Positions 1 through 64,000 of a stretch of DNA of 64,000 nt are shown here, in pieces (the stretch's first letter is position 1; each line of letters begins with the position of its first letter). The notes beneath the pieces are model-generated. The model searched no databases and was not told the origin of the DNA. It saw nothing but the letters and a program-made list of their open reading frames with translations. Both the position numbers and the translations under genes were made by a program. The stretch comes from Pseudomonadales bacterium (GTDB lineage: Bacteria; Pseudomonadota; Gammaproteobacteria; Pseudomonadales; Azotimanducaceae), in the NCBI GenBank assembly GCA_012103505.1, contig WLWP01000001.1:2480001-2544000 (forward strand), in the 5' to 3' direction.

Positions 1-249
1 CGGTTGGCGGTGAAGTGTCGATTGTGTGTCTCCGCTTCATCGAGAAAAATAGAAAGACTATCCAAGTCGGCTCTAAGCGCGCTCGAGGAGACCGATTCGT
101 ACTCAGAGGATAAGTCCCACGCGGGTCCCGTAACTGGATTTTCTAACATTTTTCTCTCATTGGTTCCGGAGGTCTTCGCAGGACACACACCAGACTTTTA
201 TAGACACACACTAGATTTATGTACACACACTCGCCCTCGTGGACACACA
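1..249. other. Non-coding left edge with GTGTGTC motif copies
   Basis: No convincing gene lies here. A frame can be read through it on the plus strand, but it starts at a TTG without a ribosome binding site, translates the repeat units and runs into the convergent glycosyltransferase. One GTGTGTC copy lies at 24-30 and a four-unit repeat array at 181-248. It could be the 3' flank of a gene outside the window. Confidence 0.5.
181..248. repeat. Four-unit, about 20-bp tandem array of GACACACAC
   Basis: The core GACACAC starts at 182, 203 and 242, with a TACACAC variant at 222, so the units are spaced 21, 19 and 20 bp. After the core three units continue with a similar YAGAYYT stretch, so the similarity reaches beyond the core. 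The array lies directly behind the stop codon of the convergent glycosyltransferase gene. It belongs to the GTGTGTC motif family scattered over the first 9.66 kb. Confidence 0.7.
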
Positions 250-1368
250 TTAGACCTGATCAGATTTGAAGGTCCAATAGCTATTAGCGAAGTAGTTGGC
301 GAGAGCCGCTGGAAAAATCGAGATTAGTTGCGACAACCACGCTGGATGTTCTGGGAAAAGCCAGCGCAAAAGCACGAACGTTGAAAAACTAAGGGCTAAC
401 GTCAAAAGTGAGACTGCATTGAACTTCAGACCGCGGACCCGTTTTCGGCTACTTATCGCGCGATCTCGAAAAGTCCAAAAGTTGTTGAGGAAAAAATTCC
501 AAATAATCGACGCTTCGATCGCTATAGCAGAACTCAAGTATGGATTGGTAACCGTTGACAAAAGCAGTTGAAAGCTCGCTAGGTTAACAACCACACCCGA
601 CAAGCCTGTTAGGGCAAATTTTATAAACGTTTTTCGCGACAACAACCGCAACCACCAAACGTGAACAAAAAACTCAATCACGTCGTCGCGACCCAACTTG
701 GTTTCACCGGCTGCGCGATCGGCGAAATAGATTGGCACTTCGGCTATCGATGCCCCAGAGATATGCAGAGCGTGCAATGAGGCCACTTGAAAAACGTACC
801 CTTGCACACGTAAACGAAGCGGGAACGCTCGTCGGAGCGCCTCAACTCGGATAGCCTTAAATCCAGCGGTGCAGTCTCTGACTCGGTATATGCCTGCAAC
901 GTATCGGGCGAACATGTTGCCGAACTTCGAAATGAGACGTCGCCTTAAACCCCATGCTGGATCAACGCTTCCTCCGGCAACATAGCGCGAGCCAATGGCC
1001 ACATCCGAGTTCTCCAACTGAGCGAGCAGTCTGGAAGCATCAGTCGGCGCATGGGAAAAGTCTGCATCCATCTGGACGATCGCGTCCACAGACATATGCT
1101 CGAGCACGTGTGCGAACCCCCGAATATAGGCAGATCCCAGCCCCTGCTTTTTTCCGGACAAGACACACACACGCTCATCCTCAAGTTCGAGGACCAGATT
1201 AGCTGTACCATCTGGTGAGCTGTCGTCCACAACAAGAACTTGCACGCTAAGGTACGCACGTTCTAGGCCAAGAATCTGACGGATAATCGCGACGATGTTC
1301 TCCGCTTCGTTGTAGGTCGGCACAATGAAGCAGGCGCTGCGAATTGGAGAGGACTTTCCGTCGGCCAT
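250..1368 (-). CDS. Family 2 glycosyltransferase (DPM1-like) with C-terminal GtrA domain
   Basis: Transfers a sugar from a nucleotide donor to a polyprenyl phosphate at the inner membrane, by homology with dolichol-phosphate mannosyltransferase. The N-terminal 230 residues show the GT2 fold: VPTYNEAENI near residue 16, the donor motif DDSSPDGT, the metal-binding DAD (QMDADFSHAP) and GSRYVAGGS. Residues about 250-370 form a four-helix GtrA-like membrane domain (KFALTGLSGVVVN, then NNFWTFRDR and NSYWTFK), thought to move the lipid-linked sugar across the membrane. The GT2-GtrA fusion is a known arrangement. No clear Shine-Dalgarno precedes the ATG. It stands alone, divergent from the next gene. 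A GTGTGTC copy lies inside the coding region at 1162. The acceptor sugar and pathway cannot be told. Confidence 0.85.
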   Translation of the reverse strand: MADGKSSPIRSACFIVPTYNEAENIVAIIRQILGLERAYLSVQVLVVDDSSPDGTANLVLELEDERVCVLSGKKQGLGSAYIRGFAHVLEHMSVDAIVQMDADFSHAPTDASRLLAQLENSDVAIGSRYVAGGSVDPAWGLRRRLISKFGNMFARYVAGIYRVRDCTAGFKAIRVEALRRAFPLRLRVQGYVFQVASLHALHISGASIAEVPIYFADRAAGETKLGRDDVIEFFVHVWWLRLLSRKTFIKFALTGLSGVVVNLASFQLLLSTVTNPYLSSAIAIEASIIWNFFLNNFWTFRDRAISSRKRVRGLKFNAVSLLTLALSFSTFVLLRWLFPEHPAWLSQLISIFPAALANYFANSYWTFKSDQV

Positions 1369-1486
1369 GAATAGCGGGGGGTGACTAAGTGCGAACAGAA
1401 ACTTATACCTGAGACCCGGTCATAAGTCATCGCACGACTTAGACCCAACGCACGTCTAGAATGGGTCATTCCTGCAGGGGACACAC

Positions 1487-2206
1487 ATGCCCAAAATATT
1501 AATCTCGCTGGCCGTTTGCACTTTGAGTTTGCTCACAGTAGCGAGTGTTCGAGCTGATGACTCTGAGGTTTTTGTCGCACTAAAAACGTCAATCGGCGCT
1601 GTCAGCCTCGACCAAATGAGTCATCACGGCACCATCGGAACCGGATTACCGTTCGGTGCCGAAATCGATGGCAGACTCGATGATACGAGCATCGACGACT
1701 ATACAGCTGGTTTAGGTGTCAGTTTCGGCAAACGTTGGAACTATTGGACAGTCGAAGGAGAAATACTGTGGCGTTATCGAACCGATTGGGACCTCAGTGC
1801 GCCAACACATTCGATCGGTACCGTGACAAACGTCTTTTCGGACGTCGGGACGACAAGCTTCATCATCAACGTCTTGCGACGTGGTCCAATTTCTCAACAC
1901 TGGTCTTGGGAGTTAGGTGCCGGAGTCGGCATGGTTCGCAACAAAATCGAGGCTGAGTATATAGAGCGGGCGACACCTACCGTCCCTGAATTTGTAGCCA
2001 AAGACGATTCCAGTGAATCCGACTTTTCGTACAACGCATTTGCCGGAGTAATCCGCTCAATCGGCGGCTCTTGGTCAATGAACATTCGCTATCGTTTTAT
2101 CGAACTTGGCGAGCTAGAGGCAGGCCCATTTAGAAATCGCGCTGTGCGTCTTTCTGCTGATCACAGTTCCCACGAGATGCAGTTGAGTTTTGAACGCAAG
2201 TTTTGA
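1487..2206 (+). CDS. Small outer-membrane beta-barrel protein
   Basis: Predicted outer-membrane protein of 239 residues. A signal peptide (MPKILISLAVCTLSLL, cleavage after VRA near residue 23) is followed by alternating hydrophobic/polar strands such as YTAGLGVSFGKRW, WELGAGVGMV and WSMNIRYRFIEL. The chain ends in a C-terminal Phe (LSFERKF), the usual BAM targeting signature. The length fits an 8-stranded barrel like OmpW or OmpA-like porin families, but no specific family is recognised. The ATG directly follows the sequence AGGGGACACAC, so a copy of the local GACACAC motif fills the space between Shine-Dalgarno and start. It is divergent from the glycosyltransferase and apparently monocistronic. 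Confidence 0.75.
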   Translation: MPKILISLAVCTLSLLTVASVRADDSEVFVALKTSIGAVSLDQMSHHGTIGTGLPFGAEIDGRLDDTSIDDYTAGLGVSFGKRWNYWTVEGEILWRYRTDWDLSAPTHSIGTVTNVFSDVGTTSFIINVLRRGPISQHWSWELGAGVGMVRNKIEAEYIERATPTVPEFVAKDDSSESDFSYNAFAGVIRSIGGSWSMNIRYRFIELGELEAGPFRNRAVRLSADHSSHEMQLSFERKF

Positions 2207-2220
2207 CCGAGGTTACTTGA

Positions 2221-2589
2221 CTAAGACTTGAGCCAAACGATCATCTGATCAATATCCGCCTCTCGGAACACTTTCACCGAGCGTCCAGCAGACTCTCCCC
2301 AAGCACTGGCTTCCCGGCCCAACCCATATCCTAACTCTGAGTTCACTAGCACTGCCGTGCGCCCGTCTTTGCGGTAGCCTTCCATGTTCGTCAGTTCACG
2401 ATGGAGAGGGAAAAGGGAATTATCGAAGCCGACTTTGGCTTTACGCATGTCCCAAACCATACCCGGCGCCTGGCACATTTCCGGAGCCGCAATGAGCTCA
2501 TGAGCGGCTCCGAGCACATTCGCCTCGGTCACCACACCAGTACAAACCACCCAGGTTATTTCGTCCTTGAGACTTAGCTGCCAATCCAT
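2221..2589 (-). CDS. SpoIIAA/STAS-like small cytoplasmic protein
   Basis: Soluble 122-residue protein with no signal peptide or membrane segment. It opens with MDWQLSLKDEITWVVCTGVVT, alternates short strands and helices, and contains the segment WDMRKAKVGF followed by DGRTAVLVNSELGYGLGREA and VFREADIDQMIVWL. This order (strand-helix repeats with a central D-x-R and a conserved R-x-A-V-L-V) is what STAS/SpoIIAA-like proteins of the SEC14/DUF family look like; such proteins bind small or lipidic ligands or regulate partners. It ends 15 bp from the convergent barrel gene, and the upstream gene on the same strand is 19 bp away, so the two may form an operon. Function unknown. Confidence 0.55.
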   Translation of the reverse strand: MDWQLSLKDEITWVVCTGVVTEANVLGAAHELIAAPEMCQAPGMVWDMRKAKVGFDNSLFPLHRELTNMEGYRKDGRTAVLVNSELGYGLGREASAWGESAGRSVKVFREADIDQMIVWLKS

Positions 2590-2607
2590 TGTGGAAAAAG
2601 TCTAAAC

Positions 2608-3288
2608 CTATCGGTCCAATGTATAAAGAAGCGAGTTTCCTTGTTTCCCAACAATTTTTGTGACACCAGCATGCCGGAAACAGTAAGCCATTTTACGTGC
2701 AAGCGCGATGGGTTCATTTGTCGCCGCGGCCAAGTCTTTGGTCGAGAATGGATCAGGTAGATCGCCCTGAACGAATTGCATCAAATCATCAACTTCCTGC
2801 AATCGACACCCTTCAACAACATTCAGAAGCCGACGCTCGACGACGCGCCAACCACCGCGCCGACGATTTTTTTTCGGATCGTAGCGCCGCAGCTCTTCCT
2901 CTTCAGTCAGCACAACTTCAACCGAAAAATTCGGGTGGTTTAAAAGTTTCGGGACATACACGAGCTCATTAACGATATGGATGAGCCGACCATGCTTAGG
3001 TGACTTACGTCGCGGTGGGGGAGTCTCGTCTTCTTTCTCTGGGACCTTGACGATGTGGGTCGTAGCCGCGATCGGATGAACAAGAACAACTGGACATTGC
3101 TCCGCGAGGGTTTGCATTTTTCGTGTTAGCCCAGAAAAACTACCCGTCTGGACTTCATAGATAACGCCGCCCCGGACTGCGTCCGCAACAAAGCCATCGA
3201 TCGAGACTTCGGCATCACCACCGTTGGCAACATAGGTTGCTTTCAAGGCAGCATGCAGTGGACCTTCATTCAATGTACCAATTGGCAT
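2608..3288 (-). CDS. Conserved protein with PD-(D/E)XK-nuclease-like N-terminus
   Basis: Uncharacterised 226-residue soluble protein. Residues 1-85 have the order expected of a restriction-endonuclease fold: a helix with LHAALK, then VSIDGFVADAV, then VIYEVQTGSF, then LTRKMQTL and VVLVHPIA. The central E-V-Q resembles the E-x-K of PD-(D/E)XK enzymes with Gln in place of Lys, with a conserved Lys in the following helix. A proline/basic linker (ETPPPRRKSPKHGR) joins it to a C-terminal half rich in acidic and basic patches (DPKKNRRRGGWRVVERRLL) that ends in a possible winged-helix-like region. It has been seen as a conserved DUF in Gammaproteobacteria, as far as I recall. It is likely co-transcribed with the STAS-like gene. 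Nuclease activity is only inferred. Confidence 0.5.
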   Translation of the reverse strand: MPIGTLNEGPLHAALKATYVANGGDAEVSIDGFVADAVRGGVIYEVQTGSFSGLTRKMQTLAEQCPVVLVHPIAATTHIVKVPEKEDETPPPRRKSPKHGRLIHIVNELVYVPKLLNHPNFSVEVVLTEEEELRRYDPKKNRRRGGWRVVERRLLNVVEGCRLQEVDDLMQFVQGDLPDPFSTKDLAAATNEPIALARKMAYCFRHAGVTKIVGKQGNSLLYTLDR

Positions 3289-3393
3289 CGTCGCAAGAGA
3301 CTAGCATCGCGCCACTATTGATGCGAGATTCTCACGGAGAAATCGCTATGCCATACTCCGCCTCCTCCTCCATAAACAATAAGGATTGGAACA

Positions 3394-3690
3394 ATGAGTG
3401 CAGATGGTACTTGGAATACAACAATCAATACCCCCATGGGACCCCAGAACGGCGCGCTAACTCTCTCGACCGAAGGCGGCAACCTCACCGGCAAGATGAC
3501 TGGTGCCCAAGGTGAGATGGATATCCAAGATGGCGCAATCGATGGCGACACGTTGAGCTGGAAGGCTGATATAACTGCGCCAATGGCAATGACGTTAGAG
3601 TTCTCCGCATCCGTCGAAGGTGATGAGATCAAAGGTAGCGTTAAGCTCGGCGCGTTTGGGAATGCGGACTTTTCTGGTACGCGAGCGTAA
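3394..3690 (+). CDS. Small all-beta conserved protein
   Basis: A 98-residue protein lacking a signal peptide. The sequence is a regular series of short strands with Gly turns: GTWNTTINTPMGPQNGALTL, GGNLTGKMTG, GEMDIQDGAIDGDTLSWKA, LEFSASVEGDEIKGSVKLG and GNADFSGTRA. It looks like a small beta-barrel of lipocalin-like topology. AAGGAT lies 9 bp before the ATG. It ends 8 bp before the acyl-CoA carboxylase beta gene, so it is almost surely co-transcribed with it. Small proteins of this kind are common beside acyl-CoA metabolism genes, but no function is known to me. Confidence 0.65.
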   Translation: MSADGTWNTTINTPMGPQNGALTLSTEGGNLTGKMTGAQGEMDIQDGAIDGDTLSWKADITAPMAMTLEFSASVEGDEIKGSVKLGAFGNADFSGTRA

Positions 3691-3698
3691 GCCGAAGC

Positions 3699-5249
3699 AT
3701 GTCCTGGGATGAAGAAATTGACGAAATGCGGGCGCGCGAAGCGCTCGCTTTCGAAATGGGTGGACCTGAAAAAGTTGCCCGGCAACACGATTTCAACAAA
3801 CTCACTATCCGAGAACGCATCAACGCCATCAGCGATGGCGATACGTTTCATGAGATTGGCACCCTAGCAGGTGTAGGTGAATACGATGAAAGCGGCGACC
3901 TCACGGCGTTTACCCCTTCTAATTTCGTTTTCGGCACGGCGGACATCGATGGTCGCCCTGTTGTTCTCTCAGGTGATGATTTCACGGTTCGCGGCGGCTC
4001 AGCTGACGCTTCCATCGCAGGCAAGCGGGCGCGGTCGGAAGGGTTAGCAGTAGAGCTGCGCCTGCCACACATCCGTCTGGTTGACGGTATGGGTGGTGGC
4101 GGTTCAGTGAAGACGATCGAAACCGCTGGGCGCACTTATATCCCCGAACTGCGCGGTTGGGAAACAGTTGCGACTCAACTCGGTGTTGCGCCTTCTGTCT
4201 CTTTGGCACTCGGTTCAGTCGCTGGCATCGGGGCCGCCAGGGTAGCCACTGCGCATTACTCTGTGATCGTGAAAGACAGCGCTCAGATGATGATAGCCGG
4301 ACCGGCATTGGTTGATTGGGCAAGCCTTGGTGACGTTTCTAAAGAGGAACTCGGCGCCTCAAAGATTCATACACGGAACGGTGCAATAGACGATGAGGCT
4401 AATGGCGAAGAAGAAGCGTTCGAGATGGCAAAACAGTTTCTTTCGTATTTGCCCTCTAGTGTTGATGAGCTACCACCTCTCGTTGAACCGACTGACGACC
4501 CGGAGCGTTCTGATGAGGCATTAATCAACATCGTGCCCAAAGATCCGCGCCAGGTGTACAAGATGCACACGATCTTGGAATCAGTGTGCGACCAAGAATC
4601 TTTTTTCGAAATAGGTCGCAAGTGGGGTAGATCGGTCATCACCGGGTTGGCGCGGTTTAATGGCATTCCTGTCGCGATCTTCGCAGAAAACCCACGAGTC
4701 TATGGTGGTGCGTGGACAGCCGATTCCTCCCGCAAGCTCATTCGTTTAATCGACCTCGCATCCACGTTTCATCTTCCCATCGTGCACCTGGAAGATTGCC
4801 CAGGCTTTTTGATTGGTAAACAGTCAGAAGAAGAAGCAACCATCCGCTTTGGCTCAACTGCTCTCGCGACCCTAGGTCAGGCAAACGTCCCGTTTAGCTG
4901 CGTTGTAATCCGCAAGGCATTTGGTGTTGCAGGAGCTGCGAATCACAAACCTGGTTCCCATCATTTTCGCGCGGCTTGCCCGTCTGGAGATTGGGGCTCG
5001 CTGCCAATTGAAGGTGGTATTGAGGTTGCGTACAAAGCTGAGCTCGCCGAGGTTGATGACTACGATGAGCACCTCGCCAAGATCAAAGATCGTCTTAACC
5101 GTCTTCGATCTCCGTTTAGGTCAGCAGAATTTTTTGAGATCGAAGAGATAATCGATCCGCGTCACACACGGAAGTACCTCTGCCGCTGGGCTAAGCTCGC
5201 TCGTGCTGCGTCACGAACAGACCCTCCCAGATTCTGGTATCGGCCGTAG
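3699..5249 (+). CDS. Acyl-CoA carboxylase, carboxyltransferase (beta) subunit
   Basis: Carboxyltransferase half of a biotin-dependent acyl-CoA carboxylase (propionyl-, methylcrotonyl- or geranyl-CoA type). The two crotonase-like halves are visible. The N half has KLTIRERI near residue 31, the acyl-CoA-binding segment GDDFTVRGGS and VKDSAQMMIAGP. The C half has VCDQESFFEIGRKWGRSV, FAENPRVYGGAW, LEDCPGFLIG and the KAFGVAGAAN stretch that lines the active site. Length (516) matches PccB/MccB. No biotin carboxylase or biotin carrier gene is in the window, so its partner is encoded elsewhere. Some homologues of this kind are stand-alone paralogues of uncertain substrate. It is translated 8 bp after the small upstream gene. 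Confidence 0.8.
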   Translation: MSWDEEIDEMRAREALAFEMGGPEKVARQHDFNKLTIRERINAISDGDTFHEIGTLAGVGEYDESGDLTAFTPSNFVFGTADIDGRPVVLSGDDFTVRGGSADASIAGKRARSEGLAVELRLPHIRLVDGMGGGGSVKTIETAGRTYIPELRGWETVATQLGVAPSVSLALGSVAGIGAARVATAHYSVIVKDSAQMMIAGPALVDWASLGDVSKEELGASKIHTRNGAIDDEANGEEEAFEMAKQFLSYLPSSVDELPPLVEPTDDPERSDEALINIVPKDPRQVYKMHTILESVCDQESFFEIGRKWGRSVITGLARFNGIPVAIFAENPRVYGGAWTADSSRKLIRLIDLASTFHLPIVHLEDCPGFLIGKQSEEEATIRFGSTALATLGQANVPFSCVVIRKAFGVAGAANHKPGSHHFRAACPSGDWGSLPIEGGIEVAYKAELAEVDDYDEHLAKIKDRLNRLRSPFRSAEFFEIEEIIDPRHTRKYLCRWAKLARAASRTDPPRFWYRP

Positions 5250-5259
5250 CAATTGGGTC

Positions 5260-5634
5260 TCAGTTAGCTCGGCGAATAAACCCCCACAGATGGCCCATAC
5301 CGTCGTCAACAGTCAGCATTGTAACGCCAAATTCACGTTCAACTGGCGCCTCGCATTCAACACCAGCGCCGCGGACTTGGTCGTAGATAGCAGAGACATC
5401 ATCCACCCAGATACCGATCCAAGTAGGTCGATCATCCTGATATTTCCTGCGTCCGCCACCATCGAGCCATAGTTCCGTATCACCAACGCGCATTTCTGCA
5501 TTTTGGATCTTGCCATCATCGTTCTTCCAGCGGCCAATCTCTTTAAAGCCAAATACACGCTCGTACCAAACCATCGCAGCCTCTGCATCGTCATAAAACA
5601 AGTAAGGCACGAACCCTTTGTACTGTGAATTCAC
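5260..5634 (-). CDS. VOC (glyoxalase/bleomycin resistance) family protein
   Basis: A 124-residue single-module vicinal-oxygen-chelate protein. It shows FVPYLFYDDAEAAMVWYERVFGF, GKIQNAEMRVGDTELWL, TWIGIWVDDVSAIYDQVRGAG and a closing GMGHLWGFIRRA, the beta-alpha-beta-beta-beta pattern of the family. The last segment resembles the PhnB-like branch, where the ligand set is variable. AGGAGG ends 4 bp before a GTG, which sets the start used here; a longer reading frame would extend into a GACACAC repeat copy at 5652. It is convergent with the carboxylase beta gene (10 bp apart). Substrate unknown; such proteins act in detoxification or isomerisation. Confidence 0.75.
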   Translation of the reverse strand: MNSQYKGFVPYLFYDDAEAAMVWYERVFGFKEIGRWKNDDGKIQNAEMRVGDTELWLDGGGRRKYQDDRPTWIGIWVDDVSAIYDQVRGAGVECEAPVEREFGVTMLTVDDGMGHLWGFIRRAN

Positions 5635-5753
5635 AATCCCTCCTGACCGAAGACACACACCAATTCCATCCAGCGATCCTATGCCATTCTCTCACTTAGA
5701 ATCCAGCCGAATCCCTACATACCCCAGTATTAGACTTGCCGAAAATAACGTAG

Positions 5754-6668
5754 ATGGCCACTCCACGCTCACAACTCGTCGATCCAGAGAACCCTTTGTT
5801 CTATCACTTGGTTTCTCGATGTGTACGCCAGAGTTGGTTATGTGGCATCAATCGAGCCACTCGAAAAAACTATACGCATCGAAAAGACTGGTTGCTGAAG
5901 AGGCTTGAACAGCTCGGTGAAGCTTTTTCTCTCGATATCTACGCCTATGCGATCATGTCTAACCATTTCCACCTTGTTGTCCGCTACGATCCACGTGTAG
6001 CTGATGATTGGTCAATCGAAGAGGTCGCAGATCGCTGGCACAAGGCTTGTCCACCGAAAAGAAAAGATGGCTCGATCGACCACGAAAAGAGGGAGATTCA
6101 GAGACAACTTCTTCTTTGCGATTCGCAGAAGCTAGAGAGACTTCGAACATATCTTGGCTCGATGTCTTTCTTCATGAAAATGTTAAAACAACCCATCGCA
6201 CGACGAGCCAACTTAGAAGATGATTGTACCGGGCACTTTTTTGACCAACGCTACTATTCCGGCGCTTTACTATCCGAAGCGGCAGTTCTCTCAGCTATGG
6301 CGTACGTTGACCTGAACCCCATCCGGGTAAAGATCGCTTCTTCCGTGGAAGGCAGCAAACACACCTCGATTCGCGCTCGACTAGACCAAATTGATAATCC
6401 AGCCGAGTTAGACGCTTACCTCAAACCAGTGATCTCAGGTATTGATCGTGAGCGCGTACTCCCGATTTCGGTACGCGCGTATCTTGATCATCTACAAGCA
6501 TTGATACCTACAGGACTCTCAACTTGGAATAAGGACAAATTGGACACCTGGCGACATCAGGTGACAAGCTTGAAGAGACGTCAGAGAGCTTTTGGAACGG
6601 TCAGCGAGTTATCGTCGTGGGCTGTTGCCCGTGGATGGAAGCGCCAGGACGAACCCCTTCCGAACTAG
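5754..6668 (+). CDS. RAYT-type (REP-associated tyrosine) Y1 transposase
   Basis: HUH-superfamily single-strand endonuclease of the IS200-like Y1 group, of the RAYT branch that is usually domesticated as a single-copy gene. It shows YHLVSRCVRQSWLCG near the N terminus, the metal-binding HUH motif in SNHFHLVV near residue 73, GHFFDQRYYSGALL and AMAYVDLNPIRV, where the Tyr is the likely catalytic nucleophile. A basic C-terminal third (WRHQVTSLKRRQRAFG) completes the 304 residues. The gene looks intact. No terminal inverted repeats or target duplications flank it, as expected for a RAYT rather than an active insertion sequence. Its neighbourhood carries many copies of GTGTGTC, the nearest 96 bp upstream, which makes that motif a candidate for its REP-like substrate. 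Confidence 0.85.
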   Translation: MATPRSQLVDPENPLFYHLVSRCVRQSWLCGINRATRKNYTHRKDWLLKRLEQLGEAFSLDIYAYAIMSNHFHLVVRYDPRVADDWSIEEVADRWHKACPPKRKDGSIDHEKREIQRQLLLCDSQKLERLRTYLGSMSFFMKMLKQPIARRANLEDDCTGHFFDQRYYSGALLSEAAVLSAMAYVDLNPIRVKIASSVEGSKHTSIRARLDQIDNPAELDAYLKPVISGIDRERVLPISVRAYLDHLQALIPTGLSTWNKDKLDTWRHQVTSLKRRQRAFGTVSELSSWAVARGWKRQDEPLPN

Positions 6669-6679
6669 TCCAGGTGCCA

Positions 6680-7540
6680 TCAGATCTTCTTCCTTGCAAG
6701 AATGCGCTCGAGCACGACCTCTAAATCACTTGGCGGCAGGTCTTTGAGATCAGACATGCGTTCGTAGATGTCGCCCGCAGCTTCGTGAAATGCGCCTGTC
6801 ATGCCGAAGTGTTCAAAGGTGGCCGCAATCTCCTCCATTTCACCCACAAAACGCCACGCCTTTCGTGATGTCCCTTTTGCCGCGCCTCGACTTCGTTCGA
6901 CCAAACCTTGCTGGCTAATTTCCCACTCTCGTTGAAGATCCTCGCGGACAGATCCAGCCTCAGCCAGCGCGCTCACGGCTAACAAGAGCGCACTGTTTCC
7001 CTTAGTGTATGCAGCGTAGGCCATCTTCAATGCGGACGCCCGCGTATCAGTCGCATTGGCCAGCTTGTGTGTGTCTCCAATGCTATCGTCCGTAAGGGTG
7101 CAAACCTCCAATGGACCTCTCGAGAACCAGCTTGTGACTTCTCGAGATCTAGCTCCCGACACGTACAGCCTTGTCGTCCCCGGTTTTAAGGCAGGTGGTC
7201 CGATTATCCCGCCATCGACAAAATTCGATCCGATGGTCTCGGCTATCGCTTCTGCACTTCTTGGTGAAATTGCATTGGCATCGACGTAGATCCCATCAAA
7301 ACCGGTATTTGCCACTACGCCAGCCTGGCTCCCAGCCGCGTGCGGAGGACACACACTGATGATGCCGTCTGCTTTCTCACACAACTCTTCAATGGTCAGT
7401 GTCGCCGAGTAGGTCTTAGCGCGGTCGAGGGTTTCTGGACCCCGGCCTCCGCTGCACCAAAGTACCTCGTGACCACTCTCACTAAGAGCTGCACAAAGAC
7501 TAACCCCCATTTCCCCAGGGTGTAGTACACCAATTTTCAC
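6680..7540 (-). CDS. NAD(P)-binding 6-phosphogluconate-dehydrogenase-like protein (DUF1932)
   Basis: Soluble beta-hydroxyacid-dehydrogenase-like oxidoreductase of 286 residues. The N-terminal Rossmann fold has IGVLHPGEMG in place of the usual GxGxMG, then DGIISVCPPHAA and the substrate-side GIYVDANAISP and FVDGGIIGPP. The C-terminal helical half (THKLANATDTRASALKMAYA, then WRFVGEMEEIAATFEHFG) matches the DUF1932 domain fused to such dehydrogenases, which includes the equivalent of the catalytic Lys helix. The start is a GTG (GTGAAAATTGG). The local motif GGACACACA sits just before it in place of a normal Shine-Dalgarno. Two further GTGTGTC copies are inside the gene (7069 and 7348). Substrate unknown. 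Confidence 0.75.
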   Translation of the reverse strand: MKIGVLHPGEMGVSLCAALSESGHEVLWCSGGRGPETLDRAKTYSATLTIEELCEKADGIISVCPPHAAGSQAGVVANTGFDGIYVDANAISPRSAEAIAETIGSNFVDGGIIGPPALKPGTTRLYVSGARSREVTSWFSRGPLEVCTLTDDSIGDTHKLANATDTRASALKMAYAAYTKGNSALLLAVSALAEAGSVREDLQREWEISQQGLVERSRGAAKGTSRKAWRFVGEMEEIAATFEHFGMTGAFHEAAGDIYERMSDLKDLPPSDLEVVLERILARKKI

Positions 7541-7544
7541 AGGT

Positions 7545-7582
7545 TGTGTGTCCTCGAGTTTGGTTGGTGTTTTGTGTGTGTC
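7545..7582. repeat. Two GTGTGTC copies filling a 41-bp intergenic gap
   Basis: The heptamer occurs at 7545-7551 and 7576-7582, 31 bp apart and in the same orientation. Together they make up most of the space between the M20 peptidase gene and the DUF1932 gene. The second copy overlaps the stop codon of the peptidase, giving TAGACACACAC on the minus strand, the same string as at 202 in the left-hand array. Confidence 0.65.
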
Positions 7583-9027
7583 TAGTTCCGATATTCCAAC
7601 GGTGGGTCGCGATCACCGAGAAGAGCCGCATACTTGAAGTTGGGGCCTTGCGCAGCTTTTAGCTCTGCTGCGGCGGCTTTTATGACCTCGGGTTTTTGTA
7701 GAAGGTCGACGCCAGACTTACCGAGGAGACGTGCAGCAAGTATCATACCTTTGTGGCCGATACTCGTACCTCCGGCAGCGACCGCCTGCCAACTATGGGC
7801 CGGAGTGCCAGGTACCCATGTCGCCGTGGTGAAGCCCACTGTCGGAACTAACCAACTCACATCACCAACGTCTGTCGACCCCATGTTCTGTCGGAATTGA
7901 AACGGTTGAATGACTCGCTGACTACCGAGTTCTAGATTGGGCTTGATCAGCGTCTTCCGCAGGGTGCGCGCAAATTCGTTTTCGGCTTTTGTATAACTGA
8001 TGCCACCTAACGCCCTCAAATTGTCATCTACAAGCTTGGAGAGAGTGTGATTTGGCAGGACAGGATAGTTGCCGTGCATCACCTCTACATCGACTTCAGT
8101 TTCTGTACCCATCGCTGCTGCTTTGGCGGCGTTTACCACTCGGTCGAACAGCGCGACAACGGTATCTGCCTGAGGGTGTCGTACGTAGTAATAGACTTGC
8201 GCCTTCTCCGGCACGATGTTCGGCGCATCACCACCATCGGTGATGACATAGTGGATGCGACTTGTTTGCGGCACATGCTCCCGCATCATATTGACCATGT
8301 AATTCATGACTTCGACCCCGTCCAACGCAGAGCGGCCCTTGTCTGGGGCGGAAGCTGCATGGGCCGCCTTACCGTGAAACGTGAACCGCCCTGATTTATT
8401 CGATGTTGTGGCATATGGGGAGGCAGAATTCGAACTCCCCGGGTGCCAATGGAGCACGACATCCACATCCTCGAAAAGGCCAGCTCTCGCTATGTAAACC
8501 TTACCCGAGCCCCCTTCTTCTGCCGGTGTACCGAAGACTTTGACCTGACCTGCATGGCCGCTCTCCTCGAGCCAATCCGCGATAGCGAGCGCTGCCGTGA
8601 TGGAAGCCGCACCAAATAGGTGGTGTCCACATGCGTGGCCAGCGCCTCCTTCAACTCTCGGGTTCCGGCTGGGTTCAGCTGCTTGGCTTAAACCTGGGAG
8701 CGCGTCAAATTCAGCTAAAATCCCGATAGTATTCCCACCAGAGCCAAAGCTAGCTACAAACGCTGTCGGTATATCGGCAACACCAGCTTGAACCTTAAAC
8801 CCTCTTGCCTTCAACGTTGCTTGGAGAGCCTCGCTGCTCTCGTTTTCCTGATAACCAACTTCCGCAAAACGCCAGATCTGGTCTGCAAGCTCTACACCCG
8901 CGGCTCCGTGCTTTTGCACGAGTTGGTCTATATCGGCTGCGTGGACCAGCGACGAACTCAAAATTAGACAGACGGTGGCCAACACTTTTATCTGGGAGCC
9001 GAAAAGTATGAGTTTTCTCAACGTCAT
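7582..9027 (-). CDS. Secreted M20-family amidohydrolase (AbgB/p-aminobenzoyl-glutamate hydrolase-like)
   Basis: Zinc metallo-hydrolase that cleaves amide bonds of acylated amino acids, exported to the periplasm. The signal peptide runs to about VHA. The mature part begins with the AbgB-like IWRFAEVGYQENESS. Metal-binding elements are visible: GILAEFDALPG, GAGHACGHHLFG, GTPAEEGGSGK, and the dimerisation-domain GKAAHAASAPDKGRSALDG. Late segments MGSTDVGDVSW and GTPAHSW complete the family pattern. The ATG used here has AAGAAG about 8 bp upstream; an in-frame GTG three codons earlier is also possible. Length is normal (481 residues). It is followed closely by the DUF1932 gene and may be co-transcribed with it. 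Confidence 0.85.
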   Translation of the reverse strand: MTLRKLILFGSQIKVLATVCLILSSSLVHAADIDQLVQKHGAAGVELADQIWRFAEVGYQENESSEALQATLKARGFKVQAGVADIPTAFVASFGSGGNTIGILAEFDALPGLSQAAEPSRNPRVEGGAGHACGHHLFGAASITAALAIADWLEESGHAGQVKVFGTPAEEGGSGKVYIARAGLFEDVDVVLHWHPGSSNSASPYATTSNKSGRFTFHGKAAHAASAPDKGRSALDGVEVMNYMVNMMREHVPQTSRIHYVITDGGDAPNIVPEKAQVYYYVRHPQADTVVALFDRVVNAAKAAAMGTETEVDVEVMHGNYPVLPNHTLSKLVDDNLRALGGISYTKAENEFARTLRKTLIKPNLELGSQRVIQPFQFRQNMGSTDVGDVSWLVPTVGFTTATWVPGTPAHSWQAVAAGGTSIGHKGMILAARLLGKSGVDLLQKPEVIKAAAAELKAAQGPNFKYAALLGDRDPPLEYRN

Positions 9028-9149
9028 AGGTACCACTTCTTATTGGTTTTCATGCAATCCAGCATGGTAGCAGAACTAAACATCGGTTCATCTTTCGTTC
9101 AGCTACACCTGGCAACCTATCGGAAACCGTGAAAGCAAGGAAAATACCC

Positions 9150-9557
9150 ATGCAACACCGGATCCAAAAAGAAATTGTGTGTCCCGTGACAGTCTCCAAA
9201 TCGATTGTGTGTCTTGTAATCACGCTTCTAATCGCGCTGTGCGCAGTGAGCGCTACGGCGATGCCGTCAAATCCTGGAATTCCCGTAAAAAAGATCCTTC
9301 ACGCGAGCCAGATTGATACTTGGCTGGTCTTAGACAATAGTCGATTGATCGTCAGCCGACCTGCAGCTAAGAATTACCTCGTCACCTTGCGTCGCGAGTG
9401 TCACGAACTCGGATTCGCCCACAGTGTTGGTCTCAGTTCATCCAACAATACGGTGTATGCCGGTTTCGATTACGTGACCGTTGGTGCGCAGAGATGCGCG
9501 ATTCAGAGTATCAACCAAATAAGCCCTGCCCAGAAAGCGGATCTGACGCGCTCATAG
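9150..9557 (+). CDS. Secreted DUF6491-family protein
   Basis: Small exported protein of 135 residues. A hydrophobic signal segment (VCLVITLLIALCAVSATA) is followed by a mature domain with WLVLDNSRLIV, KNYLVTLRREC, LGFAHSVGLSSSN, YAGFDYVTV and QRCAIQSINQIS. The paired cysteines (RREC and QRCAI) and this motif order match DUF6491 proteins of Gammaproteobacteria as I remember them. AGGA lies 8 bp before the ATG chosen; a GTG further upstream is weaker. The unusually long stretch before the hydrophobic core is encoded by two copies of the GTGTGTC motif (9177 and 9207, each read as Ile-Val-Cys), so a later GTG start at 9186 is also possible. Function unknown. Confidence 0.65.
   Translation: MQHRIQKEIVCPVTVSKSIVCLVITLLIALCAVSATAMPSNPGIPVKKILHASQIDTWLVLDNSRLIVSRPAAKNYLVTLRRECHELGFAHSVGLSSSNNTVYAGFDYVTVGAQRCAIQSINQISPAQKADLTRS
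9177..9213. repeat. Two GTGTGTC copies 30 bp apart in a signal-peptide region
   Basis: Copies at 9177-9183 and 9207-9213 are in the same orientation and both preceded by ATT. They lie within the N-terminal coding region of the DUF6491 gene, or in its leader if translation starts later. Confidence 0.6.
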
Positions 9558-9586
9558 CACAAGACGCGCGTCGTCCGTCTAAATCC

Positions 9587-9655
9587 GTTCGGTGTGTGTC
9601 TACGGCTGTGTGAGTTCGGTGTGTGTCTACGGCTGTGTGTAATGTGTCTACGGTT
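9587..9655. repeat. 27-bp tandem duplication containing GTGTGTC
   Basis: The unit beginning GTTCGGTGTGTGTCTACGGC is present twice in direct succession (starting at 9587 and 9614, period 27), with a partial third copy (ATGTGTCTACGG) behind. It fills the intergenic space between the convergent DUF6491 and AgmX/TonB-like genes. It is the last cluster of GTGTGTC motifs in the window. Confidence 0.8.
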
Positions 9656-9673
9656 ATGAGTTACGACTATACG

Positions 9674-10690
9674 TTAGGTCGGTAGGAAGTGGACGGGGTA
9701 GCGGATCTTGGTCCTGCGCACTTCACGTGTGCCGAAGTTAAATAAGCGCACTCGATTGACGATCTTGTCGATCATCATTTGATCATCGATCTCTGAGGCA
9801 ACCACCTTGCACTCAACGACCTGGCCGTTGGGATCGATAACAAGCTCCAAGACAACCTCGCCTTGTAACGCAGGGTTGCTGCGTAAGGTCCTGTTGTATA
9901 TCGCAAATATAGAGCCCTTGTTGGAGTCAAAGACCCGTCGGATTTCCTCGATAGAGCGATCACGACTATCAACTTCACGTGGCTTTCGTACACCGCCAGT
10001 TCCTGCAACATTTTCAGGTGCATCGACTTTGGTCGTTTCACGTCCCGCGAGTGCAACACCCCCTGTCTCTCTAGACAAGGCTGCGACATTTACACCGGCA
10101 CTGCGCGTTGAGTGTTTGGACGTCAAAATACTGCGATCGATTGTCGCGGCTGATCCCGCGCCACGTTGTATAGCGGCCGTGTCTTGCAAAGCAGAGACAT
10201 CGACTGCCTCGCGCATGTCGGCAAAGGCATCTTTGAACTGTAGTAGCCCAGAAACGGCTGCTTTTTCTTTAGCATTTGCCACTTTCGGCTCCGCCTTGGC
10301 AACTAACTCTTCCTTGGGTTTTGGTTCTTCTTTCTTCTCTTTTTCTTTCTCTGGTTCCTTGGGCTTTGGTTCTTCCAACTTCTTTGGCGGCGGCGGAATC
10401 TTAGGCTCAGGTTTTTCCAACACGATCCGTGCCAGCTGCGGCGGCAGCTCTTCTAACTCAGCACGTTCGATCTCAGGCAAAACCAACCAGGGCATAACGA
10501 GACCCACGGCCAGTACAAAAGCCAAGCTTCCCGAGAGCCACTTCTTGAAGATGATGCGATCGTTGGTGGCATTTTCCCAAGGCAACGCAAAGTCGTGTGT
10601 GTGCGCTTTCGCCGTTTTACGGACACTCGCCTTCTTCGGGGGAGCTACTTTGGCCTTGCCTGCTTGTGCGGGTCTTTTTATTTGGCTCAT
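9674..10690 (-). CDS. AgmX/PglI-type TonB-like energy transducer
   Basis: Last gene of the motor operon. A basic cytoplasmic N-terminus of about 45 residues precedes one membrane helix (LAFVLAVGLVMPWLVL, near residue 55). Then comes a Pro/Glu/Lys-rich stretch (EKPEPKIPPPPKKLEEPKPK and onward to about residue 130) that can span the periplasm as in TonB/TolA. The C-terminal domain, SIEEIRRVFDSNKGSIFAIY, LQGEVVLELVIDPNGQV and a final RTKIRYPVHF, matches the AgmX/PglI C-terminal domain of TonB-like partners in myxobacterial gliding motors. It overlaps the preceding exbD gene by 4 bp (ATGA), showing translational coupling. It presumably couples the proton channel to outer-membrane or periplasmic TPR partners. 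Confidence 0.8.
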   Translation of the reverse strand: MSQIKRPAQAGKAKVAPPKKASVRKTAKAHTHDFALPWENATNDRIIFKKWLSGSLAFVLAVGLVMPWLVLPEIERAELEELPPQLARIVLEKPEPKIPPPPKKLEEPKPKEPEKEKEKKEEPKPKEELVAKAEPKVANAKEKAAVSGLLQFKDAFADMREAVDVSALQDTAAIQRGAGSAATIDRSILTSKHSTRSAGVNVAALSRETGGVALAGRETTKVDAPENVAGTGGVRKPREVDSRDRSIEEIRRVFDSNKGSIFAIYNRTLRSNPALQGEVVLELVIDPNGQVVECKVVASEIDDQMMIDKIVNRVRLFNFGTREVRRTKIRYPVHFLPT

Positions 10691-11223
10691 GACGCCGCTC
10701 CAGCTGGGCTGGAATTCGTTTCAGCCATCAGTTCCTCAGCTGTCTTGGCACCGCCCACCTTGTTCACAGCAAGACTGACTTGTGCAAAGTCAGACGTCTG
10801 GCAGGTGTAGAGGATTCTTTTCAGCAACCAATATGGCACCTCTTTGTCACCCATGACCGTAATTTTGTGACCGCCCTCTGGAATTTCGCCACGGCGTTCG
10901 GCCTGATACTCAAGCTCGGTTTTCAATCCTGCGATCAATGGTTCCAGATCGCCGCTGATCTCCTCTATCTTTGCTACAGGTCGCCCTTGCACAATGAGGT
11001 CTTCCGCACTGACCGATATCGTTATCTGATTTTTTGGTCGCTGCTCGGAAGTCGAGTCCGGCAACTTAATGTCACTACTGGTCTGCAAAACCTCTACTTC
11101 CGACGAGTTAACCATTAGGAAGAAGACCAGAATCGTAAATATGTCCATCAACGAGACCAGATTCAGGGACGCAACCTTGCCCTTTCTCTGTCGCTGTCGA
11201 CGTTTATCCGTTCGTAGTTTCAA
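10687..11223 (-). CDS. ExbD/TolR-family motor protein, second paralogue (Asp retained)
   Basis: Inner-membrane proton-channel subunit. A short basic N-terminus leads into one membrane helix, VSLMDIFTILVFFLMV, with the proton-carrying Asp at residue 27 in the canonical position. A periplasmic domain follows (LKTELEYQAERRG, HKITVMGDKEVPYWLLKRILYTC), of the ExbD/TolR fold. It overlaps the upstream exbD by 4 bp and the downstream AgmX-like gene by 4 bp. Because its sister ExbD has Asn at the matching position, this copy is likely to carry the proton path of the pair. Confidence 0.85.
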   Translation of the reverse strand: MKLRTDKRRQRQRKGKVASLNLVSLMDIFTILVFFLMVNSSEVEVLQTSSDIKLPDSTSEQRPKNQITISVSAEDLIVQGRPVAKIEEISGDLEPLIAGLKTELEYQAERRGEIPEGGHKITVMGDKEVPYWLLKRILYTCQTSDFAQVSLAVNKVGGAKTAEELMAETNSSPAGAAS

Positions 11224-11738
11224 GATCGCTTCTCCCCAACCGCGGCGACCGCGACATCACCAAGGGAGATAACGGGGAAGAGTTCCGCTTGGACAACCTC
11301 CAAAGCTTGCACCGTTGGATAAGATCGCACTCGATCCATTACCGAGACTAAGGTCTGGTAGTCGGTATCCTTTTCCAATAAAACAGTGATGTCTTCTTTC
11401 TCGGGCATCCGCCGTTTGAGTTCCTGCATCACCAGCGTCAGCTCGGCGAAGTCATGACCAGCATCCGTAGTCGGCACTGTTTTTATGACACCACCTCGGC
11501 CATCTGCAACGACCAGCTTGTCGTCGAAAACCGCAACTTCTAGATGTACTGCTTCCGGATCTATCGGAGCACCGCTGGCATCACTTGCTGGGAAATTCAA
11601 GTCGATGACCGTTGTGTGGGTAAATACCATCGACAGCAAAAGGACAGGCACCAACACGATCATGAGATTCATGAACGGGGTGACATCTAACTCAGCTGCT
11701 TCTGTGTGCTTGTGGCGGCGCTTGCGTACGCGATCCAT
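11220..11738 (-). CDS. ExbD/TolR-family protein, first paralogue (Asp replaced by Asn)
   Basis: One-helix ExbD/TolR protein of 172 residues. The membrane segment reads DVTPFMNLMIVLVPVLLLSM; in ExbD and TolR the family pattern here is VTPFIDV, with the essential Asp at the position now occupied by Asn24 (codon AAT). The periplasmic domain (LKRRMPEKEDITVLLEKDTD, YQTLVSVMDRVRSYPTVQAL) keeps the fold. AGGA lies about 10 bp before the ATG. It sits 66 bp after exbB and overlaps the second exbD by 4 bp. Loss of the acidic residue suggests an asymmetric heterodimer with the second ExbD rather than a dead gene, since the rest is well kept. Confidence 0.85.
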   Translation of the reverse strand: MDRVRKRRHKHTEAAELDVTPFMNLMIVLVPVLLLSMVFTHTTVIDLNFPASDASGAPIDPEAVHLEVAVFDDKLVVADGRGGVIKTVPTTDAGHDFAELTLVMQELKRRMPEKEDITVLLEKDTDYQTLVSVMDRVRSYPTVQALEVVQAELFPVISLGDVAVAAVGEKRS

Positions 11739-11804
11739 GCCTAGCTTCCTTACTCTTGTCTGAAGTGCTTGTTACCTAAACGTCTTGTCGCCAAGACTCT
11801 TCGT

Positions 11805-12497
11805 TCAAGCGCGGGCTGGCTGTTTAGCCGCAGGCGCTGCTACTTTCGCTACAGCGTCGGCATTGCCTTCAAGCAGATTCACAAATTTGACGACGGCAAT
11901 TTCCAGGCTCTCGATAATTGCACTCGTCTTGCTTTGCAGCATTGAGTGAATCAGCAGAAGTGGAATAGCAGCCATCAATCCAAATGCAGTTGTGTTCATC
12001 GCGATCGAAATTGATTGTGACAACAGCGTCGCTTTTTCGGCTGGATCAGCATTGGCTACAGCTGTAAACGCCGCGATCAGACCAATGATCGTGCCAAGCA
12101 GACCTAACAGCGTTGCGATATTCGCAAACGTCGCGAGGTATGGGGTTCGTCGCTCAATCTGTGGCAAAGCTTCAAGCAAACCTTCTTCCATCGCTGCTTC
12201 GACGTCTGTCCGTCGTCTTGCTACATCTGCGTGCTGTTGCTTGTTGACGCCGTCTGCTGCGATACGCGCCATGGCAGACTTCGATTTTTTGGTGAACTCG
12301 ACGATCTCGCGCACGCGACGCTGCTTGAGCAATGGTAGTAGCTCGTTGTAAGCCTTGCGGTTTACACGCATTTCTTTTGCGAGGTAGAAATACCTTTCAA
12401 AGGCGATAGCAACGCCAATGCTCAGTACTATCGCGATTGGGTACATAAAGGGGCCACCTTCCTGGAAAAAGCCCACTACGGTTGCGTACATGTCCAT
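11805..12497 (-). CDS. MotA/TolQ/ExbB proton-channel protein
   Basis: Three-helix inner-membrane subunit that forms the pentameric channel around the ExbD helices. Helix 1 is FMYPIAIVLSIGVAIAFERYFYL near residue 20. A long cytoplasmic stretch follows (RREIVEF-like region and AARRRTDVEAAMEEG). Helices 2 and 3 contain the signature LATFANIATLLGLLGTIIGLI and ISIAMNTTAFGLMAAIPLLL, including the conserved Thr pair and Pro of the channel. AGGAG lies before the ATG. The preceding small gene ends 2 bp upstream. One ExbB serving two ExbD genes matches the AglR-AglQ-AglS stoichiometry of gene sets known from myxobacterial motors. Confidence 0.9.
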   Translation of the reverse strand: MDMYATVVGFFQEGGPFMYPIAIVLSIGVAIAFERYFYLAKEMRVNRKAYNELLPLLKQRRVREIVEFTKKSKSAMARIAADGVNKQQHADVARRRTDVEAAMEEGLLEALPQIERRTPYLATFANIATLLGLLGTIIGLIAAFTAVANADPAEKATLLSQSISIAMNTTAFGLMAAIPLLLIHSMLQSKTSAIIESLEIAVVKFVNLLEGNADAVAKVAAPAAKQPARA

Positions 12498-12499
12498 TC

Positions 12500-12835
12500 T
12501 TACTTCTCCTGATCTGGACTATCAACGTCCTGTAATCCCTGTAACGTTTCAAAGTAACCGAGTTCCCTTCGATACGCGGGTGGATACAGCCTTCTAAACA
12601 CTTCAGCTGAAACAGATTCAGCTTCGATTTCAATTTCGGGTAATCCCTGCGGCTCCCGCCAGGGCAAGATATAAAGCACTTTTGGCAATTCTTGGTTGCC
12701 CGAGATCACGGTTTCGTCAAGTTGTACGACACCAACTGGCATTTCTGCTACCGAGGTCTGCTTTTCATCAACCCCCCAGGCCAGAGAACTCAATCCGAGG
12801 CAAACACTAAAAACACCGGCCACTACTAATTTCAT
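12500..12835 (-). CDS. Small exported protein of the motor operon
   Basis: A 111-residue protein with a signal peptide (MKLVVAGVFSVCLGLSSLAWG). The mature part contains VVQLDETVISGNQELPKVLY followed by ILPWREPQG and ends in an acidic tail. A typical GGGAGA Shine-Dalgarno precedes the ATG. It lies between the TPR lipoprotein gene (23 bp) and exbB (2 bp), so it belongs to the motor operon and most likely works in the periplasm with it. I know no function; the GNQELPKVLYILPW block is the part most likely to be conserved. Confidence 0.65.
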   Translation of the reverse strand: MKLVVAGVFSVCLGLSSLAWGVDEKQTSVAEMPVGVVQLDETVISGNQELPKVLYILPWREPQGLPEIEIEAESVSAEVFRRLYPPAYRRELGYFETLQGLQDVDSPDQEK

Positions 12836-12858
12836 CGATGATCTCCCTTCAGCATCAG

Positions 12859-13515
12859 CTATCGTTTCGCCAACGAAGCCACACGTCGCTCTAAGTCCAT
12901 CATCCAGCCGCGAACTGTAGTGTCGGGTTCGACTTGTGCGAGCTGATATTCCTGGTACATCACTAACGCGTCTGTAAACCGACCCATATAGAGCTCATAG
13001 AGAATCCCAAGATTCAATCGAGCCTGGAGGTGATATGGATTCTGTTCGAGGCACTTCATGTATGAGGCTTCAGCATCGTTGAACATCCCTGCGACCCGCT
13101 GGCGAACACCTTGGAGTGACAGCGCATCACAATTGTTTGGATTGTAGGTCAGTGCCTTCGTGAGATATTCGTCAGCAGCCTTAGGGTCGTTTTGCTGCGT
13201 CGCCAGAATACTTAAGTTCACCCAAGCACCCGCTAGTTGGGGCTCTTGCTCGGTGATCTCAAACAAAAGAGCAGACGCTACCGCTTCGTTATCTTCAGCC
13301 ATTGCCTCCAGCGCTTTGGTGTAGAGCACACGGATATCTGGATCAACATCTACAGTCATCTCCGCTACAGGTTCGCCGGTTTCGCGCCGCTGCTCGTCTA
13401 TCGCAGGTTCTATGTCGACCACTTCGCGCTCGGGCGCACTCTGCGGCATGAGAGATACGGATCCACAACCACTGATCAGTGCGATCAGCAGAAGACTAGT
13501 GGATAGCTTGCGCAT
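12859..13515 (-). CDS. TPR-repeat lipoprotein
   Basis: Predicted outer-membrane lipoprotein: MRKLSTSLLLIALISGCGS has a clear lipobox (LISGC, Cys17). The mature part is built of tetratricopeptide repeats, for example LAGAWVNLSILATQQNDPKAA, LTYNPNNCDALSLQGVRQRV, ASYMKCLEQNPYHLQARLNL and LYMGRFTDALVMYQEYQLA. AGGAGG sits 9 bp before this ATG, which decides the start against a longer frame upstream. The gene overlaps the end of the large TPR lipoprotein gene by 20 bp, so the two are translationally coupled. It resembles the TPR lipoproteins found with Agl/Glt and PilF-like systems; a specific match cannot be made. Confidence 0.8.
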   Translation of the reverse strand: MRKLSTSLLLIALISGCGSVSLMPQSAPEREVVDIEPAIDEQRRETGEPVAEMTVDVDPDIRVLYTKALEAMAEDNEAVASALLFEITEQEPQLAGAWVNLSILATQQNDPKAADEYLTKALTYNPNNCDALSLQGVRQRVAGMFNDAEASYMKCLEQNPYHLQARLNLGILYELYMGRFTDALVMYQEYQLAQVEPDTTVRGWMMDLERRVASLAKR

Positions 13516-16354
13516 AACTCGCGACCTCCTCTTCCTTACCAAAACGACCTGGCATCAAACGAGCAAGCTCGGTAAACGAAGCCTTTACCCAGTCGTCGTA
13601 AACACCGACCCAAGCCTTCTGGGCATTGATTTCATGCAAACCAATGGCTTGTTCTTCAAATGGAAACGCTTGTTCTTCTAACAAAATGTCATATTGGGCG
13701 AGCTCAAGTTCACTCAGTGAATTCGGCCGATCAGAGGCCATAATTGATTTCGACAAACCGGTATAAAGATTCGCGATTTCAAACGTTGCATGAGTCGTAA
13801 ACTCAGCCACACCGTAGTTGGCTGTCGCCTCATACGCTTTGAGCGTCTTCTTTAACGCCCTCTGTTTCTTTTTCAAGCTGCGCTTTAAAGGATGCGTTAA
13901 CCGAATGCGCTCAAACTCATGTTTAGCGTCTTCAGCGAAAACAAGCTGTGCACTCGCAGCAAGGTAAGTTGGCCGTTCACCGGCGTTTGCCCCCATAGAC
14001 CTATGCAGTTCGATTTTTTTCTTGAGCCAAAACCTGCGGTTGTCTGCCTCACCTGTACGGTGATACAACGTATCCATGTGATGCATCGCCTCCATCCGTA
14101 AACCTTCCGGTTGCATCCACGTGTGTGCGTAGTCACGAAACAATTCGATGGACATAGGCACATCGTCAAGCTGCAGGTAGAGCTCGGCAGCTCGGTAATG
14201 CGATTGCTGGCGGACCTCGCGGTTCGTAGCGCTCTTCGAAATACTCAAGAATTCGGCTGCGGCACCTGCCCAGTTCTCAGTCTTCTCATACATATCCGCA
14301 AGCCTAAGGTCTGAACCTTGGTTTAGTTCGTGCTTGGGAAATCTGCTGCGGAAATCTGCGAGCATGCCCGCTGCTTCCTCGAGTCGGCTCGCACCTTCAA
14401 GCGTCGCTATGGCGTCAAAGTTTGCTTGGACTGCCAGCTTGGCCGTCGGATCTAGCTGAGCAACACGCAGATAGTGATGAACCGCTCTATCCACATCGAG
14501 CTCTAGTTCTGCCTCTTCCGCTTGCTTGTAGACGGCAGCTAACAACCGTTCGTGAACTTTGCTTCGCTCGGATTCTTCGAGCGTCATCGCCAACAATTCA
14601 TGATACGCCGCCTCTGCTGCGACAAAATTGTCTGCCTCAAACTTGCCATGTCCAATGATGAGCAGTGCCGTCTTTCTGAGCTCATGTGCAACGTCTGGCC
14701 ATTCGGCAAGCAAATTTTCGGCGAGATCTATGGCTTCGTCAGCATGACCCAACGCAAAGAGTGTGTTCGCGGCATCTGTTTGAACTGCAGGTGCTCTATG
14801 ATCACCCGGAAATATCAAGGCAAATTCTATTTGCGAGTCGATCTTTAGTCTTTGCCAGAGTTCTAGCTCATGTGCCGACGCGGTACTAACCAGTTCACTA
14901 AGCCCTAAGATGGCGGCATAACCCGCCTCATGGGCTCTATCAAACTCTGGGAACTCTCGGACTACCCTTTGGAAAGACGCAACAGCACGACCAAATTCAA
15001 CCGCTTCTGTATAAGACTCACCCAACAAGAACAAGAACTCTGCTGTACGAGGATCCTTCGGGAAGGTCACGATCAACTCTTCATACCATTCCGCAGCACC
15101 GAGATATAGCTGTCGCTGTTCAGTTTCACTCCAATCTTTAGCCCGCTTGCCGCCTGCATCTACACCCGCATAGGCTTGTGCTTCAGCGTGAGCCAACTTG
15201 GACAGCTCTGAGAGATAACCGTGCAACGTTTCAATGTAGCTGTCACGCACGACTTCGGTGTGATGTGTCCAAAACTCTGAGTACACGCCGTACCGAAGGA
15301 CAAACTCCTTTTTCTTGGGAATCACATCGCTTGGGAAACCCGCGTCCATCAGCGTTTTGACCATACCCATGTGTGCAGCGGGCGCTCGCTTATCAAGAGT
15401 GTTGTGTTCGACAAAGGTCTGCCACGTTGCAACGTTGTCTAGGTAGCGCTCTTTCTCAAAGTAGTCGTCAGCTAGATTCTCGTACGCGAGATACTGCCAA
15501 TCCGGCTTGTTGCGTTTGCGCATTTCATCCGCGAGGGTTTGCGCGCCGTCGAGATAAGCCAAGGCAAGATTTACAACACGAAAAGTATCTTTTAGAAGCT
15601 CGACTTCTATCGTCTCTAACGCATCTGCCTCTCCATTGGCGGCCAAACTCTCGATAACGTTGAAGAATTGATGCAATCCTTCATCCAGACGAGATCGCTT
15701 AAACTCCGACCACCCCAACATATACGCTGAGTTGCGGTAGTACGGTGTGGTGTCACCAAGGTCTACGACATACTGATAATCCTCTGCCGCTGACCGATAG
15801 TTTTCGCCGGAGAAGCGAATCTCTGCACGACGAAATCTAGCTTCGGGGATGAACGCTGATTCAGCGTACTCAGAAATCAATCGGTCAAGATAGGTGACCG
15901 CCTGTACTTGATTGGCGCCTAAATCGTAGGCTCGCGCTAACTGGTAGAGAATCTCATCCGTGCCTTCGCCTTCGACGTTCTGCTGCAACAGCTCTTCGTA
16001 GAGTGAAACCGCCGCTTGATAGGGATCAGCCTCCCCGTCTATGTCTTGGTCCTGCGCCAGATCCATATGTAGATCTGCCAAGCGCTTACCGACGGCGTGA
16101 TTCTCGACCGCGTTCGGCAACATGCCATAAACACGATTGTATGCCGCCATGACTTCCTCTCTAGTCGGTTTCATAGCAACGACTTGGCGCACCTCCAGTT
16201 CAGGCAAGTTCTTCAACACTCGGCCAAGCTTCGGTCCCTTGGCGCGTATTTCCTTTGGTCCGTCATCGCCCATCAAACCGAAGGACAACCAAGAGCAACC
16301 ACTAATGAGAGTGGTAAAAAGCAGAGTGCTTACGGCTCGAACAAACAAACTCAT
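13496..16354 (-). CDS. Very large TPR-repeat lipoprotein
   Basis: A 952-residue lipoprotein: MSLFVRAVSTLLFTTLISGC carries the lipobox at Cys20. Almost the whole remaining chain is helical TPR-like repeats, such as AVSLYEELLQQN, DEILYQLARAYDLGANQVQA, AEWYEELIVTFPKDPRTAEF, LLGESYTEAVEFGRAVASFQ and AAAEFLSISKSATNREVRQQ. It should form a long superhelical scaffold on the periplasmic face of the outer membrane. It overlaps the upstream TPR gene by 4 bp and the downstream TPR lipoprotein by 20 bp. Size and operon position suggest it is the main outer-membrane-side partner of the ExbB/ExbD/AgmX motor. No adhesin or enzyme domain is seen. Confidence 0.8.
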   Translation of the reverse strand: MSLFVRAVSTLLFTTLISGCSWLSFGLMGDDGPKEIRAKGPKLGRVLKNLPELEVRQVVAMKPTREEVMAAYNRVYGMLPNAVENHAVGKRLADLHMDLAQDQDIDGEADPYQAAVSLYEELLQQNVEGEGTDEILYQLARAYDLGANQVQAVTYLDRLISEYAESAFIPEARFRRAEIRFSGENYRSAAEDYQYVVDLGDTTPYYRNSAYMLGWSEFKRSRLDEGLHQFFNVIESLAANGEADALETIEVELLKDTFRVVNLALAYLDGAQTLADEMRKRNKPDWQYLAYENLADDYFEKERYLDNVATWQTFVEHNTLDKRAPAAHMGMVKTLMDAGFPSDVIPKKKEFVLRYGVYSEFWTHHTEVVRDSYIETLHGYLSELSKLAHAEAQAYAGVDAGGKRAKDWSETEQRQLYLGAAEWYEELIVTFPKDPRTAEFLFLLGESYTEAVEFGRAVASFQRVVREFPEFDRAHEAGYAAILGLSELVSTASAHELELWQRLKIDSQIEFALIFPGDHRAPAVQTDAANTLFALGHADEAIDLAENLLAEWPDVAHELRKTALLIIGHGKFEADNFVAAEAAYHELLAMTLEESERSKVHERLLAAVYKQAEEAELELDVDRAVHHYLRVAQLDPTAKLAVQANFDAIATLEGASRLEEAAGMLADFRSRFPKHELNQGSDLRLADMYEKTENWAGAAAEFLSISKSATNREVRQQSHYRAAELYLQLDDVPMSIELFRDYAHTWMQPEGLRMEAMHHMDTLYHRTGEADNRRFWLKKKIELHRSMGANAGERPTYLAASAQLVFAEDAKHEFERIRLTHPLKRSLKKKQRALKKTLKAYEATANYGVAEFTTHATFEIANLYTGLSKSIMASDRPNSLSELELAQYDILLEEQAFPFEEQAIGLHEINAQKAWVGVYDDWVKASFTELARLMPGRFGKEEEVASYAQAIH

Positions 16355-18276
16355 GGTCGTGTCTCGCTGTGTCGCATCTCATCACTGCGAAGCGCCAACA
16401 TGTCCGTCGCGCGAGCAATCGCGATACGAGTAACGAGTAGATATTTTTCGATGCTCGCCATCTCATCTTGCATGCGGCCGCGTATTTCACCGGCAAGCAG
16501 CGCTTCACGTGCGATCCTGGCGTTATCGACCTGGGCGAGCAAGGAGCCAGCACGATCGTCGAAGAGACTAAAGTCGGTGGCAACACCTGCCACGAATTGT
16601 GCCTCTGCTGCCGTGACACGCTCTACTTTGGCGTCAATCTCAAGCAGAGTGGTTTCTAATCCGCGAAGCTCTTTGTTCAGTACTTGCGTTCGCTTGTCTT
16701 GCTCCGCTGCTATCTGGTAGAAGAGCACGCCCTTCAATCGATCTATTCGATCAGCCCACTTCACTTGGTCTGATGAGCTCATGTGCACTAACAGAGATTC
16801 CATCCGTTCAAAGTCACCTAGCAAAGCTCGTTCATCGACTGTGGCTATCGGTAACATCCATGTGTTCGTCGGCTGAGGTTCCGCTCGGCTCAACGTGTCG
16901 AGCTTAGTCTTCAGAGAATCAATACTTGTCTCAAGTTCAATGCGAATATCAAGCAAGCCATCGTCGACCAACATGCTGCGTGCTTGTTGGCCTCGTTTTT
17001 GCTGTTCTGAAGCAACTTCTCTAAGAGCGTCCATCCTCTCTGACATACCTTGTAACCAGCGTTGCATGGCACCAAGATCACGCCACTGAACCAGTGCTTG
17101 GTGCACATTGTCAGTGGCCAGCCACTCTAGCCAATCAGTGTGCCCCAACTGCTCTTCCCAGCTTTTCATCAGCGTTCGCATTTCGAGCTGCTGTTCTTCG
17201 GTTACTTGGCCGTCCTCATCTAACTGAAGCGGTCGAGCAAAGACCTCAAGTAGAGCTGATACCCATTGAGGATCTTGGGCTTCTTGGGTAAGCGTTTTGA
17301 GACTCGTCAGTCTTGCCGAAAAGCTCTTCTCTGCCTCGCGATATTGCACCAAGGCGAAATCACCGCTTGCCTGATCGTCTGTCAGTGCCATCTTCTCTAG
17401 ACTCATAGGAAAACCAAGCCGAGCTGTAGCAGTACTAGGCGTCCAATATCCCTCTTCCTGCAGAGTTATCCATATTCTGGCAGCGAGCTCATAGTCCTCC
17501 GTGTCCATGGCCAAGCCGCCGTACGCAGCCATTGCAACATCCTGGTAGCGACCGTGCGCAGGTAGGTCTGCGAGTACATTTTCGGCACGGGTATGGTTCT
17601 GTTGGTCCCGCGCGATGAGTGCCAATGCAAGGCGCGCGCGCTGCGCGAGGTCAAACGCTTCCTCAGTAAAGGTAGGCATTTTGGATAAACCCTGAAAAGT
17701 TCGCATTGCACCTTCAAGATCACCTGCCTCGCGGTAGGCGATCCCTAAGTTGTAGATTCCATAGGCGCGTAATGGGTTTTCTGGATCCATCTGGGCAAAG
17801 GCTTCTTCGGCAAGCGCAAAATCTCTCTTTTGCACAGCATGTTCAGCCTTCATGTACTCAACTTCTGGGTGCAATCGCTCCCTACCCAACCAAGTTTCCC
17901 CGAGTTCAATTTTGGCGAGCTCTTCGCCTAAGGAATCCCAATCTTGGCGTCGGTGATATTCGCGTGAGAGATGGAAAGCCAGTCGCATTTGATCAAGCTC
18001 TGTGAGCTCGCCTTCTGGTACCGCCGTAAATATTTCGTTAGCGTAGTCATACATGCCATCGGCAAAAGCAAAGCTGCCTTTGGCAAGCTCAAATCGGATC
18101 CCTTCCTCGCCAAGTTGTCCTCGGCTTTCCGCGATCATCACGTTGAGCATCGCCGCTTGATAGTCTTGTTGGTAGTACTCGTACAGCACTGTGCCATAGG
18201 CAAGCTCATCAATAGGTTGAGCGCCTGGCATTGCCGCTGAGCACAAGAAAAGGAGTTCGCAGAAAAATTGCTTCAT
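16351..18276 (-). CDS. Large exported TPR and coiled-coil protein
   Basis: A 641-residue protein with a short N-terminal hydrophobic segment (FFCELLFLCSAAMPGAQ) that is likely a signal peptide. Residues about 25-260 contain TPR-like helices (YEYYQQDYQAAMLNVMIAES, YGIYNLGIAYREAGDLEGAM, AYGGLAMDTEDYELAARIW). Residues about 450-620 are mostly heptad-like and should form coiled coil (LDIRIELETSIDSLKTKLDTL, LRGLETTLLEIDAKVERVTA). It overlaps the next TPR gene by 4 bp and lies 14 bp after the small exported protein gene. Its job within the motor operon is likely as a periplasmic scaffold. The start has only a weak ribosome binding site. Confidence 0.7.
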   Translation of the reverse strand: MKQFFCELLFLCSAAMPGAQPIDELAYGTVLYEYYQQDYQAAMLNVMIAESRGQLGEEGIRFELAKGSFAFADGMYDYANEIFTAVPEGELTELDQMRLAFHLSREYHRRQDWDSLGEELAKIELGETWLGRERLHPEVEYMKAEHAVQKRDFALAEEAFAQMDPENPLRAYGIYNLGIAYREAGDLEGAMRTFQGLSKMPTFTEEAFDLAQRARLALALIARDQQNHTRAENVLADLPAHGRYQDVAMAAYGGLAMDTEDYELAARIWITLQEEGYWTPSTATARLGFPMSLEKMALTDDQASGDFALVQYREAEKSFSARLTSLKTLTQEAQDPQWVSALLEVFARPLQLDEDGQVTEEQQLEMRTLMKSWEEQLGHTDWLEWLATDNVHQALVQWRDLGAMQRWLQGMSERMDALREVASEQQKRGQQARSMLVDDGLLDIRIELETSIDSLKTKLDTLSRAEPQPTNTWMLPIATVDERALLGDFERMESLLVHMSSSDQVKWADRIDRLKGVLFYQIAAEQDKRTQVLNKELRGLETTLLEIDAKVERVTAAEAQFVAGVATDFSLFDDRAGSLLAQVDNARIAREALLAGEIRGRMQDEMASIEKYLLVTRIAIARATDMLALRSDEMRHSETRP

Positions 18277-18290
18277 CGGACGTGGGCGCC

Positions 18291-18833
18291 CTAGTTCACT
18301 ACATCCGCGCTGAAATCTGGTTGGTAGTCGCCAGTATCGTCAGTGATCGCAAGTTCGATGAATGTCGGCTCAAAGCCCTTCTCAAAATCAACAGTCGTCG
18401 CTCTTCGAAAGTCACGGCCGTTTGGTCCACTTCCTGTGAAGAATGCGGTAACGCTGTTGTCGCCTTGTTTTACATTGCCTACGTAGAGCTTTTGAACACC
18501 ACCCCGACCAAGCGCTTTGACTTGCTTCTTGGTATACAGATGATGTGCGACTTCTTTGCCATTCACCTTGAGGGTGACCGCGTCCAATTCAAAAAACTCA
18601 CCCATGTCCATCGATAGGAACACAGACACTTGCGAGCTTGCTGGGAATAAAAGATCTTCTTCGAGGATGACTAAGTCGCGCTTCAATTTGACCAGCGCTT
18701 TCTTAACATCCTCCATTTCCTGGTCCGGCGTAGTTGAGTTTGCCCAACTCGTCTGCATCCCAAGCACGCCTATTAAAGAGACAAACAGGATCCGTCCAAA
18801 CACTAGATTCAACTTAGCAATCCCTGGCATCAT
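18291..18833 (-). CDS. Exported protein of the motor operon, function unknown
   Basis: A 180-residue secreted protein. The signal peptide covers about 32 residues (LVFGRILFVSLIGVLGMQTSWA). A short helix rich in Lys and Asp (MEDVKKALVKLKRDLVILEEDL) is followed by a beta-rich domain with VSVFLSMDMGEFFELDAVTL, VQKLYVGNVKQGDNSVTAFF and a C-terminal FIELAITDDTG. AGGAG is only 3 bp from the first ATG, so the immediately following second ATG may be the real start. It lies between the thioredoxin gene (22 bp) and the large TPR gene (14 bp). No family recognised. Confidence 0.65.
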   Translation of the reverse strand: MMPGIAKLNLVFGRILFVSLIGVLGMQTSWANSTTPDQEMEDVKKALVKLKRDLVILEEDLLFPASSQVSVFLSMDMGEFFELDAVTLKVNGKEVAHHLYTKKQVKALGRGGVQKLYVGNVKQGDNSVTAFFTGSGPNGRDFRRATTVDFEKGFEPTFIELAITDDTGDYQPDFSADVVN

Positions 18834-18855
18834 TTACTCCTCGATGTCAGTCCAT

Positions 18856-19392
18856 CTACTCGCGGATTAACTTCTTAACGACGTCCACATATTTAGCTTC
18901 ATCACCCGGTTTGTAGCCGCGGTGGTAATAGCGCACAACGCCATCTCGATCGATCACAACGGTGCTGGGCATCGCTTCTAGATCGTAGAGCTCGCTTACG
19001 CTCTGACCTTCATCGATCAATACTGGGAAAGTGACGTTAGTTTTATCTACAATTTTCTGTGCTGGTGCGATCTCACCTTCTACGTTGACCCCTAGAACTG
19101 CAAACCCAGTGTCTTCGTAGCGCTGATGCAACCGGTCAAGAATCGGCATCTCTTGCCGGCACGGTCCGCACCAACTTGCCCAGAAATTGAGGAGCACGAC
19201 TTGGCCGCGATATTCTTCTAAGCGGAGGTTGGAACCTTCGAGTGACTTCAGAGTGAAGTCTGGCGCCTGCTCGGTCACTTTGACAGTGCCATAGGAGAAA
19301 GATGATATTAACAAGGTACCGAACATTGCCAACGCTCGTGCGCAGCCTATCAAACGATTCCTTTGCGCTTCAGCTTTAGATCGTCGCAACAT
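18856..19392 (-). CDS. TlpA/ResA-like periplasmic thiol-disulfide oxidoreductase
   Basis: First gene of the ten-gene motor operon. It is a membrane-anchored or exported thioredoxin-fold protein: a hydrophobic segment (ALAMFGTLLISSFSYG) precedes the domain APDFTLKSLEGSNLRLEEY, VLLNFWASWCGPCRQEMPIL with the CGPC redox motif, and AMPSTVVIDRDGVVRYYHRG with the cis-Pro loop. These are the TlpA/ResA marks; such proteins keep periplasmic or cytochrome thiols reduced. GGGAGG ends 4 bp before the ATG used here; an ATG five codons earlier lacks a site. Its presence at the head of a TPR/ExbBD operon is unusual and could mean that a partner carries a disulfide. Confidence 0.8.
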   Translation of the reverse strand: MLRRSKAEAQRNRLIGCARALAMFGTLLISSFSYGTVKVTEQAPDFTLKSLEGSNLRLEEYRGQVVLLNFWASWCGPCRQEMPILDRLHQRYEDTGFAVLGVNVEGEIAPAQKIVDKTNVTFPVLIDEGQSVSELYDLEAMPSTVVIDRDGVVRYYHRGYKPGDEAKYVDVVKKLIRE

Positions 19393-19407
19393 ACTTCCTC
19401 CCGACAT

Positions 19408-19822
19408 TTAACTTTTCGTTCTAAATCGCAGGTTGTGCCGTCGAAGATCTTGGGAAGAGACTGCTGCGATTCATTCGTCGCCTTCATTCCGCCCTATTGA
19501 GCACCTGTATCCTTACAGGCCCGCTTCCTTGCGGTTCAATTTCTTCGAACTACCGGCATCAAGCTGCCATGCTAAGCGTGTATCCGTGCACACTTATGTT
19601 GGAGGTCCGGGTGTACCGACTGCTCGTGTGACCACGTGAATCCCACGACAGCACACCCAGTTGCTCGCAACTACCACGTCCAAAATTGGAAAATCCGCGT
19701 CCATGCGGCGTGATATGTGCACGTTACTTGTGGCACTAAGGTCAATGTGGGAAACAGGTCACATTTCTTCTGATGAGGGAGCGAGCTCGCGGTTAATTGA
19801 GAACGAGATCGCGCCGGTTCAG
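19408..19822. other. 415-bp stretch without a recognisable gene
   Basis: The gap between the TlpA-like gene and apbE holds only short frames that look like shadows; none has a convincing start or family match. It should contain the promoter of the motor operon near its left end. The codon texture around 19560-19640 is gene-like, so part may be a decayed gene. No hairpin with a T-tract was seen. Confidence 0.4.
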
Positions 19823-20851
19823 CTACAGTCCGGAAAGATCGTCCGAATAGGTCATCTGTCCGGCCGGATCAATGATGATCGCATCTACACCTGGCATGCG
19901 GTTTATCAGAGCCATCCCTTTTTCCGGTCCTAAGACGAACACGCTTGTCGACAAGCCATCGGTGAACATCGCCTCGTCACCGAGGATCGTCACACTCCAT
20001 GCGCCGTCCGCTGAGCGACCGGTGCTTGGGTCCAGAATGTGATGGTAGCGAACACCATCTCTTTCAAAATAGCGTTCATAGTCTCCAGAAGTGGAGACGG
20101 CAGTATCAATCAATGGCAGTAGCACGGCCATCTTGTCCGGTTCACGTGGATGTTGCACACCGACGGTCCAAGGCTGACCACCCCGATCGCCAAGGATCCG
20201 GCTGTCACCACCTGCAGCTACGCTGCCTTGGGCAATCCCACGCTCTGACAAAATTTGGATACCTCGATCAACCGCGTAGCCTTTAGCGATGCCGCCTAAG
20301 TCGATATAGACGGAAGGATGCTTGAATCTGACCCGATTTTGTTCTAGCTCGACATGGCGATAGTCGATGGCGTGGATCGCTGCTTGAATCGATGCCTCGT
20401 CCGGTGTCTTTTCTTCGCGATAATCGTAGTAGCGACCGATCGATGCGTACGTGATATCAAAGGCGCCGCCGGTCAACTGTGAAATCTGGGCAGACTTTCG
20501 CAAGAGCTCGGCCATTTCATTTGAGATCTCAACCCAACCAGCCCCAGCGTTGCGATTAACCCGCGAGATTTCGCTCGTCTCTTTGTATGGGCTAAACGCG
20601 TGATCGATCCGGTGCATCTCCGCCATTACAGCGGCTATGGTCGCCGCGGCGTATTCTTGGTCTTTGTGCAGGATTTCAACGTGAACACGGGTACCCATTA
20701 TGGGTTGGGTGTCGGTATGCCAAGTCGGCAGGGTGGATTGAACCGTGCGATCGGACAGCGATTGCGCACATGCCGTTGCGCCGAACAGCATAGCCCCAAA
20801 CAAGACTGAGAACATAGAGATGAGCGACAGACGCGAACGCTTACCGCCCAT
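19823..20851 (-). CDS. apbE: FAD:protein FMN transferase (ApbE)
   Basis: Attaches FMN covalently to a Thr or Ser of target flavoproteins such as NqrB/NqrC or RnfG, on the periplasmic side. The N-terminus is a signal sequence ending in FGATACAQ, with a possible lipobox Cys. Family marks are all present: PIMGTRVHVEI, SPYKETSEISRVNRNAG, ITYASIGRYYDY, IDLGGIAKGYAVDRG, AAGGDSRILGDRGG, HHILDPSTGRSADG and the metal-binding MFTDGLSTSVFVLG. Length (342) is normal. No obvious flavoprotein substrate gene (Nqr, Rnf or NosR) lies in the window. It follows the serine hydrolase gene by 11 bp and may be co-transcribed with it. Confidence 0.92.
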   Translation of the reverse strand: MGGKRSRLSLISMFSVLFGAMLFGATACAQSLSDRTVQSTLPTWHTDTQPIMGTRVHVEILHKDQEYAAATIAAVMAEMHRIDHAFSPYKETSEISRVNRNAGAGWVEISNEMAELLRKSAQISQLTGGAFDITYASIGRYYDYREEKTPDEASIQAAIHAIDYRHVELEQNRVRFKHPSVYIDLGGIAKGYAVDRGIQILSERGIAQGSVAAGGDSRILGDRGGQPWTVGVQHPREPDKMAVLLPLIDTAVSTSGDYERYFERDGVRYHHILDPSTGRSADGAWSVTILGDEAMFTDGLSTSVFVLGPEKGMALINRMPGVDAIIIDPAGQMTYSDDLSGL

Positions 20852-20862
20852 CCCTGCTGCAT

Positions 20863-22026
20863 TTAAGCGAGCACACCCGCAGCTAAGCTGCTTATGGCAA
20901 CGCCTCGTCGACCCTGACGGACATTGTTGCGGTCATGTCCTGGCGTCAAGTATGCGAGCGACAAACCAGTGGCCGGATCTGCCCAACAAAGCTGTCCGCC
21001 AGCACCATTGTGGCCAAATGCCTCAGGCGAATTTGTTTTACCAAACCCTCTAAAGCTGCGGCTGTCATCACCCGAGATAATAATCCCTAAAGCTCTATTG
21101 GCAGGCTTTCGAAACATCATATCAGTCAGTTCACCTGAACGAATACGTCGCACATCGGTCCGCGTCGCCTCGCTCCAAAGTTCATTGCCTTCAAGGCCGC
21201 CATGCAACATTGCCTGGTACAACAACGCCATATCGTGAGCATTGGCGTAGCCACCGCCACCAGGCACGCCAACCGCCCTGACTTCCGGTTTGTTAAATAC
21301 GAGCAAGGCCTCTTCTGTCACTTCTGAATCCGGCGGCATGGGCATGCCGAGCTTCTTGTAATCTTCTTCAGTCAGCGGATCACCACTATGCTCTACCGCT
21401 AATGCCCGGTCATTTTCTGAGTCTGGCAACCCTACAAATAGGTTTGTGAGCCCAAGCGGCTCCAATAGACGTGTTCTGACAAAATCCGTATATGCCATAC
21501 CGCTCTTACGCTCGATTAGTTCGGCGATTACCCACATGGAAGACGTGGGGTGATACTCGAACTTGGTTCCTGGCTCCCAAGACAAACGCCATTGGGCAAA
21601 ACGACCCAGCGTTTCTTCCTTCGAATTCCACTGTAGGGGGCGGAATGGCGCGTGGGGGAATCCCGCGGTATGGGTAAAAAGCTGTTGGACTGTGATCTTG
21701 TCTTTATCGTTTGTACCGAACTCGGGCACGATGTCTGCGACTATTTCATCCTCCGACAACTTGCCTTCTTGGAACAACAGCCAAGCTGCTGCAGACGTAA
21801 TCCCCTTCGTCGCCGAAAAAATGCACACCAGAGAGTCGTTGTTGGCGTTGCCAAAACTCTCACAAACACCGACCTTACCGTGCCTTGCAATGGCGATTTG
21901 TGCACCCGGCAGCAAACCTTCATCCACCTCTCGTCGCGTCCTTTGTAGAAGGGCTTCAACCTTGTTTGGATCTAACCCAAGCTCTTCTATGCTGCCAGTT
22001 CTCTCATCGCTCATATTGTTATCCAT
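20863..22026 (-). CDS. Beta-lactamase-fold serine hydrolase
   Basis: Cytoplasmic serine hydrolase of the class C beta-lactamase/EstB esterase family, 387 residues without a signal peptide. The nucleophile motif SxxK is in FSATKGITSAAAW. The second element is the Tyr of FEYHPTSSMWVIAELIE. The third is the HNG of GHNGAGGQLCWADPATG near the C terminus, replacing the KTG of true beta-lactamases. GGAGG lies 8 bp before the ATG. Enzymes of this type usually hydrolyse esters or small lactones; antibiotic resistance is not implied. Confidence 0.85.
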   Translation of the reverse strand: MDNNMSDERTGSIEELGLDPNKVEALLQRTRREVDEGLLPGAQIAIARHGKVGVCESFGNANNDSLVCIFSATKGITSAAAWLLFQEGKLSEDEIVADIVPEFGTNDKDKITVQQLFTHTAGFPHAPFRPLQWNSKEETLGRFAQWRLSWEPGTKFEYHPTSSMWVIAELIERKSGMAYTDFVRTRLLEPLGLTNLFVGLPDSENDRALAVEHSGDPLTEEDYKKLGMPMPPDSEVTEEALLVFNKPEVRAVGVPGGGGYANAHDMALLYQAMLHGGLEGNELWSEATRTDVRRIRSGELTDMMFRKPANRALGIIISGDDSRSFRGFGKTNSPEAFGHNGAGGQLCWADPATGLSLAYLTPGHDRNNVRQGRRGVAISSLAAGVLA

Positions 22027-22072
22027 CGATTTTCCCTCCAGTCCAATACAGTTCCAAATACATTAGTGCACC

Positions 22073-22879
22073 TCAATCCGCCATTATGATTTTACCCATC
22101 CGCTCCACTGCGTCTAAGTGAACTTGTCGCTCACACTCGCCGTTATCGACTTGAGGCTTCCTCAACAGGTCAAAATGTCCATAGGCATCTTCGCCACTGA
22201 CCAGAACCGCGGTATCTGATCCCTTCGTTTGGCGCACGTGCGTCGCACAGTATCGTAAGACCATGCCAATGCGCCGATCCTGCGACACATTCGGTCCGCT
22301 TCCGTGGAGAATACGCACGTGATGCAAGGACATTTGCCCTGCAGCCAAAGGTGCGAGGCTAGTATCTTCGTCTCGTACCCGAGCCGTCGACACCTGCCCA
22401 CGCGATAACAAATTGCCCTCAGCGTATGTGTTTTCATGCCCGTAAAGCTCACCTCGATGGGAGCCAGGTAGAAATGCCATAGGACCAGTCTCGGGACTGG
22501 CATCTGAGAGAGCAATCCACGCTGTCACGACATCGTGTGGTTCCAAACCCCAGTAGTTGGCATCTTGGTGCAAGCTCACGAATTTGCCATCGCCTGCGTC
22601 TTTGATGAACCAATTCATCGACCAAAGTAATACGTTTTCGCCTAACAGGCTGACGACTCGATCGACAACGCGAGGATCAACGACGACATCCCAAGCCCAC
22701 CTCTCCAGGAGATGCAGATCAGTACGTAGACCTGCTGATTTTTGACCGTGCGCACTCTCGAAACGCTCAAACTGGTCTCTCAAGGTTTGTACTTCTAGCC
22801 CACTAAATACTGGAATAGGCGAGAGGTAACCCACATCTTCGTACAGGGCAACTTGATCTGAGGACAACGCATGATTCAT
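22073..22879 (-). CDS. Phytanoyl-CoA dioxygenase (PhyH) family protein
   Basis: Fe(II)/2-oxoglutarate-type oxygenase of 268 residues. The metal site is visible: His and Asp of SLHQDANYWG near the middle and the distal His of HVRILHGSGPN, with the 2OG-contacting Arg in the DRRIGMVLRY segment. WIALSDASPETGPMAFLPGS is also typical. The start at MNHALSSDQVALYEDVGYL fits the family; a longer frame overlaps the divergent cysteine synthase leader. The substrate is unknown. It is followed by the serine hydrolase gene (46 bp) and could form an operon with it and apbE. Confidence 0.8.
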   Translation of the reverse strand: MNHALSSDQVALYEDVGYLSPIPVFSGLEVQTLRDQFERFESAHGQKSAGLRTDLHLLERWAWDVVVDPRVVDRVVSLLGENVLLWSMNWFIKDAGDGKFVSLHQDANYWGLEPHDVVTAWIALSDASPETGPMAFLPGSHRGELYGHENTYAEGNLLSRGQVSTARVRDEDTSLAPLAAGQMSLHHVRILHGSGPNVSQDRRIGMVLRYCATHVRQTKGSDTAVLVSGEDAYGHFDLLRKPQVDNGECERQVHLDAVERMGKIIMAD

Positions 22880-22972
22880 AGATTGAATATACACCTTTAA
22901 AGTCGGTATTTGCCCATCCCAAAGACCACGCCTAGAATGCACGGCCTTGGGAGTGAACACAGATTGAATCGA

Positions 22973-23950
22973 ATGGATACAAAAGACGGACTTATCGCCG
23001 CGATTGGCAACACCCCGTTGATCCGCATGGAAACATTGTCGGAAGAAACTGGCTGCGAGATCCTCGGCAAAGCCGAATTCATGAATCCAGGAGGTTCCGT
23101 CAAAGATCGCGCAGCTTGGTGGATGGTGCGAGAAGCTGAGAAATCCGGCGCACTAAAACCCGGAGGCACTGTCGTCGAGGGCACCGCGGGTAACACGGGC
23201 ATCGGACTGCTGCATGTCTGCAACTCGCGTGGCTACGATGCTGTGATCTACATGCCCGACAATCAGTCGCAAGAGAAAATTGACTTGCTGGGTACACTCG
23301 GCGCCGAAGTACGTGTCGTACCCACGGTACCTTACCGGGATGAGATGAACTTCCAGAAACAAGCTGGTCGCTACGCCGACACACTCGAGAACGCCGTCTG
23401 GGCTAACCAGTTTGATAATATCGCGAACCGCTTAGCCCACTACGAATCCACAGGACCTGAGATTTGGGCGCAGACCAACGGCAAACTCGATGCCTTCACT
23501 TGTTCAGTAGGCACAGGGGGCACGTTGGCAGGGATCTCGCGCTACCTAAAAGACCAAAGCCAAGATGTTCGAGTCGTTTTAGCGGACCCGTTCGGCAGTG
23601 CTTTATACAATTGGGTTAAAACGGGCAAAGCAGAAATGACTCCCGGACCGTCCATCACAGAAGGCATCGGCAACTCGAGAATCACTGAAAATCTCGTAGG
23701 TACCGCCATAGACGACGCTGTGCAAATTCCCGATCAAGCCATGGTTGATATGGTTTATCGCATGCTGCACAAAGACGGATGGTTCTTCGGCTCAAGCACT
23801 GGTATCAACCTTTGCGCGGCGGTAGAAATCGCGAAAAAGATGGGGCCCGGGCATACGATTGTGACGATGCTTTGCGACGATGGAACAAAGTACCAATCGC
23901 GTCTATTCAACTCAGAATTTCTAGCGGAGAAGAACCTTACGGTCAGCTAG
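22973..23950 (+). CDS. Cysteine synthase family PLP enzyme
   Basis: PLP-dependent beta-replacement enzyme making cysteine from O-acetylserine and sulfide, or a close relative. It shows LIAAIGNTPLIRMETL, the PLP-binding Lys of MNPGGSVKDRAAWWM, the substrate-loop TAGNTGIGLLHV, the phosphate-binding Gly loop VGTGGTLAGISRYL and SSTGINLCAAVEIAK. The length is 325 residues. The ATG chosen matches the family start; its Shine-Dalgarno is poor and an ATG eleven codons upstream is possible. It is divergent from the PhyH gene and monocistronic. Whether it is the housekeeping CysK or a paralogue of the cystathionine-beta-synthase branch cannot be settled. Confidence 0.85.
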   Translation: MDTKDGLIAAIGNTPLIRMETLSEETGCEILGKAEFMNPGGSVKDRAAWWMVREAEKSGALKPGGTVVEGTAGNTGIGLLHVCNSRGYDAVIYMPDNQSQEKIDLLGTLGAEVRVVPTVPYRDEMNFQKQAGRYADTLENAVWANQFDNIANRLAHYESTGPEIWAQTNGKLDAFTCSVGTGGTLAGISRYLKDQSQDVRVVLADPFGSALYNWVKTGKAEMTPGPSITEGIGNSRITENLVGTAIDDAVQIPDQAMVDMVYRMLHKDGWFFGSSTGINLCAAVEIAKKMGPGHTIVTMLCDDGTKYQSRLFNSEFLAEKNLTVS

Positions 23951-24003
23951 CGTCTTTGTCCCAGGCAGACTTCGATATCTTGGTGCCTCGATCCGCGCGC
24001 AGG

Positions 24004-24855
24004 CTACACCGGAATTTGTGCGTCTGGTACCGGCAAGCCCGCTACATCAGTCCTAACTACAAAAACTCCGCCACGCCGATCTCCCTCTAGTCCATTAGAA
24101 CCAGAGACGATATAAAGATCCCTTAAGTCGCTCCCCCCGAAGCAAACGCTAGTGCACATGGGATGAGGAATATCGATGTATTCACGTAAGGTTCCATCTG
24201 CGTTGTAGACACCCACTCCATCACCTCCAGCGAGGGCAACCCAAACAGCACCATCTTCGGAAACGACCAAACCATCCGGCGAACCACGTTCTGTCTCGAC
24301 GAATGTGTCTTTAGGACCCAAAGTACCGTCTTGCTCAACCGCATAACAACAAACCGCACGGCGAATAGAGTCACTGTGATAGAGCGTTTTACCGTCAGGA
24401 GAAAAACCTAAGCCGTTAGTGAGCCGTACATCTTCAGCGACCACACGAGCCGATCCGTCAAGGTCGATGAGATAGAGATTTTCCGCAGATTGCTCCCTGC
24501 CGTCCTCAAAAACTGGGCTAGATCCGAGTCCGCCCGCATAAACACGTCCGACAGCGTCTGTGGTTATGTCATTAAATCCAACCAGACCGCCATCTTCATT
24601 ACGATCGAGCAACATCACCGTATCCCCACCGTCAAAAGATTTAAAACTGATGTTACGACCGCTGACGACCATGCCGTTGTTACTATGTAGGGACATGCCA
24701 CCTATGCCTTTGCGGTGCGCAAAGACCTCGGCAACAGTACCGTTTGCAGCCAGACAAAACACACCACCGGCCAATACGTCACTAAAAATCAACCCTCGGT
24801 CCGGATCCCAAACAGGTCCTTCTATGAGCCCATATCCTTCCGTTAGCGCATCCAT
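24004..24855 (-). CDS. SMP-30/gluconolactonase/LRE family protein
   Basis: Six-bladed beta-propeller metal-dependent lactonase. Metal-ligand regions are in view: the Glu of GLIEGPVWDPDRGL near residue 12, the Asn of FNDITTDAVGRVYAGG, the Asn of VRLTNGLGFSPDGKTLYHSD, and the Asp of GSPDGLVVSEDGAVWVAL. The length is 283 residues, without a signal peptide. It probably opens a sugar or other lactone in a catabolic route. It is divergent from the SDR gene across about 150 bp, and the two could be co-regulated. Confidence 0.82.
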   Translation of the reverse strand: MDALTEGYGLIEGPVWDPDRGLIFSDVLAGGVFCLAANGTVAEVFAHRKGIGGMSLHSNNGMVVSGRNISFKSFDGGDTVMLLDRNEDGGLVGFNDITTDAVGRVYAGGLGSSPVFEDGREQSAENLYLIDLDGSARVVAEDVRLTNGLGFSPDGKTLYHSDSIRRAVCCYAVEQDGTLGPKDTFVETERGSPDGLVVSEDGAVWVALAGGDGVGVYNADGTLREYIDIPHPMCTSVCFGGSDLRDLYIVSGSNGLEGDRRGGVFVVRTDVAGLPVPDAQIPV

Positions 24856-25007
24856 GGATAATTCCTCTCTCTACAGTGATACCTCTCTTATAGCACTGTG
24901 CTTTGCCCAACGCGATAGAAGGCAGGATAGAAGGCAGCGACAAAAGGTTGACCCGTGGGGGTCGAGCCAGGCACCCTTCAGGGTCTACTGAGTATTGGGA
25001 AAAGACT

Positions 25008-25880
25008 ATGAGTGTGGACGGTAAAGTAGCGATTATTACAGGCGCCGGTGGCGGGCTCGGCCGTGAGCACGCGCTGCTCCTAGCTAGCCATGGGGCTAAG
25101 ATCGTCGTCAACGACCTGGGAGGCGCAGTCGATGGCACCGGACAAGGCGACGCAGCGGATGTTGTTGTCGAAGAAATCCGAGCAGCCGGCGGCGAAGCTG
25201 TTGCCAACAAAGACTCTGTCTCTGAGAGAGAGGGTGCAAAAAACATCGTCGCTACGGCAGTCGATGCATTTGGGACCGTTGATATACTTGTTAACAACGC
25301 CGGTATATTACGCGACAAGTCATTCAAGAAAATGTCACTTGATGAGTGGGACGCGGTGATCAACGTACATCTCAACGGTTCCGCCTACGTTACCTGGCAT
25401 GCATGGCCAATCATGTATGAGAAGAACTACGGCCGAATTGTTTTTACCTCATCTGTATCGGGCATTCTAGGCTCTTTCGGCCAAGCCAATTATGGCGCCG
25501 CCAAGATGGGCATGGTTGGCTTGATGAACAACCTGTCTCGCGAAGGCGCTTCACACAACGTGCGCACCAATTGCTTGTCGCCAGGCGCGGCCACCCGCAT
25601 GACAGCTGGTGTGCCAGGCAGCACCATCGATCTGGACAATCCTGATGATGACAACCTCCCAGGTTTGGTGAGCCCAGCGGTCTTATTGATGGCCGGTGAA
25701 GATGCGCCAAACGGACGCATCATTCAGGCCGCTGGAGGCCGGTTTGCGAGCGACATGGTCTTCTCAAACGCGGGTATCGATATCGGTGTCAAAGCAGACG
25801 CCGAAGATTTGCTCGACGCAGCCGAACAGGCACTCGATATGTCTGACGCTGAGCCAAAGACTACTTTCTGGAGAAAGTAG
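25008..25880 (+). CDS. Short-chain dehydrogenase (HSD17B4/multifunctional-type 3-hydroxyacyl-CoA dehydrogenase-like)
   Basis: NAD(P)-dependent oxidoreductase of 290 residues. The Rossmann motif TGAGGGLGREHALLLASHG, the NNAGILRDKSFKKM segment, the catalytic Ser of FTSSVSGILGSFG and the YGAAK Tyr-Lys pair are all present. The insertion VVNDLGGAVDGTGQGDAADV is characteristic of the peroxisomal multifunctional enzyme type 2 branch that oxidises 3-hydroxyacyl-CoAs. The start at MSVDGKVAIITG fits the family. A Rho-independent terminator follows. Substrate is most likely a fatty or steroid-side-chain acyl-CoA. Confidence 0.85.
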   Translation: MSVDGKVAIITGAGGGLGREHALLLASHGAKIVVNDLGGAVDGTGQGDAADVVVEEIRAAGGEAVANKDSVSEREGAKNIVATAVDAFGTVDILVNNAGILRDKSFKKMSLDEWDAVINVHLNGSAYVTWHAWPIMYEKNYGRIVFTSSVSGILGSFGQANYGAAKMGMVGLMNNLSREGASHNVRTNCLSPGAATRMTAGVPGSTIDLDNPDDDNLPGLVSPAVLLMAGEDAPNGRIIQAAGGRFASDMVFSNAGIDIGVKADAEDLLDAAEQALDMSDAEPKTTFWRK

Positions 25881-25900
25881 TCTCAGTTCTAGATGTCAGA

Positions 25901-25940
25901 ACACCAGATCAGATAAATACCTGGTCTGGTGTGATTTTTG
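25901..25940 (+). terminator. Rho-independent terminator after the SDR gene
   Basis: ACACCAGATCAG (25901-25912) pairs with CTGGTCTGGTGT (25921-25932) with one wobble pair and an 8-base loop, followed by GATTTTTGG. It lies 20 bp behind the SDR stop codon. Confidence 0.8.
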
Positions 25941-26056
25941 GAGAACGGCACTAGAACAGAGAGTTGTTGACACTCTAATTTCCTCCTCATGCCGGATGCA
26001 ATTTGTAGAACCGACACTAGGCACTCACAGTCGCACTCCAAGGAAGGGAGCAGGGT

Positions 26057-27064
26057 TTGACCATCAAGACATTCCTCATCGTCATTTCTATGACACTGCC
26101 TATAAGCACAGCGCTGGCCGATACCTACCAGCTCGATGCGCAGATCAGTTACCAAGAATCCATTGACCGTGAGGGTCGAACCGATTTCGAATCCAGTCAG
26201 ATAGCAACATCGATTACGTGGTGGATTTCACCAGTGGCCGACCACAAAGGTCCCTGGGCCGAAGCGGGATTTCTTTCAAAAGAGGATTCGTTTCAGCTGA
26301 GCTATGCTCAGAACGAAATCGACTTCAGCGTCCCTGGGTTAGTCAGGGGGTCCGATACTGACGCTGAAACCTTTAACCTGAAGTATCGATATGTGCATGA
26401 GGGTACTGGATTTTACGGCATGGCGGGATTAGGCCAGAGCATAACCAATCAAACAAACGTTATCTTTGACGAGGTAAAGTCTGATCTCTATGAAATTAGG
26501 CTCGGATACTACGTTACCGATCACACATCGATTGAGCTCTTTGACAACAGATCAGAAGCAGATGAGCGGGAGCGGGGAGTTGTCAATTGCTTGCTATCTC
26601 GCTGCGTACAGACTTTCGATACGACCTTTTCTACTGAGGTCGAAAGTTTTGGTATTCTTGCCAAACACGTGGGGCAAATCGGGAACCAGCACTACACCAT
26701 CGTGGCTCAGTATGGCCGCCAAGAAACAGAAACTCGCAATCGAACGATACTTACCTATGAACCCGCAAGATTTGCGCCACCAACCCTACGCTTCGATTCA
26801 AATGAAGACTTCAGGAACGAATTTTTTGGAACCACATTAGTTTGGTATCCAAATTTCCGGCTGGGAGTTGGTGTCGGATTCGAATCAAGGGAAGTAGAGG
26901 GTCCTAGAAGCGTGTTCGATCTAGACCGCTATAAGCTATCGTTCGACTGGTTCATCAACCACCGTTATAGAATTCAAATACATTACATCCGGGAAGACGA
27001 CATAAGCGTATTGGGTATTAAGGACTTAGATTCTTCGGCACTCTCGATTCACGCCAGATTCTAA
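26057..27064 (+). CDS. Predicted outer-membrane beta-barrel protein
   Basis: Exported protein of 335 residues. The signal peptide is MTIKTFLIVISMTLPISTALA. The mature chain alternates strands with Tyr/Phe/Trp girdles, such as SSQIATSITWWISP, TFNLKYRYVHEGTGFYG, FRNEFFGTTLVWYPNFRLG and YKLSFDWFINHRYRIQIHY, and ends in Phe (ALSIHARF), the BAM signal. The start is a TTG with GGGAG 7-8 bp upstream; no ATG would keep the whole signal peptide. No family is recognised; a 12- to 14-stranded barrel is possible from length. Expressed alone behind the SDR terminator. Confidence 0.7.
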   Translation: MTIKTFLIVISMTLPISTALADTYQLDAQISYQESIDREGRTDFESSQIATSITWWISPVADHKGPWAEAGFLSKEDSFQLSYAQNEIDFSVPGLVRGSDTDAETFNLKYRYVHEGTGFYGMAGLGQSITNQTNVIFDEVKSDLYEIRLGYYVTDHTSIELFDNRSEADERERGVVNCLLSRCVQTFDTTFSTEVESFGILAKHVGQIGNQHYTIVAQYGRQETETRNRTILTYEPARFAPPTLRFDSNEDFRNEFFGTTLVWYPNFRLGVGVGFESREVEGPRSVFDLDRYKLSFDWFINHRYRIQIHYIREDDISVLGIKDLDSSALSIHARF

Positions 27065-27132
27065 TCACACACCCGTTGAGACGAGCGTCGGCAGGGATTA
27101 ATCTTGTGGCTGGAAACACATTGAGGCTCGAG

Positions 27133-28239
27133 ATGACACTATCCAGACTTGTAGGCGGCCTTTGCTTAATCTCACTACTTTGGGCATGCGGGGAGCAACC
27201 TGCGCCACCTGCTGCTCCGGAAGCAGTAAATGCTGAGACGGCGGATAGCGCCGAAGGCACATCCGGCACAGTTGAGACCCAAACTCACCTACTTGAAGAA
27301 ATCGCACCGGGTGTCTACTTCGCCACAGGTACAGGTTCAGTGAATGTAGCGAGCAATGCACTCGTCATCGTAAATGAGGATGACGTTGTCGTTGTGGATT
27401 CCCACATCACCGCTGATGCGGGACGAGCGCTACTTAACTCGATTCGAGCGATTACCGACAAGCCGATCAGTTATCTAATCAACAGTCACTTTCACTTTGA
27501 TCACGCACATGGCAATCAGGTCTTTGCCGAGGACACTGACATCATCGGTCATGAATTTACTCGCGCCGCGATGCTTGACGACCCACTAAACGGCGCGACC
27601 TATCAGACCATAGGCAGCCAAACTGCGCAGACTGGCTTGTTAACCGCGCTAAACGAGCAAATAACATCTGAACAAGGCGATACAGCCGCACTGGAAACTC
27701 AGCGGACAGTACTTGAGCGCCACATTGCGGCGCTGCCGGAAGTTGTGCCCACGCCACCAAACATAACACTGACCGATACCATGACGCTCCGTCAGGGAAC
27801 GCGAGAAATCCGTCTAATCCACCCTGGTCGAGGTCATACGGGCGGTGACGTCATTGTCTACTTACCCGCAGAGAAAGTGGTTTTTACAGGGGATCTGCTT
27901 TATGCCGGTGCACCTTACTTGGGGGACGGTTTCGCTGACGAGATGCCGGAAACGCTCGATGTCGTGCGCGCCTTGGACGTTGATGTCATTGCAGGCGGGC
28001 ATGGTCCACTCATGCGTGACAAGACTCATATTGACCGATCTCAAGCGTATCTACGGCAATATTGGAACCAGGTTTCCGACAGTTATGAAAAGGGGCTTAG
28101 TGCAGAAGAAGCGGCTGCCGCGATAGACTTTTCAGACTACGAAGAATTCGCAGCCTTCCAAGTCGCGGCGCCACAGGTTGTTCAACTCGAGGTGGGACGC
28201 ATGTACCAACGCATAGAAGCGCACGAAGCGGCGGAATAG
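27133..28239 (+). CDS. MBL-fold metallo-hydrolase lipoprotein
   Basis: Periplasmic metallo-beta-lactamase-fold hydrolase of 368 residues, anchored as a lipoprotein: LISLLWACGEQP has a lipobox. A low-complexity Ala/Pro/Glu linker follows. The zinc motif HxHxDH is SHFHFDHAHGNQ, with a further His in DIIGHEFTRAAML, HPGRGHTGGDVIVYL and the Asp/His ligands of VFTGDLLYAG and VIAGGHGPLM. The overall pattern is close to quinoprotein relay system zinc metallohydrolases and class B3-like enzymes. Substrate unknown. It is convergent with the HpcH aldolase gene. Confidence 0.82.
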   Translation: MTLSRLVGGLCLISLLWACGEQPAPPAAPEAVNAETADSAEGTSGTVETQTHLLEEIAPGVYFATGTGSVNVASNALVIVNEDDVVVVDSHITADAGRALLNSIRAITDKPISYLINSHFHFDHAHGNQVFAEDTDIIGHEFTRAAMLDDPLNGATYQTIGSQTAQTGLLTALNEQITSEQGDTAALETQRTVLERHIAALPEVVPTPPNITLTDTMTLRQGTREIRLIHPGRGHTGGDVIVYLPAEKVVFTGDLLYAGAPYLGDGFADEMPETLDVVRALDVDVIAGGHGPLMRDKTHIDRSQAYLRQYWNQVSDSYEKGLSAEEAAAAIDFSDYEEFAAFQVAAPQVVQLEVGRMYQRIEAHEAAE

Positions 28240-28251
28240 CACCGGGTTCGG

Positions 28252-28998
28252 TTAGCGCAAAGCTTGCAAACCGCTCTGTATACCCGACTTCGCCCACTCA
28301 TTCCACGGTAGCGTAAAGAAGTGGAAACCGAGCGCCTCAAGCTCTGCGGGTTCGAGGCCTGGCGGCACAAAATACATACCCGCTGATTTACCCGCTTGTT
28401 GACATGCCTTACCTATCTTTTCGAGCGCGGCGAGGTACTTATCATTTCTATAGTCCAGCGCCACATCGAGATTAATCGACAAATCAGAGGGTCCAACGAG
28501 TAGTACATCAACGCCATCCACCGCCGCTATCTCATCGACCGATTCGAGTGCCTCGATTGTCTCGATCATCGGTAGGATTAGCAGTTGCTCATTCACGGCA
28601 TCCATATAGTCGCGATAATTGTCATACTCACCCCATTCACCATGAATACCCGACGAGCTACGCTCTCCAACGAAAGGGTATTTGCACCAACTCACCATTT
28701 GTCGAGCTTGTTCAGGCGTATTCACCATCGGCACGATGAGACCTTTCGCACCCGCATCGAGGGCGAAACAAATTTGATCTGGTCGATTGTCACCAACGCG
28801 AATTATCGGGATAGCCTCTCGTCGTCTCATCGCAGCAACTGGTGCGTTCAATTGTTTGATCTCAATGGGCGAATGTTGCGTATCAAACAATAGAAAGTCG
28901 AAGCCGGAGCCAGCGAGAAATCGGACCTCACTTTCTAAAAACGCCGTGGTGCCTATGGCAGTCTGTCCAGACTGCAACATCTCTTTAACTCGATTCAT
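28252..28998 (-). CDS. HpcH/HpaI family class II aldolase
   Basis: Divalent-metal-dependent pyruvate aldolase, 248 residues, the last gene of a five-gene catabolic operon. It shows AIGTTAFLESEVRFLAGSGF, FDTQHSPIEI in the place of the family D-x-E-H, FALDAGAKGLIVPMVNTPEQA, MIETIEALESVDEI with the metal-binding Glu, and GVDVLLVGPSDLSINL with the metal-binding Asp. GAGG precedes the ATG. It would cleave a 4-hydroxy-2-oxo acid to pyruvate and an aldehyde, fitting the end of an aromatic or other ring-cleavage route. Confidence 0.82.
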   Translation of the reverse strand: MNRVKEMLQSGQTAIGTTAFLESEVRFLAGSGFDFLLFDTQHSPIEIKQLNAPVAAMRRREAIPIIRVGDNRPDQICFALDAGAKGLIVPMVNTPEQARQMVSWCKYPFVGERSSSGIHGEWGEYDNYRDYMDAVNEQLLILPMIETIEALESVDEIAAVDGVDVLLVGPSDLSINLDVALDYRNDKYLAALEKIGKACQQAGKSAGMYFVPPGLEPAELEALGFHFFTLPWNEWAKSGIQSGLQALR

Positions 28999-29013
28999 CT
29001 TTGAAGCCTCTTC

Positions 29014-29760
29014 TTATTCGAATTCTGCTAATCGCTCTTTGATTCGACCAAGCGCCTGCTTGTTCGCATTACGTATCGTATCCATTTCTGGCGCTTCCTG
29101 ACTGATATCGCCGAGATTCGCCAACACAATGTGAACATCATCATGGCCCGGTACTTGGTGCATATTATCGAGCCAAGCCTGGACTAGCGGGAAAGCAGAG
29201 AAATCATACAGATTGGTAAATTCTGGTTGTAGCTGACCAATCTCAACGTACGCGGCCATATCCGCGATGGTCACTGTGTCACCCGCCAAGAACTTGCGCT
29301 TCGCCAACCACCCTGTTTCTAACGCTTCCAGGGCACGTGTCAGATTAGCACGGGCCGCATCTTGCGCGGCTTGTGGGATATTCAGATCTTTGCGAATACG
29401 GGGTGCGACGAGCCCGGATGCATCACGGACATTGCGGTGATGGTAATTTAGGTACCAATCAATCAATCCGCGCTGCTTCGGATCATCTGGATACATATCC
29501 GTCCAGCCATTCTTATTGCACAAGTAGCACATGATTGCGTGTGCTTCGCCAAGTGAAAAACCATCCGGTTCTTCTATACAAGGAATGGTGGCACCAGGAT
29601 TTTTCGCCAGGTAGTCCGGATGTCGACTACCGTTGTCGCCACTAGATCCTGGGTTTATCAAAACCATCTCAAATGGCGATTGCTTGTTAAGAAGCAGCCA
29701 CATTACCGCGCGCACCGGTTGAGAAAACGGCACGCCATACAATTTCATTGAACCACCCAT
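29014..29760 (-). CDS. Glutathione S-transferase
   Basis: Soluble 248-residue GST. The N-terminal thioredoxin-like domain has MKLYGVPFSQPVRAVMWLLL, NPGATIPCIEEPDGFSLGEA with the cis-Pro and glutathione-binding Ser/Glu-like segment. The helical C-terminal domain has ALEALETGWLAKRKFLAGDT and VTIADMAAYVEIGQL with the conserved Asp N-cap. Ser11 is the probable catalytic residue, as in theta-like GSTs that dehalogenate or isomerise. It lies 15 bp before the aldolase gene and 61 bp after the CmcJ-like gene in the same operon. Confidence 0.85.
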   Translation of the reverse strand: MGGSMKLYGVPFSQPVRAVMWLLLNKQSPFEMVLINPGSSGDNGSRHPDYLAKNPGATIPCIEEPDGFSLGEAHAIMCYLCNKNGWTDMYPDDPKQRGLIDWYLNYHHRNVRDASGLVAPRIRKDLNIPQAAQDAARANLTRALEALETGWLAKRKFLAGDTVTIADMAAYVEIGQLQPEFTNLYDFSAFPLVQAWLDNMHQVPGHDDVHIVLANLGDISQEAPEMDTIRNANKQALGRIKERLAEFE

Positions 29761-29821
29761 CTTTCCTTCCTATCCCCGACAAACAACCACTTCACCAAAA
29801 CTAACCCGGCGGCGCAAGAGA

Positions 29822-30643
29822 CTACTTCGGAAAGACACAAACCATGCGGATGTCGATACTCTCTCGCTCGCAGGCATCCGATGCAGCGGTTGGATCGAAG
29901 AAAGAGGTATGGGGGCAAACCAACGCCTTGTCTTTTCTCGTATCCATCTGCTTGAAGACCAAAACTTCATCAACTTGCATGTTCGGCACGTAGTAGAAGC
30001 GCTGGCGGTCGTTGTACATTGGTACGGCCGCAAGCGCGGTGTCACTATCCTTCACGGCGCTATAATCAACGATGTCAGCCCGATCCACTGTGCTTGCATC
30101 AGTGACGACCAGCGGATCCTTCTGCACCTCGCCGCCCACGGGTCGCCATAGGTTGTACAACGAAAAATCCCAATCCTCATCCTTATACTCACGCTCCCCA
30201 CCTGCGCTACGGATCATACTCCGTGCCAGCTTAGACCAACCGTTGGGACTAAAATCGCAGTGCATATACAGTGAATAAGCATCAAAAAAGTGTTCGGGAT
30301 GTCTCGAGCGGACTTGGTAAAACTGTACGGGATAGGCGTCAGCCGCGCCCGTCATCCGCAATATCAAATCTCGCATTTCTGGAAAATAGTCGTCTGCAAC
30401 GACTTGCTTGTTACGGAAGTCGGTGACACTTGAGGCGTGCTTTGCAATGACAAAACCCGACCCGTCCAGATCCAAGTCTCCTGCTTCGTCTCGGAGTCGT
30501 GCATTATGGATTGTTACGTCTCTCCGGCTTGTATTAGTGAGCCTCGACTCCTTTGAAAAGATACGTGGAATCTCAGATCGATCCCGCCATTCGTCATTAA
30601 GGAAGGCGATCTGACTTTCAACAAAGGCAGGTTGTTCCGTCAC
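29822..30643 (-). CDS. CmcJ/NvfI-family oxygenase-like protein
   Basis: Member of the CmcJ/NvfI/AsaB family, named after methoxylation or oxidation enzymes of cephamycin and novofumigatonin pathways; the group is related to Fe(II)/2OG oxygenases. It starts with GTG, with GAGG 6 bp upstream. Family-like stretches are TIHNARLRDEAGDLDLDGSG, FVIAKHASSVTDFRN, YMHCDFSPNGW with a possible H-x-D, FSLYNLWRPVGGEVQKDPL and MQVDEVLVFKQMDTRKDKAL ending in CPHTSFFDP. Length (273) is typical. It is 8 bp behind the PhyH gene, so two candidate oxygenases are made together. Confidence 0.75.
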   Translation of the reverse strand: MTEQPAFVESQIAFLNDEWRDRSEIPRIFSKESRLTNTSRRDVTIHNARLRDEAGDLDLDGSGFVIAKHASSVTDFRNKQVVADDYFPEMRDLILRMTGAADAYPVQFYQVRSRHPEHFFDAYSLYMHCDFSPNGWSKLARSMIRSAGGEREYKDEDWDFSLYNLWRPVGGEVQKDPLVVTDASTVDRADIVDYSAVKDSDTALAAVPMYNDRQRFYYVPNMQVDEVLVFKQMDTRKDKALVCPHTSFFDPTAASDACERESIDIRMVCVFPK

Positions 30644-30650
30644 GCTAACC

Positions 30651-31808
30651 TCAAATACCCAGATCTAATGCGTTATACCCCCGCAGGCTTTCGCGCGCTT
30701 CGGCATCCCATGAGAAGGTCTGTCCACGCAAGGGCGCATAGTCATACGGTTGCTCATCTGGGAAGCGTTGCTTTCTCGCTTCGATTGCAGTCCCCAAAAT
30801 TTGTGATCGTGCCTCGATGCGGGCTTCGTCATAAATAATCTGCTCCGAGCCCGCGGCGTGAATGCCATTACCTCGCGCGCCGATGACACAGTCGCGCCGA
30901 TGAAAGCCAAAATTTATCGTGACCCGAATCTCATCGCTCGTGTTAGGAAAGGAACCATGGACGGCTTGGCGGTTAGTTATCCCGACGTCACCTGGTCCAC
31001 ACAACATCGGCACAGCTTCTGGCAGCCGATCAGAGCCAGCATCTTCACACCACTTTTTGATATCGGCTATTGCCAAATGCGACCCTGGGACTACCCACAG
31101 ACCGTTCTGAGAATTGCAGCCATACAACTGAGCCATAAAGTTAAAACCGTGACTGCCCTTGTGAAACTTAGGTGTATCCCAGTGTGTTGTGCCGTCTTGG
31201 TGCCAAGCCACCGATCCACCCAAGTGTGGTTGCTTGACCCAGATCACTTCGTTAAACGGCGAAAAGTCAGCACCGTTAATTGCTTCAGTCACTCGCAGCA
31301 AATCTGGATGCGCATACAAGCGCAAAGCCGCATCAGAAAACTGTAAAGAGCCGCCAACTACTTGCAGGACATAATCTGGTGCTCCCTCTGGTGCGACGGG
31401 CTCAAACATCTTGGCAGGATGGCGACCATTGTTAGCGTCAGTTCCACCAATCGGGTCCGACAGCGGTTTAACAAGTTGCACACCACCGCCCTTTCCATCT
31501 GCTGCCAACGCCGGTCGACCATGCCTATCCACCGTTCCACCCGGTTCTGTCGGTGCCCGCTCAATGATCTCTTGCACGTCGCGTTCAATATCTGACAACT
31601 CATCTTCTTTGACGACATTTTCAAATATGTAGAAACCGTGCTGCCAATAGGCAGCAAGGATGTCCTCAGCTAAGGTGCCGTCCTGGTTAAAACGTATAGG
31701 TCCACGGTTTCCTAGCGCCAGGGCACGAGCAACGCCTGCTTCCCGGTATTCGCGCATAGCCGTTTCTTGCTCACCGTAACTCGATTGCAAATCTAACGCT
31801 TCTGACAT
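30651..31808 (-). CDS. Phytanoyl-CoA dioxygenase family protein
   Basis: Fe(II)/2OG oxygenase-like protein of 385 residues, longer than usual because of an N-terminal extension and a C-terminal tail. The metal site is in SVAWHQDGTTHWD (His-x-Asp) and NRQAVHGSFPNTSDEIRVTI, which holds the distal His and the 2OG-binding Arg. WVVPGSHLAIADIKKW is also characteristic. GGAGAG lies before the ATG. It is the second gene of the operon, 25 bp behind the MDR gene. A hydroxylation or oxidative decarboxylation step in the pathway is the likely role. Confidence 0.82.
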   Translation of the reverse strand: MSEALDLQSSYGEQETAMREYREAGVARALALGNRGPIRFNQDGTLAEDILAAYWQHGFYIFENVVKEDELSDIERDVQEIIERAPTEPGGTVDRHGRPALAADGKGGGVQLVKPLSDPIGGTDANNGRHPAKMFEPVAPEGAPDYVLQVVGGSLQFSDAALRLYAHPDLLRVTEAINGADFSPFNEVIWVKQPHLGGSVAWHQDGTTHWDTPKFHKGSHGFNFMAQLYGCNSQNGLWVVPGSHLAIADIKKWCEDAGSDRLPEAVPMLCGPGDVGITNRQAVHGSFPNTSDEIRVTINFGFHRRDCVIGARGNGIHAAGSEQIIYDEARIEARSQILGTAIEARKQRFPDEQPYDYAPLRGQTFSWDAEARESLRGYNALDLGI

Positions 31809-31833
31809 GCTTTCTCTCCGTCTCTCTTCAGTT

Positions 31834-32829
31834 TCAGCTATCGAAGTTGAGGGTCACTTTGAGCGCGTCCTCGTCCCGTTCATGCGCCAACAACATAGCT
31901 CTATCGATGTCTTCCAAATCGAGCCTGTGGCTTACCATCTGAGTCACGTCGATTTGCCTTCGGGCTATCCAATCGAGGGCTTTATGGAAGGAGCTCATAT
32001 CTTCTTCCGCCTGAGCACCCACCACACCATACATCTGCAACTGTTTCATGAAGAACTTCATGTAGTTGAACGGCACATCGTCGCTTCCTTCAGGAAGCCC
32101 AAAGAAAACCACGTTGCCACCTGGCCGAGCGATGTCGATCGCGTGGCGAATGGTTTCTGATCGCCCAACCGCCTCGATAACGATGTGAGCACCGCGACCG
32201 TTGGTAGAGTCCATAACCGCCTCTTTTACTGCCTGACCATCAGCGTCGCCCGTAACCGCAATATCTGCCCCGAACACATCTGATTGCGCTAAACGCGCCT
32301 GTGATAGGTCAGTGACGACAACATTTTCTGCGCCTAGGTGTTTTGCCTGCCACGCAAAAAACTGACCGGCGGAACCCTGACCAAGTACAGCAACAGTTTT
32401 GCCGGTGAAGTCAAAGTTGCCACGCCGCAACGCATATATAGTCGTGCCAAATTGTTGCGCCATGAGTAGATCTTCGACAGGACCATCGTATTCCGGCAGC
32501 TTCAGGCACCAGTGACCAGGCAGGGTTTGATAGTCTGCAAAACAGCGCTGAAAACCAGCCCCTGGTACCGTAAGTACCTTGTCTCCAGCCTTTAAGCCCT
32601 CGTAACGAGATTCGATAACTTCACCCACACCCTCGTGGCCCGGCCACCCAGGTTCAGCTGGGAAATTGATATTGTATGTGCCGAAATAGACCTGATGGAG
32701 ATCTGAACCGCAGATTGCGGCCATATCGTTCTTGACGACGACCTGTCCTTCCTCTGGCTCAAACAGTGGAATTTCCTCACACACCATTTTGCCAAATTCA
32801 ACTAATCGCGCTGCTCGCATATTCGCCAT
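31834..32829 (-). CDS. Zinc-dependent medium-chain dehydrogenase
   Basis: First gene of the five-gene catabolic operon. Medium-chain dehydrogenase/reductase of 331 residues. Catalytic zinc ligands are the Cys of AAICGSDLHQVYFG and the His-Glu of WPGHEGVGEVIE; a third ligand is probably the Asp/Glu region after the active-site loop. The four-Cys structural zinc loop is missing. The NAD(P)-binding motif is VAVLGQGSAGQFFAWQAKHL, a slight variant of GxGxxG. GGGAGA lies 6 bp before the ATG. It probably oxidises an alcohol intermediate made by the downstream oxygenases. Confidence 0.83.
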   Translation of the reverse strand: MANMRAARLVEFGKMVCEEIPLFEPEEGQVVVKNDMAAICGSDLHQVYFGTYNINFPAEPGWPGHEGVGEVIESRYEGLKAGDKVLTVPGAGFQRCFADYQTLPGHWCLKLPEYDGPVEDLLMAQQFGTTIYALRRGNFDFTGKTVAVLGQGSAGQFFAWQAKHLGAENVVVTDLSQARLAQSDVFGADIAVTGDADGQAVKEAVMDSTNGRGAHIVIEAVGRSETIRHAIDIARPGGNVVFFGLPEGSDDVPFNYMKFFMKQLQMYGVVGAQAEEDMSSFHKALDWIARRQIDVTQMVSHRLDLEDIDRAMLLAHERDEDALKVTLNFDS

Positions 32830-32918
32830 AGAAACTCTCCCTTCTCTTAAGCGTCATTGTGGCCATGCATATGGCCAACAGAGAAAGGATAACCGGTTTT
32901 GCAGGCAGACGTTAGTCG

Positions 32919-33347
32919 TTAGCTATGGGCCGGTTTACGTGCGTAGCGTTCTGCCGTTTGCGTCAGATACTCCTCGGACGGAAATATATGCTTCCATGTC
33001 TGAGCGACCGTGGGTAAAAGCCAAAACGCCAAGGGGAAAAGCACCCAAGGAAAACCGCCGGTGGATAGGTTCAACAGCACCAAGCCACTGCATCCAAGCA
33101 CCGGTCCCCACAGCTTTGCTACGACTTTCTTACGCCACTTTTCTCGAATGACTTTTTTGTGGGCATCGAGTTCACGCTTTGCTAGCGCAAGCTCTAGTGT
33201 CTCCTCATCGACGCCACATTGACGCGCAATATCCTCGAGATCATCGCGGGTCATCGATTGAGAATCTTCACTGCGGCTTAGGTTCAGCGCGTCGCGCACA
33301 ATGTCACTCACTTCATCTTTTGTGTACTTGCGGGATCGATCAATCAT
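32919..33347 (-). CDS. 2TM-domain membrane protein
   Basis: A 142-residue protein with a charged cytoplasmic N-terminal half (DEVSDIVRDALNLS, then DDLEDIARQCGVDEETLELA, which looks like a small helical, SHOCT-like or DNA-binding-like bundle) and two closely spaced membrane helices (KLWGPVLGCSGLVLLNLS and FPWVLFPLAFWLLPTVA) flanked by basic residues, as in the 2TM domain family. GGAG is 8 bp before the ATG. Its upstream region holds an octamer tandem repeat, so its expression could vary with repeat number. Function unknown. Confidence 0.7.
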   Translation of the reverse strand: MIDRSRKYTKDEVSDIVRDALNLSRSEDSQSMTRDDLEDIARQCGVDEETLELALAKRELDAHKKVIREKWRKKVVAKLWGPVLGCSGLVLLNLSTGGFPWVLFPLAFWLLPTVAQTWKHIFPSEEYLTQTAERYARKPAHS

Positions 33348-33433
33348 GTTTTTTCTCCATCGGAATCTTAAGACTACTCCAATTCACTGTTATCACCACT
33401 CTGTCATCATCTCTTCACCCCTCATCGCCGTCT

Positions 33434-33529
33434 CTTTACCTTCTTACCTCTTAACCTCTTTACCTCTTTACCTCTTTACCTCTCTACCTTCTTACATTCT
33501 TACATTCTTACATTCTTACATTCTTACCT
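33434..33529. repeat. Twelve-unit octamer tandem repeat
   Basis: Twelve consecutive 8-bp units of the form YYTTACMT. The first seven are mainly CTTTACCT, the next four are TCTTACAT and the last is TCTTACCT, so two sub-blocks have expanded separately. The plus strand is pure pyrimidine apart from the A at fixed phase. The array lies 87-182 bp upstream of the 2TM gene start and about 90 bp behind the stop codon of the CoA-transferase gene, both on the minus strand. It has the marks of a variable-number tandem repeat that can slip in replication. Confidence 0.9.
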
Positions 33530-33619
33530 ATCGCCTGCTCTTCCCCTCCTGTCGCCTCTTCATCTCTCGTCGCAACCTCTCCCTCGTAAACAACTCGTCA
33601 CGCCACTGGGGGTGCACCA

Positions 33620-34816
33620 CTAGATCACGCCACCAGCCCTAAATTTTGCGACAGCTTCCTCGTCAAAGCCAAACTCAGCAAGCACCTCGTCAGTATGCTG
33701 ACCCAACTCCGGGGCAGGTGTCGCACCAACCCTGCCAACACCATCGACGTTAATCGGATCACGGACCATGCGAGCCATCCCGACGTCAGTTTGCGGCGTA
33801 CTCGCCATGTTATTAGCGAGCACTTGTGGGTCAGTGAGCAAATCTTCGAACTCTGCGACTCTCGCAACGGGCAGCTGCTCCGCTTGGAAAATCGCTAACC
33901 ACTCTGTAGACGTTTTTGTCGCCATAACTTCTCGCATCATGCCGGTCAGGATTTCGTAGTTTTCAAGCCGAGTCTCAGGCGTGGAAAAACGTTCATCCGC
34001 GAGCCACTCAACCCGTTCCATGCACATGATAAGACGATCGAAATCCTCGACGTTGCGAATCATGGAGAACTGGATCCAACGACCGTCGGCCGCCTCATAC
34101 AAAGCAGTTGTTAGTCTTTGTACCGGGATCTCTGAAAAGTCAGCGTCAGCCCAAACAGCTTGTGCGAAACATGAAGCTGACCACAACCCATTGGCAAGCA
34201 GCGATGTATGCACTTTGCTGCCTTTACCGGTCCGTTCACGCTTCAATAGCGCGGTCACGATACTCGCGTAGAGCGCCACTCCCGTTGGGTGGTCGCCCAT
34301 CCCTGCCATGGCTTGAAATGGTTCTACACCAGGGTGGCGCATCTGATTCATCAACCCAGAGCGAGACCAATACGCCACAATATCAAATCCTTCTTTGTCG
34401 CGATCAGGGCCTTGTTCACCGTAAGCGGTCAAAGAGGCATAAATCATCTGTTCGTTTAGAGGCAACACATCCTCATATGTAAGGCCAAGCGATCGACGGA
34501 GCGGCAGCGGCTGATTCGTGATGTAGACGTCGCAGCTCGCAATCATGGTGTGCAAAATGTCTAAGCCTGCATCCGTCTTAAGGTTCAACGTCACGGATCG
34601 CTTATTCTTGTTATCTAGTGCCCAAGTGTAGTTGGTCTCGGCATTGGGGCTTGGCGGCATTTGGTAATACTGTCGGTACCCATCCCCCACTTCCGGGGGT
34701 TCAATTTTCACGACGTCCGCGCCCAAGTCAGCCAGCATTGCAGCGCTAGTGGGCGCAGCGATCCATGAGCCTACATCAAGCACTTTGAGACCTTCAAACA
34801 ACAGTTCATCCGCCAC
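33620..34816 (-). CDS. CaiB/BaiF family CoA-transferase
   Basis: Family III CoA-transferase of 398 residues that moves CoA between carboxylic acids by a mixed-anhydride route. It shows LKVLDVGSWIAAPTSAAMLA, LGADVVKIEPPEVGDGYRQY, NKRSVTLNLKTDAGLDIL, YASLTAYGEQGPDRDKEGFD with the catalytic Asp region, GMGDHPTGVALYASIVTALL and the C-terminal PAPELGQHTDEVL. The start is GTG with AGGGG upstream. It is separated from the catabolic operon by the 2TM gene and the octamer array, but could activate the acid substrate of that pathway. Confidence 0.87.
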   Translation of the reverse strand: MADELLFEGLKVLDVGSWIAAPTSAAMLADLGADVVKIEPPEVGDGYRQYYQMPPSPNAETNYTWALDNKNKRSVTLNLKTDAGLDILHTMIASCDVYITNQPLPLRRSLGLTYEDVLPLNEQMIYASLTAYGEQGPDRDKEGFDIVAYWSRSGLMNQMRHPGVEPFQAMAGMGDHPTGVALYASIVTALLKRERTGKGSKVHTSLLANGLWSASCFAQAVWADADFSEIPVQRLTTALYEAADGRWIQFSMIRNVEDFDRLIMCMERVEWLADERFSTPETRLENYEILTGMMREVMATKTSTEWLAIFQAEQLPVARVAEFEDLLTDPQVLANNMASTPQTDVGMARMVRDPINVDGVGRVGATPAPELGQHTDEVLAEFGFDEEAVAKFRAGGVI

Positions 34817-35011
34817 CGATTACACCCCTACACTGCAGAACAGCATAGTCTACGGGACCCATCGATATTTCCAATCGCGTCAATTCAGCAATCACACTAG
34901 TAGAGTCGTTGTAGACACTTATTTAGTTCGCGCGCGGATCAACGAGATCTTTACCGGTTACATCTAAGTATTTCGATCACTTAGGTATTTCGATCACTCT
35001 GAGGAGGAGCG

Positions 35012-35122
35012 ATGACTAGGTATCAGGGTGGATGCCACTGTGGTGCAGTACGCTACGAAGTCGAGGCTGATATAGGGAGTGCTGGAGTCTAGCTGTTCAA
35101 TCTGCCGAGCATCCGGGTGGCA
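35012..35122 (+). pseudogene. GFA-family (glutathione-dependent formaldehyde-activating-like) gene remnant
   Basis: A strong GAGGAGGAG ribosome binding site precedes an ATG opening MTRYQGGCHCGAVRYEVEA, the exact start of GFA-family zinc proteins. About 26 codons in, the frame stops at TAG. The next family block, SSCSICRASGW, appears in the +1 frame directly behind (from about 35085). After that no further GFA sequence is found, and full proteins have 115-140 residues. So the gene is both frameshifted and truncated. The end coordinate is approximate. The remaining parts of the 397-bp gap between the CoA-transferase and the FrnE-like gene hold nothing I recognise. Confidence 0.75.
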
Positions 35123-35213
35123 ACTCGCAACGCCATGTAGGTGGTTAAAACGGCTGTCTAGAAGGATTCGACGCTAGCGGGTTGACCATTAGCCATTGAC
35201 CACCATGACGGTG

Positions 35214-35834
35214 CTAACCAGTAGTCACACCACCTGCGGCTTCGACTAACTGCGCGAGAACGTCATACTCTTGAGCTCCAACCACACCTTTGCCGTTGGC
35301 GACGAACGTTGGGACACCCGTGACCCCATAGGATCGCGACAGCTGCCAATCTGCATCTACCGCAGGTGAAAATGTACGGTCCTGTATAACGACTTCCGCG
35401 ACCCCTCGATCTAACCCAACTTGGTCAACCAAGTCCAGGAGGACGGCTGGATCGGCAATGTTTTTGCCATCGACAAAGTAGGCTTGGTACATGGCACCGT
35501 GGATCGTCTCGCCTTGCGGTTGCGTTTCTGCCCACTTGGCGACTTCCTGCGCCAATCGACTATTGTAAGTATGTGTTCTTCGCCCAAACGGCAGCCCTTC
35601 TTCGTCCATTGCTGCCTTCATATTGAGATAGATCGCTTCGGCGTCTAGATTGCGGCCAGCGAATAGCTCATCCAAAGATTTACCTTCGATGGGCGTCTCA
35701 GGGTGAAGGGGAAAGTGTACCCAACGCACCTCGACATCATAGGTCTCTCGTAACTTTTCAATACGCCCGGTACTGATGTAACACCAGGGTCAGACGAAGT
35801 CGGAAAAGATCTCGACTATCAGTGGTTCAGCCAT
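35214..35834 (-). CDS. FrnE-like DsbA-family protein, candidate selenoprotein (TGA at codon 15)
   Basis: Read from the ATG at 35834, the protein starts MAEPLIVEIFSDFV-(TGA)-PWCY, where FrnE/DsbA-like proteins have SDxxCPWCY. The in-frame TGA (35792-35790) replaces the first active-site Cys, giving U-P-W-C. The frame then runs on without a defect to residue 206, with VRWVHFPLHPETP, FGRRTHTYNSRLAQ, HGAMYQAYFVDGKNIADPAV and the cis-Pro loop GVTGVPTFVANG, all usual for the family. A 6-bp hairpin with a bulged U directly follows the TGA. The best reading is selenocysteine insertion; a nonsense mutation or a sequencing error is the alternative. Without readthrough a GTG at codon 36 would give a 171-residue product lacking the active site. 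Likely role: cytoplasmic redox or polyketide/xenobiotic-linked disulfide chemistry. Confidence 0.7.
35766..35789 (-). promoter_or_regulatory. Candidate bacterial SECIS hairpin
   Basis: The mRNA directly after the UGA reads CCC-U-GGU, an 11-base loop, then ACC-GGG. This gives six GC-rich pairs with a single bulged U between the two halves of the stem. A bulged U and a small apical loop are the features SelB reads in the known fdhF element. The hairpin is somewhat closer to the UGA than in Escherichia coli fdhF. It is within the coding region, as usual in bacteria. The stem is short, so chance cannot be excluded. Confidence 0.45.
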
Positions 35835-35880
35835 TTTGCGTCTCTGCTTCTCTTTAAGTTGCGCCTAAGTGACGCGCGAT

Positions 35881-37962
35881 TCACGTACGACGCGTTGCGA
35901 GGCGTCGCCTTTGTCCCAGCCATAATATACCGAAGGCAACCAACAGCGCCATGTAGGTGCTCGGTTCGGGAGCTGCATAACCCTGTAACGAAGGCGTTGT
36001 GTAAGCCGCAGACGTCGTGCCCGCGACCTTCGGCAACACCACGTTTCGCTCAGGTGTGTTTGCTGTATTCAAGTTATAGATCTTCTCGGAAACTGCGACA
36101 AAGGATGTCCACCGGGTGACCAAATTGTGTGAGAGACCAAGATTGAGAATGCGTGCGCGCAGCTCGTCATCCGTCTTTTGATCGATTCTGCGTTCAGGAG
36201 GCGCGACAAATTCTTGCATCGCATCTGTCACAGCAGTTCGAGCCCAGATTTGGCGCAACACAGGTGCTTTGCTATGTTGTTCTAGATCGACTGGAACAAT
36301 CAGTTTGGCTTGCTCACCAAGGCGTTGCCCACGCAATTCGACAAAGCCCGAAAATGGTTCGGTATACCTACCTGTCACCCGCACAGTGTCACCCGCATAC
36401 AGGTCTGGAATTCGCATCGGAAAAACATCGGTCACAGGCAAGTCAGTCCAATCTACCTCAATGTTTCGCAGTACCGGCGTCTGCAATCTGGCAGAGAGTT
36501 CCGCAGCTACGGACGCGATGCTCTCGTCATCGCGGGTTGGGTCGAAATAGCGGGTAAAGCCCTGGCCTACCCGACTCACCTCATCCAACAGATAGCGATT
36601 GACCCCTGCACCAACGCCATAGGCGAACAAACGAGCACCGCGCAAGTTCGTTTCAATGAGCCTCAATATCGATAACTCATTGCCAATGTAACCGTCCGTC
36701 AAGAAGACAATGTTGCGCACACGGTCACCATAGATCGGCGGCATTAGCGCTTGTGATATGCCTGCGCTCATCACTGTGCCACCACCGCCCGACAACCCAG
36801 CTGTGTAGCGCAAACCACGCGAGATATTTTCAGGTGTCGCGCTAACGGGGTGAGAGGAAAACTCTGTTGCCGCATCGCTGAAACGGATAATCCGGAACGT
36901 ATCATCTGGCCTGAGGCCTTTTAGCGCGGCACGCATAAAGGCTTTGCTCGCGTTCATCGGCTGACCAGACATCGAACCGGAGCAGTCCAACAGAAAAACC
37001 ATCTCTCGCGGGATAGCGTTGTTCTCGATGAGCTTGGCCGGGGGCTCTATGAGAAGGCTAAAGTACCCCCCTTCTTCGATCTGCCAGTGCTGCAACAGAC
37101 CTACCTGTTCAGAGGACGTCTCCTGAGTCATATATCGAATAACAAGATCTTTGTTGTCTTGTACTTGGCCCTTCTCAAAACCTGCCTCAATCTGAGTGGT
37201 CGAGATATGCCGTAAGCTGAGCGCATGTGTTGGGCTAGTTATCGTCTTCAAAGAGGTCGGCATTTCAATCGCCAGCTGCAATTTGACCCGATCTGCAGTA
37301 AATGAACTTGGCACATGGACGCCACTATATGGCGCGGCGGGCGGGAGAGCCTCGAAAGTCCAGAGCCCTATTTGCGCCTGTTCATCATGGTCGATGTTCT
37401 CAGGTTCGATACCCGCGCCCGCTGGTTGGAACCTGGGACCCACCACCAAGGGGACGACGAGTTCATAGTGTCCGTCGATCTTGGGTACAGATTGGCTGTA
37501 TTCGATTTCAACCCTGATCGGCTGCCCAGGCATTAAGTTGGCAATTCGTTGAGTAAACATGTTGGGGCGATGTTGGTCTAAGAGGCTAGCAGCCTTGCCA
37601 GCCTTTTTAGCCTTAGTAAATATCTCTTTGGCCTGCGTCCGCTCCTTTATCTGTGCACGGATCACTTCATCGCCTACATACATCGTCATGGCGTGGACCA
37701 CGGCTGTCCGTCGAAGGGGGAAGAGGTAGCGGGCGTGCATGGGCTTGTCGCTTGGGTTCCTAAACTCCTGCGTCACTGTGACGTTGGCAACATCTCCACG
37801 GACATCGATAGAGTACTCGTTCTCTAATGCAGCAAACCGCAGGAGTTCACCATCAATCTCCGCTACCACTACCCCGGCTATCGGAGTCGTATCAGCATGG
37901 ACAAAACCAGTCATTAACAAGAGAAGCGAACATAGGATTCGACCCATCAAGAACTTCACCAT
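35881..37962 (-). CDS. VIT and VWA domain protein with PEP-CTERM sorting tail
   Basis: Predicted sole target of the neighbouring exosortase. A signal peptide (ILCSLLLLMTGFVHA) leads to a VIT domain at about residues 30-160 (NVTVTQEFRNPSDKPMHARY, LFPLRRTAVVHAM, then ANLMPGQPIRVEIEYSQSV). A VWA domain at about 320-500 has the MIDAS motif MVFLLDCSGSMSGQPM, the Thr loop and IVFLTDGYIGNE. The C terminus reads PEPSTYMALLVAFGILWLGQ followed by RRR: a PEP motif, one membrane helix and a basic end, the tripartite PEP-CTERM signal. GGAGG lies 9 bp before the ATG, inside the end of the exosortase gene 4 bp away. VIT/VWA proteins of this layout are known as targets of dedicated sortases in marine proteobacteria; here an exosortase takes that place. 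Confidence 0.9.
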   Translation of the reverse strand: MVKFLMGRILCSLLLLMTGFVHADTTPIAGVVVAEIDGELLRFAALENEYSIDVRGDVANVTVTQEFRNPSDKPMHARYLFPLRRTAVVHAMTMYVGDEVIRAQIKERTQAKEIFTKAKKAGKAASLLDQHRPNMFTQRIANLMPGQPIRVEIEYSQSVPKIDGHYELVVPLVVGPRFQPAGAGIEPENIDHDEQAQIGLWTFEALPPAAPYSGVHVPSSFTADRVKLQLAIEMPTSLKTITSPTHALSLRHISTTQIEAGFEKGQVQDNKDLVIRYMTQETSSEQVGLLQHWQIEEGGYFSLLIEPPAKLIENNAIPREMVFLLDCSGSMSGQPMNASKAFMRAALKGLRPDDTFRIIRFSDAATEFSSHPVSATPENISRGLRYTAGLSGGGGTVMSAGISQALMPPIYGDRVRNIVFLTDGYIGNELSILRLIETNLRGARLFAYGVGAGVNRYLLDEVSRVGQGFTRYFDPTRDDESIASVAAELSARLQTPVLRNIEVDWTDLPVTDVFPMRIPDLYAGDTVRVTGRYTEPFSGFVELRGQRLGEQAKLIVPVDLEQHSKAPVLRQIWARTAVTDAMQEFVAPPERRIDQKTDDELRARILNLGLSHNLVTRWTSFVAVSEKIYNLNTANTPERNVVLPKVAGTTSAAYTTPSLQGYAAPEPSTYMALLVAFGILWLGQRRRLATRRT

Positions 37963-37965
37963 TTT

Positions 37966-39453
37966 TCAAGCCTCCTCAGACTTAACGTTGTATGCGCGCC
38001 GAATGGCCGCATCCCAATTCTCAGCACCGGCCTGTGTGGAAGCAGGAAGTATTCTTTGCACCATCGACCATCTACTACCTGGACTACGCAACCATCGCCA
38101 GACCATCTCGCTCACAGATACAGCCTGGTCCCCTTTGTTCGAAATATAGGAAACGCGGACCTCATGAATCGCCCTGTCAGAGGTCACGCGATAGACCGTG
38201 GATGAAATGTCAAAGTTTGTACCAACCAACTCGACCTCGAGACCGTTCGCTTTGAGGCAGATGGCGGGATCGTGCAGATGGCGTAAGGGCGACTCCGTCG
38301 TCACAACCAGGAGCGTGTGCGGTCCGTACACGCTGCGTGTTGCAGAGCCGCCGTAGGTCGCAAAATAGCGCTTCTCGATCGGTGTCAAATCAGTGTCAGT
38401 CTTCAAAAAATCAGCCGCGACCCGAGGCGACAAAGGGGGTGGGAGTTCCGGAGACGCATCTATGGGTCGCGGCTGAATAGCACCAACCGACAGTGCAAAA
38501 AAGAGAAAGGCACCGCTAAGCACTAACTTAGGCTGGCGCGGTAGCATCGGCGCCCTAGCTGGCGCGATGGCCTGGAAACTCGGTCGACGATATTTCCGTG
38601 CTGCCAAAACCAAAATACTCACAGCTAACGCGGTCATGACAAGACCGATCAAATTGTGCGGGATAGGCGACATCATAGAAAAACCCAGCGTCGGCTCGTG
38701 AACTAACCCGAGGGCAATGACCATGATGCGTAGGCTATTGACAGCAAGCGCTGCGCAAATTGCAACCACGATGCCAAAAAACGCCGACGCAAGATTCGGC
38801 CTTGTCACACAGTTTATCAATGCGAGACTGAGCCCAACGATACTCAAGAGTTCAGATCCAGAGCACGGTATGTCCACCAGGAGTTCTTTTTCTGCAGCCA
38901 CTATCCGGACACCCTGACAAGCTAAGTCCTCAACCCAAGGCAGTATCAACAAACAAGCAATGTCTGCCGACAAATGCTGCAAACCATAGCCCACGAGTCT
39001 CTGGATAAGTGGCTCGATTGGGAGTGCAAACAGGAAAAGTACGCCTAGCCAGAACGGCGAGGCTGACCTCTCGCGCGCGGGCAGTCTGAACAGAGAAGCT
39101 ACAGCGAAAATATCTACGCACAACAGCAGTGCGCCGAGAATACTAACGTCTAAGATCTGCGCTCCCAACCGTAGCGCAGCACTGATGAGCAACGCCCAGA
39201 ACGGATTGAACCATTTCAATGTGGGGGTTCCCTCAAACGCTACTTGGGTCTTAGAAATCGATGACGACCCAGACCAAATGAATACAACAACAACGAGGGC
39301 AGCAGCTAACCAACCAACGCCGTCGTAACCAGGCGCAATCCATGTATTCGAGAGCCATACCATGGGTTCAAGCGCTAAGAAGCAAGCACCCAGCAGGAGC
39401 ATTCCCTTGCTCAAAAGTCCTCGGCAGTCGTGTATGTGCGGTGTATCTGACAT
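37966..39453 (-). CDS. Exosortase with C-terminal EpsI-like domain
   Basis: Multi-pass inner-membrane cysteine transpeptidase-like enzyme that cuts PEP-CTERM proteins. At least eight hydrophobic segments cover residues about 15-310. The catalytic residues are in their expected places: Cys in DIPCSGSELLSIVG near residue 197, Arg in NSLRIMVIALG near 241 and His in SPIPHNLIGLVM near 266. Residues about 340-495 form a periplasmic domain with SPLRHLHDPAICLKANGLEV, matching the EpsI/DUF3485 family (H-x-P-x-x-C-L). The ATG at MSDTPHIHDC is preferred over a GTG upstream. The stop codon lies 4 bp before the start of its VIT/VWA target, so the two are one operon. Which exosortase subtype this is cannot be told by eye. 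Confidence 0.9.
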   Translation of the reverse strand: MSDTPHIHDCRGLLSKGMLLLGACFLALEPMVWLSNTWIAPGYDGVGWLAAALVVVVFIWSGSSSISKTQVAFEGTPTLKWFNPFWALLISAALRLGAQILDVSILGALLLCVDIFAVASLFRLPARERSASPFWLGVLFLFALPIEPLIQRLVGYGLQHLSADIACLLILPWVEDLACQGVRIVAAEKELLVDIPCSGSELLSIVGLSLALINCVTRPNLASAFFGIVVAICAALAVNSLRIMVIALGLVHEPTLGFSMMSPIPHNLIGLVMTALAVSILVLAARKYRRPSFQAIAPARAPMLPRQPKLVLSGAFLFFALSVGAIQPRPIDASPELPPPLSPRVAADFLKTDTDLTPIEKRYFATYGGSATRSVYGPHTLLVVTTESPLRHLHDPAICLKANGLEVELVGTNFDISSTVYRVTSDRAIHEVRVSYISNKGDQAVSVSEMVWRWLRSPGSRWSMVQRILPASTQAGAENWDAAIRRAYNVKSEEA

Positions 39454-39540
39454 GCCGTAAGTGTCACAACATAGCCTTGAGAAAAAATGCACGACACGCG
39501 TCGATCCCCGAAGTTAACTGCTGCATTAGTCCCACATAAG

Positions 39541-39558
39541 TGTGCAATTTTTGTGCAA
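39541..39558. promoter_or_regulatory. 11-bp-phased direct repeat TGTGCAA in the divergent promoter
   Basis: TGTGCAA occurs at 39541 and again at 39552, exactly one helical turn apart, in the 155 bp between the exosortase/target operon and the response regulator gene. OmpR/PhoB-family regulators usually bind such tandem half-sites; CreB uses TTCAC-N6-TTCAC with the same 11-bp phase. A binding site of the adjacent regulator is the simplest reading. Promoter boxes were not assigned. Confidence 0.5.
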
Positions 39559-39608
39559 CAGGACTATCGACGGCTTAAAACCAATCTCATCGAGAGTAGA
39601 ATGGGCAG

Positions 39609-40271
39609 ATGAAATGCGTGTTAGTAGTCGATGATGATCCACATATCCGTGAGGTAGTCTGTTTTGCTTTGGAGCAAGACGGTTTCCAAACACTGGTTGC
39701 ACGTGACGGTGTAGAGGCGCTCAGGCAACAGAGGACGCATAAACCGGATCTAATCGTCTTAGACATACTTATGCCGGAGTTGGATGGTCTCGCAGTCTGT
39801 CGCTCACTGCGTGAGATCAGCCAGGTACCCATACTTCTGCTGTCATCAAGGGATGAAGAAGTCGATCGGATTCTTGGACTTGAAGCGGGTGCAGACGACT
39901 ACATAGGCAAACCGTTCAGCCCGCGCGAGCTTGTTGCGCGGGTCAAGGCTAACCTACGTCGTGAGCAAATCCCGCGAGAAATCCAAGCCTACGGTTATGA
40001 GATGTCTGAAGAGACCCATACGGCAATGTGGCGGCAGCAGCGCCTTGATCTAACTCGCACTGAATTTCAGTTGCTGCAAACCCTCGCAGCAAAACCCGGG
40101 CGGGTATTTAGTAGGGACGAACTGATGAAACACGCCTACAGTGAACGTCGAGTCGTCAGTCACCGCACCATCGATAGTCACATTAGACGCCTTCGTGACA
40201 AACTAGCAGACGCTGGCGCCCCAGGCATAACCACGGTCCATGGGATCGGTTTCAAACTCGTACAGCCTTAA
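39609..40271 (+). CDS. OmpR-family response regulator (CreB-like)
   Basis: DNA-binding response regulator of 220 residues. The receiver domain has VLVVDDDPHIREVV with the acidic pocket, the phospho-acceptor Asp of LIVLDILMPELDG near residue 54, and DDYIGKPFSPREL with the conserved Lys. The winged-helix output domain has RTEFQLLQTLAAKPGRVFSR and RTIDSHIRRLRDKL, then VHGIGFKL. The segment EEVDRILGLEAGADDY is closest to CreB in my memory. Its stop overlaps the kinase start by one base (TAATG). Placed divergently from the exosortase operon, it most likely controls that operon. Confidence 0.88.
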   Translation: MKCVLVVDDDPHIREVVCFALEQDGFQTLVARDGVEALRQQRTHKPDLIVLDILMPELDGLAVCRSLREISQVPILLLSSRDEEVDRILGLEAGADDYIGKPFSPRELVARVKANLRREQIPREIQAYGYEMSEETHTAMWRQQRLDLTRTEFQLLQTLAAKPGRVFSRDELMKHAYSERRVVSHRTIDSHIRRLRDKLADAGAPGITTVHGIGFKLVQP

Positions 40272-41842
40272 TGCACGTCTCGCTCCGCACACTACTTATC
40301 TCCCTGAATCTGATTGTTCTGCTGCTACCGCTAGCAGGCATACAACTCCTACGAATCTATGAATCAGCCCTCGTCCGACAAACGGAATCAGCTTTAATCG
40401 CTCAATCGGCCTTTATCGCGGCGTTCTACCGCTCTTTGATCCTCTCTGAGTATCAAGATGGCTGGATTGAACATAGCATTGATCCGCCATCGGATAGGTC
40501 AGCAGAAGCCGAGATCCCCGCCAAACCGATCGTTTGGGTGCCTCGGGCTGCTGTGTTGGATTTAGCGAGTTCAGAAATACATGATCCCTTTCCAGATCCT
40601 GTGAGTGTTTCTAACCCCCGCCTCTCTAAAAACCCGCAACGTTTCCCAGCGGTAACCGATCGCCTCAATCCGACTCTCAAAGATGCGCAGTTAACGACTC
40701 TAGCGGGCATCCGCGTCGTAGATATAACTGGCACAATTATCGCCTCGACCGGCACCGATCTTGGAGAGTCCATCGCAAATAGTGCCGAGATATCGGGTGC
40801 GCTTGAGGGCAGATCGGTCAGCATGTTGCGAACGAAATCCGAAGTCCCAGAGCCTACTGCACTCGATTCCTTCAGCAGAACGAGCCGTATACGGGTCTTT
40901 GTCTCCGCCCCTATCCTCCTGGAGGATCGCATCATTGGCGCGGTCATGTTATCGCGCACACCACCAAGCATTATCCAAGCGCTATATGGAAAGCGCTGGC
41001 TTTTAGGTCAATCTTTTCTGGTCGTACTCACGCTCGTCGTGCTCATGTCTCTTATCGCGCACCGTTTGATCACACGACCGATCGAACGGATCGTATCTGC
41101 GGCAGAAGACATCTCCCATGGCAGAATTCATGCTCATCAAAAACTCGCTCGTCGTGATCCAGCCATAACCGAATTCATTCGACTGCAACACGCAATATCA
41201 AAAATGGCGGAGTCTCTCGAGGCAAGAGCCGAGTATCTGCAAAACTTCGTACGACACATATCACACGAATTCAAAACGCCACTGGCGGGAATTAAGGGAG
41301 CAACCGAACTCATTGAAGAACACGGTGAGAACATGCAAGCGGAGCAACTGCGAAAATTCCTGCAAAACATCACGTCTGACACAGACCGACTGCAGACTTT
41401 GACGGAACGTCTAAACCAACTCACTCAAGCGGAGTTGCGACCTCTAGAGGATCAACCAACTCACCTAACGGATATTGTGGCAAGCCTGCAGCGCAATTTT
41501 ACTGGACTTCAAATCAAAGCTGACGTGGCAAATGCCGGAGAGGTTGACGGGAGCCACTGTTCTTCTGCGTTAGAAATTCTCCTGACAAACGCCCAGCAAC
41601 ACGGCGCCAAGAATGTCGTGATCTCTGGCAAGCCCACAGAACTCATTGTGGAGAACGATGGCACGCCGATCTCGGCAGGTAATTCTGATCAACTCTTTAC
41701 GCCCTTTTTTACCACGCGTCGCGAACAAGGTGGTACTGGGTTGGGACTATCGATCGCAGCAGCACTTGTCGCAAAGATGGGTGCAGACCTAAGGCTGGCC
41801 AACGCCAACCCCGTCCAATTTACGATTGTCTGGCCCGACTAA
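40271..41842 (+). CDS. CreC-like sensor histidine kinase
   Basis: Membrane sensor kinase of 523 residues. The first helix (LLISLNLIVLLLPLAGIQLL) is followed by a periplasmic sensing region of about 200 residues (LAGIRVVDITGTIIASTGTD is Cache-like). A second helix (FLVVLTLVVLMSLIAHRLI) leads into HAMP, then the dimerisation helix FVRHISHEFKTPLAGIKGAT with the phospho-His. The ATPase domain has LLTNAQQHGAKNVVI (N box), a short DGTPIS in place of DNGxG, and GGTGLGLSIAAALV (G2). It is translated with the response regulator. A signal related to cell-envelope state is likely, given the surface-protein operon beside it; the ligand is unknown. Confidence 0.88.
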   Translation: MHVSLRTLLISLNLIVLLLPLAGIQLLRIYESALVRQTESALIAQSAFIAAFYRSLILSEYQDGWIEHSIDPPSDRSAEAEIPAKPIVWVPRAAVLDLASSEIHDPFPDPVSVSNPRLSKNPQRFPAVTDRLNPTLKDAQLTTLAGIRVVDITGTIIASTGTDLGESIANSAEISGALEGRSVSMLRTKSEVPEPTALDSFSRTSRIRVFVSAPILLEDRIIGAVMLSRTPPSIIQALYGKRWLLGQSFLVVLTLVVLMSLIAHRLITRPIERIVSAAEDISHGRIHAHQKLARRDPAITEFIRLQHAISKMAESLEARAEYLQNFVRHISHEFKTPLAGIKGATELIEEHGENMQAEQLRKFLQNITSDTDRLQTLTERLNQLTQAELRPLEDQPTHLTDIVASLQRNFTGLQIKADVANAGEVDGSHCSSALEILLTNAQQHGAKNVVISGKPTELIVENDGTPISAGNSDQLFTPFFTTRREQGGTGLGLSIAAALVAKMGADLRLANANPVQFTIVWPD

Positions 41843-41870
41843 GGAGCGGCTGCTGCCTCCGCAGCCCGCA

Positions 41871-43160
41871 TCACACGCAAGAAGTTTGTACCCCAGACCT
41901 TTTCAATCTCAGCCTCGTATAGCCACGTCGCACTAAGGCTTCGGTGACGACAAGTGCACCACTTGCATCAATAAAACCAGCGATGCCGCCACCATGGTTA
42001 AAGTCATTGCCTATACCCGCATGATCAATACCAATCCGATCAACGATGTAATCTATGTGATTGACGACGACCTCTGCACTTCCTTCTCCCAACAAATCAC
42101 TTATGGCCCCAGTATAGGCCTGTTGTGCCTCGCACCCTTCTATCTCCCAATAGAGCTCAAACGGGTAATCGTATTTCTGCGGCAACCCATGCTCTGTCCG
42201 TGTTTCTCGGATACGCCGATCAAGTTCCGGGTCATTGGAATCGAAAAGATAGCCCCGGAACGCTGCGACGTGGATAACACCACCTGTCGCACCAATCCGA
42301 TCGATTTCTTCATCAGATAAATTTCTGCGCACATTGGTTAACGCTTGAACGTTGGAGTGCGTGGCAAGAACTGGCGCCCGAGACAGCTCGATGGCTTGCA
42401 GAGCTGCTTGTTTTGAGAGTTGGCTAATATCGACCACTGCACCAAGATCATTGATGCGCTGTATCGCAGCAACCCCCAGCTCGGACAATCCACCGTGCTC
42501 CGCATCTGGTTCATAGCTGCTTGTTTCACCGTTATAAACCGGGCGAGAAGAGTCCGCGAAATCATTGTGTCCCATGTGGGTCAATGCGAATACACGGACA
42601 CCAGCCGCATGAAACTCGTCCACACCTTTCGGATCCAAGCCGAGTATACGCGCGTTCTGAAAACCGAGAATCATCGCTACCTGACCATTTTCGTGCGCCT
42701 CGACGATAGCTTCCGCACTTGTCGCAAGTACTGTTTTAGTCGTCGCGTCCGCGACTTGGGCGTGGATCGCGGCGACCTCTGCGTCTGCCTGCTGGCGAGC
42801 TTCAACAAACCCTGCTTCATCGCGGGGCCCGGGCCCAACAGCGGCCGCGACAACTACTGCATCGACACCACCCGCGTGCAACTTCACGGGCGCCACTCGA
42901 GACATGCCATCTGGACCTGCATATCTGGAAAGATTATCGGGAATCTCGATGTCCGCATGCGCATCTAGGACAAGTACCCGATCATGAATAGCGCGTGCGG
43001 TTGCTTGAATCTCAGCGTCTGTCCGCGCACTAGATGTTTCTGGTGCGGAGACTTCCAAGTCCCCTTCAACATTTTTACTAGCCTCAGCCTCTTCGTCTGG
43101 GCTACTACAAGACGCTGAAGTCAGAAGCCCTACCAATATCCACTTTGTAAAGTTGCTCAC
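41871..43160 (-). CDS. Membrane dipeptidase (M19) lipoprotein, frameshifted near the C terminus
   Basis: Zinc dipeptidase of the renal-dipeptidase family, exported as a lipoprotein (WILVGLLTSASCSS). The GTG start has AGGGGG 5 bp upstream. Metal-site segments are LVLDAHADIEIPDN (H-x-D), the Glu region around VFALTHMGHNDFADS, VVDISQLSKQA, PVLATHSNVQALTNVRRNLSD and GIDHAGIGNDFNHGGG. The family C-terminus is YTEAEIEKxWGxNFLRVM; here it is found in another frame directly after RRGYT, continuing to a stop at 41839 (GTNFLRVMRAAEAA). One missing base near 41920 explains this. So the product either has an altered 15-residue tail or the sequence has an indel error. Confidence 0.85.
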   Translation of the reverse strand: MSNFTKWILVGLLTSASCSSPDEEAEASKNVEGDLEVSAPETSSARTDAEIQATARAIHDRVLVLDAHADIEIPDNLSRYAGPDGMSRVAPVKLHAGGVDAVVVAAAVGPGPRDEAGFVEARQQADAEVAAIHAQVADATTKTVLATSAEAIVEAHENGQVAMILGFQNARILGLDPKGVDEFHAAGVRVFALTHMGHNDFADSSRPVYNGETSSYEPDAEHGGLSELGVAAIQRINDLGAVVDISQLSKQAALQAIELSRAPVLATHSNVQALTNVRRNLSDEEIDRIGATGGVIHVAAFRGYLFDSNDPELDRRIRETRTEHGLPQKYDYPFELYWEIEGCEAQQAYTGAISDLLGEGSAEVVVNHIDYIVDRIGIDHAGIGNDFNHGGGIAGFIDASGALVVTEALVRRGYTRLRLKRSGVQTSCV

Positions 43161-43267
43161 GCTACCCCCTATTAATTGTGCAGGAGAACTTAGCACGAGC
43201 ACTCGAAAAATGGCGAAAATAGTGTCACGCTTACCCGTTCAAGATCCTAGCTAAAGGCGTAAGTGAC

Positions 43268-44617
43268 ATGACCCAAGTATATCTAGGCAGCAGCGACGAA
43301 GAGCGAAAATCCCTAATTAGGAGATCGCGCTCAGGAGACATGACAGTCTCCAACAAAGAAGTTGCCAAAGCATTTGCCATCGACCCCAACTACGACCCTT
43401 ACGAGATTTCTCTGGATGAAATGGACCCGTCACATCCGTCGTTGTTTCTAAACGGTACTTCCTGGCCGCACTTTGAACGTCTACGTAACGAAGACCCAGT
43501 GCACTACCACGAAGAAAGTATGTTTGGTCCCTACTGGTCCATCACCAAGTACCAAGACATTATGTATGTCGATACCCACCATGATCTGTTTTCATCCTCG
43601 CAAACGAAGGGCGGCATTGCGCTCGGCGGCGTCCCTAATCGCGAAGACGAATATTCCCTACCCATGTTTATTCAAGAGGATCCACCAAAACATGATGATC
43701 AACGGCGAGTTGTGACACCCTTGTTCATGCCGAAAAGTTTGGCCGAGCTAGAACCCCTCATTCGTGAACGTGCCGGAAACATCTTAGACAATTTACCACG
43801 CAACGAAGAGTTTAACTGGGTTCGCCATGTCTCTGTTGAACTTACCGCCCAGATGTTAGCTACCTTGTTTGACGTGCCACAAGAAGATCGGCTTAAGCTC
43901 ATTGAGTGGTCCGATACAATCCAGAACCTCGCCGACCCGGAACAATTCGAAACTCCTGACGAAGGATTTAAGGTTCTGATGGAGTGTCTAACTTATTTTC
44001 AAGGATACTATGAGGCGCGCAAGAAAGAGCCGCCCAAGTTCGACTTGATTTCAATGCTGGCCCACGACCCGTCCACAAACAACATGAGCCCACAGGAACT
44101 ACTTGGCAACATCATGCTGTTGATCGTCGGCGGTAACGATACGACCCGTAATTCGATAACTGGCGGTGTGCTAGCGCTCAATGAACACCCCGATCAGTAC
44201 GAAAAACTACTACAGAATCCAGCAGTTATTAAGACGATGGTCCCAGAAATCGTGCGTTGGCAAACGCCGGTCGCCCACATGGCGCGGACCGCAAACCAAG
44301 ATACCGAAATTCACGGCAAGCAGATCAAAGCGGGTGATCGCGTGTGTATGTGGTACATCAGTGGCAATCGAGATGAAGATGCGATTGCGGATCCTAACGA
44401 ATTTCGCATCGACCGCCAAAACCCTCGACAACACACGGCCTTCGGCTATGGCATACACCGTTGCGTTGGCAATCGTCTGGCAGAAATGCAGCTCAACGTG
44501 ATGTGGGAAGAAATTATGAAACGTTTCCCCAAGGTAGAAGTGACGGGGGAACCGTTAGGCCTTGCCTCGAGCTTTATTCACGGCATTCGGGAATTGCCAG
44601 TAACAATTAGAGACTAG
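43268..44617 (+). CDS. Cytochrome P450, CYP153-like
   Basis: Soluble bacterial P450 of 449 residues. Against CYP153 alkane omega-hydroxylases as I recall them, matching blocks include EDPVHYHEESMFGPYWSITK, MFIQEDPPKHDDQRR, the I-helix LLIVGGNDTTRNSITGGVLA, VPEIVRWQTPVAHMART (E-x-x-R helix) and the heme loop AFGYGIHRCVGNRLAEMQL with the Cys ligand. It probably hydroxylates the terminal carbon of medium-chain alkanes or fatty acids. It needs a ferredoxin and reductase, which are not in the window. The ATG used has a weak AAGG upstream; an ATG 24 codons later has AGGAG too close. It is divergent from the M19 gene. Confidence 0.88.
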   Translation: MTQVYLGSSDEERKSLIRRSRSGDMTVSNKEVAKAFAIDPNYDPYEISLDEMDPSHPSLFLNGTSWPHFERLRNEDPVHYHEESMFGPYWSITKYQDIMYVDTHHDLFSSSQTKGGIALGGVPNREDEYSLPMFIQEDPPKHDDQRRVVTPLFMPKSLAELEPLIRERAGNILDNLPRNEEFNWVRHVSVELTAQMLATLFDVPQEDRLKLIEWSDTIQNLADPEQFETPDEGFKVLMECLTYFQGYYEARKKEPPKFDLISMLAHDPSTNNMSPQELLGNIMLLIVGGNDTTRNSITGGVLALNEHPDQYEKLLQNPAVIKTMVPEIVRWQTPVAHMARTANQDTEIHGKQIKAGDRVCMWYISGNRDEDAIADPNEFRIDRQNPRQHTAFGYGIHRCVGNRLAEMQLNVMWEEIMKRFPKVEVTGEPLGLASSFIHGIRELPVTIRD

Positions 44618-44660
44618 TCAAACAACAAGGGTACCGACCTATGGAAGGTGCCCCTAAGAC

Positions 44661-45581
44661 ATGACTCAGTTTCTTGTCCGCAGGCTTGTTTTCGCCGCGA
44701 TAACGTTTTTCACGATCGTCACGGTTGTCTTTTTTCTCGTCCGGATTGCTCCCGGTGGCCCCTTTGACGGGGAACGCCGTCTGCCTCCAGAAATCGAACA
44801 GAACTTGCGTGCCGCATACAATTTAGACGCACCACTCTACGAACAATACGGGCGCTTTATGGCTCGCCTCGTGCAGGGAGATCTCGGCCCCTCTTTCAAG
44901 CAAAAAGACTTTTCTATAAACGAACTGATCGCAGCCGGACTGCCCGTCAGCATGGGCCTCGGCATCTCTGCTTTGCTAGTGGCTCTGTTTCTCGGATTAC
45001 TGTTGGGGACTGCGGCTGGTTTCAATCAAGGCACGGCAATAGATCGGACGCTGATGGGTTTGAGTAACTTCAACCTAGCCATACCGACGATCGTCTCGGC
45101 ACCCTTGATGGTGTTGTTTTTCAGCGTCATTTTGTCGCTGTTCCCGGCAGGTGGCGCAGATTCAATCTGGCACTTCGTCCTCCCAACGTTTGCGCTGGCT
45201 ATACCATTTAGTGCAGAACTGGCACGTCTAGTCCGTGGTGGTGTCGCTGAAGCGATGTATGAGCCGCACGTGCGAACCGCCTATGCAAAAGGTATCGGCA
45301 CTGTCCGGACCATTAATCGACACGTGCTGCCTATCGCTGTGCTGCCTATGATCTCTTATCTGGCACCCGCCGCAGCGGGTCTACTGACAGGGACAGTGGT
45401 GATTGAGCAGGTCTTTAACTTACCTGGCATTGGACGTTACTTCGTCGACGGCGCGTTAAATCGCGACTACACCTTGGTGATGGGCGTCACGATTGTCTAT
45501 TCCCTGGCCATCTTAATATTCAATTTGATCGCAGACATCGCCTATGGCTTGGTTGACCCCAGGATCCGGGTAAGCCAATGA
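44661..45581 (+). CDS. Peptide/nickel-type ABC transporter permease (DppB/OppB family)
   Basis: Inner-membrane permease of 306 residues. The N-terminal OppB-type TPR-N region reads FLVRRLVFAAITFFTIVTVV and VRIAPGGPFDGERRLPPEI. Six helices follow, and the EAA loop that docks the ATPase is in YAKGIGTVRTINRHVLPIAV. It overlaps the next permease by 4 bp. No solute-binding protein or ATPase gene is adjacent, which is unusual since these operons normally are oppABCDF. The substrate cannot be told. Confidence 0.88.
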   Translation: MTQFLVRRLVFAAITFFTIVTVVFFLVRIAPGGPFDGERRLPPEIEQNLRAAYNLDAPLYEQYGRFMARLVQGDLGPSFKQKDFSINELIAAGLPVSMGLGISALLVALFLGLLLGTAAGFNQGTAIDRTLMGLSNFNLAIPTIVSAPLMVLFFSVILSLFPAGGADSIWHFVLPTFALAIPFSAELARLVRGGVAEAMYEPHVRTAYAKGIGTVRTINRHVLPIAVLPMISYLAPAAAGLLTGTVVIEQVFNLPGIGRYFVDGALNRDYTLVMGVTIVYSLAILIFNLIADIAYGLVDPRIRVSQ

Positions 45582-46474
45582 AATCGCGACGGCTACCGTT
45601 AACCTCAATAATCGCGCTGACCATCCTGTCCACTGTCATGCTCGCCACTGCATTCGGTCCTGTTGTGAGCAGTTATGACAGTGAAAGCATCGACTGGGAA
45701 CATCTCGAACAACCGCCGTCGCTCTCGCATTGGTTTGGTACAGATGTCATCGGCCGGGACCTATTCGTCCGCACGATGGAGGGAGCCCGGATATCCTTTA
45801 CGGTCGCTCTTCTGACCACGGTTGTGAGTCTCAGCATCGGGATTCCTTGGGGTGCTGTAGCGGGGCTGCTCGGCGGCGCTGTCGACCAGCTTATGATGCG
45901 AATCGTCGACGGGATCTATTGCTTGCCAGGCTTGCTGATCGTCATTCTTTTGGTCGTGTTGTTCGGTCAAAACCAATACATCCTCTTTGCTGGACTTGGC
46001 ATGATTTCCTGGCTCAACATCGCTCGAATCGTGCGTGCCCAGACACTGCGCTTGCGTCAAAGCCCGTTCATCCAGGCGGCAAAGGGTCTGGGGGCTTCAA
46101 CACCACAGATCGTCATCAAACACGTCCTGCCAAATATGATCGGGCCGATCATCGTCTATTCGACACTAATGATCCCTGGTGTCATTTTGGCAGAAAGCTT
46201 CATCAGTTTTCTTGGTTTAGGCATACAAGAACCCAACACAAGCTGGGGCGTTCTAGTATCGGATGGGACACAAACGATGGAGTCTTCGCCATGGATTCTG
46301 ATTTTTCCTGGTCTCTGTCTGGCTTTGACCGTCTGGTGTCTCAACACACTTGGGGACACAATGCGGGATCGCCTGGACCCTACATCAGCAGAGCGAAGGG
46401 GGGTTACTCGTCCTGAGCCAGCTAGGAATCACTTTCCTTGTCCACTCGAGCAACGAAGTTTCGTAGCGACTTAA
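45578..46474 (+). CDS. Peptide/nickel-type ABC transporter permease (DppC/OppC family)
   Basis: Second permease of the pair, 298 residues as read. It has the N-terminal OppC-type domain with HWFGTDVIGRDLFVRTMEGA, five or six helices and the EAA loop AAKGLGASTPQIVIKHVLPN. The usual end of the family, LGDTMRDRLDP, is present, but the chain then runs on for 25 unusual residues through a GGGGGG run and overlaps the convergent mscS-like gene by 53 bp. One more G in that run would stop translation at 46416, before the neighbouring gene. The tail is therefore doubtful; the permease core is complete. Confidence 0.83.
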   Translation: MKSRRLPLTSIIALTILSTVMLATAFGPVVSSYDSESIDWEHLEQPPSLSHWFGTDVIGRDLFVRTMEGARISFTVALLTTVVSLSIGIPWGAVAGLLGGAVDQLMMRIVDGIYCLPGLLIVILLVVLFGQNQYILFAGLGMISWLNIARIVRAQTLRLRQSPFIQAAKGLGASTPQIVIKHVLPNMIGPIIVYSTLMIPGVILAESFISFLGLGIQEPNTSWGVLVSDGTQTMESSPWILIFPGLCLALTVWCLNTLGDTMRDRLDPTSAERRGVTRPEPARNHFPCPLEQRSFVAT

Positions 46475-47441
46475 CTTGTTGTTCGCGCCATGCAATTTCT
46501 AAACGCGCACCATCGTCCTCGCTCTTCTTCAACTCTGCAATTTCACCCTGAATGCTACCAATTTGATCATGGAAGCGTTCAATTCGAGCTGCGATCTCTG
46601 CCTTGTCGAACATAAGCTCTTCAACGCGACCTGGTTCCGGGCCACTTTCTTCTGGCGCGCCAGCAGGTACCAACGGACGACTAATCTGTCTTTGGTTCAT
46701 GACGGTCGGTGACATGACCTCTATGTTGGCTTCATGCAGGGTATCCAACATGGCCCCTTTGAGTTCCGTCTTCTTACTAACAAGTTTACTAACATCATCA
46801 AGAAAACCAGTGATCTTATATTCGACTGCATGATCACCAAGACCAAGTATCTGAACGAATGGGTCCCTTAAGCCGACCCTCTCAGCGGCCTCGCGCAACT
46901 GAATCCTCACTTGCTCTCTGTGCACGTCGTAACCAATCGAAACCTGAGCTGAAATAAGCGTTCCACTCTGATCTACAACTTTCACCGGGTTGGTGATCAC
47001 GAAAATGTTCGGCAGGGTTACGGTGTCCCTATCTTCGCTCTGTATCTCAGTGTGAAGCAGCGTTTTCACTCGGACTCGACCAAAATGCTCACCAACCTCG
47101 ATGAAGTCTCCGGTCCTGAAGCTACCAATAATCTTGAGTGTCAATCCAGCCATCGCGTTGCTGACGAAGGTCGTTGATGACAGTGCAATTATGGCGGTAA
47201 TGACTAAGCCAAAGAGGCTTAAGAGCTGACCGCGTGTTTCAACTTCAAAAGGCAGCGCCAAAAGCAAGACAACGACCGCCACCAACAAGATGACAATCTG
47301 CGAAAACTGCTTGTACAGCCGATTATTAGGCTGCTGAGAAAACGTTTTACCCAATAGCCAGTAGACTGCGAAGGTGCCTCCCACGGTGATTAACACCGGC
47401 AAACCCCAAGCTACTATTCCGCTTACATCAAATGTTGGCAT
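46422..47441 (-). CDS. MscS-family mechanosensitive channel
   Basis: Small-conductance mechanosensitive channel of 339 residues. Three membrane helices are seen; the third is LFGLVITAIIALSSTTFVSN followed by the pore-lining AMAGLTLKIIGSFRTGDFIE. The beta domain (VGEHFGRVRVKTLLHTEIQS, DTVTLPNIFVITNPVKVV) and the alpha/beta vestibule (VGLRDPFVQILGLGDHAVEY) are normal. An added C-terminal coiled coil (AEIAARIERFHDQIGSIQGE onward, about 60 residues) goes beyond the canonical protein. It releases solutes under osmotic downshock. It is 9 bp behind the PLP decarboxylase gene and may be co-transcribed. Confidence 0.88.
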   Translation of the reverse strand: MPTFDVSGIVAWGLPVLITVGGTFAVYWLLGKTFSQQPNNRLYKQFSQIVILLVAVVVLLLALPFEVETRGQLLSLFGLVITAIIALSSTTFVSNAMAGLTLKIIGSFRTGDFIEVGEHFGRVRVKTLLHTEIQSEDRDTVTLPNIFVITNPVKVVDQSGTLISAQVSIGYDVHREQVRIQLREAAERVGLRDPFVQILGLGDHAVEYKITGFLDDVSKLVSKKTELKGAMLDTLHEANIEVMSPTVMNQRQISRPLVPAGAPEESGPEPGRVEELMFDKAEIAARIERFHDQIGSIQGEIAELKKSEDDGARLEIAWREQQVKSLRNFVARVDKESDS

Positions 47442-47450
47442 TTACTATCC

Positions 47451-48842
47451 TCATACAACTAAGCAACTTGCGGCCCGGTCAAGCTCTTCGAGCAAGGTCA
47501 CAATCTGTTCCCGATGGGTACGATGACTAAGAATCGAGATTCGCACCGCAAACTCACCGTCCAAGACGGTTCCTGACAGATAGACTTTCCCAGCCGAATT
47601 GATCTCGTCTAGAAAATGTCGATTCAATCCCTCAGAGTCATCGGTCGTCCCAGTCTTTGAGACAAGGCGGAACGCAAACGTTGAGAGATCTGGCTTGTTC
47701 AGTAATTGAAAGTGACTGCAGTTGCTCATCTCATCAAACGCGTACTGGGCTAAATCGAGTTTTTCATCCAACGCCTCGGAAAACGCATCTTCACCGTGCA
47801 GCATTAGTGGTAACGCCACCTTAAGACCGCGATGCTCTCGCGACAGTTCTACGGACAGGCTAAAAGGGTCAAGGTGCGCTCGCGATCGGTCAAGATCAGG
47901 CATGTACTCACCACGCAGTTCATGCGCTTCGATCAAACTATCGCGATCCTTGACCAAAATTCCCCCGGTACCATAAGGTAGGAACAACCCTTTGTGTGGG
48001 TCGAGGGTCACCGAGTCTGCCTCGGCTATCCCCGCAAGTTGTTTCTGACCACGATCGGTTAACAGGAAAGCTCCTCCGTAGGCTGCGTCTACGTGATACC
48101 AAAGTCCTTCCGCCTGGGCGATAAGCGCAAGCTCTGACATCGGATCAACACTCCCTGTGTTGGTCGTACCTGCTGAACCCACAAGAAAGAACGGCGTGAG
48201 TCCATCTGAACGATCAGCCGCGATCTGTCGCTTGAGCGCTGCCGTGTCTATGCGAAAGTCCGCATCGGAAGCCACGATCCGAATGTTGCGCGCGGAAAAT
48301 CCTGCTAGGTTCGCCGCCTTCATGACTGAATGATGTGTCTGATCCGAGCAATAAAGGATGCCTAACAGGAAGTTTTCTGGAAGCCTCGCGCGTCGTGCCG
48401 TAACAAGCGCCGTAAAGTTCGCAAGGGAGCCACCCGTTGTGAGCACACCCGCAAAACCAGGTCCATAGCCGATCCAGCGGGCAAAAGTTTCAACGACCTG
48501 GAATTCTAGATCGGCAAGCCTGGGCGCCGCGAAGTGGGCCGTCCCGTATCGATTCATGGTTTTGACGATCCAGTCCGCCAAGGCTGAAGTAACCAAGCCT
48601 CCGCCCGGAATGTAGGCCATGAAACCAGGATGCGCGGCATTAAACCCGGAAGAGAATAACGACTTCAAAAACGTTTGGAGATCTTCTGCACGTGGGGGCG
48701 CGTCTTCAGTCTGTAGAACCGCTTGCGTACCAAGCAGATCGAGCTCTTCCTGCAAGAAATCTTGAATCGTACCGGTAAGCTCTGCCCACTGCTCAACCGA
48801 CGGATCAAGCGCTAGTCGTTGTAATTTTGGCCATGCATCCAT
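47451..48842 (-). CDS. PLP-dependent amino-acid decarboxylase (group II)
   Basis: Pyridoxal-phosphate decarboxylase of the DDC/GAD/PanP family, 463 residues. The N-terminal domain has SGFNAAHPGFMAYIPGGGLV. The PLP domain has GVLTTGGSLANFTALVTARR, SDQTHHSVMKAANLAGF, GSAGTTNTGSVDPM, WYHVDAAYGGAFLL with the PLP-binding Asp, and SVTLDPHKGLFLPYGTG with the Schiff-base Lys. Substrate could be an aromatic amino acid, glutamate, aspartate or 2,4-diaminobutyrate; the sequence does not decide. It precedes the mscS-like gene on the same strand. Confidence 0.87.
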   Translation of the reverse strand: MDAWPKLQRLALDPSVEQWAELTGTIQDFLQEELDLLGTQAVLQTEDAPPRAEDLQTFLKSLFSSGFNAAHPGFMAYIPGGGLVTSALADWIVKTMNRYGTAHFAAPRLADLEFQVVETFARWIGYGPGFAGVLTTGGSLANFTALVTARRARLPENFLLGILYCSDQTHHSVMKAANLAGFSARNIRIVASDADFRIDTAALKRQIAADRSDGLTPFFLVGSAGTTNTGSVDPMSELALIAQAEGLWYHVDAAYGGAFLLTDRGQKQLAGIAEADSVTLDPHKGLFLPYGTGGILVKDRDSLIEAHELRGEYMPDLDRSRAHLDPFSLSVELSREHRGLKVALPLMLHGEDAFSEALDEKLDLAQYAFDEMSNCSHFQLLNKPDLSTFAFRLVSKTGTTDDSEGLNRHFLDEINSAGKVYLSGTVLDGEFAVRISILSHRTHREQIVTLLEELDRAASCLVV

Positions 48843-48908
48843 TCGTTGATGGTATCACGGCCCTAAAAATTACCTCCCTGAATCAGCCCTAACTATGGCG
48901 AACACACG

Positions 48909-49463
48909 TTAGGGCGGAAAGTCATTGAATAGCGCTGGCACTGCCCGAGCGATGACGTCGTCGGCACGATCACGGTCCTTGGGGTACAAGCTCGTCTCAA
49001 CCCATCCCCGCCAAATCGGATTATCCAAGTGAAAGACATCTGCACTCAGGAACCCAATTGTCCGTATATCCATTCGAGTCGCAGATCCGGGATCAATGCG
49101 TTCCCAACAGTCCAGTTCATCACAGGGAGAGCCTGCGCTTTCGTATCTCACAAGCTCACGCCTTGTGTTCAAAGCAACAACAAGCTGCGTGTCTGCTTGA
49201 TCGTCTGCACCATTTTCGCGGGAAACTACAAACCCCTTTTTTTGAAGTTCCGCTTCGATGGCATGTTGCAGCGAACGCACAACAATCGGGCTAACGTAAC
49301 CTGTCTTGTCGCTAACTTGGACACCGACACCACCCTGCCACGAGATCCGTTTAACGCTGTCTAGATAACCTGGCTCGACGGTACACTGCGAACCTTGATC
49401 TAACATGGTTTGACACGCTGCAGTAGCGGTTAGAAGGACTAACACCACAATTTTTCTTATCAC
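48909..49463 (-). CDS. Lipoprotein with DUF4136-like domain
   Basis: A 184-residue lipoprotein: VVLVLLTATAACQT has a clear lipobox. The mature part contains SLQHAIEAELQKKGFVVSRE, ADTQLVVALNTRRELVRY and DNPIWRGWVETSLY, then DDVIARAVPALFNDFPP. The order helix, strand with D/TDL-v-V, WRG-W, then a C-terminal helix ending in FPP is that of DUF4136 outer-membrane lipoproteins. The start is GTG. Two Cys pairs (SPCDELDCWERI) are extra. It is divergent from the MFS gene. Function unknown. Confidence 0.72.
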   Translation of the reverse strand: MIRKIVVLVLLTATAACQTMLDQGSQCTVEPGYLDSVKRISWQGGVGVQVSDKTGYVSPIVVRSLQHAIEAELQKKGFVVSRENGADDQADTQLVVALNTRRELVRYESAGSPCDELDCWERIDPGSATRMDIRTIGFLSADVFHLDNPIWRGWVETSLYPKDRDRADDVIARAVPALFNDFPP

Positions 49464-49561
49464 TTCGATCGCCTAGTAGGTTTCCTTACAACGAGTTTCG
49501 AGCTTTGGCATCCAATTTACTGTCCGCGGATATACCTAGTATCACGTGGGATTTCCCGACT

Positions 49562-50803
49562 ATGATGGTTGGGATGTCTAAGTTGCTCGCACACTATCCA
49601 GCCCTTTCGTTTCCCCTCTACCGGCGATACTGGCTCGCATCGCTTGCCTCCGTCGGCGGTTGGCAAATATCCGCGATCGCTATGGGGTGGCTTGTCTACG
49701 AGCTGTCTGGTTCGACCATCGACCTCGGTATCTTAGGGGCGGCGACCGCGATTCCTGCAATACTGTGTACGATCGCAGGCGGTGTAATCGCTGATCGATA
49801 TGACAAACGCCGCATTCTAATTGTCACAACCGCGCTAAACACTGTCCTCCTTGTCTTACTTGCTCTGCTCGTTTTCGCGGACACAATAACGGTATGGCAG
49901 GTATGGATCATCGCGGCCGCCATTTCAGTGGTTAGTGGTGTTGATTGGCCGACAAGACAGACTTTCTTTCCTCATCTCATCGATCGATCGGCATTACTGT
50001 CGGCAGTAGCGCTAAACTCAGTGCTTTGGCAAGTCACTCGCATGGTACTGCCAGCCCTGGGTGGCGTTTTGATTGCGCTGTACGGCCCAACCGTTGTGTT
50101 TACTTTGGCTGCCCTTGGCTACTTCGTCATGTTGATCGTTATCCTCGGGATGAAGCTCAAACTACCTGGCCAAGTCAGCGAGTCAGCGTGGCATCAAACG
50201 GTCGAAGGCATCCGCTACATTTTTGGACATCCCTTCTTTCGAGATCTCATTCTTCTTTCCTACGCAACAATGCTGTTCTTGAGTTCATACATGCAGCAAA
50301 TGCCTGCGTTCGCAAAATTGTTGAATGCTGGCCCCGAAGGATTTGGCATATTAATGAGTGCAACCGGATTGGGTTCGATTCTGGGAACTGTTATCGCAGG
50401 GGCTGTAAAGGCAGGTAACCGATACGGGTCAGTCATGTTAGGCGGTGCGCTAAGCGGCGTGGTGTTCCTTGCAGGTTTTGCCGTTGCCACAACTATGCCC
50501 AACTATGCACTGGCTTTGCTGTTCTCCTTGTTAGCCGCAACAGCGACGTCCATTTTCCTCATCCTCTCGACAACCGCACTCCAAGCTCAGGTGCCAGATG
50601 CTCTACGTGGTCGCGTGATGGGCATACATGGCATCACATACAGTCTTATGCCGATGGGCGCGCTTGTTACTGGCGTGTTGGCGGAGACTTATACGTCGCC
50701 GGGTGCACTTCTGATCAGTCTTGTCATTTATCTTGGTATCCTCGGCATAATGGCCTTTAAAGGACCAAGCTTGCGCAAGCTCGCGGCGCCGGTTGAGGGT
50801 TAA
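49562..50803 (+). CDS. MFS transporter, enterobactin-exporter-like (MFS_3)
   Basis: Inner-membrane efflux-type transporter with about twelve helices in 413 residues. It begins with LSFPLYRRYWLASLASVGGW followed by AIAMGWLVYELSGS, DLGILGAATAIPAILCTIAGG and the A-motif-like GVIADRYDKRRILI. VDWPTRQTFFPHLIDRSALL and LRGRVMGIHGITYSLMPMGA are typical of the MFS_3 (EntS-like) branch. The substrate is unknown, but homologues export siderophores or drugs. Several ATGs lie close together at the start; the first of the cluster is used, and the third is equally plausible. Confidence 0.83.
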   Translation: MMVGMSKLLAHYPALSFPLYRRYWLASLASVGGWQISAIAMGWLVYELSGSTIDLGILGAATAIPAILCTIAGGVIADRYDKRRILIVTTALNTVLLVLLALLVFADTITVWQVWIIAAAISVVSGVDWPTRQTFFPHLIDRSALLSAVALNSVLWQVTRMVLPALGGVLIALYGPTVVFTLAALGYFVMLIVILGMKLKLPGQVSESAWHQTVEGIRYIFGHPFFRDLILLSYATMLFLSSYMQQMPAFAKLLNAGPEGFGILMSATGLGSILGTVIAGAVKAGNRYGSVMLGGALSGVVFLAGFAVATTMPNYALALLFSLLAATATSIFLILSTTALQAQVPDALRGRVMGIHGITYSLMPMGALVTGVLAETYTSPGALLISLVIYLGILGIMAFKGPSLRKLAAPVEG

Positions 50804-50815
50804 CGTTCGCAAAGG

Positions 50816-50848
50816 CACGGTCGGGTTAGGCATTCCTATCCGACCGTG
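50816..50848. terminator. Inverted repeat between convergent genes
   Basis: CACGGTCGG (50816-50824) is the reverse complement of CCGACCGTG (50840-50848), with a 15-base spacer that adds partial pairing. It lies midway between the stop codons of the MFS gene and the convergent secreted-protein gene. No T-tract is present on either strand, so it may be a factor-dependent or weak bidirectional terminator. Confidence 0.5.
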
Positions 50849-50853
50849 ATCGC

Positions 50854-51285
50854 TTAGCGTCGATAAGGCAGCAAGTGCTTATATGCTGCTTCAACGTCCT
50901 CTATCGTTCCGGCGCCGTCAGCATGACGGTGTAGCGCCTTGTAGAACTCAGACCGAGCGTCATCTTCGCTCGCAGGAGGTTGCGGTCGAGGCTGTGCAGC
51001 TGGGAGGTCAATGTCATACTTCAAACGATCGAGCACATCCGCATTAGGTGCACGTCTCGAGGGCAGTTCTACCAACTCAACGCCACGCTCGCTTGTGTTA
51101 CCGGACTCACGATGTGCCAGGCCACCGGGTTTTTGACAGTACAACGCCATACAACTGACATCATCACTTGTCTCGTAGCGAGGTGAGGTTTCTACTCGCT
51201 GTTCGCTCCATGCGCCATAAGGCACTTGCGCTTGAGCAATACCGGTTGCCAGCAACAGTACCGGCAGGGTTAGTCCTAATTTCAT
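50854..51285 (-). CDS. Small secreted protein, function unknown
   Basis: A 143-residue exported protein. The signal peptide is MKLGLTLPVLLLATGIAQA. The mature part has a Cys pair (SCMALYCQKPGG), a Pro-rich middle (LPAAQPRPQPPASEDDAR) and a C-terminal helix (EDVEAAYKHLLPYRR). AGGAG is 9 bp before the ATG. It is monocistronic. No family is recognised. Confidence 0.65.
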   Translation of the reverse strand: MKLGLTLPVLLLATGIAQAQVPYGAWSEQRVETSPRYETSDDVSCMALYCQKPGGLAHRESGNTSERGVELVELPSRRAPNADVLDRLKYDIDLPAAQPRPQPPASEDDARSEFYKALHRHADGAGTIEDVEAAYKHLLPYRR

Positions 51286-51424
51286 CTTTCGGTCTCCTAT
51301 AGTTAATGTCCCTATAGGTCACCGACTCCACGCAACCGGTTCAAAATTAGTGCACTTTTAATCTTCTATTAAAACGACATCGGCAGTGTGAGGTGATTTC
51401 GAATAACAAAATCACGCTGGGTAA

Positions 51425-52123
51425 TCAAAATGGGATCAAACTCGCCCAGTAAACCGCACTCAAATCATAGGATTTGCGCAACCCCCGCGGCATTGGGCAA
51501 TCCTCGTGCGTTAGCGTCTTGAGAAGATTCGAAAAATACACCCAATAGATATCTAGCGCACTCAGCCGGTCGCCACATAGGTATTCGCCGCCAGAAACTT
51601 GTGCAAACTTGGCAAAGCGTTCAAGAACTCGACTTGCATTATCTAGCGCTTGGTTCTTGGCCGCCTCGCTATATCCATAATCTTTGAACATCGGATTTCG
51701 CGTAGCTTCTTTTTCGGCTCGCTCTGCGCCTCCGACGCCGAGCATGAGTAATCGCATGTTCCACACCCAGCCATTTTCGCCGATGAGTTCATTGGTCATC
51801 CCGATCATCTGCATACGCGTGTCGATATCATCCGGCAGCAGACTAGGACCCTTCCCTAATCGCTCGGCAAGATTGAGTATCTCTAGCCAACCAACCCTTG
51901 CAACTTCATCGTTGTATACCGCGATGGGCGCATTGCGATGTCCGGTCCACGCGACTAGGTCCTCATTAGCACCAGCCCCAACCTGCTCGACGGACGTATA
52001 AGGCACCTGATGATGGTCAAAAACCATCCGAGCTGACATCGAATACGGAGCAGGCATATGCGCCGTTAATGCTAGTCGCAGTCCCGCAATTGCGCGCGCT
52101 TGTTCTGGTCTAACATATTCCAT
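51425..52123 (-). CDS. GST-like protein, frameshifted near the C terminus
   Basis: Glutathione S-transferase-like protein. The N-terminal domain has MPAPYSMSARMVFDHHQVPY and NAPIAVYNDEVARVGWLEIL, a divergent thioredoxin-like half with PYTSVEQ. The C-terminal helical domain has LERFAKFAQVSGGEYLCGDR and LSALDIYWVYFSNLLKTL. GAGG lies 6 bp before the ATG. The frame ends at VYWASLIPF, but the expected family end DPILITQRDF to LTLPMSF is found in another frame directly behind, with a stop at 51369. One missing base at the TTT run near 51434 accounts for it. So the gene is either recently broken at its last 18 residues or miscalled. Confidence 0.78.
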   Translation of the reverse strand: MEYVRPEQARAIAGLRLALTAHMPAPYSMSARMVFDHHQVPYTSVEQVGAGANEDLVAWTGHRNAPIAVYNDEVARVGWLEILNLAERLGKGPSLLPDDIDTRMQMIGMTNELIGENGWVWNMRLLMLGVGGAERAEKEATRNPMFKDYGYSEAAKNQALDNASRVLERFAKFAQVSGGEYLCGDRLSALDIYWVYFSNLLKTLTHEDCPMPRGLRKSYDLSAVYWASLIPF

Positions 52124-52286
52124 CACACACCTCGGTTTCTCATATCGATAAGTCACTTCCTAACCAAGAGCCTATCATTCGTTTTCGGTCAAGTCTCAGG
52201 CCGGAGGCATCACGCCCATCCTAGAAACTCAAGATCTACAGGTAGGACCATGCTAGCCTGGCAATTGCGAGCCTTGAGGACACGAC

Positions 52287-53066
52287 ATGCACCCCAACCC
52301 AGCGATTAACGCCATCATGACCGAGCAAGCCGATTGGCGAACGCTTCTTGGGCAACGAGGAGAGACCACACTCGATGTCTACATCGACCTCAAATCACCC
52401 CATGCGTACCTGGCGATCAGACCGACATTAGAGGTCGCTCGCGATTTCAACGTTTCGCTAAATTTTCAGCCATACACCCTCAGCTACAAGAAATTAGGAC
52501 TCACGAAGAGCGTCGAGACCGACATGCAACGCCGACCCTCTTCCGCATCAGCAGATCGTAAGGCACGCATGTACTATGCGGCCGCGCGCGAATACGCCGT
52601 GCTCCAGAACCTGCCATTGCGGAGTCCGCATCGGCTACTAGACTCTGACTTAGCACACCGAGTCTTCCTCTTTGCCAAGACACAAAATCTGGAAATCCCC
52701 TTCGCGATGTGGGTTTATCTTCAAGGTTGGAGCAGCGGCTGGCGGGAATTTGAACTCGAGTCATATGATCAGCTGCGCAATGCTTGCAAGGAAGTTGGTG
52801 TCGACCTCACCTCATTCGATGAGTACACACAAGACGGCGGGGAAGGTTCGACCACACTGCAAAACACAATGGCGATCGCAGAGGAAAACGGCTTCGTTGG
52901 CGCACCTCATTACGTATTCACAGATCCTAAGCATGGGCGCACTGTGGGTTTATTCGGTAGGGAACACCTCGCCCTCATACGAGCCAAGTACAAGGCCGCA
53001 GGGTTTGCTAAGCTGGCCGAAACCGACCCAGAATTTTCCCATGCGTGGCAACCGACGCGGGTCTAG
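52287..53066 (+). CDS. 2-hydroxychromene-2-carboxylate isomerase-like (DsbA-fold) protein
   Basis: DsbA-fold protein of 259 residues, related to HCCA isomerases and kappa-class GSTs. Near residue 33 DVYIDLKSPHAYLAIRPTLE has Ser in place of the redox Cys, as in this family. Later segments are YYAAAREYAVLQNLPLRSPH, HRVFLFAKTQNLEIPFAMW and GFVGAPHYVFTDPKHG with the cis-Pro. GAGG lies 7 bp before the ATG. It would isomerise aromatic degradation intermediates using glutathione. Its 3' end overlaps the convergent aroQ gene by 4 bp. Confidence 0.8.
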   Translation: MHPNPAINAIMTEQADWRTLLGQRGETTLDVYIDLKSPHAYLAIRPTLEVARDFNVSLNFQPYTLSYKKLGLTKSVETDMQRRPSSASADRKARMYYAAAREYAVLQNLPLRSPHRLLDSDLAHRVFLFAKTQNLEIPFAMWVYLQGWSSGWREFELESYDQLRNACKEVGVDLTSFDEYTQDGGEGSTTLQNTMAIAEENGFVGAPHYVFTDPKHGRTVGLFGREHLALIRAKYKAAGFAKLAETDPEFSHAWQPTRV

Positions 53067-53497
53067 TTAGCAGACTCACTACAGAGCTGTGCCATAACTA
53101 GTGCGTAACCAGATACGCCTAAGCCCACAACGACGGCATGTGCCGTCGAGGAAACATAGGAGTTATGCCGAAACGACTCGCGCGCATGAGGATTGGAAAT
53201 ATGGAGTTCAACGATACGTCCGTCATATGCCCGTAAGGCGTCATGAATCGCGACCGACGTGTGCGTGTACGCCCCAGCATTAATCACGATGGCATCCACA
53301 CGGCCAATCGATTCCTGCACCCAATCAACAATCTGACCTTCGTGATTGGATTGGCGGAAAGTAACTTCGTGGCCTGCCTGTGTAGCAATCTCTTGGCATT
53401 GTCGCTCGATTGTCACGAGAGTTTCACTGCCGTAGATATCAGGCTCACGCTGTCCCAAGAGGTTCAGGTTAGGTCCGTTAATCACGTGTATGAGCAT
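53063..53497 (-). CDS. aroQ: Type II 3-dehydroquinate dehydratase
   Basis: Third step of the shikimate pathway: 3-dehydroquinate to 3-dehydroshikimate. The family pattern is complete in 144 residues: HVINGPNLNLLGQREPDIYG with the catalytic Tyr in its flexible loop, FRQSNHEGQIVDWVQE, AIVINAGAYTHTSVAIHDAL with the catalytic Asn, VELHISNPHARESFRHNSYV with the catalytic His and Arg, and VVVGLGVSGYALV. The ATG is preferred over a GTG six codons upstream. Type II enzymes are dodecamers and are the usual biosynthetic form in this group. It is not linked here to accBC, with which it often travels. Confidence 0.93.
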   Translation of the reverse strand: MLIHVINGPNLNLLGQREPDIYGSETLVTIERQCQEIATQAGHEVTFRQSNHEGQIVDWVQESIGRVDAIVINAGAYTHTSVAIHDALRAYDGRIVELHISNPHARESFRHNSYVSSTAHAVVVGLGVSGYALVMAQLCSESAN

Positions 53498-53609
53498 TTT
53501 GAGAATCTTCGCCACTCGATTGCGCGAACATATCCTAATACATAAGACGTGTAACCAACTAACGCCAGAGATGGGTTTCAGCTCACGCGAAGCATAGCCA
53601 ATAGAGCTT

Positions 53610-54074
53610 CTATATTCCGTAGGGAACTGGGGTATAGCTTGGTGGTACTACCTCATAAGACCCGCGCAAGAACTCCGCGATATCAATCAGTTGTTGGACA
53701 GTCATCACGTCGTTGAAAGCAACCATTTTCGAACTACCATCATCAGCAAGGTGAGGCCCAACATTACGTCCACCAGAAATACGGTGCGAAGGGTTGATAA
53801 TTGAGGTGACAAGATCACCGTACGTTCGAACGTTAGTCACATACCCGCCGAGCTCAAATTCGATTGTAGGATGCTTATCCCTCGCCTGCTTAACAGCATT
53901 GGCGACGCTATGACAATGGTTGCAACGCAAGCCCACGAACGCTGCCTTGCCCCGCTCTGGATCACCAGATGGCAACGAGAATCCCGAGGCTTCGGGGTTA
54001 CAACCCGCGAGAAGCCAGCTCGCACAAACCACCAAACCAACGCTTACGCACTTCCCTAAGCTTTGTCTAAACAT
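53610..54074 (-). CDS. Lipoprotein cytochrome c
   Basis: Membrane-anchored monohaem cytochrome c of 154 residues. VGLVVCASWLLAGCNPEASG has a lipobox. The haem site is LRCNHCHSVANAV near residue 48; the distal Met is probably in SSKMVAFNDVMTVQQLIDIA. The region GGRNVGPHLADDGSSKMVAF and AEFLRGSYEVVPP are typical of sulfur-dehydrogenase-like or SoxX-like class I cytochromes. GAGG lies before the ATG. It is divergent from a second cytochrome c gene, which suggests they pass electrons to each other or to one enzyme. Confidence 0.83.
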   Translation of the reverse strand: MFRQSLGKCVSVGLVVCASWLLAGCNPEASGFSLPSGDPERGKAAFVGLRCNHCHSVANAVKQARDKHPTIEFELGGYVTNVRTYGDLVTSIINPSHRISGGRNVGPHLADDGSSKMVAFNDVMTVQQLIDIAEFLRGSYEVVPPSYTPVPYGI

Positions 54075-54234
54075 GTTCACCTCGACCATTTCTGCCATCC
54101 AGGTCTAGATTGTGTCTCGCGGGTCAAGCGGTGCCTATGCGGGGAATTACCTAGCCATTATCGGCATCCCCTGACAGAGCACGATTTTGCTAATGGGTAT
54201 CATGGGTTTGGCGTTAAGTGCGAGGAAAAACGGT

Positions 54235-54753
54235 ATGGGATGTCAGAAAAAGCTGGGCTCGTTCACAAACCTCTCGATAGATTTGTCGACCACTCCTTTC
54301 TTGATCTCCACCTTCTTGATCTCCACCTTCTTGATGTTATTAGTAGTGCTATCCCCAGCAAGGTCCGAGGTTGAAACAGAACTCGATGGCACGACTATCT
54401 TTCAAAAGTTCTGCTCGCGCTGTCATAGCATAGGCGCTAGTAGTGAACCACAGTGGTATCCCTCTCTATCTCGAATCGTTTCTAGTCTTGAGACACAAGA
54501 TGCCGCCGCTGAACTCGTAGCGGCTATCGATCAAGGTCAGTTTCGGCGTAGCGGCGAGGTCGAAATCAGTGACGGTGCGGGACACCCAATTCCTGTCATG
54601 CCTTCCTGGTCTTGGCTTAGCGACGCGGAGATGGCTTCTCTCGTCCACTATCTGACAAGCGAATTTTCGGCCAAGGCTGTGGTGATTTCGCCTAAAGATG
54701 TTGGCGCGGTGCGTGACGAAATTTCAAATATGTACCGTGATCCGGAACCCTAG
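54235..54753 (+). CDS. Cytochrome c with repeat-containing signal segment
   Basis: Monohaem cytochrome c of about 172 residues. The haem site is IFQKFCSRCHSIGASS, and the distal Met is probably in VMPSWSWLSDAEMASLVHYL. The N-terminal hydrophobic stretch contains LISTF twice followed by LMLLVVL, encoded by a 15-bp tandem repeat. It is a signal peptide or anchor. AGGA lies 9 bp before the ATG chosen; starts further upstream are possible. It reads away from the lipoprotein cytochrome gene. Confidence 0.75.
   Translation: MGCQKKLGSFTNLSIDLSTTPFLISTFLISTFLMLLVVLSPARSEVETELDGTTIFQKFCSRCHSIGASSEPQWYPSLSRIVSSLETQDAAAELVAAIDQGQFRRSGEVEISDGAGHPIPVMPSWSWLSDAEMASLVHYLTSEFSAKAVVISPKDVGAVRDEISNMYRDPEP
54300..54337. 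repeat. 15-bp in-frame tandem repeat in a cytochrome signal segment
   Basis: CTTGATCTCCACCTT occurs twice in succession (54300 and 54315), and a third partial unit starts at 54330. The unit is a multiple of three, so changes in copy number would lengthen or shorten the hydrophobic segment by LISTF without breaking the frame. Confidence 0.8.
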
Positions 54754-54762
54754 GTCAGCCCG

Positions 54763-56298
54763 TTAAGCCAAGCGCCAAGCGGTCTTCACTTCCAGTCCCG
54801 TGGTTACGCTGTTCAACTCAATCAACCCGCCATGCGACAGTAAAATACCTTCGACGACACTCAAGCCAAGACCGGCGCCTAGCGCTTCTTGTTTAGTAGT
54901 AAAAAACGGCTCAAAGGCTCGCGCCATGACACGCTCGCTAACGCCAGGACCGTCATCCTGCAACCGCACAATCAGATGTTCCCTGCTTTGCTCTGCAGTA
55001 ATCACGATTTGCTTCGCACCTGCTTCAGCTGCATTCGTCAGCAGCTCTTGGAAGGCCCGTTTGAACGCAGTCGCATCAACGTCTATAAGCGTCGGTGTGT
55101 GGATATCTAACTTGACCACGGGCTCGCTATTCTGGATCACATCTTCGAGTAATCCTCTGACATCCCTGGGTTCTGTATTCACAGGTTCGACTCGAGAAAA
55201 TTCAAGGAAATCCTGGGTAACCTGCGCGCAGCGATCCGTCGCCTCCTTCAGAGCGTCTACATAGGCTTGGATTTCACCCCGCCCCACCCGTTCGATAATT
55301 TCGGTATTACCTGAAATAGTCATCAACTGATTGTTGAAAATGTGTGCAACATTCGACGCAACGTTGTGTAGCCCACGCAAATTCTGCCATTCTCGAAACA
55401 CCGTTCTGTCTTCAAAAAACCAAACGTCGCCAACGTGCGTACCCGAAGTCAGAATGGCTTCCTTGCGCATGCTCACCGCACGTCCTGCGAGATTTTCAAC
55501 GTCTACCGTTACATTCACCGGCGGAATTGTCGCGTGTTGTTCCCGCAGCCAATTGCTTAGGTTGAGGTCAGACTGTGCAGATATTGAGAGCAACTCCTGC
55601 GCCACAGGATTAATCGCTCGAAGGCCACCATCTACGGCCGTGAGACACAGCCCGACGGGTGCGGTTTGGGCAAGCAGGGCCAACGTTTCCTTTTCAGCAT
55701 CGCTCTCTCTTCGCGCTTTTTCCATCAAGACCATTAATTGAGCCATCGCCAAAACGGCGCCAGACAAGACGTATGCGAACAGCGCCGGTGCACGCGACTC
55801 GTTGGCTGCAGCAAGAAACAAAAAAAAGGCTTGGGCAAAAGATGGCGTTAGAAAAAGTGGTGTAAGCCAAGTCGTCGCCGCGAGCTCATTTGCCTGACCG
55901 TGCCGATATAGGACTACTGCGCTCACGATTGAGCACAGACCAATAACAATTGTCGCACTGATCGGACCAGCAATCCCTGGCAGAAACGGCTGAATGGATA
56001 GTCGCAACAGGCAGGTGATGACAGCAAACCACCAAAAGTGTCGCAGCCACCTAGTGTGCCCAGAGAACATTAGAGTTCCACTTAGCAAACAAACACCAAA
56101 GATGTGATCATAAATCGGTGACAGGAGATTGAAGGGACTCGTGATCGGAACAAAAATAGGGTCCATCCCAGCCATCACCAGGCCAACCCAACCAAAGAGC
56201 CAATGATGACTTCCTTCAACTCGACCGAACCGCCCTCCAACGACGGCCACTAGTAGTACGAGTACGCCGCCTGCGATCACAAACGTTAGGTCATTCAA
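54763..56298 (-). CDS. Orphan membrane histidine kinase
   Basis: Sensor kinase of 511 residues with about seven N-terminal membrane helices (residues 1-195), a PAS-like domain (about 205-290, ALLAQTAPVGLCLTAVDGGL), and a kinase core. The H-box region reads NVASNVAHIFNNQLMTISG, of the A-H-x-F-N-N type seen in hybrid and HWE-like kinases. The ATPase domain has ELLTNAAEAGAKQIVI, LQDDGPGVSERVMARAFEPF and AGLGLSVVEGILLSHGG. The start is a TTG with uncertain ribosome binding site. No response regulator is adjacent. It lies tail-to-tail with the cytochrome c gene, 10 bp away. Confidence 0.83.
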   Translation of the reverse strand: MNDLTFVIAGGVLVLLVAVVGGRFGRVEGSHHWLFGWVGLVMAGMDPIFVPITSPFNLLSPIYDHIFGVCLLSGTLMFSGHTRWLRHFWWFAVITCLLRLSIQPFLPGIAGPISATIVIGLCSIVSAVVLYRHGQANELAATTWLTPLFLTPSFAQAFFLFLAAANESRAPALFAYVLSGAVLAMAQLMVLMEKARRESDAEKETLALLAQTAPVGLCLTAVDGGLRAINPVAQELLSISAQSDLNLSNWLREQHATIPPVNVTVDVENLAGRAVSMRKEAILTSGTHVGDVWFFEDRTVFREWQNLRGLHNVASNVAHIFNNQLMTISGNTEIIERVGRGEIQAYVDALKEATDRCAQVTQDFLEFSRVEPVNTEPRDVRGLLEDVIQNSEPVVKLDIHTPTLIDVDATAFKRAFQELLTNAAEAGAKQIVITAEQSREHLIVRLQDDGPGVSERVMARAFEPFFTTKQEALGAGLGLSVVEGILLSHGGLIELNSVTTGLEVKTAWRLA

Positions 56299-56442
56299 TC
56301 ACTACCCCACTCTCTCCCTCAATATGCCAACCCCTAGTGAATATGCTCCGCGAGCGACTGTGCAACTCACCAATTAGCTCTGGCTCACCCATGGGCGCAC
56401 CGTTAAGCTAGCCGCAAATCATAGAACAACCAGGAATGTAGC

Positions 56443-56931
56443 ATGAATACCACGGTGGAACCCTTTCTGCTCAGCACCGCAGAGACCCGGGTCGGTGAGC
56501 GTCTTGGCACAAGCGATTGGGTTTTCATTGACCAAACGCAGGTGAACGTTTTCGGAGAAGTAACGCGATGGCGGACACCAGGTCACTGCGAGCCGGAGCA
56601 CGGCAAAACGACACCATATGGCGGCACGATCATCCACGGTTTTCACGCTGTTGCTTTGCTTTCGCACTTCTATCGCGATGCAGGACTCTGGCCACAAGAC
56701 GGGTCCTACCCACTCAATTATGGGTTAGACAAAGTTCGGATTCTGCAACCAGTTGTGATCGGAGACGGCGTTCGCCTGCGTTCACACATAACGCTCCTGG
56801 AGGCATCAGCCAAGGGTAATGGTGAGTATCTGCTAAAAAATGCCCATGAGATTGAGGCTGAAGGAATTGCAGGCTCAATCGTCTACGCTGAGTACCTAAC
56901 GTACTGGTACCTTAAAGCACAGGAGGCTTAA
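56443..56931 (+). CDS. MaoC-like hot-dog dehydratase
   Basis: Hot-dog-fold protein of 162 residues close to (R)-specific enoyl-CoA hydratases and NodN-like proteins. It shows VFIDQTQVNVFGEVTRW, a long loop, TPYGGTIIHGFHAVALLSHF and a C-terminal YAEYLTYWYL. The usual D-x-x-x-x-H hydratase pair is seen only in part: the H of HGFH and an Asp or Glu in the F-G-E-V stretch. So it may bind acyl-CoA with changed chemistry. A good intrinsic terminator follows the gene. Probably part of fatty-acid or acyl-CoA metabolism. Confidence 0.72.
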   Translation: MNTTVEPFLLSTAETRVGERLGTSDWVFIDQTQVNVFGEVTRWRTPGHCEPEHGKTTPYGGTIIHGFHAVALLSHFYRDAGLWPQDGSYPLNYGLDKVRILQPVVIGDGVRLRSHITLLEASAKGNGEYLLKNAHEIEAEGIAGSIVYAEYLTYWYLKAQEA

Positions 56932-56948
56932 CGCCTTTTACGAGTCAC

Positions 56949-56976
56949 AAAAAAAGCCCGGCTTGCCGGGCTTTTT
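56949..56976. terminator. Bidirectional intrinsic terminator
   Basis: AAAAAAAGCCCGG, a CTTG loop and CCGGGCTTTTT form a GC-rich stem with A-tract and T-tract on either side. It stands between the convergent maoC-like and pilY2 genes and could stop transcription from both. Confidence 0.92.
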
Positions 56977-57027
56977 CGACTGCGCTCAATCGGGCTCAAT
57001 CCAATAGCGCTCACACATTTAAACGCC

Positions 57028-57345
57028 CTAGTATTCCTCCACCTCGTCCACTTCGAACAACTCAGTTATTCGACGTACACCATCGTCAAACCGCAAAAAG
57101 CTAAACTCAACGATCATGCCTTTCTTGAGCATGGTGAATGCGCCATAGGAACCATCAATTTCGACTTTCGTTGCATCCGTTACCTGATAGAGATAACCGT
57201 TAATGACCATCGTATTGGCACCGAAATTCAGATCTTGCACTTGCCCCTCACCGTCGGCGAGGGGTGCGTTGATCTGTTGGCTGTGGACGAGTCCGGCACC
57301 AACAAAGAACAAGACGGCTACCGTTATATTGAGAAATCGTTTCAT
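57028..57345 (-). CDS. PilY2-like type IV pilus protein
   Basis: Small exported protein of 105 residues at the end of the pilus tip operon. The signal peptide is MKRFLNITVAVLFFVGAGLVHS. The mature part is a small beta-barrel: GEGQVQDLNFGANTMVINGY, LYQVTDATKVEIDG and GMIVEFSFLRFDDGVRRITE. AGGAG precedes the ATG, 12 bp behind the pilY1 stop. Position directly behind pilY1, size and fold fit PilY2 of pseudomonads. Its role in pilus biogenesis is poorly defined. Confidence 0.75.
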   Translation of the reverse strand: MKRFLNITVAVLFFVGAGLVHSQQINAPLADGEGQVQDLNFGANTMVINGYLYQVTDATKVEIDGSYGAFTMLKKGMIVEFSFLRFDDGVRRITELFEVDEVEEY

Positions 57346-57356
57346 TCTTTACTCCT

Positions 57357-58700
57357 TTACTGTTGTAACTGGGTCCACGAAAGACGCCCGGTCTTGGCGT
57401 CGTTTAGGTCGCGGATTCGGTACGAAACCGTATCGTTACCACCTGAGACGAACAGGAAGTCCGTATCTCCTTCACCACCCAATGTAGACAGATCCACTAA
57501 GGCGCCGTCTAGATCTGTGTAGTCAAACAACAGACCGCCAGAGTACGTTTGACCATCTACGGTAACCAGATCGCCTTCATTGATATAGGTATCCGTGTTG
57601 AAATCGATGATCGCATCTCCTGGATCACCGCCAGTTAGGCCATCCATGATTAAGATCGCACCTGGACGAGCTCCAAAACAGGAGGTTTCATCCGTCGCGG
57701 GTAGCACCGTCGTCGTAATGATGACACCGTCTCTAAACAAGAAACGACGAATTGCTTTCTCACCTGGATACTGAGGGCCCGTACCGCTACCGGCCGTATC
57801 CGGGTTGGTTGCACCGCCTGTGGTTTCAGTTGCACGCTCCACATCGAGATCGATATACCAGCCATACGTACCAGGCGAACCTGTCTCTGAAGCGTACTCC
57901 ACAGCGTTCGATGTCAAGATGCGACGTGTCTGGTTAACAGTTCCCGAGTCATCCACCACATTGGTCAATGTCTGCGCGACTAAGCGTTCATCCTTAGTAT
58001 TGGAGTTCGCGGTCGGCGGATTGGCACCGAGCTCATCCCAAATCGTGTAAATCGATTGGATATCAGTGTTACCACCATCTTCTTCAGTAACAAAGCTACC
58101 TGTACCAAACGTGATCAAAAAGCCCGCCTGTGCCGGATGCTTCACAACCAATGGTCGCGTCAAGATTGGCTGGATCGTCTCAACACCTGGTGATGTTTCA
58201 TAAGTTGCCTGGAACACCCGAATCGCTTCCCAATTGCTCGCTGTGGTAGAGGTCAAATCAAACCGCCACAAGTTACCTAATCGGTCACCGGCATACACAT
58301 AATCGGTGGTGCCATTGAGGTCTATGTCGACCGCTGTGGGACTGCCGAGACCATTCGGATAACCCTCCAGCTCTTCCCCGGGGAGAGGCACACCGTAGTC
58401 AGTCGTGATCTTGGTAAAGTCACCAGAACCCCAGCCATCTCGGCCTTTATCCATAAAGAGCACAAACAATGTTGCGATACCGGAAGTGGAGTTAGGTCCA
58501 TTACCGAAGATCGCGATCCATTCCTGCTCCGTATCAGTGTCAGCAATATTACTCATCGCGACAGTCGGTAAGGACATCGAGTAGCCTAAGTCTTTAACAG
58601 GCTGTCCAGCCGGATCTGTTATCGCGCCCACTGCACCACCTAACGGGTTACCGCTAGAGTCCAGTGGATAAGTATCGTCGTCTTCACCGAATTCCCACAA
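57357..58700 (-). CDS. pilY1: PilY1, C-terminal part (separated by a frameshift)
   Basis: Carries the second half of the PilY1 beta-propeller. It opens in the middle of the domain with LWEFGEDDDTYPLDSSGNPL, which continues the reading of the N-terminal part if one base is added near 58718. The calcium-binding loop DIDLNGTTDYVYAGDRLGNL, followed by WRFDLTS, is the D-x-D-x-N-x-x-x-D site that controls pilus extension and retraction in PilY1. A typical PilY1 end follows (SYRIRDLNDAKTGRLSWTQL). No Shine-Dalgarno or plausible start lies at its head, so it is not an independent gene. With the N-terminal part it would give about 1806 residues. Confidence 0.85.
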   Translation of the reverse strand: MWEFGEDDDTYPLDSSGNPLGGAVGAITDPAGQPVKDLGYSMSLPTVAMSNIADTDTEQEWIAIFGNGPNSTSGIATLFVLFMDKGRDGWGSGDFTKITTDYGVPLPGEELEGYPNGLGSPTAVDIDLNGTTDYVYAGDRLGNLWRFDLTSTTASNWEAIRVFQATYETSPGVETIQPILTRPLVVKHPAQAGFLITFGTGSFVTEEDGGNTDIQSIYTIWDELGANPPTANSNTKDERLVAQTLTNVVDDSGTVNQTRRILTSNAVEYASETGSPGTYGWYIDLDVERATETTGGATNPDTAGSGTGPQYPGEKAIRRFLFRDGVIITTTVLPATDETSCFGARPGAILIMDGLTGGDPGDAIIDFNTDTYINEGDLVTVDGQTYSGGLLFDYTDLDGALVDLSTLGGEGDTDFLFVSGGNDTVSYRIRDLNDAKTGRLSWTQLQQ

Positions 58701-61700
58701 CGCGGCGTCACGAGCGGGTCTTCGTCTGCAAAGAGTGTCGCTGGGTCGGTCACATCAAGGGCAAAGAAACCCTTACCACCTGCACCAAGCCCACCAACGA
58801 GGACCGTTAACCAATCCTTGCCACCAACCCCTTCCGGATGCATATAAACATCGTTAAGGCGCGGCGTCAGATCAACATAGTAGTCGTGCAGATAGAAGGT
58901 CGACGTAAAATTGTCGAGTTGATTGTTAAAGCGTTCCGTCGAGTCAATGACCAAGTTCGGAACGTATGCAAAGAGCTCTTGGCCTGTAGTGGCGTTAAAG
59001 CCGTGCATCATCCCGTCGTTGGCACCCACATAAACCACTGGAGTCCGATCTTCGTAGTCATCGATAAAGTCTGAATAGAGTTCATCAGTCGGATAGGGTG
59101 ATTGATCTCGGTTGGTCGCACGTGGCGATCCAACAAAGAGTGGGCTTGAGTTTACGATGTCTCCTAGCAAACCTCCATGCTCCAAGCGTGCACGCAGCGA
59201 CCCATCAGGCTCTTCTGGCGTGCGCGTACCCCGAAGATAAGCCAGTTGTGTGCTCGACAATGTTAACTGCTGGTTTGCAGTAAGGTTGCCATACTCGAAT
59301 CGAATCCCATCGTTAGTGCTTGGGTCGAAAGTCACGATGACACGCTCAGAAGGCAATAGCCCAAGACCACTGAGATGGTCAGGATCCAAGAGCTCAGCAG
59401 CGGACCAGGTCGGCGCAACCGCAAGCACACCCTCAGTACTAACCTGTGTCGCAGTTAGCTCACCAGTGCGATTACGAAGGTCGTAAAAGCCTCTATAAAG
59501 AAGTGTCCCTTCGCGCAGTGAAGTGGAGTTAAACGCCGCTGCTGAGGTTGAACTCGCGGCTTGCGTGAATTCGAGGAAGGCAGTCTCAATAGCAGTCTGC
59601 AGCTCCTGAGGATTTCCCGCGTTCAAGAATCGACCACGGCCATTTAATGCCGCGTGCAACATATCATCTGTCTTCGCTTCGGGCGTGTCTTCCGGATCGT
59701 CCCATGCAATCGTCCCTTCCGGATCAGTCGCATAAGCCGTCGCAGTGTCTATCGAACCTTCCACACCAAACGCAATGGTGAACGTCTTCATATGCTGGTG
59801 CATCGTGTTTGATGCACTGTCGAACACACCATCCGGTGCTCCCGCGAGATCTGACGAAGTCACTGGGACTCCGTCTTCTACCAGAGGAAACAGATCATTT
59901 TCGTAGTAGTACATAGCCACATCAGCAACGGTCTCACTGAAATCATCGGCATATCGTCCACCGTCCCAGTCGCCATCACCATCTTCGTCGTGGTTGCCGT
60001 CAAGCGAGGCATCCTGATTCCAATAACCGTCAGTAAAGAGAAGGGCATAATTCTGCTGACAGACACCTTCTGGCGCAGGTAGCGCCGGACAATCCTTACC
60101 CGAAAAGTCACACCCTAGAATACGACCTGCATCATCCAACGCTCGGCGCAATGGCGTACTGCCGTCGTTGTCCACCGCGTAGACCGTATCAAGGAGCTCT
60201 TCTTTTTCACCTTCCCAGTAGTACTCATTTAGCTCCGCAATCGGCTCGTCGTCGTTGCGATTGATCGTTTCATAACCGACGCGAATGTCCTGCAAGTCAG
60301 CGATCACACCACCAACGGCAGCCTTAGCGACATGCCCACGATTCCTGTAGTACTGGAACCAATTGGCGAAGTTCTGAATTTCTTCGTCGTAGTCACAAGC
60401 TGTTGGAATGGCGCAATCTTCTCGTCCCGCACCACCTTCAAACGGCTCATTCACCTCACGAATCTCGATGCGCGTACCATCGTCTTGGTAGTAGATCGGA
60501 ATGTAGATGTTATCCACATCTATCTTCGAGTTACCGCCATCGGTGTCCCAATCCGGAACCCTTTCTGCGTCATAGCTGTGATCGGCGAGCAGATCAAAAA
60601 TATTTGCTGTCGATGTAGGATCTAGGCGAATGTTCTCAGGATCGGCATCGGTGAAATCATCGTTGTAAGGATCGAGTCCATCCCAGGGCTCATACATGAC
60701 GGCTGGGTTGTAGTAGATCTTGTTTAATGAGGCATTGCGTCCACGCCAGACAGCATAATCGTTGCCTGCGGGCAAACTTGCCTCATCCGGTAAGATCAAA
60801 CCACAACACCTAGAATCATCGTCATAGGTATTCGTGGGCAGATCCCAAAGATAACTAAACGTCCGGTTGCGTACATTACTTGTGGCAATGGATGAGTTTG
60901 TGACAGGAAACCGCCCCTGTTCATCACTGAGATCCATTGAGAAATTCCAGTCCATGCTCCCCGAGTCATCCATGCTCACTAGAACGTTGGGTTCTACTGT
61001 TGCCGACTGCTCAAGTGGCGTGTTGGATAAATTGAACGTGACAGAGACCTCCCCTGGGTTGGGCGGGTCAGCTGCTTCGGGAAGCGCTAGTACTTCAATG
61101 CTCACTGTTCCGTACTCACTGAGCAGTGCTGAGTCGTATACCGCATAAGTAAAGGAAGTCGAACCGCTAAAACCCAAGGCCGGTTGAAACGTAAAAGAGC
61201 CGTCATCGGCTGTGGTAACAAGCGTACCTTCACTACTTGGCGGGAACGTGCCGTAAACTACAGTGAGCGTGGTATCAAATGGGTCACCGTTCTCATCAAG
61301 GATGGGTTCACCTTCAGAATCAACTCGCGACGGATCAAGGTCGAACGCACCATCAGCAAGTCCATCGCTCGCAGGTACAACAAGTGCTGCATTCTCAAAG
61401 GTGGTGTATTCACGGAAGTTGAGCGCTTCAGGGGCATCGTTAACTTCGGCAACTGTGAAAGACACCATTGCATCCCCAGTATCAACATCTTGATCTTGCA
61501 CGGTGTAACTAAAGGATATCGGCCCCCAATAGTTTTCCGCAGGTGTGACCAAAATCGCACTGCCTGTGTTTACGATCTCCGCTACAGGCTCCGTTACGGT
61601 ATCACCCGTGCCATCGACGTAGTAAAAAACACCAGGATCAGTAACCGAAATTATCGTACCTGGACCTTCCGGTATGTCGTCATTCGCAAGGACATCAAAC

Positions 61701-62776
61701 ACAAGCTGCCCATCATCTTCCAAGTACGGTGGCGCCACCCCTGCTGCGGCAAGGCCATCGGCGATTGCCATAACAGGATCGTTTTGGGGATCAACAGTAA
61801 TCGAAAATGAGACTGGCCCTGCCTGCGGGCTGGCCGGTCCTCCCGCCAAATCGTGAGCTGACACTTCGATATTGGCGGTACCAAACTGGTGCGCCGCGAG
61901 AACAATATTCATGTCCTCGCCCGTAAACGTGATCGAATCGAACAAAGCAAGATTGTCATTGCTTGAAACAAAGAGTGTTAAGACATCACCGTTTGTGAGG
62001 ATATCAACATCATCGAAAGCATCCGTCGTGATCGGTGGGATGACTTGGTCTTCCAAGAAATTCTTATCAGAAATAACGCCATCTATAAACGGAAGGTCGT
62101 TGACAGGGTCGACGTCAACAACAATGACATCCGTTTCTTGAGCACCTGCATTGTCTGTCGCAGTAAGCTCTAACTGACCGTTGCCGATTTGATCTAGTGC
62201 GAGCGTGATGTTCACATCCGTCCCGGTAACGGAATAGGATGCAAAAACTGGATCAGACCCGGGTTCTACCGTCAGCGTGTACGTTAGTGTATCGCCTGTC
62301 GCTATATCTGGATCAGCAAAGACTCCGATAATCGATACAGTAAAGACATCTTCTTCCCGTCTGTTTTGTGTCGGAACGCTTATCGCTCTCATTGGTACGT
62401 CGTTGACCGGAGTAACGTCAAAACCGATCGTCGCATCTGCAGTTTCGCCAAGTAGGTCTGTAGCACGCACAACAATGTCACCACCCGTCTCATCAAACGC
62501 ATGTTCGAAGAGCGTGTAGGTCAATAAGCCGCCTGTAACATCCGCAGTCTGCACCGCAGTATTGTTGATTGCGACAACTGAATAGGTGAGTACATCACCC
62601 GGATCTGGGTCATTAAAAATTGGGGTGATATCGAATGAATCAAGCGTGTCTTCGTCTACCCTCACTGTTAGCGTACCCACCACATCAGGTGGCAGCGCAT
62701 TAGCAATTTCAGTGTGGAACGACGACAAGACTAACATCGCCGTCGCTAGTAGGGCTTTTACTTCTAACTTAGCCAT
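58640..62776 (-). CDS. pilY1: PilY1, N-terminal part with cadherin-like repeats
   Basis: Tip-located type IV pilus adhesin. A signal peptide (LLATAMLVLSSFHTEIANA) is followed by about five Ig/cadherin-like repeats at residues 30-575, each ending near PVNDxP (TPVNDVPMRAI, DPVNDLPFIDG, DPQNDPVMAI, EVNDAPEAL). Then a VWA-like domain starts near residue 598 with the MIDAS motif VLVSMDDSGSMDWNF, a GSTPLRRAL Thr loop and ALLFTDGYWN. The first half of the PilY1 propeller follows (YVGANDGMMHGFNATTGQEL). The frame then leaves the conserved sequence at LVTPRCGNSV. GGAG lies 8 bp before the ATG. The repeats make it longer than the usual PilY1 of about 1160 residues and form a stalk. Confidence 0.87.
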   Translation of the reverse strand: MAKLEVKALLATAMLVLSSFHTEIANALPPDVVGTLTVRVDEDTLDSFDITPIFNDPDPGDVLTYSVVAINNTAVQTADVTGGLLTYTLFEHAFDETGGDIVVRATDLLGETADATIGFDVTPVNDVPMRAISVPTQNRREEDVFTVSIIGVFADPDIATGDTLTYTLTVEPGSDPVFASYSVTGTDVNITLALDQIGNGQLELTATDNAGAQETDVIVVDVDPVNDLPFIDGVISDKNFLEDQVIPPITTDAFDDVDILTNGDVLTLFVSSNDNLALFDSITFTGEDMNIVLAAHQFGTANIEVSAHDLAGGPASPQAGPVSFSITVDPQNDPVMAIADGLAAAGVAPPYLEDDGQLVFDVLANDDIPEGPGTIISVTDPGVFYYVDGTGDTVTEPVAEIVNTGSAILVTPAENYWGPISFSYTVQDQDVDTGDAMVSFTVAEVNDAPEALNFREYTTFENAALVVPASDGLADGAFDLDPSRVDSEGEPILDENGDPFDTTLTVVYGTFPPSSEGTLVTTADDGSFTFQPALGFSGSTSFTYAVYDSALLSEYGTVSIEVLALPEAADPPNPGEVSVTFNLSNTPLEQSATVEPNVLVSMDDSGSMDWNFSMDLSDEQGRFPVTNSSIATSNVRNRTFSYLWDLPTNTYDDDSRCCGLILPDEASLPAGNDYAVWRGRNASLNKIYYNPAVMYEPWDGLDPYNDDFTDADPENIRLDPTSTANIFDLLADHSYDAERVPDWDTDGGNSKIDVDNIYIPIYYQDDGTRIEIREVNEPFEGGAGREDCAIPTACDYDEEIQNFANWFQYYRNRGHVAKAAVGGVIADLQDIRVGYETINRNDDEPIAELNEYYWEGEKEELLDTVYAVDNDGSTPLRRALDDAGRILGCDFSGKDCPALPAPEGVCQQNYALLFTDGYWNQDASLDGNHDEDGDGDWDGGRYADDFSETVADVAMYYYENDLFPLVEDGVPVTSSDLAGAPDGVFDSASNTMHQHMKTFTIAFGVEGSIDTATAYATDPEGTIAWDDPEDTPEAKTDDMLHAALNGRGRFLNAGNPQELQTAIETAFLEFTQAASSTSAAAFNSTSLREGTLLYRGFYDLRNRTGELTATQVSTEGVLAVAPTWSAAELLDPDHLSGLGLLPSERVIVTFDPSTNDGIRFEYGNLTANQQLTLSSTQLAYLRGTRTPEEPDGSLRARLEHGGLLGDIVNSSPLFVGSPRATNRDQSPYPTDELYSDFIDDYEDRTPVVYVGANDGMMHGFNATTGQELFAYVPNLVIDSTERFNNQLDNFTSTFYLHDYYVDLTPRLNDVYMHPEGVGGKDWLTVLVGGLGAGGKGFFALDVTDPATLFADEDPLVTPRCGNSVKTTILIHWTLAVTR

Positions 62777-62804
62777 TCTATCTACTCCAAGAATCCCAAA
62801 GTTT

Positions 62805-63344
62805 CTAATCTAAAATCCGACCGTAACTACTCTGCAACGTGACCTGAGAGTTCGCAGAACCCCCAATGCCTCGCGCAGTAATACGGAATATTTCAACTCG
62901 ATCGCCGCCACCCGATGCATACGGATCATCAAGCTGATAAGCATTCTCCTCACGGAGGACCGATGCGACGTATTCAATGATGTAACGCGGTTGCCCCTGA
63001 ACGTGTTCGACCTCAGTCTCAGTTTCACGACTGTTTGCGTCATCCCAGACGTCTTCGTCCTGCCAAATCTGTTCATCGCCCAGATCAGCAACGTTGTACA
63101 AACCGTTGTTGCCGCCATCCGTGAAATCTGCTGTAGATGCAAGCGTCTCAATAACAGCTTCTGCGTCGCGCAACGCTGATTCGGCAGCTTGAAATGCAAG
63201 TATGGAATCATGCTCGTTACGAGTCATACGAACTTCAAGGCTCGTCGTCTGAACTGACGAGACACCGATAATGGTCAACACTAACAACAGCACTAAGCTG
63301 ATAAATAGTGCAACCCCAGTCTGAGTTTTTGGCTTACCAAACAT
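62805..63344 (-). CDS. pilX: PilX-like minor pilin
   Basis: Minor type IV pilin of 179 residues. The N-terminus TQTGVALFISLVLLLVLTII matches the PilX prepilin-like helix; a Glu typical of major pilins at position 5 after cleavage is not evident, as is usual for PilX. TTSLEVRMTRNEHDSILAFQ followed by AAESALRDAEAVIETL is the conserved PilX N-terminal domain. It sits between pilW (3 bp) and pilY1 (28 bp). With PilW and PilY1 it primes pilus assembly at the tip. Confidence 0.88.
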   Translation of the reverse strand: MFGKPKTQTGVALFISLVLLLVLTIIGVSSVQTTSLEVRMTRNEHDSILAFQAAESALRDAEAVIETLASTADFTDGGNNGLYNVADLGDEQIWQDEDVWDDANSRETETEVEHVQGQPRYIIEYVASVLREENAYQLDDPYASGGGDRVEIFRITARGIGGSANSQVTLQSSYGRILD

Positions 63345-63347
63345 TTG

Positions 63348-64000
63348 CTACCCCACATTCCGTACGTGGATTGTTTTGCTGAACGTTCGCGTTAACCGAT
63401 CACCGACCTCTGCCAGAGTGTCAACGCTGCTTATGGTCAGCCGCACCTGGATCGCGACTATGTCGTTTACATCAGCGACCGTGTCGATCGTGCGATATTG
63501 GTTCACATCGATTACGCCGTTGTTCGTCGTATCGACGCCGTAAAGGATCTGCATATCCTCGACGCCTTGAACGAGTTCTCTCGGCGCTTGCGCGCCAACC
63601 TTCTGCCATAGGGCAAAGACTTGATTGCCTTCGTTGTTGTCTTCGCTCGATTCAGCGATGAAAAAGAAGTGGCTTTCTACAACACCGACTGTAGTTTCAG
63701 CGCCATACGAGCGCCCGATGATGGACATAGTCGCGGGGACAATGTCTCCGGTAGGGGTCGTTACGTTGTCGCTGTTGTCAAAAGCATTGCCACCTGCCGC
63801 GGTCGCACGTGCAAGCGTAACTTGATCCACTCCAGGTGTTGTCCCGGTGACTCTAAATACTGAGGCTTGCTCACAATCCGCCACTACAACGACATCGTTA
63901 GCAGCGAAAATTGGCGTGCCACCAGGTGTCGAAACCACCGGATCACCATCGGGCTGTAGCGTTGCGGCGAGCATGCCAAAGGGTTGGCGGATCATACGAA
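63348..64000 (-). CDS. pilW: PilW-like minor pilin, N-terminus outside the window
   Basis: C-terminal 215 or so residues of PilW; the reading frame continues past the right edge. PilW marks are SHFFFIAESSEDN, ALWQKVGAQAPRELVQGVED, MQILYGVDTTNNGVID and DIVAIQVRLTISS, then the closing RTFSKTIHVRNVG. It is 3 bp before pilX. The remaining genes of the usual operon (fimT/U, pilV) would lie beyond the edge. Confidence 0.82.
   Translation of the reverse strand, partial: RMIRQPFGMLAATLQPDGDPVVSTPGGTPIFAANDVVVVADCEQASVFRVTGTTPGVDQVTLARATAAGGNAFDNSDNVTTPTGDIVPATMSIIGRSYGAETTVGVVESHFFFIAESSEDNNEGNQVFALWQKVGAQAPRELVQGVEDMQILYGVDTTNNGVIDVNQYRTIDTVADVNDIVAIQVRLTISSVDTLAEVGDRLTRTFSKTIHVRNVG

Follow-up and report, generated by a model that had tools for sequence, protein, structure and literature searches.

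The window, a stretch of 64,000 nucleotides from a Pseudomonadales bacterium, harbours a compact locus in which an exosortase and a VIT/VWA protein share a promoter region with a divergently transcribed two-component system:

35881-37962, minus strand: VIT/VWA protein, 693 aa
35902-35973, minus strand: PEP-CTERM-type tail of this protein, residues 664-687 (APEPS, hydrophobic stretch, RRR)
37966-39492, minus strand: exosortase T (XrtT) with a putative C-terminal EpsI-like domain, 508 aa
39542-39558, minus strand: tandem site TTGCACAAAAATTGCAC, the proposed response regulator operator, at a distance of 50 bp to the GTG of XrtT and 51 bp to the ATG of the response regulator
39609-40271, plus strand: OmpR/PhoB-type response regulator (RR), CreB-like, 220 aa
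40271-41842, plus strand: sensor histidine kinase (HK), CreC-like, 523 aa

An ORF check found all four genes intact at the positions given in an earlier, sequence-only reading of this DNA. The coordinates bear out the divergent RR-HK pair beside the exosortase-target pair and the common promoter region described there, while the spacing between exosortase and target, put at 4 bp, counts 3 bases. XrtT starts with GTG, and an in-frame ATG lies at codon 14. The same reading saw no exopolysaccharide (EPS) genes around the locus, which holds for the ten neighbouring ORFs scanned (29.8-48.8 kb of the window): no polysaccharide gene family occurs among them, the families present include CoA-transferase, dehydrogenase, DsbA-like, M19 dipeptidase and P450 proteins, among others, and one ORF lacks any family match.

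Whether the exosortase subtype carries a name was left undecided at that stage, and classification with subtype models was suggested. Judged by its profile match, the enzyme belongs to an already named subtype, exosortase T (NF033770; 432.6 bits, cut-off 250, positions 3-471 of the 472 in the model). It is a divergent member: the class sample contains three other proteins over this cut-off, with scores of 488-620 bits. Cys210, Arg255 and His279, which we take to be the catalytic residues, as in exosortases generally, are invariant in 25/25 aligned XrtT proteins, in agreement with the initial remark that Cys, Arg and His are retained. The proposed EpsI-like domain fared less well: an H-x-P-x-x-C motif stands in register when the C-terminal domain is compared by hhalign with the same domains of fused exosortases (P 0.0012, probability 19.5), which hints at such a likeness, but the EpsI model (TIGR02914) is absent among the XrtT matches at E 0.1. 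An AlphaFold2 model of XrtT reached a mean pLDDT of 86.0, and Foldseek returned no solved structure resembling XrtT at E 0.001. Spread of XrtT on plasmids was considered and rejected, with 0 tblastn matches in 72,556 plasmid records. In the open-licence subset of PubMed Central, the whole word “XrtT” retrieves unrelated engineering papers only, and in the available part of PMC3237569 “exosortase T” occurs as the beginning of the words “exosortase targets”.

The adjoining target carries a VIT domain (PF08487, 1.4e-31) and a VWA domain (PF13768, 6.5e-13), a signal-peptide-like N-terminus and a complete DxSxS metal-site motif, which takes the form DxSGSM in 27/27 XrtT targets. In the target tree, XrtT-linked proteins form a clade of their own (27/27, SH-aLRT 100). 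The C-terminal tail stays below the cut-offs of both PEP-CTERM models, TIGR02595 (residues 664-687; 14.5 bits, cut-off 16) and PF07589 (15.2 bits, cut-off 20.7). However, PEP, a hydrophobic stretch and a basic end are readable by eye, and the tail is therefore predicted to work like PEP-CTERM. One XrtT-linked target (locus L077) is without PEP.

A genome free of other PEP-CTERM systems can be ruled out: the proteome scan advised by the sequence-only reading yielded nine other PEP-CTERM matches over cut-off in the source genome, and an XrtA-like exosortase lies beside EPS export genes elsewhere in it. Use of XrtT by many such proteins had been named as the result that would speak against a self-contained system; their tails proved to be of another kind, so this result did not arise, tail likeness in itself, however, being no proof of enzyme use. 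On a model of eight of these tails (the ninth match, without a locus, was left out) the target tail scores 8.4 bits, versus 34.5-57.5 for those tails in leave-one-out scoring. With an XrtT-tail model from which the genus was left out, it scores 17.4 bits, inside the 6.4-20.0 of the other genome tails, and on the same model plus three congeners it scores 29.7 versus 5.2-18.0; the target tail separates from the other genome tails only once three congeners join the XrtT-tail model. In 12/32 XrtT genomes, PF09721 matches XrtT only, and TIGR02595 matches either nothing or the target of XrtT. This is a weak negative, because TIGR02595 at E 0.001 detects just 6 of the XrtT targets, and most of the 32 genomes are incomplete MAGs. 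Since the eight compared tails differ from the target tail, a single target for XrtT remains likely, and the VIT/VWA protein is presumed to be that sole target.

The association of these genes extends well beyond the source genome. In 28/29 related loci, XrtT is followed downstream by the VIT/VWA target, which supports the notion of a dedicated pair, and a CreBC-like two-component system occurs in 22/29 XrtT genomes, 16 times within the stored flanks and 6 times elsewhere in the genome, there again as an RR-HK pair. The suggested co-occurrence check thus came out in favour of a conserved set. In some loci the two-component genes are divergent, in others they share the strand of XrtT and lie either downstream or upstream of it (L062 for the latter), and in the remainder they are unlinked. 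A profile of the kinase sensor finds one match per positive genome and none in five XrtT-less congeners, and in the source genome it has a single match (profile A2, 2.1e-104). Five Beggiatoa-type genomes show neither the sensor nor the tandem site at XrtT.

The RR comprises PF00072 and PF00486 domains and the HK the HisKA and HATPase_c domains. “CreBC-like” is a fair description of the pair, and plain “CreBC” is not: CreB (NF008296; 228.3 bits, cut-off 273) and CreC (NF008312; 140.2 bits, cut-off 356) are the best equivalog models, both under cut-off. The model of the marine sortase regulator (TIGR03787) gives 138.9 bits at a cut-off of 335.7. In the RR tree, made by a quick method and with long-branch warnings, the XrtT-side clade excludes E. 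coli CreB at an SH-aLRT of only 94, and the XrtT-side RRs fall outside eight sortase-side RRs. An identity of the RR under study with CreB or with the regulator of the marine sortase set was accordingly rejected, as the protein is under both cut-offs and apart in the tree. The HK tree gave no clean group; another kinase ORF of the window, starting at 54763 and having an end branch of 7.06, fell inside, and the tree was therefore set aside. The HK carries an extracytoplasmic PAS/Cache-like sensor, whose fold matches the sensors of DctB, CitA and WalK (best E 1.2e-4) at low query TM-scores of about 0.3, with no ligand indicated.

Judged from sequence, the strongest evidence for dedicated control is the promoter site, which the sequence-only reading had overlooked. 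TTGCAC-N5-TTGCAC occurs as a single exact copy in the source genome of 5,820,554 bp. In 32 XrtT loci, the 17,969 bp around XrtT starts contain 15 exact copies and the remaining 496,589 bp contain 0, one-mismatch copies number 8 near XrtT starts versus 1 elsewhere, and every match near XrtT is oriented as XrtT. With up to two mismatches, the site is found upstream of XrtT in 25/32 loci. Five loci served to spot the motif; the 27 others, independent of that step, yield 11 exact sites and 20 with up to two mismatches, the closely related Competibacteraceae loci meaning that such counts are not independent of each other. An exact site at XrtT is present in 15 genomes, 13 of which contain no second exact copy. 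XrtT genomes together have ten exact sites away from XrtT versus three control sites, three of the ten in one genome (G423), and 15 XrtT-less congeners have 7 exact and 7 control sites, i.e., the chance level. Where the two-component system is unlinked, the site accompanies XrtT, and the surroundings of the kinase show no copy even with one mismatch allowed. Seven loci are without the site, among them L054 and L072, which do carry a two-component system. L054, from the isolate Stappia sediminis, encodes XrtT, a PEP-tailed target, RR and HK consecutively and has a degenerate site with 3 mismatches. Site and kinase co-occur: the kinase is found in 23/25 genomes with the site and 2/7 without (Fisher p 0.0019, relatedness not corrected).

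A wide TTGCAC regulon in the source genome was rejected, given the single exact site and a one-mismatch count near that of the control: with up to one mismatch there are 33 sites versus 26 for the reversed pattern. Judged by their coordinates, all 32 one-mismatch sites are more than 4 kb away from the nine other PEP-CTERM matches. No paper in the open-licence subset of PubMed Central combines TTGCAC with exosortase or with PEP-CTERM, and the proposed operator of the exosortase-VIT kit appears to be new here and unreported.

Taken together, the locus is a real and probably dedicated, signal-controlled system, and we hold it quite likely that this is a complete XrtT system under its own RR/HK control via the tandem site. 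The VIT/VWA protein would be exported, and its PEP-CTERM tail would retain it in the inner membrane, until XrtT (Cys210/Arg255/His279) cuts it and transfers the product to an acceptor. The processed protein would then reside beyond the inner membrane, most likely at the surface. The PAS/Cache-like domain of the HK may sense a periplasmic ligand or state, upon which the kinase would phosphorylate the CreB-like RR. The RR is proposed to bind the tandem site between the divergent genes and might switch the XrtT-target operon, perhaps also its own, on or off.

Several other explanations deserve consideration. The neighbourhood could be due to chance, with a generic CreBC system placed beside an exosortase pair; OmpR-type systems are common, and the kinase search found no match in 7/29 genomes. 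This reading is already strongly disfavoured, indeed hardly credible: the association persists across differing gene orders in Alpha- and Gammaproteobacteria, the sensor profile is restricted to XrtT-positive genomes in the comparison with five congeners, and the promoter site is conserved. It is also rather improbable that XrtT and the XrtA-like enzyme share substrates, the nine PEP-CTERM proteins and the VIT/VWA protein forming one pool. Both exosortases and other PEP-CTERM genes do lie on the same 4.65-Mb contig, the target tail is weakly XrtT-like by the model trained outside the genus, and one genome (G398, a MAG) has four other PEP-CTERM matches with XrtT as its single exosortase match. 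Yet the target tail scores far below the eight others on their own model, 12/32 XrtT genomes have no other exosortase or PEP-CTERM match, and the target almost always adjoins XrtT.

Alternatively, the site may be bound by another, wider regulator, the neighbouring two-component system controlling something else. RR binding is a prediction from sequence, G421 and G425 have the site and no kinase was found in them, and G400 and G418 have a kinase and no recognisable site. Such a regulator would be expected to have more sites, and the exact site is single in the source genome and in most genomes that have it at XrtT; moreover, site and kinase are associated as described, and the same RR clade together with an exact site is found at an XrtQ-like system (L049). 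We thus give this reading little credence. Release of the VIT/VWA protein by XrtT, instead of surface anchoring, is unlikely but carries some weight: no attachment partner is encoded nearby, and both outcomes are compatible with the sequence. By analogy, the homologous VIT/VWA protein of the marine sortase set has its own sortase, which makes anchoring the simpler reading.

If the dedicated XrtT system is as proposed, it offers a practical advantage. PEP-CTERM systems mostly serve many targets and are located in polysaccharide loci, and the natural substrate and acceptor of an exosortase are therefore hard to pin down. One enzyme, one target and one promoter would provide a defined substrate, an on-switch and a single readout, and the proposed operator is a handle towards the signal. 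The system also opens the question of why VIT/VWA proteins are repeatedly accompanied by a two-component system and an anchoring enzyme of their own, the latter being a sortase in one lineage and an exosortase in others.

Comparison with known systems places the locus among several relatives. As a full-length XrtT match followed by a VIT/VWA gene it resembles other exosortase T loci, from which it differs by the sequence divergence of its enzyme. The marine sortase set (TIGR03784/TIGR03788/TIGR03787/TIGR03785) has a homologous VIT/VWA target with a dedicated transpeptidase-like enzyme adjoining and, in several loci, an RR and HK nearby, which supports the early suggestion of the same logic with other chemistry. 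The enzyme is unrelated, however: an exosortase here, a class GN sortase (TIGR03784) there, the latter being present in 11/11 sortase-type VIT loci (9 over cut-off), none of which contains the TTGCAC tandem with up to one mismatch. The target scores 446.8 bits against TIGR03788 (positions 1-617 of 629), under the cut-off of 551.65, and forms its own clade, and the RR is likewise under cut-off. According to the accessible part of PMC4689548, the cre/blr tag of CreB/BlrA is TTCACN6TTCAC, a direct repeat with the same 11-bp period; CreBC/BlrAB also provide the best models for RR and HK, but the half-site here is TTGCAC, not TTCAC, both proteins are under cut-off and E. coli CreB falls outside the RR clade. 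The EpsH/PEP-CTERM (XrtA) system with PrsK/PrsR, as presented in an excerpt of PMC1569441, combines an exosortase, PEP-CTERM proteins and a two-component system, with many targets, an EPS locus and a sigma-54-type regulator. In contrast, the present locus has one likely target, an OmpR-type regulator and, within the scanned neighbourhood, no EPS genes, and the XrtA model is not among the listed matches of XrtT at E 0.1.

XrtQ and XrtN systems with VIT proteins (NF012182, TIGR04476/TIGR04477) employ another exosortase subtype than XrtT. In genome G311, an XrtQ (310.2 bits, cut-off 270) follows a VIT frame whose end encodes a PEP-CTERM tail. Frames resembling an RR and an HK lie upstream, and the TTGCAC tandem site is absent. 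The signalling part might be a portable one-promoter cassette, its regulon being about a single promoter, that follows the VIT/VWA target and not the enzyme, since it survives unlinking and since an RR of the XrtT-side clade recurs together with an exact site at L049; this is a tentative reading, for which the chances seem slightly less than even. If it is true, VIT/VWA proteins would constitute the conserved output, with sortase, XrtT, XrtQ and XrtN as exchangeable means of placing them. At L049 (genome G159), the RR belongs to the clade of the XrtT-side RRs, the XrtQ-like enzyme scores 139.5 bits, under the XrtQ cut-off, and the VIT protein with a PEP tail matches TIGR04477 at 105.5 bits, again under cut-off. 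Unlike at the XrtT locus, a gene of its own encodes the EpsI-like part there, and the kinase appears as two ORFs.

The locus at 35881-41842 comprises four genes, all of which read as intact ORFs:

minus strand: VIT/VWA protein with a PEP-CTERM-type tail, downstream of the exosortase across a 3 bp gap
minus strand: exosortase XrtT, 3 bp upstream of the VIT/VWA gene
divergent from this pair: OmpR-type response regulator, followed by a histidine kinase

This set is real and conserved, its enzyme subtype is known, and it is of a known kind. The exosortase scores 432.6 bits against the NCBIfam model of XrtT (cut-off 250), and therefore the subtype, which the sequence-only reading had left unnamed, already carries a name. 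In an alignment, 25/25 XrtT proteins share the Cys, Arg and His of this enzyme. The C-terminal domain falls inside the XrtT model, and by sequence its relation to EpsI appears weak. The flanking genes, a DsbA-like thioredoxin ORF (35214-35729) and an M19 membrane dipeptidase (41871-43202), are not kept beside XrtT in relatives, as far as seen.

A profile built from the A1 alignment, run against 84,980 genomes, recovered 29 loci. In 28 of them the VIT/VWA gene lies downstream of XrtT and is co-oriented with it; two of these genes run off the contig, two are broken, and one (L065) is 1.4 kb away. The exception is the following:

L079:8956-9546: truncated XrtT (196 aa) of a Vampirovibrionales MAG, exact tandem site (TTGCAC-N5-TTGCAC) upstream, no VIT gene

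Regulator and/or kinase genes occur within the stored flank in 16/29 loci, in varying order, and in six more cases a sensor-domain profile located the kinase elsewhere in the genome, paired with a regulator; the proposed conservation of the set is thus borne out. The same profile found no kinase in seven of the 29 genomes, five of which are Thiomargarita, Parabeggiatoa or another Thiotrichaceae, the remaining two being those of L075 (2.6 Mb) and L079. XrtT is present in 3/18 other genomes of the genus. It is rare: 4/369 genomes of the class carry it above cut-off, versus 50/369 for the sortase-type target.

The description of the system as “self-contained” holds in part. The own genome (5.82 Mb, 21 contigs) harbours nine PEP-CTERM matches above cut-off, the XrtT target not among them, and a second exosortase:

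G000:C6:1079648-1080394 (L043): XrtA-like exosortase in an EPS locus, 139.5 bits (below the cut-off of 208), adjoining an XrtA-system chain-length determinant and export protein, both above their cut-offs

The nine proteins are encoded elsewhere on the same contig. A model of eight of their nine tails gave 34.5-57.5 bits for those tails, left out in turn, and 8.4 for the XrtT target, which argues that the target's tail clearly lies outside their type. An XrtT-tail model from outside the genus scored the window target at 17.4 bits, not above the best other tail (20.0); with three congeners added, the values were 29.7 versus 5.2-18.0. The main grounds for assigning the target to XrtT are its position and its relatives. 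XrtT is the sole exosortase match in 12/32 XrtT genomes, mostly MAGs, where the insensitive PEP-CTERM tail model matched nothing or the target itself (six). One target (L077:4735-6834) carries PAAGP where PEP is expected, and two XrtT-bearing genomes encode second VIT/VWA proteins lacking a PEP-CTERM-like end (L198:4834-7218, L199:4837-7200).

Once the VIT/VWA protein is exported, XrtT in the inner membrane would cleave off its tail and transfer the product to a putative acceptor. The metal-site motif DxSGSM, kept in 27/27 targets, points to a function in binding or adhesion. In a structure model (pLDDT 83.5), the kinase sensor folds as a PAS/Cache-like domain; the nearest folds, at E about 1e-4 and low TM, are the DctB, CitA and WalK sensors. 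A small periplasmic ligand is therefore plausible.

The likeness to the marine sortase set, same logic with other chemistry, is supported. A TIGR03784 sortase adjoins the VIT/VWA gene in 11/11 sortase-type loci (nine above cut-off); the enzyme of this locus is XrtT. The targets are homologous, yet the 27 XrtT targets form one clade (SH-aLRT 100) apart from the sortase-type ones. Among eight sortase-side regulators, six cluster and two join E. coli CreB, while 26 XrtT-side regulators group with that of L049, an XrtQ-like locus (SH-aLRT 94). The tandem site, with up to one mismatch, is absent from all 11 sortase loci. Logic and target are therefore common; enzyme, regulator lineage and site differ. 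One sortase-type locus (L215:5483-10393, G190) has a full CreB (304.5 bits, NCBIfam cut-off 273).

Searching five intergenic regions for repeats revealed copies of TTGCAC spaced 11 or 22 bp apart. The own genome holds one exact TTGCAC-N5-TTGCAC, inside the XrtT/regulator intergenic region; with one mismatch it holds 33 versus 26 for the reversed control, and such sites are thus background. Across 32 XrtT loci (window, L051-L079, L084, L085), 17,969 bp around XrtT starts contain 15 exact and eight one-mismatch sites; the remaining 496,589 bp contain none and one, respectively. The best site per locus is exact in 15, has one mismatch in six, two in four and is worse in seven; four alphaproteobacterial loci carry CTGCAC-N5-CTGCAC. 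Genome-wide, exact sites number 25 in the 32 XrtT genomes (control, 3), of which 15 lie at XrtT, and seven in 15 XrtT-less congeners (control, 7). Site and kinase go together: the kinase is present in 23/25 genomes with the site versus 2/7 without (Fisher p 0.0019, kinship ignored). We infer that the window regulator binds this site. The published CreB/BlrA tag TTCACN6TTCAC (PMC4689548) has an identical period, which fits a CreB-like regulator. The operator appears new among the matches listed from the open-licence subset of PubMed Central.

Two loci with an XrtQ or XrtQ-like enzyme were also seen. L049:1519-8358 (G159) encodes an XrtQ-like exosortase, a VIT protein with a PEP tail and a separate EpsI-like gene, the counterpart of the XrtT C-terminal domain (model positions 293-444); its regulator is divergent, exact TTGCACATGAATTGCAC lies at 5813-5829, and the kinase reads as two ORFs. 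L050:2366-9332 (G311) has a VIT frame with a PEP tail, then XrtQ above its cut-off, with regulator and kinase-like frames upstream; this four-gene set differs in exosortase subtype and lacks the TTGCAC tandem. Finally, genome G423 bears three exact sites beyond that at XrtT, between TetR-like and SIMPL-domain genes (L157:3055), at the start of an unknown-family ORF (L158:3354) and at no clear promoter (L159:2513), a possible small extra regulon.
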